Positions 1 to 37,070 of a DNA stretch of 37,070 bases are shown piece by piece. The notes beneath the pieces are model-generated. The model was given only the letters and a program-made list of their open reading frames with translations, was not told where the DNA came from and searched no databases. Position 1 is the first letter of the stretch. Each line of letters begins with the position of its first letter. The DNA is from Acidobacteriota bacterium (GTDB lineage Bacteria > Acidobacteriota > UBA4820 > DSQY01), in contig JAJYCJ010000022.1 in NCBI GenBank assembly GCA_021778515.1, forward strand, positions 1 to 37,070, in the 5' to 3' direction. The translations under genes were made by a program, and so were the position numbers.

Positions 1-383
1 GCGCTCACGAGGTCGCCCCCCGTCGCCGCCGCGCCGCCGAAGGTCACCGTGGCCCCCGACGCGAAGTTGGCCCCCGAGATCGTCACCGGCGTGCCTCCCG
101 CCGTGCCGCCCGAGGAGGGAGTGACTCCCGAAATGGACGGCGGGGGGTTGGAGGCGATGTAGGAGTACCCCGAGGCGAGGGTGGCCGACTGGCTGTCCGG
201 ATTCGTCACCACCACATCCACCGCCCCGGCCGCGTAGGGCGGCGTCAAACACGTCAGGCTCGATGCGCTCACGAGCGAGACCCCCGTCGCCGCCGCGCCG
301 CCGAAGGTCACCGTGGCCCCGGCCACGAAGTTGGCCCCCGAGATCGTCACCGGCGTGCCTCCCGCCGTGCCGCCCGAGGAGGG
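1..383. repeat. 88-codon direct repeat within the IPT/TIG gene
   Basis: Bases 1-119 and 265-383 are nearly identical at a spacing of 264 bp, exactly 88 codons. The copies differ mainly at the short stretches after the first 12 bases and around 56-66 of the unit. Each copy encodes the conserved half of one IPT/TIG domain. Nucleotide identity well above what protein conservation requires points to recent internal duplication or gene conversion. Confidence 0.8.
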
Positions 384-785
384 CTGAACCTGGGACAACG
401 AGGGAGGCGGCAGGGAGCCGGTATAGGTGAAGCCTCCGGGGAGGGTGCCCGCCGTGGCGTCGGGATTGGTGACGGTCACGGACACCGTCCCGGCGGCATG
501 AGGCCCCGTGGTCGCCTGGATGAGCGTCGCCGAGGCGACCACCACGCCGGTGGCAGCCGCCCCTCCCAGGCTGACCGTGGCGCCGCTCTCGAAGCCCGTC
601 CCGCCTATGCTGACGATCGTGCCGCCCGAGCTGGGACCCGAGTTGGGAGCGATGGAGGTCACCGTCACGGAGGGGGCGTACGGGCTGGGACCCGAGCCCG
701 GCGTGGCCCCTGAAGGTGGGGCCCAGACCAGCCCGGCGAGCGCAAGCAAAGCCAAAGCGGGCACTCTCTTCATTTTGCTTCCCAT
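1..785 (-). CDS. secreted IPT/TIG-repeat protein, 5' part (runs off the left edge)
   Basis: This frame stays open from an ATG at 785 to position 1, so only the N-terminal 261 residues are present. A signal peptide is visible (MGSKMKRVPALALLALAGLV, then cleavage near PSGA). At least three Ig-like IPT/TIG domains follow, each about 88 residues, with the recurrent pattern P-SSGGT-GGTPVTISGANF-GATVTFGGAAATG and a closing VTVTNPD or VVVTNPD strand. Such domains build extracellular adhesin-like or carbohydrate-binding stalks, so the protein is probably exported. The start is supported by AAGGAGG about 9 bases upstream; a second in-frame ATG lies at 773. The gene begins 73 bp after the upstream permease stop. 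Total length and any C-terminal catalytic or anchoring domain cannot be seen. The domain call is secure; the function is not known. Confidence 0.8.
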   Translation of the reverse strand, partial: MGSKMKRVPALALLALAGLVWAPPSGATPGSGPSPYAPSVTVTSIAPNSGPSSGGTIVSIGGTGFESGATVSLGGAAATGVVVASATLIQATTGPHAAGTVSVTVTNPDATAGTLPGGFTYTGSLPPPSLSQVQPSSGGTAGGTPVTISGANFVAGATVTFGGAAATGVSLVSASSLTCLTPPYAAGAVDVVVTNPDSQSATLASGYSYIASNPPPSISGVTPSSGGTAGGTPVTISGANFASGATVTFGGAAATGGDLVS

Positions 786-858
786 GGCCGTCTCCCTCCT
801 TCTCCTGCCAACCTCCGCACGACCTCCCGTGCCCAGGCGGAGTCCTATTTCAAGCCCA

Positions 859-2550
859 TTATGTGCCTTCGAGCTTCTGAAGGCGAAGCCCGGCCGTCAG
901 GAAACTGATCACCAGGATGGCGAAACTGAAGGCCCCCACCTGGAGCGCCGAGGGCCAGTAATCTGCGGCGGGGCCTCGCCCCAGCAGGTGTTGGTAGTAG
1001 TGGAAGACGGGCCGGGCCGACAGGACCGTCACGAGCCCCACGTAGGCGAGCGATACGAACATGTAGGTCAGGCCCCACGCGCTCATGACGGCCTTGGCGG
1101 GATTGCGGGCGTCGAAGACCGGGTCCAGCGTCCCCATGAAGAGGGCCAGCGCCGCCAGCGTGACCGACTGGGCCACGGCCAGGAAGAGCGTGTACCCGAG
1201 GGCCTCCCCCCGGATGCCGAGGAAGTGGTTGGAGCCATACAGGGTTATGGCCGCCAGGGCAGACAGGGGGATGGCGGTGAAGAGGAACTTGGCCCACAGG
1301 TAGGACCAGATGTCGATGGGCAGAACCCTGGAGACGAAATAGGCCTTCCCCTCCGACCCCACGGCCGTGAAGGCGAATCGGCCCGCCACGGAAGCCACGA
1401 TGAGCCCGAGCGTCGCGAGGTTCCAGAAGGAGACGGCCACCTTGAAGACCTCCAGGTCGGTGGGCATGAACCGGACGTTGAAGAGGTAGATCACCACCAG
1501 CGCGCCCAGGATGATCACCTGCCCCCACTGCGTGGGATCCCTGAAGAAGAGGAGGAGATCCCGCCGCAGGAGAGCCCGGGACTTCCGGCCGGCCGGGGCG
1601 GCGGCCAGGGCCAGGGCCAGGAGCCCCCCGCCCAGCCGGCTCCTCCCCCGCCTCGAAAGCATTCCAGCCTGTTCCTGGGCGCGACCGTATCCCCGCCAGT
1701 GAAAGGCCCTCAGGAGGAGGGCCAGCAGGCCGACGGCTGCCAGGGTGGCCAGGGCCAGGCGCAGGAGCGCGGGCCAGACGCCGCCCCACTGCCGCTCGGC
1801 CCCCCGCACCACCACGTCCGCCAGCCAGGTGGAGGGCAGGAGCGTCTCCCTGGGCAGGCGAATGGAGCGGATAACCGTCAGGGCCTGCAGGGAGGAGGCC
1901 GGATTCAGAAGGTTCTCTGGGCGGGCCAGGCGAAAGAGGACCACCAGCAGGCAGACCATGACCACCAGCAGGATCGTGAGGGCCTGGTGGAGGCGGCGGG
2001 CCGGGAAAAACCGGGCCAGAAGTACCGTCAGGCCGACGCCGAGGGAGGTGGGAATAGCCAGATAAAGGAGGAGGCCGGCGAACCCGGCCGCCAGGGCGAG
2101 GGGGTCCGCCGGGAAGAGGCTCAGGTAGGCGGCCACCACGGGAACCAGGAGCAGGGCCACCATGTACCCGGCGTTCACCCCCGCCTCCAGGCTGCGGTGG
2201 AGGCGGAGCGACCAGCGGCCCACGGGCAAGGGCAGGAGGAGGGCGAGGTCCTCGTCCAGGTAGAGGTAGGAGAGGGCGCTCACGGCCGCCGAGAAGAGCA
2301 GCAGCGTGAGGGTAGTCAGGAGGACGAGGGACATGAGCTTGGAGGCGACCGCCACCAGCAGGATCCTCGGGATCTCCTCGTTGGAGAGCAGGTTGCCGAA
2401 GATCCGGCGGAAAAAGGCGAAGTCGCCCGCGAGGAAGGCAGCCCCCATGAGCAGGAAGAGGGCGCCCAGCCCCCCCCTCAGGGCGCTCGGCGGCCAGAAG
2501 CGGTTCAGCGTGCACCTCGCCCGGACCCAGGTCAGGTGGATGAAATGCAT
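859..2550 (-). CDS. large multi-pass membrane protein, ABC-exporter permease-like
   Basis: A 563-residue protein with about a dozen hydrophobic segments (roughly residues 30-50, 65-110, 120-185, 190-210, 265-285, 345-360, 375-395, 415-440 and three more to the C-terminus). The cytoplasmic stretch near residues 320-345 contains a run like KSRALLRRDLLLFFRDP followed by a membrane segment. This resembles the large ABC-type exporter permeases encoded next to a separate ATPase. No Walker motif is present, so it would need an ATPase from elsewhere; none is adjacent. The start is ATG 2550 with a weak AGAAGG upstream. The 210-bp leader between it and the pcm stop carries inverted repeats. Family assignment is by resemblance; the substrate is unknown. 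Confidence 0.6.
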   Translation of the reverse strand: MHFIHLTWVRARCTLNRFWPPSALRGGLGALFLLMGAAFLAGDFAFFRRIFGNLLSNEEIPRILLVAVASKLMSLVLLTTLTLLLFSAAVSALSYLYLDEDLALLLPLPVGRWSLRLHRSLEAGVNAGYMVALLLVPVVAAYLSLFPADPLALAAGFAGLLLYLAIPTSLGVGLTVLLARFFPARRLHQALTILLVVMVCLLVVLFRLARPENLLNPASSLQALTVIRSIRLPRETLLPSTWLADVVVRGAERQWGGVWPALLRLALATLAAVGLLALLLRAFHWRGYGRAQEQAGMLSRRGRSRLGGGLLALALAAAPAGRKSRALLRRDLLLFFRDPTQWGQVIILGALVVIYLFNVRFMPTDLEVFKVAVSFWNLATLGLIVASVAGRFAFTAVGSEGKAYFVSRVLPIDIWSYLWAKFLFTAIPLSALAAITLYGSNHFLGIRGEALGYTLFLAVAQSVTLAALALFMGTLDPVFDARNPAKAVMSAWGLTYMFVSLAYVGLVTVLSARPVFHYYQHLLGRGPAADYWPSALQVGAFSFAILVISFLTAGLRLQKLEGT

Positions 2551-2580
2551 GGCCTTCTCATCTCAGCGAAGGGTGGCGGA

Positions 2581-2606
2581 GCGCCCCCGCGCCGGCGCGG
2601 GGGCGC
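2581..2606. repeat. 26-bp perfect GC palindrome
   Basis: GCGCCCCCGCGCC (2581-2593) is followed without a gap by its exact reverse complement (2594-2606). It lies about 30 bp upstream of the permease start and downstream of the pcm stop. There is no T-tract on either side, so it is not a canonical terminator. It could be a protein-binding dyad or an RNA hairpin in the leader. Confidence 0.6.
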
Positions 2607-2666
2607 CCGGCCGGCAAGGCCACCTGATGTAGACGGGCCCGAGCAGGCTGAGGTTCCCGTGGGGAA

Positions 2667-2738
2667 AGTATCGGGTGACCATCACCACCGAGGTCCCTCC
2701 CTTGAGAAAGGGTCATCGCGATCACCTCGACCGATACT
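2667..2738 (-). other. inverted-repeat leader between pcm and the permease gene
   Basis: AGTATCGG at 2667-2674 is the exact inverse of CCGATACT at 2731-2738. Inside these arms GTGA/TCAC and CCCT/AGGG stretches can pair further. Read on the minus strand this would be a long stem-loop about 120-190 nt ahead of the permease ATG. It could be a 3' processing or termination structure of pcm, or a regulatory leader. I recognise no known RNA family. Confidence 0.3.
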
Positions 2739-2759
2739 ACACCCCTCGCGACTCGCGCT

Positions 2760-3398
2760 TCACCTCCGGGCGAACCGGCCCTGGAGGGGCACAAACACGC
2801 AGCGGTCGAAGGTTTCCTCCCGAAAGCCATGGGCGGTCCGGGTCATGCACAGGACCACCTGGCTGAAATCCTGGTCCACCGGTGCAACCAGCCGGCCGCG
2901 GAGAGAGAGCTGCTCCAGAAGCGGAGGAGGAATGGCCGGGCAGGCGGCCGAGATCAGGATCCTGTCGAAGGGCGCCTCCTCGGGCCAGCCCAACCCGCCG
3001 TCCCCCACCCTCACTGGCACAGGTGGGAACCCTGCCGATGCGAGGTTGGCGAGGATCCTTTCGGCGAGGCGATGATGCCATTCCACGCCCCACGGCCTGG
3101 CCCCCATGGCCGAGAGCACCGCGAGGACGTAACCGCTGCCCGCCCCCACCTCGAGCACCTTCATCCCCCGGTGGACGTCCAGAATCTGGAGCATCACCGC
3201 CGCCATGTAAGGCTGGCTGATGGTCTGCCCCTCCCCGATGGAGACGGGATGGTCTTCGTACGCGGCCCCTCGGGCAGCCGCCGGCACGAAGGCCTCCCTC
3301 TCGACGCGGAGCATGGCGCCGAGCACCCGCCTGGACCTGAGGCCCCTCGGCAGGAGCTGCTCCCGCACCATCTGGCGCCGCCGGAGATTCCCGGTCAT
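2760..3398 (-). CDS. pcm: protein-L-isoaspartate O-methyltransferase
   Basis: A 212-residue SAM-dependent methyltransferase that repairs isoaspartyl residues in damaged proteins in the cytoplasm. Family landmarks appear in order: RRxMVREQL near residue 8, VEREAFVP near 33, a GQTISQPYMAA substrate and SAM-site motif near 57, LEVGAGSGYVLAVLS as SAM motif I near 79, and a C-terminal FDRILISAACP segment. Length matches the family. The chosen ATG (3398) is preceded by GGGGAGGG and gives the usual N-terminus; a 96-codon upstream extension in the same frame is non-homologous intergenic sequence. It is transcribed toward the permease gene. The call is well supported. Confidence 0.93.
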   Translation of the reverse strand: MTGNLRRRQMVREQLLPRGLRSRRVLGAMLRVEREAFVPAAARGAAYEDHPVSIGEGQTISQPYMAAVMLQILDVHRGMKVLEVGAGSGYVLAVLSAMGARPWGVEWHHRLAERILANLASAGFPPVPVRVGDGGLGWPEEAPFDRILISAACPAIPPPLLEQLSLRGRLVAPVDQDFSQVVLCMTRTAHGFREETFDRCVFVPLQGRFARR

Positions 3399-3750
3399 GA
3401 ACGACCCTCCCCTGCCATTCCCTCGCCGGCCCGTTCCCATCCAGAAGTTAGGCTTCGCTTCGCCGGGGTACAAGGCGGCGTGACCATGGCTGTCCAAAAC
3501 AATTCCAGCACTCCCCAAAATAGGTTGGCCTTCCGGAGCGAAGCGGAGGAAGGCGCGGCCCAGACCCAGCCGTGGTTCGGACCCGGCTGGGCAAAGCCCA
3601 CCGCGGTGGGCTGGTTTCGCAAGCAGGCCCCCCCGCCTTCGCGGGGGCAGGCTCAGGCTTCGGCCCCGCTGCTCTCCCATCCCCACTTCGAAGCTGTCCT
3701 TTGCAGAGAGTCAACCCTATTGGTGTCGGAGCACCAAACGAGCGGGCGGC
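3399..3750. repeat. intergenic region with three consecutive hairpins
   Basis: This 352-bp gap between the MFS stop and the pcm start holds no convincing gene. Within 83 bp it has three perfect stems: CCCAGCCG 3565-3572 with 3584-3591 (inner GG/CC also pairs); the 16-bp palindrome GCCCACCGCGGTGGGC at 3596-3611; and CCCCCGC 3630-3636 with 3641-3647 around loop CTTC. Another segment around 3440-3480 (gaagcgaagcc) resembles the dispersed repeats common in uncultured high-GC genomes. Read from the minus strand the hairpins follow the MFS gene and could end its transcript, though no T-tract is present. Confidence 0.5.
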
Positions 3751-4965
3751 CTATTCGCGCCCCAGCTCGGGCCTCTGGCGGCGCCGCCCCAGGCAGAAAG
3801 CGAAGAGGAGGCCCGCACCCAGGGCGAGGGCCGCATCGGTGCCGAAGGCCGCGGCAGCTCCCACGCGGTCCCACAGGATTCCGGTGAGCAGAGACGCCGG
3901 CAGGAGCACGACCCCCTTCACGGCGTTGTAGGCCCCCATCCCCGATCCCATGAAGCCCGCGGGGATGAGCCTCGAGACGTAGGCCTTCTTGACCCCCTCC
4001 TCCACCGCCTGGAAGGGCCCGTAGAGAAGGAAGAGCACGACTACCGCCGCGGGCCCCCCGGCGAGGGCGAAGCCCAGGTAGACGCCAGCGTAATAGGGAA
4101 AGGAGAGGAGCACCACGCGGCCCAGCCCCCACCGGTCGGCCATGGCCCCGATGGGGCCGGCCACCGCCGCGTAGAACAGGTTGAAGAGCAGGTAGACCCC
4201 CGCGACAGCTTCGACGGAGAAGCCCACGGATCGGGCCTTGAGGAGCAGGAAGGTGTCGGAGGAGTTCCCCAGGGTGAACAGGGCGGTCACCCAGAGAAAG
4301 TCCCGGAAGGCGCCCTTCTGCCCAAAGGCCGCCCCGACGGAGGGGGCGGGGCCGCTGGGCTGGGTCCGGACGCCCGTTTCCCGGATGAGGGTGACGAGGA
4401 GGAGGGCCACCAACCCGGGCAGGATGCTCCACCAGAATACCGTCCTCATGTCGAACGCCGCGGCCAGCATGAGCATGGCCAGGCCCGGGCCGAGCGCCGC
4501 GCCGGCCGTATCCATCCCGCGGTGGACGCCGAAGGCCTTTCCCCTCAGGGCCGGCGGCGCGCTGTCCGCGATGACCGCGTCCCTCGGCGCCGTGCGGATT
4601 CCCTTCCCCGCCCGGTCCGCGAATCGCGCGCCCAGGACCGCCGGCCATGAGCCAGCGGCCGCGATGAAGGGCCTGGCCGCGAGGGAGAGGCCGTAGCCGA
4701 GGAACATGGGGAGCTTGCGGTTGTGGAACCGGTCCGAAAGGACGCCCGAGAAGACCTTGAGCACGCTGGCCGTGGCTTCGGCGATCCCCTCCACGAGCCC
4801 CAACGAGGTGCGCGACGCCTTCAGCACCCCCGTCAGGAAGAGGGGGAGCAGAGGATAGACCATCTCCGAAGAGATGTCGTTGAAGAGGCTGACGAAGCCC
4901 GCCACCCAGACGTTCCGGTCGAGCCTTTGGCCCGCCCGCGCGCCTCCGGCGCCGATTCCTCTCAC
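3751..4965 (-). CDS. major facilitator superfamily transporter
   Basis: About 404 residues with twelve predicted membrane segments, a conserved first helix ([24 protein letters not shown]), and the loop 2-3 motif LSDRFHNRK that corresponds to the MFS G-x-x-x-D-R/K signature. A second copy of this motif ([11 protein letters not shown]) sits after helix 8. This FNDISSEM subfamily is common in bacteria; the substrate is unknown and could be a drug or small metabolite. I prefer GTG at 4965, which has GAGGAGGT just upstream, although the spacing is short. An in-frame TTG at 5031 would add 22 unconserved residues. The gene is divergent from the pta operon. Confidence 0.85.
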
Positions 4966-5132
4966 CCGACCTCCTCGGGCCCCCGAGGGCCGTTCGGCCC
5001 CATTGTGGTCCACGAGGCCGAATCCGGACAAGCCTCGTGTTCAGCGTCCTGCGTGTCACACCTCGGTTCTTCCCGCCACCCTCCACGATCGAGCCATCCG
5101 TCCGGGTCGAGAAATTCGGGCCGCGAGGGGGC

Positions 5133-5162
5133 TTGGGTCTCCCTCCACCTTTCTGGTACCCT
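5133..5162 (+). promoter_or_regulatory. possible sigma70 promoter of the pta operon
   Basis: TTGGGT at 5133-5138 and TACCCT at 5157-5162 are separated by 18 bp, and GGGGAGGTGAG plus the pta ATG follow. The -10 match is poor (only T, A and the final T agree with consensus). Offered as the best candidate in the divergent gap. Confidence 0.3.
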
Positions 5163-5186
5163 TTGGGCCGGGGAGGTGAGCGGGGC

Positions 5187-6200
5187 ATGTCTCTTCTTGA
5201 CTCCATCCGGCACCGCGCGGCGGCGGACCGGCGACGAATCGTCCTGCCTGAAACCTCTGACCCACGGACACTCCGGGCCGTCCCGCTGGTACAGGCGGCG
5301 GGGGCGGCGGAGCTGCTGCTGGTGGGCGAACCCGCCGAGATGCGGCGGCGTGCCGAGACGTCCGGAGTCTCCCTGGCGGGAGTAGAGTTCCTCGACCCGA
5401 CCGAACCGCCATTCAACCAGGAGGCGGCCCGAGTCTACCTCGAACGAATGCGCAGCCGGGGCGTGACCGAGGCCCAGGCCCGCCAGACGGCGGCCCACCC
5501 GCTCTACGCCGCCTGCCTGGCCGTGCGCATGGGCATGGCCGACGGAGTGGTCTCGGGGGCTACCCACACGACCGCCGATTCGGTGCGCGCCTACCTCCGC
5601 TGTTTCGGCCCGGCGCCGGGTATCCGCACCGTGAGCAGCTTCTTTCTCATGGTGACTCCCCGCACCGAATACGGAGAGCAGGGGGTCTTCGTCTACTCGG
5701 ACTGCGGCATGGTCCCCTATCCGGACAGCGCCCAGCTGGCCGAGATCGCACTGTGCGCCGCCGACTCCTTCCGCCTCCTCGTCGGGGTGGAGCCCAAGGT
5801 GGCCTTCCTCTCCTATTCCACAAAAGGGTCCTCTCGCGATCCCAACGTGGACAAGGTCGTGCGGGCCCTGGAGACCTTCCGGGCCCGAGCCCCCCACATC
5901 GCGGCCGACGGCGAGCTGCAGGGAGACGCGGCCCTGGTTCCCGAGGTGGGCGCGAGCAAGGCCCCGGGCAGCTCCGTGGCAGGCCAGGCCAACGTTCTGA
6001 TCTTCCCCAACCTCGACGCGGGGAACATCGCCTACAAGCTCACGGAACGCCTGGGCGGGGCGGTGGCCCTCGGTCCCATCCTCCAGGGGCTGGACGGCGC
6101 AGCCAACGACCTCAGCCGCGGCTGCACCGCAGAGGACATCGCCGACGTGGTGGCCATCACCGCGCTCCAGGCCCAAGCCCGCCGGCAGGCGAACCGCTGA
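5187..6200 (+). CDS. pta: phosphate acetyltransferase (PTA/PTB family)
   Basis: A 337-residue protein of the phosphate acetyl/butyryl transferase family, which interconverts acetyl-CoA and acetyl phosphate in the cytoplasm. Visible features are the N-terminal [16 protein letters not shown], the central [19 protein letters not shown] motif (about residues 115-133), a [16 protein letters not shown] segment and the C-terminal [17 protein letters not shown] signature near 270. Length fits the short single-domain Pta. ATG 5187 follows GGGAGGTGAG. A butyryltransferase function is possible, but [11 protein letters not shown] favours Pta. No ackA is in the window. It heads a seven-gene operon; the next gene starts 5 bp after its stop. 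Confidence 0.9.
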
Positions 6201-6205
6201 CGGGC

Positions 6206-6916
6206 ATGTCGGACAGCCTTCCCACCCAGCCGCCAAAGGACACTTCCTCCTCACCCATCGTGGCGATCCTCATCCCCGTGCACAATGGCGGGCCCTTTCT
6301 GGAGAGGGTGCTCGACGGCCTGGCGGCCTATCCCGTCGCCGTGTGGGTCGTGGACGACGGCTCCACGGATGACACGGCTTCCAGGGTCCGTTCCCGGCCG
6401 GTCCGCCTGCTCCGGCTTCCCGTCCGCTCCGGAAAGGGATCCGCCATACGCCACGGCCTGGAACACATCCTGGGCGACTCCTCCCCCGAGTGGGTGCTCT
6501 TCATGGACGCGGACGGCCAGCACAGGCCGGAGGAGGTGCCCAGGTTCCTGTCCGCCATGGGACGTGAGGTGGATTTCCTGATCGGATCCCGCATGGGGGA
6601 GGCGGAGAACTTTCCGCTCCATCGCCTCCGCACCAACCGGGTGGGAAGCACCATCCTCAGGCTCATGAGCGGCCACGCCGTGCCGGATACCCAGTGCGGG
6701 TTTCGCGCGCTTCGCGCCGACCGCCTCCGGGGGATGAGGCTGGAATCCGGGGGCTTCGAGGTGGAGACCGAGATCCTCCTCAAGGCGCTCAGGGCCGGGG
6801 CCCGATGGAAACCCGTTCCCGTCAGCGCCGTCTACGACGGCCAGGGGAGCCATTTCAGGCCCGTGGCGGACACCTACCGGATCTGCATGGCCGCGCTGCG
6901 CTATGTCGTCGAATAG
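6206..6916 (+). CDS. family 2 glycosyltransferase (polyprenyl-phosphate sugar transferase-like)
   Basis: 236 residues forming one GT-A domain. The nucleotide-binding strand reads AILIPVHNGG, followed by VWVVDDGSTDDT (about residues 44-55), and the metal-binding DXD motif is in FMDADGQHRP (about 98). The C-terminal part has DTQCGFRALR, typical of dolichol/undecaprenyl-phosphate mannose or glucose synthase-like enzymes. There are no membrane helices, so it is probably cytoplasmic or peripheral. It starts 5 bp after pta and overlaps the acyltransferase start by 14 bp, suggesting work on envelope lipids or glycans. Donor and acceptor are unknown. Confidence 0.85.
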   Translation: MSDSLPTQPPKDTSSSPIVAILIPVHNGGPFLERVLDGLAAYPVAVWVVDDGSTDDTASRVRSRPVRLLRLPVRSGKGSAIRHGLEHILGDSSPEWVLFMDADGQHRPEEVPRFLSAMGREVDFLIGSRMGEAENFPLHRLRTNRVGSTILRLMSGHAVPDTQCGFRALRADRLRGMRLESGGFEVETEILLKALRAGARWKPVPVSAVYDGQGSHFRPVADTYRICMAALRYVVE

Positions 6917-7787
6917 CCTCTACCGGAACTGGAACGTGAGCGGCTTCAACCAGGGCTGGGTCTTCCGCCTGGCGGAGCAGTGCTGCTGCCGGATCCCCTC
7001 GCGGATTCCCTACGCCCTGGCCGCCAACCTGATGGATTGGTACCAGGGGTTCCGGCCGCAGGTGTCGGCCGCCGTCCGGGCCAACCTGGCCGGTGCCTTC
7101 CCCCATCTATCCCCCAGGCGCCTCGATGCCTTTACGGACTCGACATTCGCCAACTACGGACGGGGGCTGGTGGACTACCTCCGGGCCGGGGTGGACCCGC
7201 CGGAGGTCACCGCGCGGCCGGGCGCTGCGGAGAGCCTGATGGGCATCGGCGGGGGGCGGATCCTGGTCACGGCCCACATGGGAAACTGGGAGGTGGGAGG
7301 GCTGTATCTGGGCCGGCTTCTGGGTCCCCACTGCATCGTGGGCTTCCCCGAGAGCGATCCCGGCGTGGACGCGTTCCGCGAGGCCAAGCGCCGGAGTGTC
7401 GGGCATCGGACCATCCGCGTCCGTCAGGACCTCTCCACGCCGTTCGAGCTGAGACGCCTCCTGGAGGAGGGAAGAAGCATCGTGGTTCTTGCCGACCGAT
7501 CGGTGGATCGGGACTGCGTTCGGGTCGAGTTCCGCGGACGGCCGGCCCTGTTCCTGCGAAGCCCCGCCCTGCTTTCGGCTCTCACTGGCGTCCCCGTCGT
7601 CCCCGTGGCCGTGGTGGCGGAGGGCGCAGGCCGCTACAGCGCCCACGTGGGCACTCCCGCCGTGGCGGAGAGCGCTCTCTCGGCCGGAGAGCTGATGCAG
7701 GGGGTGGCGGATTTCTTCGGCGGGATCCTAGAGCAGTATCCGGATCAGTGGTACAATTTTTTCAGGTACTGGCGGGAGGAGCCATGA
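6903..7787 (+). CDS. LpxL/HtrB-family lysophospholipid (lipid A) acyltransferase
   Basis: A 294-residue member of the LpxL/HtrB/WaaM family, which transfers fatty acyl chains to lipid A precursors or other glycolipids at the inner face of the cytoplasmic membrane. The catalytic H-x4-E motif is intact as HMGNWE near residue 125. Later blocks VVLADRS and the FFRYW C-terminus are typical. An amphipathic or membrane-contacting N-terminus is present. ATG 6903 overlaps the end of the GT2 gene in another frame, and its TGA overlaps the STAS ATG (ATGA). Its presence implies a diderm envelope. The exact acyl acceptor is not known; a GT2-acyltransferase pair is also seen in aryl-polyene and ornithine-lipid clusters, but no other genes of those pathways are here. 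Confidence 0.85.
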   Translation: MSSNSLYRNWNVSGFNQGWVFRLAEQCCCRIPSRIPYALAANLMDWYQGFRPQVSAAVRANLAGAFPHLSPRRLDAFTDSTFANYGRGLVDYLRAGVDPPEVTARPGAAESLMGIGGGRILVTAHMGNWEVGGLYLGRLLGPHCIVGFPESDPGVDAFREAKRRSVGHRTIRVRQDLSTPFELRRLLEEGRSIVVLADRSVDRDCVRVEFRGRPALFLRSPALLSALTGVPVVPVAVVAEGAGRYSAHVGTPAVAESALSAGELMQGVADFFGGILEQYPDQWYNFFRYWREEP

Positions 7788-8131
7788 CGAACCTGGAAAT
7801 CCGCTCCGAATCCAAGGGGGATGCCTGGGTGATCCGCCTGAAGGGTTTCCTGGACGCCCACAACCACGGTCTCTTCCGGGAGGCCGTCCAAGAGCATTTT
7901 CAGAAGGGGCACCGGCGCCTCATCGTAGACTTCTCGGAACTCGCCTACATCGGCTCCTCGGGGATCGAGGTGATCCTCTCCCACATCCAGCCCATTCGGG
8001 ACGACGGCGGGGACATGATCCTGTGCTGCATGTCGCCGAAGATCTTCAAGGTCTTCGACCTGCTCGGCCTGCCCTCGTTCTTCACCATCTGCTCCACCGT
8101 GGAAGAGGCCTCCAAGGCCTTCCATGGCTGA
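7784..8131 (+). CDS. STAS-domain protein (anti-sigma factor antagonist-like)
   Basis: 115 residues forming a single STAS domain. Landmarks are the strand WVIRLKGFLDAHNH, the core RRLIVDFSELAYIGSSGIEVILSHI (about residues 44-68) with the conserved serine that partner kinases phosphorylate in SpoIIAA-like proteins, and the LLGLPSFFTI C-terminal segment. Known STAS proteins release sigma factors or act in membrane-lipid asymmetry systems (MlaB). No anti-sigma kinase, PP2C phosphatase or Mla gene is nearby. It overlaps the acyltransferase stop by ATGA and the next gene by 8 bp, so it is co-translated with envelope-lipid genes; an MlaB-like or regulatory role is inference. Confidence 0.88.
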   Translation: MTNLEIRSESKGDAWVIRLKGFLDAHNHGLFREAVQEHFQKGHRRLIVDFSELAYIGSSGIEVILSHIQPIRDDGGDMILCCMSPKIFKVFDLLGLPSFFTICSTVEEASKAFHG

Positions 8132-8747
8132 CCCGTGGAGCTACTGGAGCCCTTCAGCGCCCGCGCGGTCCGAGTTCCGGGAGCAATCCTCGCTCTTCAT
8201 CGGTTGCCTTTCGCCCGCCGCCTCGGAGGATGAGGCCGCGCTCTTTCTCCGGTCCCTCAGGCGCGAGTTCCACGATGCCACCCATCACTGCTGGGCCTAC
8301 CGTATGGGTTGGGCCGAGGGGCTTCGATCCCGGTGCAGCGACGACGGAGAGCCGAGCCGGACCGCGGGCGCCCCCATCCTGGCCGCCCTCGAAAGCCGCG
8401 ACGTTTCCGATGCCTCCCTTGTGGTGGTACGCTACTTCGGAGGCGTCAAGCTGGGGACGGGAGGATTGGCACGGGCCTACCGACGGGCTGCCGTGGCGGC
8501 GCTCGAAGCGGCGGACCTGGAGGCTAGAGCCCTCTGGGAAGATTGGCTCGTCAGCCTGCCCTACGCCGCCCAGGGCGCCTTGCGCCGCGCCGCCGCGGCG
8601 GCGGGAGTCGAGCTCGGCGACGCGATTTACGATGAGCTTCTCGCCTTCACCGCCCGGGTCCCGCTGGGGAGCGCCGACCGCTTTTCGGCGGCCCTCCGGG
8701 AGCTGAGCGAAGCATGGAAAGGAGGCGTGGCGTGGAGATCGAAGTGA
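8124..8747 (+). CDS. YigZ/IMPACT family protein
   Basis: 207 residues with the UPF0029/IMPACT N-terminal domain: SEFREQSSLFIGCLSPAAS, then the hallmark DATHHCWAYR (about residues 49-58), DDGEPSRTAGAP (about 73) and VVVRYFGGVKLGTGGLARAY (about 98-117). A C-terminal ferredoxin-like domain typical of YigZ follows. The family is linked to translation or ribosome-associated regulation in some organisms, but its biochemical role in bacteria is not settled. ATG 8124 lies inside the STAS gene end; the CYTH gene starts inside this one. Confidence 0.9.
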   Translation: MADPWSYWSPSAPARSEFREQSSLFIGCLSPAASEDEAALFLRSLRREFHDATHHCWAYRMGWAEGLRSRCSDDGEPSRTAGAPILAALESRDVSDASLVVVRYFGGVKLGTGGLARAYRRAAVAALEAADLEARALWEDWLVSLPYAAQGALRRAAAAAGVELGDAIYDELLAFTARVPLGSADRFSAALRELSEAWKGGVAWRSK

Positions 8748-9292
8748 AGGTCCCGGTGGAAGACCTGCACGCCATCGTGCAGAAGGCCGAAGGGCTGGGG
8801 TACGAACGGGTCAGGCCGAGGCACTTCGAGGCCAACACGCTCTTCGACTTTCGCGACCGGTCGCTCTCCTACGCGGGGTGCCTCCTGAGGGTCCGGGAGA
8901 CCGCCGACGGGGCGCTGATCACCTTCAAGGGCAAGGTGGTGGACGACGAACGCTTCAAGGTCAGGCCCGAGGTGGAGACCCGCTGCGAGAGCGGGCCCAG
9001 CATGAGGGCCATTCTCGAAAACATCGGTCTGAAGGCCTTCTTCCGCTATGAAAAGTTCAGGGAGGAGTTCCAGGCGCCGGGGGCCCTGCTCTGCCTGGAC
9101 GAAATGCCCTTCGGCAACTTCCTCGAGCTGGAGGGATTCCCTCAGGGCATCGAAGACCTGGCTCAGAAGCTGGATCTGTCCCCCGAGATGTTCATCCGCC
9201 GGTCCTACGCGGACCTGTACGGCGAGCACTGCCGCAAACTGGGAGAGCCCTTCGGGGACATCCTCTTCCCGCCCGATTATGCCCGTTCGTGA
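8732..9292 (+). CDS. CYTH domain protein (class IV adenylate cyclase / triphosphatase-like)
   Basis: A 186-residue CYTH-fold protein with the N-terminal ExExK signature as VEIEVKV. The barrel strands follow: LRVRETADGALITFKGK, then YEKFREEF, LCLDEMPFGNFLELEG and a C-terminal SYADLY. These positions supply the acidic and basic residues that bind triphosphate and metal in CyaB, thiamine-triphosphatase and inorganic triphosphatase relatives. Substrate cannot be inferred. I chose GTG 8732 because AAAGGAGG sits 6 bp upstream and the ExExK motif then starts at the N-terminus, as is usual; an ATG at 8714 would add MERRRG. It overlaps YigZ by 16 bp and the next gene by 14 bp. Confidence 0.87.
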   Translation: MEIEVKVPVEDLHAIVQKAEGLGYERVRPRHFEANTLFDFRDRSLSYAGCLLRVRETADGALITFKGKVVDDERFKVRPEVETRCESGPSMRAILENIGLKAFFRYEKFREEFQAPGALLCLDEMPFGNFLELEGFPQGIEDLAQKLDLSPEMFIRRSYADLYGEHCRKLGEPFGDILFPPDYARS

Positions 9293-10226
9293 GGCCGTCG
9301 TTCTCGCCGCGGGGCTAGGCCTGCGCATGCGGCCCCTCACCCTGGAGACACCCAAGCCCGCCCTCCCCTTTCTGAACCGGCCGCTGCTCCAGTGGATCCT
9401 CGCCGGCCTCGAGGAGGCCGGGGTGCAGAGGGCGTTCGTGAACCTCCACCACCTTCCGCAGGCCGTGCGCGACGCCGCCGGAAGGCCGGCCCGGCTCCAG
9501 GTCCGTTTCTCCCACGAGCCGCAGATCCTGGGAACGGCGGGGGTCTTCGCTCCCCTCCGCGGCCTCCTGAAGGGCCCGTGCTTCCTGGTGGCCAATGGAG
9601 ATACGTTCCAGGCCCCCGATTACGCCGCCCTGGAGGCCGAACTCCTCCGATACCCAGACTGCCTGGCGGTTCTGGCCCTCCGTCCCGGCGGCCCTCGGTA
9701 TACCGGCGTGCAGCTGTCCCAGGAGGGGCGCATTACGGGCTTCGGACGAGGCGACGTCATGTTCGCCGGCGCCTACGCCGCACGGACGGAACTGCTGGAG
9801 CACCTGCCCGGAGAGGGTCCCCGCGACCTGGTCCCGGACCTGCTCAGGCCCCTTCTCCCCTCGGGCTCCATCCGGGGCCTCATCACCAGCGGCCCTTGGG
9901 AAGACCTGGGCGAACCGAGGAGCTACCTGGAGGCCTCCCTCCGCTACGTCCAGGAGGCGGCCGCCGGCCGCTTCCCCGTGCCCGATGAGTCCACCGTCGA
10001 GACGAGGGACGGATGGCCCGTCCTTCGCCATGCAAGCGCCTGGCTCTCCAGGGACGCCACCGTGCTCGGCCCCGTCGTCCTCGGCCCGGGGGTCCGCGTG
10101 GAGGAACGGGCCCACCTCGGGAGGGTCCTCCTCCTGCCCGGGGCCGCGGTCGGACGGCAGGAGCGCCTGGAGGGCGCCATCCGCACCCCCACGCTCACCG
10201 TGAGCCTTCCGCCGCTCGATTCCTGA
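9279..10226 (+). CDS. sugar-1-phosphate nucleotidyltransferase (MurU / mannose-1-P guanylyltransferase-like)
   Basis: A 315-residue nucleotidyltransferase. It opens with the nucleotide-binding loop VVLAAGLGLRMRPLT, then TPKPALPFLNRPLL, a GTAGVF motif near residue 86 and LVANGDTF with the metal aspartate near 105. The last 80 residues look like a partial left-handed beta-helix (RDATVLGPVVLGPGVRVEE). It would activate a sugar-1-phosphate as an NDP-sugar in the cytoplasm. MurU and Hddd-like enzymes usually sit beside a phosphotransferase kinase (AmgK); none is here. It is the last gene of the pta operon, overlapping CYTH by 14 bp. Substrate is uncertain. Confidence 0.82.
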   Translation: MPVREAVVLAAGLGLRMRPLTLETPKPALPFLNRPLLQWILAGLEEAGVQRAFVNLHHLPQAVRDAAGRPARLQVRFSHEPQILGTAGVFAPLRGLLKGPCFLVANGDTFQAPDYAALEAELLRYPDCLAVLALRPGGPRYTGVQLSQEGRITGFGRGDVMFAGAYAARTELLEHLPGEGPRDLVPDLLRPLLPSGSIRGLITSGPWEDLGEPRSYLEASLRYVQEAAAGRFPVPDESTVETRDGWPVLRHASAWLSRDATVLGPVVLGPGVRVEERAHLGRVLLLPGAAVGRQERLEGAIRTPTLTVSLPPLDS

Positions 10227-10268
10227 TCTGCCCCCCCGTTTTTCCCGGCGGATTTCCTCGGACCTCCG

Positions 10269-10287
10269 CGCCTCCGGCGAGGAGGCG
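10269..10287 (+). terminator. GC-rich hairpin after the pta operon, weak terminator candidate
   Basis: CGCCTCC (10269-10275) pairs with GGAGGCG (10281-10287) around a 5-nt loop, 43 bp after the nucleotidyltransferase stop. No T-tract follows, so if transcription ends here it probably needs Rho or another factor. Confidence 0.3.
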
Positions 10288-10309
10288 TCCGGCGGGCGGC
10301 CTGTTCCAT

Positions 10310-10338
10310 TTGATTCGCCCGCCGCGATGGCGGATAAT
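10310..10338 (+). promoter_or_regulatory. sigma70-type promoter of the WaaE-like gene
   Basis: TTGATT (10310-10315) and GATAAT (10333-10338) are separated by exactly 17 bp in a 191-bp intergenic gap. Predicted transcription start is near 10345, leaving a leader of about 73 nt before the ATG at 10418. Confidence 0.7.
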
Positions 10339-10346
10339 TGGGGCAC

Positions 10347-10362
10347 CGGGACTTCGGTCCCG
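10347..10362 (+). other. UUCG-capped hairpin at the very 5' end of the leader
   Basis: CGGGAC (10347-10352) and GTCCCG (10357-10362) pair perfectly around TTCG, an exceptionally stable tetraloop. It begins within about 2 nt of the predicted transcription start, so it would cap the mRNA 5' end. Such hairpins are known to protect transcripts from 5'-end-dependent decay; here that is inference. Confidence 0.5.
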
Positions 10363-10417
10363 ATGGACGGCCCGCTGCGGGAGAGTCCCGGCCTCGGCGG
10401 GCAGGACAGAGGAACCG

Positions 10418-11215
10418 ATGCCAAAAATCCCCGTGACCGCCATCATTCCGGCCGGCAATGAGGCCCACCAGATCGAGGAGGCCATTCGATCGGTCCTCTG
10501 GGCGGACGAGATCCTGGTGGTCGTGGACGCGGCCTGTAAGGACGACACGGCCGCAAGGGCTGCGGCTGCCGATCCCAGAGTCATCGTGAAGATTCACGAA
10601 TACGGGTATTCGGCGGCCCAGAAGAACTGGGCCATTCCCCAGGCAAGCCATCCCTACGTCTTCCTGCTCGATGCCGACGAGCGGGTGCCCGATGACCTGC
10701 GGGAAGAGGTCCTGGCGCTCCTTCAGGTGCCCCCCGAGCACGATGCCTACTGGATTCACCGCCGGAACCACTTCCTCGGGCACCTGATGAAGCACGGCGG
10801 GTGGCAGACGGACAAGGTCATCCGCCTCTTCCGGCGGGAGTGCCGCTACCAGGACCTGCGCGTGCACGCGGAGATCATCGGCTACCGGAGCGTGGGATTC
10901 CTGAAGGGCTGCCTCCAACACGACACCTTCAGGGACTGGAACCAGTACCTCGCGAAGCTCCATCAATACACGACCTGGGCGGCCGAGCAGGATTTTCTGG
11001 ACGGGAAGCGGGCGGGATTCGGCAAGGTCGTGTTCAGGCCCTGGGGACGCTTCATCAAGCAGTACTGGATCCGCCTGGGCTTCCTGGACGGCATTCCGGG
11101 GGCGGCCGCCGCCTTCCTCGGGACCTACGGCGTCTTCCTCAAGTACGCCAAAGTGTGGGACCTGTTCCGGAAGAACCCCTCTGGTCCCGCTTCCGGGCCA
11201 TCGTCATTGCCTTGA
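10418..11215 (+). CDS. WaaE/KdtX-like family 2 glycosyltransferase
   Basis: 265 residues. The sequence runs VTAIIPAGNEAHQIEEAI, then WADEILVVVDAACKDDT, the SAAQKNWAIPQA segment and the DXD motif in FLLDADERVPDD (about residues 85-96), the order seen in WaaE-type lipopolysaccharide core glucosyltransferases. The C-terminus has HQYTTWAAEQ and a hydrophobic WIRLGFLDGIPGAAAAFLGTYGVFL segment that probably contacts the membrane. It likely adds a hexose to LPS core or a related surface glycan; the exact acceptor is unknown. AGAGGA precedes the ATG. It has its own promoter, and the next promoter begins at its stop codon. Confidence 0.85.
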   Translation: MPKIPVTAIIPAGNEAHQIEEAIRSVLWADEILVVVDAACKDDTAARAAAADPRVIVKIHEYGYSAAQKNWAIPQASHPYVFLLDADERVPDDLREEVLALLQVPPEHDAYWIHRRNHFLGHLMKHGGWQTDKVIRLFRRECRYQDLRVHAEIIGYRSVGFLKGCLQHDTFRDWNQYLAKLHQYTTWAAEQDFLDGKRAGFGKVVFRPWGRFIKQYWIRLGFLDGIPGAAAAFLGTYGVFLKYAKVWDLFRKNPSGPASGPSSLP

Positions 11216-11240
11216 CACCCCCCCGCCGGGAACGCATAAT
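11212..11240 (+). promoter_or_regulatory. strong sigma70-type promoter of the nfeD operon
   Basis: A consensus TTGACA (11212-11217) lies 17 bp from CATAAT (11235-11240). The -35 hexamer contains the stop codon of the preceding gene (TGA 11213-11215). Predicted start is near 11247, giving a leader of about 15 nt with AGGAG before ATG 11262. Confidence 0.8.
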
Positions 11241-11261
11241 GAACTGGGTCTAGGAGCTTGA

Positions 11262-12650
11262 ATGCGCAAGCCTTTCTTGGGGATTTGCCTGGTTCTGGCG
11301 GTCCTTGCAGGGGCCTCCGTCCGGGGGCAGGGCGTGTTCCGCATTCAGATGGACCAGCCCATACAGCCCATCGTCCAAGAGTACGTCGTGAAAGCCATCC
11401 GGGAGGCCAACGACAAGGGAGCGAGCCTGATCCTTCTGGAGATCGACACCCCCGGCGGCTACGTGAGCTCCGTGGAGCAGATCCAGAAGGCGATCCTCTC
11501 CTCCAGGGCACCCGTGGTGGCCTACGTCGCACCGGCGGGAGCCCGGGCGGCCTCCGGCGGCGCCTACGTGGCCATGGCCTGCGATCTCATAGCCATGGCC
11601 CCTGGGACCAACATCGGGGCGGCCCACCCCGTGAGCGGGGTCCCCATTCCCGTCCCCACTCCACCGCAGATCCCTGCGCCCCAGTCTCCCGAAAAGGGCC
11701 CCCAGCCCGCCCAGCCCGCCCAGGAGGGGGGGGTGGAAATGCAGAAGGTGGTGAACGACCTGGCCGCTCACATGCGGAGCCTCGCCGAGAATCGCCACCG
11801 CAACGTGGCCATCGCGGAACAGATGGTCCGGGAGAGCATTTCCCTGAGCGAGCAGGAGGCCCTCAAGGACGGACTCATCGAGCTGATCGCCCAGAACGAG
11901 GGGGACATCTTCACCTACGTCAGGGAACACCCCATCCGCCGCTTCAACGGGGTGGAGCAGAAGGTGGACCTGCCCCCCTCCCCCGTCGTGACGTCCATCG
12001 ACATGACGGCGCGCGAGCGGTTCCTCTCGGCCCTGGCCAATCCCTCGCTCGCCTATCTCCTTCTCCTGCTGGGCATCCTCGGCCTCTTCGTGGAGTTCAA
12101 GAGCCCGGGCCTCATTTTTCCCGGGGTCGTGGGGGGCATCTTCATCCTGCTCTACGTGATGTCCATTCCGCTCCTGCCCATCAACGTGGTGGGCCTGCTC
12201 CTCATCATCCTGGGCCTCGTCTTCTTCATCCTCGAGATCAAGGTGGTATCCTATGGGATGTTGGCCGTCGGAGGGGTGATCTCCTTGTTCATCGGAAGCC
12301 TGTTGCTCTACAGCGGAGGACCGATTCCCGAGTTGAGGCTCTCCCTCACCCTGGTGGTGCCCGTCGTCCTGGCCTTCTCGGCCATCGTGGTGTTCCTGCT
12401 GGTCCTCGCGGCCCGGGCCTTTCGAAACCCCGTGGTGACCGGCGAGCAAGGGATGATGGGGCAGGAGGGGGAGGTGCGGGAGGCCATCCATCCCCCGGAG
12501 CCCGGAAAGGTCTTCGTGTTCGGCGAGTATTGGAACGCCGTCAGCGACCGGCCCATGGAGGCGGGCGCCGCGGTGAAGGTCGTAGGGCGTGACGGGATGA
12601 CCCTGCGCGTGGCGCCCCTTTCCGGAGGAGGTAAGGATGCCGCAGGTTAG
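11262..12650 (+). CDS. nfeD: long-form NfeD membrane serine protease (ClpP-class, NfeD1b type)
   Basis: 462 residues: signal peptide (1-22), a ClpP/SppA-like protease domain with [12 protein letters not shown] near residue 65 and [15 protein letters not shown] near 95-109 (its serine is the expected nucleophile), a proline-rich insertion (about 128-155), four to five membrane helices (about 260-395) and a C-terminal OB-fold NfeD domain ([13 protein letters not shown] to the end). The family cleaves the hydrophobic C-terminus of partner stomatins at the membrane. It overlaps the slipin gene by 14 bp, the classical conserved NfeD-stomatin pair. The protease insertion is longer than usual. Confidence 0.92.
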
Positions 12651-13410
12651 CTTTCCCATACTGGCCGTACTGGTCATTTTCTTCGGCTGGCTGTTCTCCT
12701 GCATCAACATTCTGAAGGAGTACGAGCGGGGGGTGATCTTCCGGTTGGGGCGGGTGTTGCCCGAACCGAAGGGCCCCGGCCTCATCTTCGTCTTCAAGCC
12801 TTTCGACACCATGGTCAGGATCGCCTTGAGGACCATCGTCCTGGACGTCCCTCCGCAGGACATCATCACCAAGGACAACGTCTCCGTGAAGGTCAACGCG
12901 GTGGTGTACTTCCGGGTGTTCAACCCCCTCAACGCGGTGCTCCAGGTGGAGAACTACATCTACGCCACCTCCCAGCTCGCCCAGACGACCCTGCGATCCA
13001 TCCTGGGCCAGGTGCAGCTCGACGAGCTCCTCTCCGAGCGAGAGAAGCTGAACAAGGACCTCCAGAGCGTGCTCGATCTGCACACCGACCCCTGGGGGAT
13101 CAAGGTGGCGCTGGTAGAGATCAAGGGCGTGGACCTGCCCCAGGACATGCAGCGGGCCATGGCTCTGCAGGCGCAGGCCGAGCGGGAGAAGAGAGCCAAG
13201 ATCATCAACGCCGACGGCGAGTTCCAGGCCTCCCAGACCCTCTCCAACGCCGCGGCCGTCCTGGCGCAGAACCCCCTGACCATCCAGCTGCGTTACCTTC
13301 AGACGTTGACTCAGATCGGCGCGGAGAACAGCAGCACGATCATCTTCCCAGTTCCCATTGAGTTTCTGCGGGCCTTCCTCCCGAAGGGGGGGGAAGAGAA
13401 GAAGGAGTAA
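12637..13410 (+). CDS. slipin / stomatin-like SPFH protein
   Basis: A 257-residue SPFH-domain protein with one N-terminal membrane hairpin (about residues 5-27), then the conserved [25 protein letters not shown] core blocks follow: [28 protein letters not shown] (about 68-95), [27 protein letters not shown] and the [16 protein letters not shown] segment. A coiled, Ala/Glu-rich stretch ([18 protein letters not shown]) drives oligomerisation. The C-terminal [16 protein letters not shown] matches the type of hydrophobic tail cut by NfeD. It probably organises membrane microdomains. GGAGGTAAGG lies ahead of its ATG within nfeD. Confidence 0.93.
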
Positions 13411-13428
13411 GCCGTCGCGGGGAGATCG

Positions 13429-14565
13429 GTGCGCCCCAAGGCACGGATAGGCTCCGAGGAAACAAAGGGGAGGCGCAGCGTGGTGGAGACCCGACAGGGG
13501 CGCGGAAGTTCGCAGGGATCTGGCTCCAGGCGATTGTCCGCGGCCTTCGAGCTCACGCTCTATAAAGATTTGTCACGCACCTTCCGCTCATTCGACCTCA
13601 ACACCGTGGCCGAGGAGATCTTGAAGTCTCTCAAGCGCTCCCTCCGGGCCGATTACGCCACGCTGCTCATCCTGACGGACCAGGGGCAGTTCGTGGAGCG
13701 AGTGTTCAGGGTGGGTTTCGCCCCGGAGAAGCACTCGGCCGATCGTTTCGGGCTGACCAAAACGGAAATCGAGGGGCTGATCCGCGACATGATCCCCAAG
13801 ATGAAGGAGTTCGGGGGGGCCGCCTCGTCGGCCCCCGGACCGGTGGTGGAGGGAGAGACCGTGGCGAGACTGGCCATGTTTCCCCTGCAGCTGGTCTACG
13901 ATTACTCGGGCTTGATCCTGATCGCCGTCACGGCCGCCAGGAGCGACGTCAGCCTCCTCAACGCCCCGGCCTTTGCGGCCCTCGAGACGGTCCTCACGGA
14001 CATCGGCTTCGCCCTGAAGAACGCCTTGACGGTTCGGCGGATGAACGACCTCATCACCAAGGACGACCTGACCCTCTCCTACAACCGGCGCTTCTTCGAG
14101 GAGTACCTGGTGGAGGAGCTGGAGCGGGCCCGGCGCTATAACAACCCCGTGTCGCTCATCTTCCTCGACCTGGACGGCCTCCGAGAGGTCAACAGCCGGT
14201 TCGGACACGCCATGGGGAGCCGGACCCTCCAGGAGGCGGCCGCCCGCATCATGAACGCCGTGAGGACCATGGACAAGGTGGTCCGCTACGGCGGGGATGA
14301 ATTCTGCATCATCCTTCCGGAGACCCACTGGAAGGGTGCCCTCGAGGTGGCCGAGAGGATCCGCCAGAGGATCGCCGCGACCCCGTTCCTTCTCGAGGAA
14401 ACGGGGGGCATCGAGATCACGGGGTCCTTCGGAGTGGCCTCCTACCCCACCCACGCCATCACCAAAGAGGAGCTCATCAAGAAGGCCGATGAAGCCATGT
14501 ATCGCATCAAGAGCCAGACCAAAAACGACATCCAGGTTGCGCAGCCGCTGAAGCGGTTTCCCTGA
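13429..14565 (+). CDS. GAF-like/GGDEF diguanylate cyclase
   Basis: 378 residues. A GAF-like sensory domain covers about residues 40-195 (RADYATLLILTDQGQFVERVFRVGF; GLILIAVTAA), followed by a GGDEF domain (about 210-365). The active-site loop RYGGDEFCIILPE is intact, as are the metal site FLDLDGLREVNSRFGH and the DDLTLSYNRRFF entry motif, although the usual LTGLYNRR reads LTLSYNRR. No RxxD inhibitory site is seen at the expected position, so product inhibition may be absent. It should make cyclic-di-GMP. GTG 13429 follows GGGGAG; it lies 18 bp after the slipin stop. No EAL or PilZ gene is in the window. Confidence 0.88.
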   Translation: MRPKARIGSEETKGRRSVVETRQGRGSSQGSGSRRLSAAFELTLYKDLSRTFRSFDLNTVAEEILKSLKRSLRADYATLLILTDQGQFVERVFRVGFAPEKHSADRFGLTKTEIEGLIRDMIPKMKEFGGAASSAPGPVVEGETVARLAMFPLQLVYDYSGLILIAVTAARSDVSLLNAPAFAALETVLTDIGFALKNALTVRRMNDLITKDDLTLSYNRRFFEEYLVEELERARRYNNPVSLIFLDLDGLREVNSRFGHAMGSRTLQEAAARIMNAVRTMDKVVRYGGDEFCIILPETHWKGALEVAERIRQRIAATPFLLEETGGIEITGSFGVASYPTHAITKEELIKKADEAMYRIKSQTKNDIQVAQPLKRFP

Positions 14566-14638
14566 GCGCCGCGCGGCCCGCACCGTCTGAGCGCACATGT
14601 CCTGGGCGGCCAGAACGTGCCAGGGGGGAGACGCACCC

Positions 14639-15754
14639 ATGAACGATCAGATCCTGCTGAGCGGCAAGATTTCGGAAATCCGCCTTCCGACCTTGCTCAT
14701 GTCGCTCTACCGGGACCGTGAGACGGGAATCCTGACCCTGACCGACGGACTCTACGGGAAGTCGCTGTTCATCGAGGAAGGCAAGGTGGTATACGCCTCC
14801 TCGGAGGATCCCGACGAGGGGCTCGGCGAATCCCTGCTGCGGCGGGGGGCCATCTCCCTCGATCACTTCTTCGAGGCCACGGCTCAGGCTCCCGCCGGCC
14901 AGCGTCTGGGGGAGCTGCTGGTCACCGTGGGCGCGCTGACCTCGGAGGAGCTGCTGGAGGGCGTCAGCCAGCGTCTGTACGACATCATCTTTTCCCTGTT
15001 CGAGATCAAGACGGGCAGCTACAGCCTGGAACTGGCTCCCTTTTCCACGATGGAGATGACCACCCTGTCCGTGGACCTGCCTCTGGTGGTCATCCGGGGC
15101 ATGGAGCGCCTCCATTCCTGGAGCCAGATCAGGGCGGCCGTGGGCGAGCCCTCCACGAGGGTTCGGATGGCCGCCCGCATGCCTCCCTTCGTCGGCGACC
15201 TGGACCTGTCCCAGGAGCAGGAACACCTCCTCAGCCTGAGCCGGACGGGAATGGCCGTCTCCTTCCTCGTGGAAGCCAGCTACCTCTCTCCCTTCCAGAC
15301 TTACAAGGCGCTCTGGATCTTCCTGACCCTCGGTCTGATGGAGAAGGAGGAGGCGTCGGGAAGGCGGGAGGCCGCGGCCCTGGACCTGGAGTCGGCGCTG
15401 GAGCGCTACAACGATCTCTACGCCTTCGCGCACCTGAAGCTCGGGGGCCTCCCCGATGCCGAAGGGCACATCCGCGACATCCTGCACGGCCTGGGCGATG
15501 CCTATCCCGACTTGGTTCAGGGGCAGGCGGGGCTGGCCCAGTACGGCCGCCTCGATCCCGATCAGGTCCTCTGGGCACTCCGTTCACAATCCGAAGACCA
15601 GCGCGCGGCCCGGCTGCAGGCCTTTCTGGAAGAGGTTCTCTACGCGATCGCCCACCTGGTGGACAGCGGCCTGCCCGCCGAGGACGCCAAGGCCTTCCGG
15701 TCCTATATAGTGCAGCAGCGCAGCTACCACGGTTTGGAGGAGCCCCATGAGTGA
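14639..15754 (+). CDS. DUF4388 (PATAN-type) signalling protein
   Basis: 371 residues. The N-terminus reads LSGKISEIRLPTLLMSLYRDRETGILTLTDG..FIEEGKVVYASSEDPDEGLGESLLRRG, the DUF4388 or PATAN fold seen in two-component and gliding/pilus regulators of Myxococcota, Acidobacteriota and cyanobacteria. The middle holds helical repeats. The C-terminal 100 residues (LDLESALERYNDLYAFAHLKLGG) are helical with no domain I can name. ATG 14639 has GGGGGGAG upstream; an alternative start at 14597 lacks one. It follows the diguanylate cyclase by 73 bp and overlaps the SPOR gene by 8 bp, so a role in the same signalling output is plausible. Confidence 0.75.
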   Translation: MNDQILLSGKISEIRLPTLLMSLYRDRETGILTLTDGLYGKSLFIEEGKVVYASSEDPDEGLGESLLRRGAISLDHFFEATAQAPAGQRLGELLVTVGALTSEELLEGVSQRLYDIIFSLFEIKTGSYSLELAPFSTMEMTTLSVDLPLVVIRGMERLHSWSQIRAAVGEPSTRVRMAARMPPFVGDLDLSQEQEHLLSLSRTGMAVSFLVEASYLSPFQTYKALWIFLTLGLMEKEEASGRREAAALDLESALERYNDLYAFAHLKLGGLPDAEGHIRDILHGLGDAYPDLVQGQAGLAQYGRLDPDQVLWALRSQSEDQRAARLQAFLEEVLYAIAHLVDSGLPAEDAKAFRSYIVQQRSYHGLEEPHE

Positions 15755-16445
15755 CGGCGATGGGTTCCGGCCAGGACTTCGGGAAATTCTCTGGGTGGCC
15801 GCCGGCGTAGTGTGCCTCTCCTTTCTCGTGGCCGCGGCCTCCTGGCTTTTCTCCCCCCGTTCCTCGGGCCCGGGCGGGAGCGCCCCCGAGGGGCCGGCCA
15901 TCCAGGAGGAGACCGTTCAGCCTGGGCGGTTTCAGCGGGAAGTCGTCTCGCCAGGAGGCACGGCTCCCCAAGTGCCCTCCTCTCAGGAAGGACCGGCAGC
16001 GCCAGCCCAGTCTCCAACAGCGCCCTCGCTCCCGAACGGGGTGGAGAAGGCCGCCGCGCCTGCCCCTCCCGCGACCGAGTCCTTCCCTTCGGCCGAGGCG
16101 GTTCCACGCCCAGGGCAGGAAGAGCATCCGCTCACGGCCTCGGGCTCCACTCCCCCATCGGCGCCCTCTCCTCAGCCCGAGCGTGGGCGGCAAGAGGCCG
16201 CATCGCCGCCCAAGCCCTCCGGCTTCGGCGTCCAGGTCGGCGCCTTCTCCTCGCAGGCCAACGCCAGGAGCACGGTGGGCGCCTTGAGGGCGAGCGGCTA
16301 CACGGCCCAAGTGCTCGAGCGCGAGGGACGGTTCAAGGTCGTAGTCATCGGGTACGCGAACAGAGAGAGCGCGGAGGAGGCACGTCGGTCTCTGATGAAA
16401 AAGGGGTTCCCCAACGCCTTCGTGGTTTCACCGGAGTCGCCATGA
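15747..16445 (+). CDS. SPOR-domain membrane protein
   Basis: 232 residues: a short cytoplasmic tail, one membrane helix (about residues 12-34), a long Pro/Ser/Glu-rich periplasmic linker (35-152) and a C-terminal SPOR domain (GFGVQVGAFSSQANARSTVGALRASGY to FVVSPE, about 153-230). SPOR domains bind denuded peptidoglycan at division sites, so this is probably a septal or cell-wall-associated factor of the FtsN/DedD architecture. Its ATG overlaps the DUF4388 stop, and its TGA overlaps the xseB ATG. Confidence 0.88.
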   Translation: MSDGDGFRPGLREILWVAAGVVCLSFLVAAASWLFSPRSSGPGGSAPEGPAIQEETVQPGRFQREVVSPGGTAPQVPSSQEGPAAPAQSPTAPSLPNGVEKAAAPAPPATESFPSAEAVPRPGQEEHPLTASGSTPPSAPSPQPERGRQEAASPPKPSGFGVQVGAFSSQANARSTVGALRASGYTAQVLEREGRFKVVVIGYANRESAEEARRSLMKKGFPNAFVVSPESP

Positions 16446-16693
16446 AAAGGACCGTCAAAGGGGGCTTTGAAAGCCAGCTCCAGGAACTCGAGGAGATCGT
16501 GAAGAGGCTGGAGGACGGCTCCACGCCCCTGGAGGAGAGCCTCCAGCTCTTCGAGCGGGGGGTGCGCCTGAGCCGGGACCTCCAGAAGAGTCTTCAGGAG
16601 GCCACGCTGCGCGTCACGCGCCTGCTGGAGGCCGAGGACAGGGAGGTTCCGTTCGAGGAGGACGCCCCGCCCGAGGAAAACGGCGCGTCATGA
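16442..16693 (+). CDS. xseB: exodeoxyribonuclease VII small subunit
   Basis: 83 residues with the XseB signature FESQLQELEEIVKRLEDGSTPLEESLQLFERGVRLSRDLQKSL, a helical hairpin that binds XseA. The acidic C-terminal tail (EVPFEEDAPPEE) is longer than usual. xseA is not in the window. Coupled by ATGA overlaps to the SPOR gene upstream and to ispA downstream; xseB-ispA adjacency is widely conserved in bacteria. Confidence 0.93.
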   Translation: MKRTVKGGFESQLQELEEIVKRLEDGSTPLEESLQLFERGVRLSRDLQKSLQEATLRVTRLLEAEDREVPFEEDAPPEENGAS

Positions 16694-17583
16694 TTCCCTC
16701 GGCGCTGGAACGGTGGGGCCCCTCCGTCGAGACGGCCCTGCAGGCCATCCTACCCCCCGAGGAACAAGAGCCGGTGGAGCTTCACCGGGCCATGCGCTAC
16801 AGCGTCCTGGCGGCAGGCAAGCGCCTGAGGCCCATCCTGGCCCTCTGCGCCTACAGGGCCTGCGGGGGGGATGACCCCGAATCCGTCCTGCCCGCCGCCG
16901 CGGCGTTGGAACTCTTCCACACCTATAGCCTCATCCACGACGACCTGCCCTCCATGGATGACGACGATCTCCGGCGGGGGCGCCCCTCCAGCCACGTGGT
17001 CTTCGGCGAGGCGGTGGCCATCCTGGCCGGGGACGCCTTGCAGACCCTGGCCTTCCAGGTCCTCGCCTCATATCCGGCGGGCGCCCGCCTCTCGGCGCGG
17101 CGGACCCGGGTCTGTCGCGAAATGGCGCTCGCGCTGGGCTCCGTCGGCATGGCCGGTGGACAGGTTCTCGACCTCCGCCTGACGGGAAGCGGCGGCGGAG
17201 TCTCGGCCGACGACCTGCTCCGCGTACACCGGCTCAAGACCGGCCGATTTCTGGAGGCGGCCCTCCAGTCGGGGGCATTCTGGGCGGGGGCCAGAACACG
17301 AGAACGACAGGCCCTTCTCTCCTACGGGCGAGCCATGGGACTGGCTTTCCAGATCGTGGACGACATCCTGGACGTCACGGCCACGTCGGAAGCGCTGGGA
17401 AAGACCGCAGGAAAGGATGCGGCTCAGGGCAAAGCGACCTTCCCGGCCCTGTGGGGCATCGAAGAGTCAGAGCAAGAGGCCCAGCGGCTCCTGTCCGAGG
17501 CGTTGCGCGCGCTGGCTCCCCTGGGACCCGACAGCCAGGAGCTGAGAGAGCTCGCCCATTTCATCGTGAATCGCGGCCGATGA
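16690..17583 (+). CDS. ispA: polyprenyl (farnesyl/geranyl) diphosphate synthase
   Basis: A 297-residue trans-prenyltransferase. It has GKRLRPIL near residue 38, the first aspartate-rich motif as DDLPSMDDDDLRRGRPSSH (about 81-99), GDALQTLAF, and the second motif in FQIVDDILDVTA near 218. It condenses IPP with DMAPP or GPP in the cytoplasm to supply isoprenoid precursors for undecaprenyl carriers and quinones. Size and motif spacing fit IspA-type short-chain synthases. It is coupled by ATGA to xseB and to tlyA; dxs, which often sits between ispA and tlyA, is absent. Confidence 0.93.
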   Translation: MIPSALERWGPSVETALQAILPPEEQEPVELHRAMRYSVLAAGKRLRPILALCAYRACGGDDPESVLPAAAALELFHTYSLIHDDLPSMDDDDLRRGRPSSHVVFGEAVAILAGDALQTLAFQVLASYPAGARLSARRTRVCREMALALGSVGMAGGQVLDLRLTGSGGGVSADDLLRVHRLKTGRFLEAALQSGAFWAGARTRERQALLSYGRAMGLAFQIVDDILDVTATSEALGKTAGKDAAQGKATFPALWGIEESEQEAQRLLSEALRALAPLGPDSQELRELAHFIVNRGR

Positions 17584-18326
17584 AGGTCAGGGCGGACCGG
17601 CTTTGCGTGACCCGGGGACTGACCGAGACCAGGGAGCGAGCCCGAGCCCTCATCATGGCCGGGGCCATCTACAGCGGCGAGGTGCGAATCGATAAGGCCG
17701 GCCAGCTGCTGAATGAGGAGGCGCCCCTGACGCGGCGGAGCAATCCCTGCCCCTACGTCAGCCGCGGCGGACTAAAGCTGGAAGCGGCCTTGCGGCACTT
17801 CTCGCCGCCCGTAGAGGGCGCCGTTTGCGCCGACATCGGCGCCTCCACGGGGGGCTTCACCGACTGCCTCCTGCGCTGGGGCGCGGCCAGGATCTACGCG
17901 GTGGATGTGGGGCACGGGCAGCTCCACTATTCCCTGCGCAACGACCCGAGGGTGGTCGTCAGGGAGGGAGTGAATGCCCGCTACTTGCCGGAGGGTTTCT
18001 TCCCCGAACCCATTCGGCTCGTGGTCGTGGATGCCTCGTTCATCTCCCTGCGCCTGCTCCTCCCGGCGGTCCTGTGCAGCGCGCCGCACGCCGAGATCCT
18101 GGCTCTCGTAAAGCCCCAGTTTGAAGCCGGTCGCGGCAGCGTGGGCAAGGGAGGCGTCGTCCGAGACCCCGAAATCCGGGCTCGCGCCGTGCAATCCATA
18201 TGCGCCGCCGCCGAAGAGTTGGGCTATACTGCGGTGGGTAGCCTGGAGAGCCCCGTCAAGGGCCCCAAAGGCAACGTGGAGTTTTTCGTTTTCCTGCGTC
18301 CGGCCCATCGCCCGGGGGAACCGTGA
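17580..18326 (+). CDS. tlyA: TlyA family rRNA 2'-O-methyltransferase
   Basis: 248 residues: an N-terminal S4 RNA-binding domain (MKVRADRLCVTRGLTETRERARALIMAGAIYSGE, about 1-60), then a SAM-dependent methyltransferase with CADIGASTGGFTDCLLRWGA as motif I (about 82-101) and AVDVGHGQL. The C-terminal block is LVKPQFEAGRGSVGKGGVVRDPE. TlyA enzymes 2'-O-methylate 16S and/or 23S rRNA; in mycobacteria this affects capreomycin susceptibility. The older name hemolysin A is misleading. It overlaps nadK by GTGA. Confidence 0.92.
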   Translation: MKVRADRLCVTRGLTETRERARALIMAGAIYSGEVRIDKAGQLLNEEAPLTRRSNPCPYVSRGGLKLEAALRHFSPPVEGAVCADIGASTGGFTDCLLRWGAARIYAVDVGHGQLHYSLRNDPRVVVREGVNARYLPEGFFPEPIRLVVVDASFISLRLLLPAVLCSAPHAEILALVKPQFEAGRGSVGKGGVVRDPEIRARAVQSICAAAEELGYTAVGSLESPVKGPKGNVEFFVFLRPAHRPGEP

Positions 18327-19210
18327 GCCCGAATCCCTCCCTGGTCGTCGGTATCGCAGCCAAGCCTTTGCCGCAGCAGGTCCTTCCGCTGCTGAACGAG
18401 CTGCAGGACTGGCTGGCGAAGCGACGCATCTCCTTCCTATTGGACCATGAGGCGGCGCGGATGACCCGAAGGGCGCAGGGTCCGCCTTCCCTCTCCAGGG
18501 AGGACTTGGCCCGTCAGGCAGATCTCCTGGTGGTCCTGGGGGGCGACGGCACTCTGCTCTCGGTGGCCCGGCACGCCAATCACCGCGAGGTACCGATCCT
18601 CGGCGTCAACCTCGGCTCCCTGGGATTTCTCACCGAAATCGGGACGGAAGAGATGTTCACCGCGCTCGAAGCCTACTTCGACGGGAAGACGAGCGTCCAA
18701 AAGCGCATGCTGCTCAGCGTGCGCCTGCTTCGCGGGGAACGGATTCTCGCGAGGTACCAGTGCCTCAACGATGTGGTCGTGACGAAGGCGGCGCTCGCCC
18801 GGATAATCCATCTTCGGGTTGGGGTGGGCGGCACGTGGCTTACCGACATGCGCTCCGACGGCCTGATCGTGGCCACTCCCACGGGGTCTACGGCCTACAA
18901 CCTGTCGGCGGGCGGCCCCATCCTCGTCCCTGGAATGAACGGAATCATCCTGACGCCCCTGTGCCCTCACACCCTGACCATGCGCCCGCTGATCGTGGAC
19001 GGCAAAGCAGAAATCGAGGTGACCCTCCTTCAGGAATCGGAGCAGGTGTACATGACTGGCGACGGCCAAGTCGGCAGTCCCATGCAGGCGGGAGATCGGG
19101 TTGTCATTCGAAGCGCCCGCCACCACGTAAACCTCATCCTGAGCCCCCGGCGCCAGTTCTTCGGGCTTCTCCGTGAGAAGTTGGGTTGGGGATCCGGCTA
19201 TCAGGGATAG
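18323..19210 (+). CDS. nadK: NAD kinase
   Basis: A 295-residue ATP-NAD kinase that makes NADP+. The catalytic GGDGTLLSVARH (about residues 74-85) is intact. NLGSLGFLTEI, the LNDVVVTKA segment (usual NE is ND here) and the beta-sandwich SDGLIVATPTGSTAYNLSAGGPI follow. GTG 18323 overlaps the tlyA stop. It is the last gene of the 11.3-19.2 kb run; no clear intrinsic terminator is seen before the next promoter 29 bp later. Confidence 0.95.
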   Translation: MSPNPSLVVGIAAKPLPQQVLPLLNELQDWLAKRRISFLLDHEAARMTRRAQGPPSLSREDLARQADLLVVLGGDGTLLSVARHANHREVPILGVNLGSLGFLTEIGTEEMFTALEAYFDGKTSVQKRMLLSVRLLRGERILARYQCLNDVVVTKAALARIIHLRVGVGGTWLTDMRSDGLIVATPTGSTAYNLSAGGPILVPGMNGIILTPLCPHTLTMRPLIVDGKAEIEVTLLQESEQVYMTGDGQVGSPMQAGDRVVIRSARHHVNLILSPRRQFFGLLREKLGWGSGYQG

Positions 19211-19239
19211 GGTACGCCGCCCCTTCCTCCCCCTTAATC

Positions 19240-19268
19240 TTGACCTGGTTAACCATTGGTTGTACACT
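19240..19268 (+). promoter_or_regulatory. sigma70-type promoter of the DUF1573 gene with operator-like dyads in its spacer
   Basis: TTGACC (19240-19245) and TACACT (19263-19268) are 17 bp apart. The spacer contains a perfect 10-bp palindrome TGGTTAACCA (19246-19255), and AACCATTGGTT (19251-19261) is a second dyad that shares bases with it. A repressor bound here would sit directly between the two promoter elements. Confidence 0.65.
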
Positions 19269-19296
19269 TCGACGCGATTAGATTGGAGGTTCTGAC

Positions 19297-20400
19297 ATGA
19301 GGCATTTTAGGTTGCTCCAACCGGCCGCCGTTCTCGCCCTTTCGCTGCCGCTCCTCGTCACCGGAATGGCCGTGGCCCAGACCCCTCAGCCCAGTGTCAA
19401 AGTTGTCCCGGTCACCAAAGTGGCCGCATCCCCCCAGGCCCCCAAGGCGGAAGCCAAGGCCGCACCGGAGGCATCCCCTGAAGCCGTCCTCAAAGAGATG
19501 AATTTTGACGCCGGCTCGGTGAGCCGGGGCGACATCATCAAGCACGACTTCCCGGTGGAGAACAAGGGCAAGGGGGTACTCGAAATCACCCACGTCCAGC
19601 CCTCCTGCGGGTGCACGGTGACGCAGTGGGACCACGCGATCCAGCCTGGCAAGTCCGGGGTCATCACGGCCTCGGTCAACACCGCCGCCTTTACGGGCCC
19701 CATTTACAAGACCATTTCCGTGGCCACGAACGACCCCAAGATGAGCAACTTCCAGCTCACCATCAAGGCCAACGTGAAGACCGTCCTGCAGGTGAGCCCG
19801 AGCGAAAACGCCCAGTTCGGGCTGGTCTTCACCGGACAAAAGGAGGAGAAGGATTTCACCATCACCTCCAACGATGGCGAGCCCTTCACCATCACCTCGG
19901 TGCAATCTCAGGACCCCAATCTGCAGTACAACCTGGAATCTGCGAAGGACCACAAGTCGGCCACCTTCAAGGTGATGCTTCCCTCCGACCATCCCACGGG
20001 TCCCATCATGGGCCGATTCACCCTCACGACGACCCATCCCAAGGTGCCCATCCTGAACATCAACGTATTCGGGACCATCCGGGATCCCATGATGGTGATC
20101 CCCCAGGAGGTGGTCTACTACGGCCTGAGCAAGAGCTACGTGGACGAGCACCCCGATGACGCCTCACTGAACAAGGTCATCACCATCGCCTACGACCAGA
20201 ACCCCGACCTCGAGATCACCAAGGTGACCTCGTCCCTGCCCAACCTGGAGACTTCGGTCGAGACCCTGCAACCCAAGCAGCGTTACAGCATCAAGCTCCA
20301 CCTCAAGCCGCCCGTCAAGCTGGGCGACTTTCAGGGGACCGTGACGATCGAGACCAACAAGAAGACCATCACGGTGCCGGTGCGGGGCAAGATCTTCTAG
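19297..20400 (+). CDS. secreted DUF1573 (ASH-like Ig-fold) protein
   Basis: 367 residues with a signal peptide (1-27, ending VAQ), a Pro/Ala/Lys linker and a first domain carrying the DUF1573 hallmark HVQPSCGCTVTQW (about residues 100-112). A GPIYKTISVATNDPKMSNFQLTIKANV closing strand follows. Residues 170-367 contain two more Ig-like domains (VLQVSPSENAQFGLVFTGQKEEKDFTI; EVVYYGLSKSY to VPVRGKIF). The fold resembles the ASPM-SPD2-hydin group. The CGC cysteines suggest a periplasmic disulphide or metal. Function unknown. It stands alone between its own promoter and a strong terminator. Confidence 0.85.
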   Translation: MRHFRLLQPAAVLALSLPLLVTGMAVAQTPQPSVKVVPVTKVAASPQAPKAEAKAAPEASPEAVLKEMNFDAGSVSRGDIIKHDFPVENKGKGVLEITHVQPSCGCTVTQWDHAIQPGKSGVITASVNTAAFTGPIYKTISVATNDPKMSNFQLTIKANVKTVLQVSPSENAQFGLVFTGQKEEKDFTITSNDGEPFTITSVQSQDPNLQYNLESAKDHKSATFKVMLPSDHPTGPIMGRFTLTTTHPKVPILNINVFGTIRDPMMVIPQEVVYYGLSKSYVDEHPDDASLNKVITIAYDQNPDLEITKVTSSLPNLETSVETLQPKQRYSIKLHLKPPVKLGDFQGTVTIETNKKTITVPVRGKIF

Positions 20401-20426
20401 GAGACTAGGGCGAACGCTCGGATGCG

Positions 20427-20458
20427 AAAGGGCCGGAGGCGCTTGCCTCCGGCCCTTT
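20427..20458. terminator. bidirectional intrinsic terminator
   Basis: GGGCCGGAGGC (20430-20440) pairs perfectly with GCCTCCGGCCC (20445-20455) around GCTT, flanked by AAA on the left and TTT on the right, with GTTCTT following. It lies between the convergent DUF1573 and efp genes and can terminate both. Confidence 0.88.
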
Positions 20459-20492
20459 GTTCTTCCACTTTTTGTCGGTGAGAGGACACCGA

Positions 20493-21053
20493 TCACCCTC
20501 GTTCGCGATATTGGCCGGACCTCGTATCCACGACGATCTTGTCTCCGACGTTGAGGTGAAAGGGGACGCTGACCACGGCGCCGGTGTCGCACTTGGCCGG
20601 CTTCCCCCCCGAAACGGTATCCCCCTTGAAGCCCGGGTCCGTGTCCACGATGGTCAGTGTGACGAAGTTCGGAAGCTCCACGCCCAAAGGCACGCCGTCG
20701 TGCAGGAGGACGCTGACCTCCGTGTTCTCGGTGAGGTAATTGACCGCGTCCCCCACCACATCTTCCCCGATCGTGACCTGCTCGTAGGTCTGTTGGTCCA
20801 TGAAGTAGAAGGCGGACTCCTCGCGATAGAGAAACTGCATCTTGGATTCCTGGGTTTCGGCCGTTTCTACCTTGTCCCCCGCCTTGTACGTCTTCTCGAT
20901 GACCTGCCCGGTGCGCAGATTCTTGACGCGGGCCCGCGCGAAGGCCGATCCCTTCCCAGGCTTGACGTGGTCCACGTCCACGACGACGTAGGCCACACCG
21001 TCGATGAGCAGTTTAACCCCCTTGCGAACCTGGTTGCTGACGATGAATCCCAT
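20493..21053 (-). CDS. efp: elongation factor P
   Basis: A 186-residue EF-P, which helps ribosomes through consecutive prolines. The three beta-barrel domains are recognisable: the N-terminal domain with the functional loop HVKPGKGSAF, the middle ELPNFVTLTIVDTDPGFKGDT and the C-terminal VSVPFHLNVGDKIVVDTRSGQYRERG. The modified lysine falls at residue 34, as in E. coli, so a lysine-type modification is possible. GGAGGAAG precedes the ATG. It starts only 22 bp after the roadblock stop, making it the last gene of the pilus operon, an unusual place for efp. Confidence 0.96.
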   Translation of the reverse strand: MGFIVSNQVRKGVKLLIDGVAYVVVDVDHVKPGKGSAFARARVKNLRTGQVIEKTYKAGDKVETAETQESKMQFLYREESAFYFMDQQTYEQVTIGEDVVGDAVNYLTENTEVSVLLHDGVPLGVELPNFVTLTIVDTDPGFKGDTVSGGKPAKCDTGAVVSVPFHLNVGDKIVVDTRSGQYRERG

Positions 21054-21075
21054 GCGACTTCCTCCAGTATTGTTG

Positions 21076-21432
21076 CTAGGCGAGAACGGCGGTGAACTCG
21101 TGCAGGAGACGCAGGACCTCGAACCTCACCCTCCCGGTCAGTTCGAAGGGCTCCGTCACAACGAGCAGAAAGACCCCTCCCGCCAAGTCATACAGCATAA
21201 CGTTATGCACTCTGGTCCGGATGCAGACCTCGGTCGGCTTGCCGAGCTCGCTTTCCTTCTGGAGGCGCTCCATCGTGCGGAGGATTCCATTCATCTCCGC
21301 TCCCAGGACATCCATGGGGAAGCTGGCATGGGGCGCGTGGCTCTCCACCTCGATGCCGTCCTCACCCACCACGCTCACGGACCTCAGCCCGGGGATGGTC
21401 TGCTCCAGGCGAGTAAAGAGCTGTTCAAACAT
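21076..21432 (-). CDS. roadblock/LC7 domain protein (MglB-like fold)
   Basis: 118 residues covering one roadblock/LC7 domain: an initial helix (FEQLFTRLEQTIPGLRSVSVVGEDGIEVES), the VLGAEMNGILRTMERLQKE helix and closing strands (HNVMLYDLAGGVFLLVVTEP, then a helix to the end). Proteins of this fold dimerise and regulate small Ras-like GTPases; MglB sets pilus and motility polarity in Myxococcus and Thermus by acting on MglA. No MglA GTPase is in the window. It overlaps the TPR gene by 8 bp and precedes efp. The fold call is good; the MglB-like role is inference from context. Confidence 0.75.
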   Translation of the reverse strand: MFEQLFTRLEQTIPGLRSVSVVGEDGIEVESHAPHASFPMDVLGAEMNGILRTMERLQKESELGKPTEVCIRTRVHNVMLYDLAGGVFLLVVTEPFELTGRVRFEVLRLLHEFTAVLA

Positions 21433-22630
21433 ATCCCTCCTCCCTGACCCGGCGCAACCATTTCTCGAGTGCCAGCACGCGCTTGCGCCGGAGAGCCCTC
21501 TGGACGTCCTCCTGGTGGACCGGCGGGCTCTCCTCCGGCTGTGCGCCGGCCATTCGCTGCATCAGCAAGCGGATCCTTTCTCGGACCTCCTGGTTCTCCG
21601 GGTCCTTGATCAGGATGCGCTGGTAGACTTCTATCGCCTTCTCGGGGAAGCCCTGCGCCTCGTAGAGGGCCGCGAGCGTGACGGTATTGAACCCACCCTC
21701 CACCTGTTCCGCGGGTTCCGCGGGTTCCGCGGGTTCCTCGATCGCATCCTGCAGCGCCCCGGTCTCCGGTCCGGCCATGGCCGGCGGCCCGGGGGCCGCT
21801 ACCGAGCGGGTCTCGTCCACGACAGCCTCGGCGGGCGGAGACTGCAGGACTTCCCGTTCGAATGAGGCCGTAGCAACGTCCCAGTCGTCCTGGGTTCCCG
21901 AATCCCCATCCCAGAGCCGGTCCTTCTTCTCGTCCTTCTCGGAAGCCAAGCCCTGCTTCTCCTCCAGGGAAGGCGGTGCCGCTTCCTCCGGCGCGTCCGT
22001 CCCCGCGCTTCCTGGGACTTTCTCGATGGCCGAAGAATCTCGACCGGCGGTGGCATCCACCTCGGGTTCGGGGGTGGGATTCTCCCCGCCACCGTCGGCC
22101 CCGGGCGGCTCGCCTCCCGTGATCCCGTCGGGTGTCCGCGAGCCCTCATCGGCCTCATCACGGACCGCCCGGGGGGGGACCGGCTCCCCTGCCGTAGCCT
22201 GCTCATGCACCCCCGCGCCTGCGGCCGGTTCAGGCTCGCTCGCGAGTTGGGCCAGTTTCTCGGCTACGCCAGGCCGCCCCGGATCGAAGAGGTCGACAAT
22301 TTGGAAGTGGCGCCGCGCCCTCTCTTTATCGCCTTCCAGCAGATAAATGTCCGCCGCCAGGTGGTTCGCGGGCACATTGTCGGGTAGGGCCAGCAGGACC
22401 CGCTCCACCATCTCCCGGGCCTGCGCCACCTCGCCCTTCGCCAGATAGGCCTGGGCCAGCAGAATCCTGGCAGGCCAGCGTGTCGGATGGAGGGCCAGGC
22501 CCTTCTCGCAAAGGGCCTGCGCCTCGTCGATACGGCCCACCTTTTGGTACTCCCTGGCCAGCTCGAAGAATAGCCGGATCTTGGGATCCCGGCTGACCTC
22601 CTTTTCCAAATCAGCCAGGGACATCGGCAT
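21425..22630 (-). CDS. TPR protein of the pilus operon
   Basis: 401 residues. Residues 1-130 are tetratricopeptide repeats (FFELAREYQKVGRIDEAQALCEKGLALHPTRWPARILLAQAYLAKGEVAQAREMVERVL, then two more). A long acidic, Pro/Glu/Ala-rich and probably disordered linker follows (about 135-320). One last TPR-like pair lies near 325-360 (VTLAALYEAQGFPEKAIEVYQRILIKDPENQEVRERI). No signal peptide or membrane helix is seen, so it is likely cytoplasmic. This two-ended TPR layout with a disordered middle suggests a scaffold. Its ATG shares one base with the lipoprotein stop (TGATG), so it is translationally coupled. Confidence 0.8.
   Translation of the reverse strand: MPMSLADLEKEVSRDPKIRLFFELAREYQKVGRIDEAQALCEKGLALHPTRWPARILLAQAYLAKGEVAQAREMVERVLLALPDNVPANHLAADIYLLEGDKERARRHFQIVDLFDPGRPGVAEKLAQLASEPEPAAGAGVHEQATAGEPVPPRAVRDEADEGSRTPDGITGGEPPGADGGGENPTPEPEVDATAGRDSSAIEKVPGSAGTDAPEEAAPPSLEEKQGLASEKDEKKDRLWDGDSGTQDDWDVATASFEREVLQSPPAEAVVDETRSVAAPGPPAMAGPETGALQDAIEEPAEPAEPAEQVEGGFNTVTLAALYEAQGFPEKAIEVYQRILIKDPENQEVRERIRLLMQRMAGAQPEESPPVHQEDVQRALRRKRVLALEKWLRRVREEGYV
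21708..21737. repeat. 9-bp tandem microsatellite in the TPR linker
   Basis: The unit TTCCGCGGG repeats three times plus a partial TTCC. On the coding strand it encodes a Glu-Pro-Ala repeat in the disordered linker. Copy number may vary between strains without changing the frame, since the unit is 9 bp. Confidence 0.7.
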
Positions 22631-23160
22631 CAGTAGTTCCCGATATTGAAGATGTAGTGGCCCTTGATCGTTTGGGGGTAGCCGTCCTTGTTGCGGTGGG
22701 TCCTAAAGACCACCTGCGCCTTGATGCTGGCCGTATCGGAAGTTCCCAGGAACCCCATGGCGTTTTCCCTGAGGTAGGTATCGGTGACCAGCGTGACCGG
22801 TATGCGACCGTTCACCCCGGGCGTCACCTTCGTGCCCACGTGCTTCGTATCCGGATCCGGCAGCGCGATGAGATGGTGGCCCGGGTCGCTCAAAAGGGTG
22901 TAGGAGATCTCATAGCTGTCTATCGTCCATGCATCCGAGGGAATCATGGACAGGCCCTGGTCGGTCAGCTTGATGTAGAAGACGAAGTAGGCTAGGTGAG
23001 AGGTGGGCGGGTTGACGGATACGTTTGTGGTCGGCGGGCTCGCACCCTCCAGCAAGAGTTCGGCCTGGGGCTGTAAATGCTTATTCTGGCCACACCCCAG
23101 AAGTGTGGCCAGAATGAGCGAACTCAGGAATCCGATCCAGAGCGATCTTTTTTTTTTCAT
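22630..23160 (-). CDS. pilus-operon lipoprotein of unknown function
   Basis: 176 residues with a signal ending in a lipobox (LATLLGCGQ; lipidated Cys near residue 23). A beta-rich secreted domain follows (SHLAYFVFYIKLTDQGLSMIPSDAWTIDSYEISYTLLSDPGHHLIALPDPDTK to KAQVVFRTHRNKDGYPQTIKGHYIFNIGNY). I do not recognise the family. Placement right after pilQ suggests an outer-membrane partner of the secretin, comparable in position, not in sequence, to pilotins. It starts 7 bp after the pilQ stop, with TAGGAG upstream. The first codons contain an A10 run, and the signal-peptide region forms a perfect hairpin. Confidence 0.7.
   Translation of the reverse strand: MKKKRSLWIGFLSSLILATLLGCGQNKHLQPQAELLLEGASPPTTNVSVNPPTSHLAYFVFYIKLTDQGLSMIPSDAWTIDSYEISYTLLSDPGHHLIALPDPDTKHVGTKVTPGVNGRIPVTLVTDTYLRENAMGFLGTSDTASIKAQVVFRTHRNKDGYPQTIKGHYIFNIGNY
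23083..23115 (-). other. 13-bp perfect hairpin inside the lipoprotein signal sequence
   Basis: ATTCTGGCCACAC (23083-23095) and GTGTGGCCAGAAT (23103-23115) are exact inverse copies with a 7-nt loop. On the mRNA it covers the codons from ILATLLG to CGQN. It begins about 50 nt after the pilQ stop. Stems this long and perfect are rare by chance in coding DNA; it may be an RNase III or RNA-processing site, or an attenuator separating pilM-Q from the downstream genes. Confidence 0.6.
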
Positions 23161-23167
23161 CCGGCTC

Positions 23168-25747
23168 CTACCTGACGATCTTGGGAGTGAGGAAGATCAG
23201 GAGTTCGTCGTTCGTGCGGGTCTTCGTCCGGTTCTTGAAGAGCCAACCCAGGACCGGAATCCTCGAAAGGAAGGGAAGTCCGCTCTGCGAGATGCCTTCG
23301 TTGGTCACAAAGATGCCGCCGATGACCGCCGTGTGGCCGTCCTGGACCTTGAGCGTCGTCTTCGCTTCCTTCTTCAGGATGGGCGGGGGCTGACCGGGAG
23401 TCTGGTTTGCGAAATCCACCGAGTCGTTGGTGATGTCCACGGTCATGTTCACATTCCCATCCGCGCTGATCTGTGGGGTCACGTCCAGCTTCAAGGTCGC
23501 GTTCACGAACACCACCGACATGGCGGTCGTCGTTGCGATTTGGATCGGGATCTGCCGCCCCGATTCAATCGTGGCCTTCTCGTTATCCTGGGTCATGATC
23601 CTCGGCGTCGAAAGGATCCGGCCCCGTCCAGCATTTTCCATCGCGGCCAGCCGCACGTCAAGGAAGAAGGAGCCGGTTGTGTTGCCGAGCACAAGGTCGA
23701 TGAATCCGTTGGAAGCCGAGGGAGGCAGGGTAACGGCGAAATCGCCCGTGCCCGTGTACTGGCTGTTCCCCAGGGTCACGGGACTCGCCGTGTTCTTGCC
23801 GGCTGGACTGGAACCCGTGTTGGTCGTGATGTACTGCCCGTTCGCGTTGCGGCTCGTATACCAGTTGCCGCTCCAGGTGATCCCGAAGGACTGGGACCAG
23901 GTCACGTTGGTCTCCACGATCCTGGCCTCGATCAGCACCTGCGGCGTGGCCGTATCCAGCGAGTCGATGAGTTTGATCAGGCTGTCCTTGCGGGAGGGCA
24001 CCTCGCGGATGATCATGGTGTTGGTCCGCGGATCCACGATGATGCTGCCCCTCTCGCTCAGGAACTTGCTCACGATGGCCTCCATGTTGCCGGCCTTGGC
24101 GTAGGAGAGCCGCTTGGTGAAGGTCACGGGATCCTCAGCAAGAAGCTTCTCCTTCTGAATTCGCTGCTGTTCGGCGAACTTCCGCGCGATCTCGGAGGCG
24201 GGCGCCACCCAGATGACGTTGTTCTCGTAGATGTAGTCCAGGCCGTCGTTCTTGAGGATGATGTCCATGGCCTGGTCCCAAGGAACGTTGGTCAGGTCCA
24301 CGGTCACCTTCCCTTGGACCGCCGGACTCACCACGATGTTCATCTTGGAAAGGTCGTGGAAGACCCTCAGCACGTCCTTGATGTCGGCATCCTTCAGGCT
24401 GAGCGAGATGGGTTCACCCGTGTACTTCACGCCGCCCGAAGAGATGGTCTTTTCCTGAAAGCTCAGGGGGACTCCTCCAGCAACGAGGGTCTTGCCCTCG
24501 GTGGCCTTCTCCGTGGTATCCCGGGCCAGGAAGAGATCTTGATAGCCCTTGTACTCTTTGCTGGCGTTGGGCGAAATGGGGGAGAGGTCCACCTTGATCT
24601 TGTCCAGGCTTTCCGGGGACACCCGCTGTACCGCGTCCTTGGGCACGGTGCTCACGGGTACGGCCAGCGACTCCTTGGGGGCGGGGCTGGACGCGGAGTG
24701 GATGGCCTCGGGTGTGGCACCCTCGGCCCCCGCCTGCGGGACGGCCTCCTGCGAAGCGGGAGCAGGCGGCTGGACGGAGGGGGAACTCGTCGCCGGAGAT
24801 CCCAATTGGGGCGGGGCCTCCCGCGAAGCCATCTCCTTGGGCTGATTTTGCCCGAGGCGGACCACGACGACCTGCTGTCCCTGGCCCGACACATCCCACG
24901 GGTCCACGAACCGCTTCAGGTCGAGAACCACGCGGGTCACCGGAGGTTGGGCCGTCAGGAGCCCGACCCTCACGCGCTCGATGACGCCCGCACCGGAGAT
25001 CTGACGCGGGACGCTTCCGTGCGTCACACCCAGCATGTCCACGACGATGCGGTCCGGGTTCTTCATGCTGAAGAACTTGTACCGCGAGGCTCCGTCCGTC
25101 TGGATGTCCACGCTCCCGCCGTCCGCCGAAACCGAGATGCCCAGCAGCTTGCTGGCATCGGGCAGAGGGTCCTCCGTCTTCGAAGGTTGTGCAGCAGGAG
25201 CGGGGGTTTTTGCAGGCTCCGGTGCGGCCGCGGCCGCCTCGGGCGACTGCTGAATGGCCTTCGGTGCGGGACTGGCGGCGGGAGCGGGCGGAGACGCGGA
25301 GGTCTGCGCGGGTGCCGAGGAGGGCTCGGGAGCCTGCGCATCGTCCACCACTCTGACCAGGAGCTGGTTTCCTTCCGTCGTGACGATGCACTTGGCCAAG
25401 TAGGCCTTGTGAATCTCGAGCTTCGCGAGGGCCCGGCCTCGACCCCTGCTGATAGCCTCCACCTTCGCGCTCTCCACGCCGCCGGCGTTCACCTGGAGGA
25501 CCTTGGGGAGCTGGGACACGTCCACATCGGCCATGTCCACGACAAAGGTTTCGGGATCGTAGTCGTAGTAGGTGTAGTCAATGATCGGGTAGGCCCCCGT
25601 CACACCCACTACCACAGCCCCGCCCTGCTTCTTGCTGAAGAAGTCGTGAAGCACGTTGAGCGAGGCGGGGGAAGTCTCGACCGCCAGGACGGTCCATCCG
25701 GCCAGGAAGCCGAGAACCGTCATCCAAAGGGCAACTCGCTTACTCAT
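23168..25747 (-). CDS. pilQ: type IV pilus secretin PilQ
   Basis: 859 residues forming the outer-membrane secretin channel for the pilus. Order: signal peptide (1-22); AMIN-type domain 1 (about 28-125); an Ala/Pro linker; AMIN domain 2 (about 195-300, FFSMKNPDRIVVDMLGVTHG, which binds peptidoglycan); a long linker; STN/N0 domain (about 440-520, ISLSLKDADIKDVLRVFHDLS); secretin N1 (about 545-605, TNTMIIREVP); and the secretin core to the C-terminus (LSTPRIMTQDNEKATIESGRQIPIQ and GLPFLSRIPVLGWLFKN). It includes a PPP tract (GQPPPILKKE). ATG 25747 overlaps the pilP stop by ATGA. Confidence 0.97.
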   Translation of the reverse strand: MSKRVALWMTVLGFLAGWTVLAVETSPASLNVLHDFFSKKQGGAVVVGVTGAYPIIDYTYYDYDPETFVVDMADVDVSQLPKVLQVNAGGVESAKVEAISRGRGRALAKLEIHKAYLAKCIVTTEGNQLLVRVVDDAQAPEPSSAPAQTSASPPAPAASPAPKAIQQSPEAAAAAPEPAKTPAPAAQPSKTEDPLPDASKLLGISVSADGGSVDIQTDGASRYKFFSMKNPDRIVVDMLGVTHGSVPRQISGAGVIERVRVGLLTAQPPVTRVVLDLKRFVDPWDVSGQGQQVVVVRLGQNQPKEMASREAPPQLGSPATSSPSVQPPAPASQEAVPQAGAEGATPEAIHSASSPAPKESLAVPVSTVPKDAVQRVSPESLDKIKVDLSPISPNASKEYKGYQDLFLARDTTEKATEGKTLVAGGVPLSFQEKTISSGGVKYTGEPISLSLKDADIKDVLRVFHDLSKMNIVVSPAVQGKVTVDLTNVPWDQAMDIILKNDGLDYIYENNVIWVAPASEIARKFAEQQRIQKEKLLAEDPVTFTKRLSYAKAGNMEAIVSKFLSERGSIIVDPRTNTMIIREVPSRKDSLIKLIDSLDTATPQVLIEARIVETNVTWSQSFGITWSGNWYTSRNANGQYITTNTGSSPAGKNTASPVTLGNSQYTGTGDFAVTLPPSASNGFIDLVLGNTTGSFFLDVRLAAMENAGRGRILSTPRIMTQDNEKATIESGRQIPIQIATTTAMSVVFVNATLKLDVTPQISADGNVNMTVDITNDSVDFANQTPGQPPPILKKEAKTTLKVQDGHTAVIGGIFVTNEGISQSGLPFLSRIPVLGWLFKNRTKTRTNDELLIFLTPKIVR

Positions 25748-26304
25748 TGTCCCTCCCCTTCTTGGCTCCGGATCTTGAGGACCAGGTTACGGAAAGGCTT
25801 GATGGCGGTCGGATCGTTGAGTTCCTGCTGAATGGTGATCTCACCCGACGCAAAGGAGATGTCCAGCACGACGCCGTCCGCAAAATGTTCGCCGACGGTG
25901 GCCTTGTAGGGCTTGCCGTCGGGACCCTGGAACCAGGCCACCGTACCCTGGGGGGTCTTGATGATCGCTTCCAGGTTGCAGGCCTCGACGGTGAAGCGAG
26001 CCAGACCCGTCTGCCCCGGCCTCACCTTCACATCCGATCCTTGGGCTCCTGTGCCCCTCACCAAGGGGGTGAAGGGATCCCGGTCGTTCATGTGCCGGTA
26101 CAGGCTCTCTCCTCCAAGGAGATAGTTGTCGGCTATCCCCCGCTCCGTGGGGGCCTTCGCGGCTTCGGCGGGGCTGGAAGCCTGGGCCGGCGCAACGGTG
26201 GCGTGGACCTTGTTGAGGGTCTTCACCACATCCTGGGCACCCAGCTCGGTGAATGCGCCCGCGGCCAGCAGCGCGCACCCGGCCAGAATCAGCAGCCGTC
26301 TCAT
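25744..26304 (-). CDS. pilP: type IV pilus assembly protein PilP
   Basis: 186 residues. A signal sequence (1-23) is followed by an unstructured stretch and the PilP core (LEAIIKTPQGTVAWFQGPDGKPYKATVGEHFADGVVLDISFASGEITIQQE), the beta-sandwich that bridges the PilN-PilO inner-membrane complex to PilQ. A cysteine at residue 10 (ILAGC) is too early for a normal lipobox, so lipidation is uncertain here. Coupled by ATGA to both pilO and pilQ. Confidence 0.93.
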   Translation of the reverse strand: MRRLLILAGCALLAAGAFTELGAQDVVKTLNKVHATVAPAQASSPAEAAKAPTERGIADNYLLGGESLYRHMNDRDPFTPLVRGTGAQGSDVKVRPGQTGLARFTVEACNLEAIIKTPQGTVAWFQGPDGKPYKATVGEHFADGVVLDISFASGEITIQQELNDPTAIKPFRNLVLKIRSQEGEGQ

Positions 26305-26879
26305 GGCTTCTTCTCCAACGCGCTAAAAGCTTCGGGATTCTGCATATACACCAGGGAATTAAACTGCGCCGAAATGGTCTCCCCCGGCTTGGAGGAGGCG
26401 GACATGGACAGATTGGTGATGTTCACGATCCGTCTCATGTGGGCGATCTTGTCGAAGAACATGGCCAGATCGTGGTACCCGCCGCCCACCTGCATCCCGT
26501 ACGCCTGCTCGGAGTAGAGATCCTTCTTCTGAATAGGCTGTGGGCTGATCCGGTAGATATCCAGGTTCTGCTCCCTGGCGAAGGTCTGGAAAACGCGCAG
26601 GAGCTGGCCCGTCTCGGGGTCCGTCGGGATGATGGACTTCAGGACCTCGAGGTCCCTTCGGATCAGGTCGATCTGACGGTTCAGCTCGTCCACCCGCTTT
26701 TGCGCCTCCCGCCCCTGCCGGATCTTCGCATCCAGTTCATCGACCTGGCGAAGGCGGCTCTGCATGGTGTCCCGCTGCCCGGACAGAAACCCGTACCACG
26801 CGGCGCCGAATATCAATGCGCAGACGAGGAGGACCACCACGAACTGACCCCACTTGGGCAACCTGGTAAATTGATCCAT
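26301..26879 (-). CDS. pilO: type IV pilus assembly protein PilO
   Basis: 192 residues: a short cytoplasmic start (MDQFTRLPKW), one membrane helix (about 11-32), a periplasmic coiled coil (about 35-85, QSRLRQVDELDAKIRQGREAQKRVDEL) and a ferredoxin-like domain (LLRVFQTFAREQNLDIY to the end). The motif QVGGGYHDLAMFFDKIAHMRRIVNI is typical. It heterodimerises with PilN. It starts 9 bp after the pilN stop and overlaps pilP by ATGA. Confidence 0.93.
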   Translation of the reverse strand: MDQFTRLPKWGQFVVVLLVCALIFGAAWYGFLSGQRDTMQSRLRQVDELDAKIRQGREAQKRVDELNRQIDLIRRDLEVLKSIIPTDPETGQLLRVFQTFAREQNLDIYRISPQPIQKKDLYSEQAYGMQVGGGYHDLAMFFDKIAHMRRIVNITNLSMSASSKPGETISAQFNSLVYMQNPEAFSALEKKP

Positions 26880-26888
26880 GGCCCCCTC

Positions 26889-27563
26889 CTACTCCATTCC
26901 AGACGCTGAGGACTGGGCGGGCTTCCTTCGCGGTGGGGGTGCCGGCGCGGCGGCCGGCGCGACCGGCTTCGGCGCCGAGGCCGCGTAGGTGCAGGAAATA
27001 CGGAAGCTGTATACGTCTTCGCTGCTGCTTCCCACCTGGGCCACGTCTCCAAGCTGGACGCCGGTGAAGTCCGCGGCGGCCACAAGATTATCGTACAGCA
27101 TGGAAATGGTCTTAATCCCCTTGGCGCGCCCGTCAATGGAGATCTGGCCGCTCGGCCCCTGAGTGACCGAAACGTACCAGGCACCGTCCGGCAGGACCTC
27201 GACCAGCTTGTTCATGAGCTTGACGGGAACGCTCTGCTGGTCCTTCAGCTGCTTGATCTGGTCCACCTTGGCGGTGTATTCCTGCTTCTTCTTCTCCAGC
27301 TCCGCCACCTTCTCCCGGGCACCCTCGTACTTCTTCAGCTCCTCCTGTTGCTGGCTGATCTGAAGCGCAAGGCTCCGATTCTTGGTGACCAGCCAAGCCC
27401 CATACCCCAGAGTGACCACCACGGTGAGAAGAACAAGGGTCACCCAGATACCCCAGGGAGGCCCGCCTTCCGCCGGCGCGGCGGGGCCGGTTACCACCTT
27501 CGGCCCGCCTCCCGCTGCCCGCTTGCCGCCCCGCCCTTCCCTGAGCAGATTGATCCGGATCAT
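26889..27563 (-). CDS. pilN: type IV pilus assembly protein PilN
   Basis: 224 residues. The N-terminus MIRINLLRE is the cytoplasmic INLLP-type motif that inserts into PilM. One membrane helix (about 38-58) follows, then a coiled coil (LQISQQQEELKKYEGAREKVAELEKKK) and a periplasmic ferredoxin-like domain (LVEVLPDGAWYVSVTQGPSGQISIDGRAK). The C-terminus is a Pro/Ala-rich tail containing PPP (APAPPPRRKP). The start abuts the pilM stop with no gap. Confidence 0.94.
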   Translation of the reverse strand: MIRINLLREGRGGKRAAGGGPKVVTGPAAPAEGGPPWGIWVTLVLLTVVVTLGYGAWLVTKNRSLALQISQQQEELKKYEGAREKVAELEKKKQEYTAKVDQIKQLKDQQSVPVKLMNKLVEVLPDGAWYVSVTQGPSGQISIDGRAKGIKTISMLYDNLVAAADFTGVQLGDVAQVGSSSEDVYSFRISCTYAASAPKPVAPAAAPAPPPRRKPAQSSASGME

Positions 27564-28622
27564 CTAGTCCCCCATCTTGCGTAAGGCGAGACCCACAGCT
27601 ACGGCAAAGTGCGGGGCCAGCCGATTGATGGTATCTAGAGGAAGATTCCGCTCATCCACCGTGACGTTCTGGAAGGGGTTCATGATCTCCACGGGTACAC
27701 CAAAGAACTGGCTGATGTACCGGTCGAGATTGGCCACCTGGCTACCCCCGCCCGAGAGCATGATCTTGTGGATGGCGTTCTCGTTCGTGGTCACCCGGAA
27801 GAAGTCCAGCGTCTTCTTGAGTTCGGCTCCGAACTCTTCGGTCACGGCGTTCAGGATGGGGGCGGCCTGCTCCTGCCGCACTCCGTCCACCGCCGTTCCC
27901 CGCTTGATGGACTCGGCCTGCTCATACGTGAGGTTCATCTCGCGCTGGAGGGAGTCGGTGTAGTTGTTCCCAGCGGCTTGGATGTCACGCCAGAAGAGGG
28001 GGCTACCCCCCTTGAGGACGCAGATGTTCGTGGTGCCCGCGCCGACGTTGACCAGCGCGGTGATTTCCCCCGAGGAGATGGGATAGTTGATTTCGTACGC
28101 ATTCTGAGCACAGAAAACGTCCAAATCCAAGGCCGAGACGTTAAGGCCGGCCTGCCCGAGCAAGGAGGCGTACTCGGTCAGCAGGTCCCGCTTCACCGCC
28201 ACGAGGAGCACCGTAATATTTCCCCCGGCACCCTCGCTTTCGAGGATCTGATGGTCGATCTTGACCTCCTCGATGTCGAAGGGGATGTACTGCCCAGCCT
28301 CCCATTGAATGGCCTCGGCCAGCTCGGCTTCGCTCATCTGCATCATGGAGATCCGCTTGATAATGACGGAGTTGCCGTCCACGGCCGTGGCCACGTTGGT
28401 GTTCTTGATGTTGTTCTCTCGGATCAGCTTCGTGATGGCGTCGATCACCGCCCCCGTGTCCATGATGGTTCCGCCCACGATGGCCTCGGCTGGGAGGGGC
28501 TCAATTCCGAAGGAGAGGAGCTGGTACCCTTTGCCTTTGCCCAGATCTTTGAGCTCGACCATCTTCACGGCGGAGGAGCCAATATCCAGACCCAATAGGT
28601 TTTTGCTCTTTCCGAAGAACAC
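27564..28622 (-). CDS. pilM: type IV pilus assembly protein PilM
   Basis: 352 residues, an FtsA/actin-like ATPase-fold cytoplasmic protein that nucleates the PilMNOP alignment complex. Landmarks: GLDIGSSAVKMVEL as phosphate loop 1 (about residues 11-24), EAIQWEAGQYIPFDIEEVKIDHQI (about 105), TALVNVGAGTTNICVL as phosphate 2 (about 195) and IMLSGGGSQVANLDRYIS as the adenosine motif (about 295). The start is GTG with AAGGGGA upstream; no in-frame ATG fits better. It heads a nine-gene minus-strand operon that ends at efp. Confidence 0.95.
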   Translation of the reverse strand: MFFGKSKNLLGLDIGSSAVKMVELKDLGKGKGYQLLSFGIEPLPAEAIVGGTIMDTGAVIDAITKLIRENNIKNTNVATAVDGNSVIIKRISMMQMSEAELAEAIQWEAGQYIPFDIEEVKIDHQILESEGAGGNITVLLVAVKRDLLTEYASLLGQAGLNVSALDLDVFCAQNAYEINYPISSGEITALVNVGAGTTNICVLKGGSPLFWRDIQAAGNNYTDSLQREMNLTYEQAESIKRGTAVDGVRQEQAAPILNAVTEEFGAELKKTLDFFRVTTNENAIHKIMLSGGGSQVANLDRYISQFFGVPVEIMNPFQNVTVDERNLPLDTINRLAPHFAVAVGLALRKMGD

Positions 28623-28677
28623 CTTCGATTCCCCTTCTCAAAGCGTCTTAACGGCCCCAAACTTAATGCTCCACTTT

Positions 28678-28706
28678 AACATATCGAATGCGAAGCTGAA
28701 AGTCAA
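28678..28706 (-). promoter_or_regulatory. sigma70-type promoter of the pilM operon
   Basis: On the minus strand TTGACT (28706-28701) and TATGTT (28683-28678) are 17 bp apart. Predicted start is near 28671, about 49 nt before the pilM GTG. It is divergent from the dnaB promoter. Confidence 0.65.
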
Positions 28707-28762
28707 GTGCAAAAACGGGGGTGCCCCTGCCCCTTTCTCCCCAGACACGGTGCAATTGTAAT

Positions 28763-28962
28763 AGCAGGGCGGAACCGATGCAAATACCCGGCGGCCCGAA
28801 TGCGCAGGCCGGGGGCAACCCCCGAAGCCCTCGCCCCCGCCGAGGGCCCCCCGCACCACCGCAAGGGAGGCGAAGCCCTCGTCTCGGGCGGTGACCTCGC
28901 CACGATCCGACCGCCCCAAAGGCCGAATGCGGAGCCCCCGCCGGAGTCGGCTCCGCCGGGGG
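28763..28962. repeat. hairpin-rich GC intergenic DNA between pilM and dnaB
   Basis: There is no convincing gene in 28707-29000. The strongest stem pairs 28935-28946 with 28951-28962 around TCGG with a single mismatch. Smaller ones include CCGGGGGcaaCCCCCG and CCCTCG/CGAGGG in 28811-28850. The 12-mer GCGAAGCCCTCG near 28870 is nearly repeated as CCGAAGCCCTCG near 28820. These look like remnants of dispersed intergenic repeats, but no second full copy is in the window. Confidence 0.4.
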
Positions 28963-29000
28963 GCAGGATCCCGCCCGGACGTGGAGCCTCCTCGAAGCGC

Positions 29001-29029
29001 TTGTCATGGCGCGGCGGGGGTGGTAGTGT
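29001..29029 (+). promoter_or_regulatory. sigma70-type promoter of dnaB
   Basis: TTGTCA (29001-29006) and TAGTGT (29024-29029) are 17 bp apart. Predicted start is near 29036, about 37 nt ahead of the TTG start. Confidence 0.5.
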
Positions 29030-29072
29030 ACAAGGCTGTTCCGCACTCTTGCGGTTCCCCGGGAGACCTGCG

Positions 29073-30476
29073 TTGGCTCAAGAACCCGCTGGCCGAGAAT
29101 CCGGCGCCCATCCCCGCATCGATGAAATCCTGAGCCAGCAGAGCCTGCCGGCCAACCTGGAGGCCGAAAAGGCGCTTCTGGGGGCTATTCTCATGAACAA
29201 CGACCTCTTCGAGGAGGTCCACGAGGAGCTGTCGGCCTCTGACTTTGCCTTCCCACCTCACCGTCGCATCTACGGCTCCTTCATGGACTTGCGCGACCAG
29301 AACCAACCCCTCGACCTGGTGACCGTCACGGAATGGCTTCACCGCCGGGGCGAGCTGGAAGCCGTCGGAGGGGCGGAGTTCGTGGCGGAGCTCCTCTCGG
29401 GAATTCCCAAGCTCACCTCGGCCCTCAGCTACGCGAAGATCCTCAAGGACCGGTCCCTGCTCCGGCAGCTCATCCAGCGCTCCAGCAAGATCATCATGGA
29501 GGCCTACTCCTCCTCCGACGAGCCCGAGAACATCCTCGCCCAGGCCGAGCAGTCCATCCTGGAGGTGGGCGACCAGACCCTGCGATCCACCCTTCGAAGC
29601 ATGAAAGAACTGAACCCAATCGCCGCGGAGATGCTGGAAAAACTCATGCAGCGGGGGGAGCACGTCACGGGGGTGCCCACCAACTTCCGTGCCCTGGACG
29701 GTTATACCTCGGGCCTCCAGAGTTCCGACTTCATCATCCTCGCCGCCCGTCCCTCCGTCGGGAAGACCGCCTTCGCCCTCCAGCTGGCCCTGAGCGCAGC
29801 TAAGCAGGGCCGATCGGTGGCGGTCTTCAGCCTCGAAATGAGCGCCGAGCAGCTCTTCTTCCGCCTCCTGTCCATGGAAAGCAGAGTCGACCTCCACCAG
29901 ATCCGAACGGGGCGGATTCCCCGCCCCAGGAGGGCCGATGTGGTCCTGAAGATGGACTATCTGGCCACCCTCCCCATTTTCATCGACGACAGTCCCCTCC
30001 TGACCTCCCTCGACATCGCGGCCAAGCTCCGCAGGCTCAGGACGAAGAACCGCCTGGACCTGGTCATCATCGACTACCTGCAGCTCATGCGGACCGTGGG
30101 TCGGTTCGAGAACCGCAACCAGGAGGTGGCCTCCATTTCTCGGAACATGAAGGCCCTGGCCAAGGACATGCGGGTTCCCGTTCTGGCGCTGTCCCAGCTC
30201 TCCCGGGCCTCCGAAAAGCGGGGAGAGGGCAAGGAGCCGCTGCTCTCGGATCTCCGCGATTCCGGCTCCCTCGAACAGGACGCGGACCTGGTGCTCTTCC
30301 TCCACCGCAACACGGCGGCCCGCGATGGCGACCCGGAGGCCCGCGCCCGCGCCAAGCTGATCATCGCCAAACAGCGGAACGGCCCCACCGGCATCGTGGA
30401 CCTCACCTTCCTCGAGCATATTGCCGGCTTCGGCGACTCCTACCAAGGCAGCGCCGAAGGCGAACCTCCCCAGTGA
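29073..30476 (+). CDS. dnaB: replicative DNA helicase DnaB
   Basis: A 467-residue hexameric helicase that unwinds DNA at the replication fork. The N-terminal domain begins at LPANLEAEKALLGAILMNNDLFEEV. The RecA-like domain has Walker A in AARPSVGKTAFAL (about residue 226), FSLEMSAEQLFFRLLS, Walker B in LDLVIIDYLQLM (about 327), ALSQLSRASEKR and LRDSGSLEQDADLVLFLHR. No intein is present. I choose TTG 29073 (GGGAG 7 nt upstream) because it gives the usual length; the frame remains open farther upstream only because of high G+C. The stop overlaps a small ORF (TGATG). Confidence 0.95.
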   Translation: MAQEPAGRESGAHPRIDEILSQQSLPANLEAEKALLGAILMNNDLFEEVHEELSASDFAFPPHRRIYGSFMDLRDQNQPLDLVTVTEWLHRRGELEAVGGAEFVAELLSGIPKLTSALSYAKILKDRSLLRQLIQRSSKIIMEAYSSSDEPENILAQAEQSILEVGDQTLRSTLRSMKELNPIAAEMLEKLMQRGEHVTGVPTNFRALDGYTSGLQSSDFIILAARPSVGKTAFALQLALSAAKQGRSVAVFSLEMSAEQLFFRLLSMESRVDLHQIRTGRIPRPRRADVVLKMDYLATLPIFIDDSPLLTSLDIAAKLRRLRTKNRLDLVIIDYLQLMRTVGRFENRNQEVASISRNMKALAKDMRVPVLALSQLSRASEKRGEGKEPLLSDLRDSGSLEQDADLVLFLHRNTAARDGDPEARARAKLIIAKQRNGPTGIVDLTFLEHIAGFGDSYQGSAEGEPPQ

Positions 30477-30598
30477 TGGAACCCCACCTATCAGGACCAG
30501 CCGCCGTGTCCTCCCTGGCGAAATCCGAAAACCCAAAATTGCTCGGCAGACCCCTCACCCCGGAAGCCCATCCGGCCATGGAGCTATCGACCCCATGA
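30476..30598 (+). CDS. 40-residue small ORF bridging dnaB and alr
   Basis: An ATG overlapping the dnaB stop (TGATG, 30474-30478) opens 40 codons that end with TGA at 30596-30598, overlapping the alr ATG (ATGA). It fills the 118-bp gap exactly. The peptide begins MEPHLSGPAAVSSLAKSENP and ends AMELSTP. It has no membrane segment or known motif. Third codon positions are less G+C-rich than in neighbouring genes, so it may serve to carry ribosomes from dnaB to alr rather than make a functional protein, or be coincidence. Confidence 0.35.
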   Translation: MEPHLSGPAAVSSLAKSENPKLLGRPLTPEAHPAMELSTP

Positions 30599-31776
30599 GA
30601 CAATCCGGCCGTCCCGTAGCAACCTTCTCGCACCGCCCCACCCTCCTGACGGTGGATCTGGATGCAATCGTCGGAAACGCCCGCCTCCTTACCGCCCGGG
30701 CCCAGGGTCGCCCCCTGCTGGCCGTGGTAAAGGCCAACGCATACGGAATGGGTGCCCTGCCGGTGGCCCGCGCCCTCACTGAAGCCGGACTGGCACCGTG
30801 GCTCGGAGTGGCCCTGGTGGAAGAGGCCGTTCACCTGAGGCGTCACGGGATATCCGCGCCGATTCTCCTGCTCGGCCCGGCAGGATTGGAGCAGGTGCCG
30901 GCCATTCTGGAGCACGGCATCACGCCGGCGCTCTATTCCCTCGGCTTCCTGGGGGCCTTGCAGGCCGATGCCCAGAGCCGGGGTGTCCGGGCGGAGGCGC
31001 ACCTCAAAGTGGACTCCGGCATGGGCCGCCTCGGCTTCAGGCCCGAGGAGCTCCCGGCACTGCTCGCCGCCCTGGCATCGAGCCCAAACGTAGTCGTCAC
31101 GGGACTTTTCTCCAACCTCGCCAGCGCCGATGACCCCGAGGCCCAGCAGAACCGGTGGCAGCTCGATCGCTTCCTGCAGATCCTCGAGCAGCTGCGAGGA
31201 GCGGGCATCGACCCCCGGTGGGTGGATCTGGCCAACTCCTCGGCCATCCTCGCCCATCCCGCCACCCACCTCTCCCTCTGCCGGCCCGGCCTCAGCCTCT
31301 ACGGGATGAGGCCCTCGTCAGCACTGCCCGATATCGGCCTGCGCCCCGCCGTCGCCTTCAGGTCCGTCCTGGCTCAGGTCAAGAGGATGCCCGCCGGCGC
31401 TCCGGTGGGTTACGGAGCCACCTACCTGTGCCGGGAGGGGCAGCGGATCGGCATCCTCCCCGTGGGCTATGCGGACGGCCTCCCGCGCTGCCTTCAGGGT
31501 GAGGGCTACGTCTTGGCGAACGGCGCCCGCTGCCCCATCGTGGGACGGATCAGTATGGACCTGACGGCAGTGGACCTGGACTCGGCCGGCGACTTGAGCG
31601 AGGGGACTGAGGTGACTCTCTGGGGCCAAGAGGGCGCCGAGAGCCTTGGCCCGTGGGACTGGGCACGCTGGGCCAAGACCATTCCCTACGAGATCATGAC
31701 GGGAATCGGGTGCCGGGTGGCTCGCCGTTATCGGTTTCTGGGTCAGGCTTGGACCGAGGAGCCCCTTCCAGCATAG
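30595..31776 (+). CDS. alr: alanine racemase
   Basis: A 393-residue PLP enzyme converting L- to D-alanine for peptidoglycan. The PLP lysine lies in LLAVVKANAYGMGA (about residues 41-54). AHLKVDSGMGRLGF, LCRPGLSLYGMRP, the GYGATYLC segment with PVGYADGLPR, and VGRISMDLTAVDL follow as in the family. ATG 30595 has GGAG 11 nt upstream; no better upstream in-frame start is seen. The last 83 bp are also covered antisense by the CPBP gene. Confidence 0.93.
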   Translation: MRQSGRPVATFSHRPTLLTVDLDAIVGNARLLTARAQGRPLLAVVKANAYGMGALPVARALTEAGLAPWLGVALVEEAVHLRRHGISAPILLLGPAGLEQVPAILEHGITPALYSLGFLGALQADAQSRGVRAEAHLKVDSGMGRLGFRPEELPALLAALASSPNVVVTGLFSNLASADDPEAQQNRWQLDRFLQILEQLRGAGIDPRWVDLANSSAILAHPATHLSLCRPGLSLYGMRPSSALPDIGLRPAVAFRSVLAQVKRMPAGAPVGYGATYLCREGQRIGILPVGYADGLPRCLQGEGYVLANGARCPIVGRISMDLTAVDLDSAGDLSEGTEVTLWGQEGAESLGPWDWARWAKTIPYEIMTGIGCRVARRYRFLGQAWTEEPLPA

Positions 31777-32683
31777 CCCCTTCGACGCCCGTGCCGTGCT
31801 CCTTCAGGCCGTCCACGCTCTGGCTTTTGGAGCCTTTCCGCCCCTCCTCATCCGAGGCGCCGGCCCCGAAACCGCGCAGCCCCGCGGAGAGGAAAACAAT
31901 GCCCAATCCTCCCGCCACCGCCAGAAGCAGAGCCGAGGGCTCTCGCGCCGCCCCGCCCGCGGTTTCATCCAACACCCAGAGGATGGCCGCGTTGTGCAGC
32001 GCGTGACAGGCCACGGCCACCCAGAGGTTGCCCGTGCGCCATACCACCACCGCGAGGACCGTTCCGAGAAGGGCCACGGGTGCGAAGCGCAGGACTGACC
32101 CATGAAAGAGCCCGAACAGGAGCCCCGATGCCAGGCACGCCGGAAGCGCCCCCCACGGGCGCAGGGCCGACAGGAGGGCACCCCGAAAGAGCACCTCCTC
32201 GCTCAGCGCGGGGAGCAGGGCGAACAGGAGCAACTGGGCGGCCGGAGGGAAGCCCCCCAACAGGCTCCGAAGGGCCGCCTCCTCTCCCCTCGCTCCCGGA
32301 AGGGCCGAGAGCGCCCCGGCCAGGGCCAGCGCCGCCAGGGATCCGCCCGCGGCGAGGATCAGGGCCTGAGCCAGCCCGCGCGCACTCAGGTGCCGCGCGG
32401 GGAAGAAATCCGGGAGCCGTCCCCGAAGCCACCCCCAGGCCAGGACCGGGGCCACGAAGCTCAGGAGCGGAAGGACCGCCACGAGAAAAAGGAGAGGGCC
32501 TCCGCGCGCAGCCACCGCTCCCCCCCAAAATAGGGTTCCGGCGACAACCAGTATGAAGAATCCTTCCCACGGCCTCGGGGCTGGCTGGGAGCCGTTGGGG
32601 CCGGCACTTGCCAGGTCAACTCCGACGGGGACGGTTCCGCGCTCCTGGAAAGACGGCAGATCGGGACGGTCGGAATGGGTCAA
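31694..32683 (-). CDS. CPBP family intramembrane metalloprotease
   Basis: About 329 residues with roughly eight membrane helices. The CPBP (CAAX protease / bacteriocin-processing) motifs are present: motif 1 SEEVLFRGALLSAL, motif 2 GLLFGLFHGS and motif 3 ACHALHNA, giving the Glu-Glu-x3-Arg, His and His-x3-Asn sites. The C-terminal 60 residues (ASDEEGRKGSKSQS) are hydrophilic and unusual. The best start is TTG 32683, forming TTGA with the zf-HC2 stop; earlier starts would lie inside that gene. Its 3' end overlaps the convergent alr by 83 bp. The substrate is unknown; the coupled zf-HC2 gene suggests a regulatory link (inference). Confidence 0.82.
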   Translation of the reverse strand: MTHSDRPDLPSFQERGTVPVGVDLASAGPNGSQPAPRPWEGFFILVVAGTLFWGGAVAARGGPLLFLVAVLPLLSFVAPVLAWGWLRGRLPDFFPARHLSARGLAQALILAAGGSLAALALAGALSALPGARGEEAALRSLLGGFPPAAQLLLFALLPALSEEVLFRGALLSALRPWGALPACLASGLLFGLFHGSVLRFAPVALLGTVLAVVVWRTGNLWVAVACHALHNAAILWVLDETAGGAAREPSALLLAVAGGLGIVFLSAGLRGFGAGASDEEGRKGSKSQSVDGLKEHGTGVEGAMLEGAPRSKPDPETDNGEPPGTRFPS

Positions 32684-32955
32684 CGGGATGGCCGCGTCCG
32701 GAGATTGGCCTGGAAGGATTCGAGACAGGCCTTCAGAAGGCGTTCGCTCTCTCGTGCCGGGATTTCCGGCTGCTCCGCCAGGTGGTGCAGGGCATTCCGG
32801 GTGGCTTCGAGGGATTGGAGGTAGATGCGGCAAGGTTCACACTTCTCCATGTGCCGGGCCAGCTCCTTGCAGGACAATCCATCCAGTTCCCCATCCAGGT
32901 AGCTCGACAGGCGGCTGAACATCTCGATGCACCGCTGGTGGTCGTGGTCCTGCAA
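32680..32955 (-). CDS. zf-HC2 (anti-sigma-like zinc-binding) protein
   Basis: 91 residues with the zinc-binding anti-sigma signature: RCIEMFSRLSSYLDGELDGLSCKELARHMEKCEPCRIYLQSLEA, giving Cys at about 8, His-x3-Cys-x2-Cys at 34-41. These domains bind ECF sigma factors. No sigma factor is adjacent and no membrane helix is present, unlike typical anti-sigmas. I choose TTG 32955 because TTGGAGGT lies 7 nt upstream; an ATG at 32979 adds eight residues but lacks a ribosome-binding site. It is coupled to the CPBP protease. Confidence 0.75.
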   Translation of the reverse strand: MQDHDHQRCIEMFSRLSSYLDGELDGLSCKELARHMEKCEPCRIYLQSLEATRNALHHLAEQPEIPARESERLLKACLESFQANLRTRPSR

Positions 32956-32974
32956 CCCGGGCACCTCCAAGGCG

Positions 32975-33003
32975 AACATGAACCAGCGGCCGCATTCTGT
33001 CAA
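32975..33003 (-). promoter_or_regulatory. possible promoter of the zf-HC2-CPBP pair
   Basis: A consensus TTGACA (33003-32998) and CATGTT (32980-32975) are 17 bp apart on the minus strand. The -10 match is moderate, and the predicted start near 32968 would leave little sequence ahead of the Shine-Dalgarno, so the assignment is tentative. On the plus strand TAGAAT (33051-33056) could be the purE -10. Confidence 0.4.
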
Positions 33004-33076
33004 GGCCGGCGCGCTTCCCCATCGGCTTTCCTTGGCTCCCGGGCCCTTGTTAGAATGAATTTTTGGAGGTGACACG

Positions 33077-33574
33077 ATGAGCGAGGCGCATCCCCTGGTG
33101 GCGGTGCTCATGGGCAGCGCATCGGATCTTCCGGTCCTCGATGCGTGCCTGAAGACGCTGGAAAGTTACGGCATCCCCTTCGAGTGCAGGGTTCTCTCCG
33201 CCCACAGGACCCCTCACGAGACGGCCGCCTACGTCGAAGGGGCCGAGGAGAAGGGAATCGAGGTCGTCATCGCCGCCGCGGGCATGGCGGCCCACCTGGC
33301 GGGAGTGGCTGCGGCCCATACCACGCTGCCGGTGATCGGCATCCCCGTTGCCTCCGGACCCCTAAACGGACAAGACGCCCTGCTCTCCACGGTCATGATG
33401 CCCCCTGGAATGCCCGTGGCCACGGTGGCCATCAACGGTTCGGCCAACGCCGCCCACCTGGCGGCCCAGATTCTCTCCCTTTCCAGACCGGAGCTCCGCG
33501 CCGCCATCAAGAAGTCCCGCGAGGCCAAGCGGGAGGAGATCCTGGCCAAGGACCGAAGCGCTGCGAATCGGTGA
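33077..33574 (+). CDS. purE: N5-carboxyaminoimidazole ribonucleotide mutase (PurE)
   Basis: 165 residues. The class I PurE active-site residues are visible: [12 protein letters not shown] (about residues 11-22), [10 protein letters not shown] (about 39-48), [18 protein letters not shown] (about 65-82) and [16 protein letters not shown]. It rearranges N5-CAIR to CAIR in purine synthesis. The partner purK is not in the window. A strong GGAGGT precedes ATG 33077. Length is normal. Confidence 0.95.
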
Positions 33575-33679
33575 CGCCTCATCGATTCGGGGGGCAATGG
33601 GAGTTGAAGCGATGGAGGGGAGAACGCGCCCGGCGGGAACCCGCTCAACGGCCGGGAGCCCGCACTTTAGAGGTCGGCC

Positions 33680-34306
33680 GTGCGGACCATAGGAACCCAG
33701 GGCGAGGGCTGGATCGCGGAGGCCTGGAAACACCTGGAGGCGGGCGGTGTGCTGGCCCTTCCCACGGAAACGGTCTACGGCCTGGCCGCCTGTGTGAACG
33801 ATCCTGCGGGTGCGGACCAGATCTTCGAACTCAAGGGCAGGCCGCAGGAAAAGCTCCTCCCCCTCCAGATGGACAGCCTGGCCAGGGTCCGAGCCTGGGG
33901 ATTCTCCCTTTCCCCGGGGGCCGAGCGGTTGGCCCTCGCCTTCTGGCCCGGCCCGCTCACCCTCGTGCTCTCCCGGCCGCCCAGGTGCCCGCCCTGGTTC
34001 GCTCCCGGAGGCACCACGCTGGCCGTGAGGGTCCCGGACCATCCGGTGGCCCTGCGGTTGCTCGGCCGGGCCGAGGCACCCCTGGCGGTGACTAGCGCCA
34101 ACCTGAGCGGAGAGCCGCCCTGTCTCGATGCGGAGGCGGTGGCTCGCGCCTTTCCGGGGGCTCCTCTCCTCGTGCTGGACGGTGGGAGGGCGCCGGGAGG
34201 TTTGCCCTCGACGGTGGTCGCGGCGACCGGCGAGGAACCGGTGGTCCTCCGGGAGGGACCCATCGGCTCCGCGCGCATCCGGGAGGCGTGGCGTGGCGGT
34301 CCATGA
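33680..34306 (+). CDS. tsaC: L-threonylcarbamoyladenylate synthase (Sua5/YrdC/TsaC family)
   Basis: A 208-residue YrdC-fold enzyme for the first step of tRNA t6A37 synthesis. It shows GGVLALPTETVYGLAACV (about residues 22-39), ELKGRPQEKLLPLQM, the FWPGPLTLVL block, TTLAVRVPDHPVA and LAVTSANLSGEPP (about 134-146). It lacks the Sua5 C-terminal extension. Start GTG 33680 follows AGAGGT. It lies 105 bp after purE and overlaps the sirtuin by 14 bp. Confidence 0.9.
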   Translation: MRTIGTQGEGWIAEAWKHLEAGGVLALPTETVYGLAACVNDPAGADQIFELKGRPQEKLLPLQMDSLARVRAWGFSLSPGAERLALAFWPGPLTLVLSRPPRCPPWFAPGGTTLAVRVPDHPVALRLLGRAEAPLAVTSANLSGEPPCLDAEAVARAFPGAPLLVLDGGRAPGGLPSTVVAATGEEPVVLREGPIGSARIREAWRGGP

Positions 34307-35021
34307 GGGGAGACGGCTGGTCGTCCTGACCGGCGCCGGGATCTCAGCCGAGAGCGGGCTTGGGACGTTTCGGGGAACGGGCGGCCTCTGGGAAAACGAG
34401 CCCGTGCAGGCCGTGGCCACCCCCCAGGCTTTCGCGAAGGATCCCCTGAAGGTGTGGCGCTTCTACGAGGCGCGTCGGCACCAGGCCGCGCGAGCCGAAC
34501 CCAATGCCGCCCATCGGGCGCTGGCGGAGCTAGGCCGGTGCCTCGGCCCCCGGCTCACCCTCATCACCCAGAACGTGGACGGCCTGCACCAGGCCGCGGG
34601 GAGCCAGCAGGTACTGGAGCTTCACGGAAGCCTCTGGCGCCTGCGCTGCACCGATTGCGGCGGGGAGGCCGAGGACCGGACCGTGCCTCTTCCCGTTCTG
34701 CCTCCCCGCTGCGGATTGTGCGGCGCCCTGCTGCGCCCATGCGTGGTCTGGTTCGGCGAATTTCTTCCTGAGAAGGTCCTGGCGAAGGCCGTGGAGGCCG
34801 CCCGGGACTGCGCCCTTTTCCTGGTCGTGGGAACCTCGGCGGTGGTCGAGCCCGCCGCGAGCCTGGCGAGGGTGGCCGAGTCCCGCGGCGCCGCACTCTG
34901 GGAGGTCAACCCCGAGACCACCCCCCTCTCCCAGCTCTGCCAGAGGTCGTGGAGGCTTCCGGCCGGGGAGGCGATGGACGAGGTCGTGGAGGAGGCCTCT
35001 CGCCTGCTGGAAGACCCGTGA
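34293..35021 (+). CDS. cobB: NAD-dependent protein deacylase (CobB/sirtuin)
   Basis: A 242-residue sirtuin. NAD-binding [15 protein letters not shown] (about residues 14-28), [13 protein letters not shown] with the substrate site, and catalytic ELHGS are intact. A zinc tetrad is formed by CTDC and CGLC. The Y-x-x-R motif in FYEARRHQ matches sirtuins that also remove succinyl and malonyl groups (E. coli CobB, SIRT5). GTG 34293 has GGGAGG 6 nt upstream, inside the tsaC gene end. A possible hairpin (GCCCAG 35028-35033 with CTGGGC 35041-35046) follows the stop. Confidence 0.93.
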
Positions 35022-35065
35022 TACACCGCCCAGCCCGTCCCTGGGCCCTCCCCTTTCCACCGGGT

Positions 35066-35079
35066 GCATCATTTGATGC
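35066..35079. promoter_or_regulatory. palindromic operator-like site upstream of the ALDH promoter
   Basis: GCATCATTTGATGC is a perfect 14-bp palindrome lying 9 bp upstream of the -35 element, centred near -51 from the predicted start. The position suits an activator, or one half of a repression loop. Confidence 0.45.
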
Positions 35080-35088
35080 TGGAGCGCT

Positions 35089-35117
35089 TTGACTCCCGAG
35101 ACGCGGGTTGGTACACT
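35089..35117 (+). promoter_or_regulatory. sigma70-type promoter of the aldehyde dehydrogenase gene
   Basis: TTGACT (35089-35094) and TACACT (35112-35117) are 17 bp apart. Predicted start is near 35124, about 41 nt ahead of the ATG. The same -10 sequence is used at the DUF1573 promoter. Confidence 0.7.
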
Positions 35118-35164
35118 TTTCTTCCCGCGCGCAAGCGCCCTTCAACCCCAAGAGGAGGCATGAA

Positions 35165-36679
35165 ATGGCCAAGAAACAGACGATCTATAAGAATTACATC
35201 AACGGGGAGTGGGTGGCCTCGGCCACCCGGAAGACCTTCGCCAACGTCAACCCCGCCGATACCGACGATGTCGTCGGGCACTTTCAGGACAGCGACGAAC
35301 GCGACGTGAACGCCGCGGTGGCGGCCGCCAAAGCGGCCTTCCAGCGGTGGCGCCTGGTGCCCGCGCCCAAGCGCGCCGAACTGGTTATGAAACTCGGCCT
35401 CTGGCTCATGGAGAACAAGGAGCGGTTGGCCCATGACGCCACCCGGGAAATGGGAAAGATCCTCACCGAGACCCGCGGCGACGTGCAGGAGGGCATCGAC
35501 ATGGCCCTCTTCATGGCGGGCGAGGGGCGCCGCATGTACGGCGAGACCACGCCGAGCGAGCTTCCCAACAAGTTCGCCATGGCGGTCCGCCAGCCTATCG
35601 GCGTCTGCGCCCTCATCACGCCCTGGAATTTCCCCATGGCCATCCCCACGTGGAAGATGATGCCGGCGCTGGTGTGTGGCAATACGGTCGTCATCAAGCC
35701 CGCCACCCTCACGCCGCTGACCGTCTGGAACCTCGTCAAGGGCGCCGAGGAGGTGGGCTTTCCCAAGGGCGTGGTCAACTACGTGACCGGCTCCGGACGC
35801 CGGGTGGGCAACCCCCTCTGCGAGCACCCCGACGTGGCTCTCGTCTCCTTCACGGGCTCCACCGACGTGGGGCGCCAGATCAACCTCGCCTGCGCCAAGG
35901 ACTTCAAGCGCGTGGGCCTGGAGATGGGCGGGAAGAACGCCGTCATCGTCATGGACGACGCCGACCTGGACCTGGCCGTGGACGGGGTGCTCTGGGGCGC
36001 CTTCGGCACCACCGGACAGCGCTGCACGGCCACGAGCCGCTGCCTGGTTCAGAAGGGGATCTACAAGAGGTTCCTCGACGCGCTGGTCAGGCGCGCCAAG
36101 GCCCTCAAGATCGGCAACGGCCTGGACGAGAGCGTGGAGATGGGCCCGGCGGTGGACGAGAGCCAGCTCAAAACCGATCTGGAGTACATTGCCACCGGAA
36201 AGAAGGAGGGCGCCAAGCTCCTGTGCGGAGGGAAGCGGCTCACCGGCAAGACATACGCCAAGGGCTTCTTCCTGGAGCCGACCATCTTCGCCGATGTGAA
36301 GCCGTCCATGCGCATCTTCAAGGAGGAGATCTTTGGTCCGGTCCTCTCGGTGGTGCCCTTCAAGACCTTCGAGGAGGGCATCGCGCTTCAGAACGACTGC
36401 GCCTACGGGCTCTCGGGCTCCATCTACACTCAGGACGTGAACAAGGCCTTCGCGGCCATGCGCGATGTACACACCGGCCTTTTCTACGTCAACGCCCCCA
36501 CCATCGGCGCCGAGAACCACCTGCCCTTTGGCGGCGTGAAGCAGACCGGGAACGGCCACCGAGAAGGCGGTAAGGAGGCCCTGGACCTCTTCTCCGAATG
36601 GAAGGCCGTCTACGTGGACTTTTCCGGAAGCCTCCAGCGCGCCCAGATCGACACGGACGCCATCGTAAAAGTGGAGTAG
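35165..36679 (+). CDS. NAD(P)-dependent aldehyde dehydrogenase
   Basis: A 504-residue ALDH-superfamily enzyme. The proton-relay region reads [31 protein letters not shown] (about residues 155-185), the Rossmann turn is FTGSTDVGR, the general-base Glu is in [12 protein letters not shown] (about 260) and the nucleophile Cys is in [12 protein letters not shown] (about 295). It ends with [15 protein letters not shown]. It resembles alpha-ketoglutaric semialdehyde or aminoadipate semialdehyde dehydrogenases, but substrate cannot be fixed. ATG 35165 has GAGGAGG upstream. Transcribed alone, from its own promoter to a good terminator. Confidence 0.93.
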
Positions 36680-36784
36680 GGACCACATCGGGATTTCGAA
36701 TGCGGGAACCGGGGGCTGATCGGGAGTGGCCTTCCGGTTCCGGCGGGCCTCCTGTGCCCAGGTTTTTCCTGCACCGATGACGGA

Positions 36785-36812
36785 GGGCCCAGCGGAAACG
36801 CGGGCCCTTTTT
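36785..36812 (+). terminator. intrinsic terminator after the aldehyde dehydrogenase
   Basis: GGGCCC (36785-36790) and GCG pair with CGC and GGGCCC (36799-36807), with a single A bulge at 36791 and a GAAA tetraloop, followed by TTTTT. A second inverted repeat (GGAACCGG 36705-36712, CCGGTTCC 36734-36741) lies closer to the stop. Confidence 0.85.
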
Positions 36813-36886
36813 CTCGATTTCGAAACCCCCATTGCGTCGGGACACGGCGCGGCGACCGGCCGGCGTCAGTCTGTTACTTTTTGCCG

Positions 36887-36907
36887 GGTATTGCATCTTG
36901 CAATACC
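36887..36907. other. 9-bp perfect hairpin preceding the tandem element
   Basis: GGTATTGCA (36887-36895) and TGCAATACC (36899-36907) pair around TCT. Outer CCG/CGG bases can extend the stem past one unpaired T. The last base is shared with the first tandem unit, so hairpin and unit stem abut. There is no T-tract. This AT-containing stem stands out in the GC-rich surroundings. Confidence 0.6.
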
Positions 36908-37052
36908 TCGGGGGCCCGGTTACCGGGAAAGGAGGCTTGCCAAAGGACCCGCCCCGAAGTGGACCTGTACCGCGACGATCTGAGAACGGTCGGTTGAGCC
37001 GGACTCGGGGGCCCGGTTACCGGAAAGGAGGCTTGCCAAAGGACCCGCCCCG
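36907..37052. repeat. two tandem 50-bp units able to form similar stem-loops
   Basis: Units at 36907-36956 and 37004-37052 differ only by one G in a run (CCGGGAAA versus CCGGAAA). Each holds CCGG-TTA-CCGG, two AAAGGA boxes separated by GGCTTGCC, and ends CCCGCCCCG. In each unit CTCGGGG at the 5' end pairs with CCCCG, a bulged base and AG at the 3' end; in unit 2 the stem gains GA/TC from non-repeated flank. The 47 bp between units are unrelated. No known riboswitch or repeat family is recognised. Nothing else is visible in 36813-37070, and the element may continue past the window edge. Confidence 0.55.
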
Positions 37053-37070
37053 CAGTCGTTACCCAGTACA

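Follow-up and report, generated by a model that had tools for sequence, protein, structure and literature searches.

A candidate tandem leader RNA upstream of secreted multihaem cytochrome genes in one family of Acidobacteriota

The DNA analysed here, referred to as the window, is a stretch of 37,070 nucleotides that makes up the whole contig C40 of a 3.34-Mb Acidobacteriota draft genome, and a tandem element of two short units runs into its right end. Upstream of the element, and outside it, lies a plus-strand gene for an aldehyde dehydrogenase of 504 aa (35165..36679; Pfam PF00171, E 5e-178), itself preceded by a gene for a Sir2-family protein (34128-35021). A terminator-like hairpin 3′ of the aldehyde dehydrogenase gene, GGGCCCAGCGGAAACGCGGGCCC followed by TTTTT (36785..36812, plus strand), was read from the sequence and is visible in the weak Rfam P36 alignment; it was not reported by a simple terminator scan. 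A repeat at the left contig end (window 1-530) occurs twice, at a distance of about 264 bp; the copies are nearly identical over the first ~115 bases and agree at 159 of the first 200 aligned positions, and they probably represent repeated domains of a gene truncated there.

Just before the first unit, the alignment of leaders reveals a promoter-like stretch, TGTTAC-N14-TG-CATCTT (36872..36899, plus strand), which recurs as TGTTAC-N14-TG-YATCT with a constant 16-nt spacing in five genomes (G000, the window genome, and G001, G002, G005, and G006). Since it does not match the sigma-70 consensus, calling it a promoter is tentative, and it might be a non-canonical promoter or an activator site. 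The promoter-like stretch is overlapped by a perfect 9-bp hairpin, GGTATTGCA-TCT-TGCAATACC (36887..36907, plus strand), which the earlier note took as the beginning of the element. The hairpin does exist, but it is not conserved and, being absent in G001 of the same genus, was rejected as a part of the structure; about 1.2 hairpins of this kind are expected per shuffled window.

The two units, on the plus strand at 36907..36960 and 37004..37056, are nearly identical over 54 and 53 aligned nucleotides, with one 1-nt indel and one substitution, and stand 97 nt apart from start to start. Both have the same architecture, in which each unit would form a bulged stem-loop. An outer stem P1, made of CGGGG/CCCCG plus one neighbouring pair, would be followed by a pyrimidine loop and then by a stem of GGU-WA-CC with GG-ACC (GGU-[UA bulge]-CC in unit 1), in which two bases bulge out below an apical part that varies and that contains AAAGGAGG in unit 1. 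As had been noticed earlier from the window alone, the outer stem of each unit closes with a single bulged base (A in unit 1, C in unit 2), and in unit 2 it is extended by the flanking GAC/GUC; in other genomes, too, some second units show this extension. The 3′ strand of unit 1, GGACCCGCCCCGAAGU, is complementary to the Shine-Dalgarno region of the gene downstream. The spacer between the units (36961..37003, plus strand) is 93% identical in G001 and is not conserved in other genera. Units of the first type share a loop that contains GGAGG, which in most of them is AAAGGAGG; this sequence or a close variant (36928-36935 and 37024-37031 in the window) in itself resembles a strong Shine-Dalgarno sequence, and neither ATG nor GTG lies at a distance that would allow its use; it may be a standby site for ribosomes or offer another partner for pairing.

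The stretch leading to the start of the downstream gene begins at 37057..37070 on the plus strand, and its remainder was found on contig C176, whose first 127 bp repeat the end of the window. An overlap of this kind is typical of assembly graphs, so C176 most likely continues C40, and the join is supported by G001, where the aldehyde dehydrogenase gene, both units, and the cytochrome gene follow each other in the same order on one contig, the aldehyde dehydrogenase gene thus being syntenic. On C176, a Shine-Dalgarno sequence AAGGAG (144-149) precedes an ATG at 156, 42 nt past unit 2, which opens a gene (L003, 156-1424) for a protein of 422 aa with an N-terminal hydrophobic stretch, many CxxCH motifs, and Pfam domains of the Cytochrome_C7 and cytochrome c3 types. 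The earlier supposition that the element sits where the leader of a downstream gene would be is thereby supported: a gene for a secreted multihaem c-type cytochrome follows.

In the searches made, the unit was found in seven genomes of four genera, all from one Acidobacteriota family, and nowhere else. Six of the seven carry two units; the seventh, G007, has one clear unit and an apparent decayed first unit, the coverage of this MAG being low (1.35). The remnant (GGCCCTTTTGCGAAAGGAGGC...) lies at about 1315-1375 of L014, before the intact unit. Six of the seven leaders (G000, G001, G002, G005, G006, and G007) precede orthologues of the window cytochrome; such orthologues were sought in 149 relatives, among which the unit does not stand before the more distant homologues or paralogues. 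A pattern scan of an 84,980-genome collection returned only five records, all of them Acidobacteria MAGs (WY4.bin4, WY3.bin59, DBS2-1.bin89, 2016_B02_sed_C_26, and BP8.bin17), and a scan of IMG/VR gave no match. When 396 genomes of the phylum were searched with a covariance model, one more carrier emerged, G004, from another genus of the same family, in which both units precede a different multihaem cytochrome of 782 residues, with a Cytochrome_cB domain and two Ig-like repeats recognized by eye, that matches the window cytochrome only around the CxxCH haem motifs. The element thus appears to follow the function rather than one particular gene, and, in the genomes searched, it goes with secreted multihaem cytochromes of a single family. 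Weak matches of the model in G310, G389, and G173 (E 0.008-0.04), where neither a tandem partner nor a cytochrome context was seen, were read as chance.

G000 and G001 share 89-95% identity in the units and the leader, against 38% in the intergenic DNA that precedes the leader. Between genera, the leaders are mostly 50-61% identical and the unit cores nearly invariant, with GGTWACC, GGACCCGCCC, and the outer stem hardly varying. In the set of nine units (A2), two P1 pairs change on both sides (U-A/C-G and G-C/G-U/A-U), and the covariation score of 0.120 was reached by 2 of 500 shuffles; in a set of eleven (A3), which includes G004 and a longer stem, the score was not above shuffles (99 of 500). 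As the sample comprises 11 distinct units and most pairs never vary, the covariation can be called modest. The apical parts of the second units in G005, G006, and G007 are unrelated in sequence to the first-type loop and are predicted to form a stem of their own, and these units fold alone to the same shape regardless. Folded as a free-standing RNA, the 184-nt region does not exceed its shuffles in stability (z +0.6), nor do single units (z between −1.5 and +1.2), so stability by itself gives the structure no support, and the case rests on comparison. Of the earlier proposal that structure is being kept, what stands is a tandem, probably structured leader element that is conserved across genera, with some compensatory pairs. 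It is likely, judging from these alignments, that the units form an RNA structure.

Flanking the Shine-Dalgarno sequence is CUUURGG...GUCC, to which the 3′ strand of the unit, GGAC...CCYGAAG, is complementary. In comparison with start regions that had been dinucleotide-shuffled, this complementarity gave p values of 0.002 in G000, 0.001 in G001, 0.004 in G007, 0.018 in G005, and 0.001 in G002, all somewhat optimistic because the test was devised after seeing G005. It is present, therefore, in five genomes of three lineages, and is absent in the two other lineages, G006 and G004 (p 0.38 and 0.34). The units mostly pair best with the start regions of their own genus, unit 1 being the better partner in g1 and unit 2 in g2, and in G005 and G002 eleven bases pair gap-free with the start region, reaching the start codon. 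Two compensatory changes are seen in this pairing, C-G to U-A and U-A to A-U, in pair-change counts that were also reached by 64 of 500 shuffles. A wider test of the whole unit against the start region fell below 0.05 in G000, G001, and G002 and was not significant in G007, G005, G006, and G004. In G006, the unit 2 apical TCTCTTC (L043 1415-1466, minus strand) has its complement in GAAGAGA, immediately downstream of the start codon, which would be another way of masking the start than in the other lineages; this pairing had no significance when tested against shuffles. In its minimum-energy fold, the leader adopts other pairings, 3-18 kcal/mol more favourable than a fold in which unit 2 is formed. 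When unit 2 is forced to fold, the Shine-Dalgarno sequence becomes more accessible in G005, G002, and G007, and slightly so in G006, with no gain in G000, G001, and G004.

The complementarity to the Shine-Dalgarno region in five genomes, together with the two compensatory changes, suggests a translational switch. The tandem units would act in cis as a leader RNA within the 5′ untranslated region of multihaem c-type cytochrome mRNAs, transcription presumably beginning just upstream of them. When a unit is folded, perhaps stabilised by a small molecule or another factor, its 3′ strand would be taken up within that unit, leaving the ribosome binding site free; when it is not, GGAC...CCYGAAG would pair with CUUURGG...GUCC around the Shine-Dalgarno sequence and mask the start. 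In its simplest reading, the switch would be off unless the unit is folded, this direction being our inference. That a conserved regulatory element exists here seems nearly certain, and there is good reason to think that it acts at the RNA level; for the specific translational switch, and for a tandem cis-acting leader RNA that controls multihaem cytochromes through such fold-dependent switching, the chances look even.

Two explanations hardly deserve credence. The window stops at a contig end that shares 127 bp with another contig, as might be expected of an assembly artefact or of a non-functional tandem duplication in this one genome; the homologues dismiss both, as independent genomes carry the two units on single contigs with flanking genes, and the unit cores are conserved between genera. 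The other is a coding repeat, in which the units would belong to a leader peptide or to an extended N-terminal reading frame. The TTG frame that was noticed earlier is indeed open in the window through both units and into the cytochrome, but it is not conserved: unit 2 of G001 has an insertion of 1 nt that changes the frame, with a stop at −66; G005, G002, G006, and G004 have stops in the stretch from the units to the ATG; and in G007 the single unit is open, but in another phase. With the frame lost in five of the seven leaders, a conserved coding repeat is ruled out, and the signal peptide and the Shine-Dalgarno sequence belong to the downstream ATG.

Regulatory alternatives have to be taken more seriously, even if both look improbable. 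The units may be RNA binding sites for a regulatory protein or a base-pairing small RNA that controls cytochrome translation, and not self-sufficient aptamers; the small conserved core with GGA and GGWWACC motifs in two copies, the strong sequence conservation rather than covariation, and the closeness of the units to the Shine-Dalgarno sequence would all suit such sites. This reading is nevertheless considered unlikely, since no candidate protein was found and the GGA of second units lies in a stem. The best-known GGA-binding regulator is CsrA, and its gene was found in none of the nine family genomes, so that control by CsrA is unlikely and a leader bound by CsrA/RsmA was rejected. Quite improbable, too, is that the units are double-stranded DNA operators, that is, tandem, partly palindromic sites for a transcription factor around GGTWACC within CGGGG...CCCCG arms. 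GGTTACC and GGTAACC are palindromic around the central W, the arms are an inverted repeat, and the sites lie just downstream of the promoter-like stretch; however, one arm pair is G-T in the second units of G007 and G004, which keeps the RNA pair and breaks the DNA palindrome, and the unit spacing varies (97, 93, 92, and 87) and is not fixed to the helix turn. The complementarity of the 3′ strand to the Shine-Dalgarno region also speaks against operators, as do apical parts replaced by other sequences that still fold.

The preferred reading, a leader RNA, invites comparison with known riboswitches. The earlier note likened the units to tandem riboswitch aptamers or a structured leader; a leader element upstream of a gene is indeed what was found, and a riboswitch is plausible, but no known family matches, as Rfam searches at the gathering score and at E up to 10 gave nothing at the units. 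Weak Rfam sRNA matches fall on the upstream terminator, and no description of this motif was found in the literature. In Geobacter, GEMM-I/GEMM-Ib riboswitches, sometimes in tandem, are located upstream of extracellular and multihaem cytochrome genes (PMC6456294), and extracellular electron transfer genes are known to be under GEMM-Ib control there. The likeness of this class (c-di-GMP-I, cGAMP; RF01051) to the present element is one of shared context only, namely the position before secreted multihaem cytochromes and the occasional tandem; the units here are shorter, have another conserved core, and match it neither in sequence nor in structure at E up to 10. Membership was rejected, with no RF01051 match at the element or in the nine family genomes.

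The NAD+-I riboswitch (nadA motif, RF03013), studied in Acidobacterium species, consists of two nearly identical tandem bulged stem-loops and is thought to control translation, with the ribosome binding site in stem P1′ of domain II (PMC10702441). The two tandem units, with their predicted bulged stems, would resemble it in form, but it governs nadA, for which it is an ‘off’ switch, whereas the gene downstream here encodes a multihaem cytochrome and the proposed switch would be ‘on’ when folded. RF03013 has no match in the element and none above the cut-off in any family genome, and neither nadA nor another NAD biosynthesis gene lies downstream, so membership in this class was rejected as well. 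The aptamers of the glycine riboswitch are longer than the units here and multi-stemmed. In that riboswitch, too, a single gene is preceded by two homologous aptamers in tandem (PMC10702441), but the present units have no Rfam match.

The element is thus plausibly a new, previously undescribed candidate for a riboswitch-like leader RNA. It is a tentative thought, and one somewhat against the odds, that it represents a new tandem riboswitch class of one Acidobacteriota family that couples a redox-related or second-messenger ligand to multihaem cytochrome translation, as an independent counterpart of GEMM-Ib in Geobacter. If a different RNA element plays a comparable part in another phylum, multihaem cytochromes would have come under RNA control more than once, and its ligand would identify a respiratory signal of uncultured Acidobacteriota.
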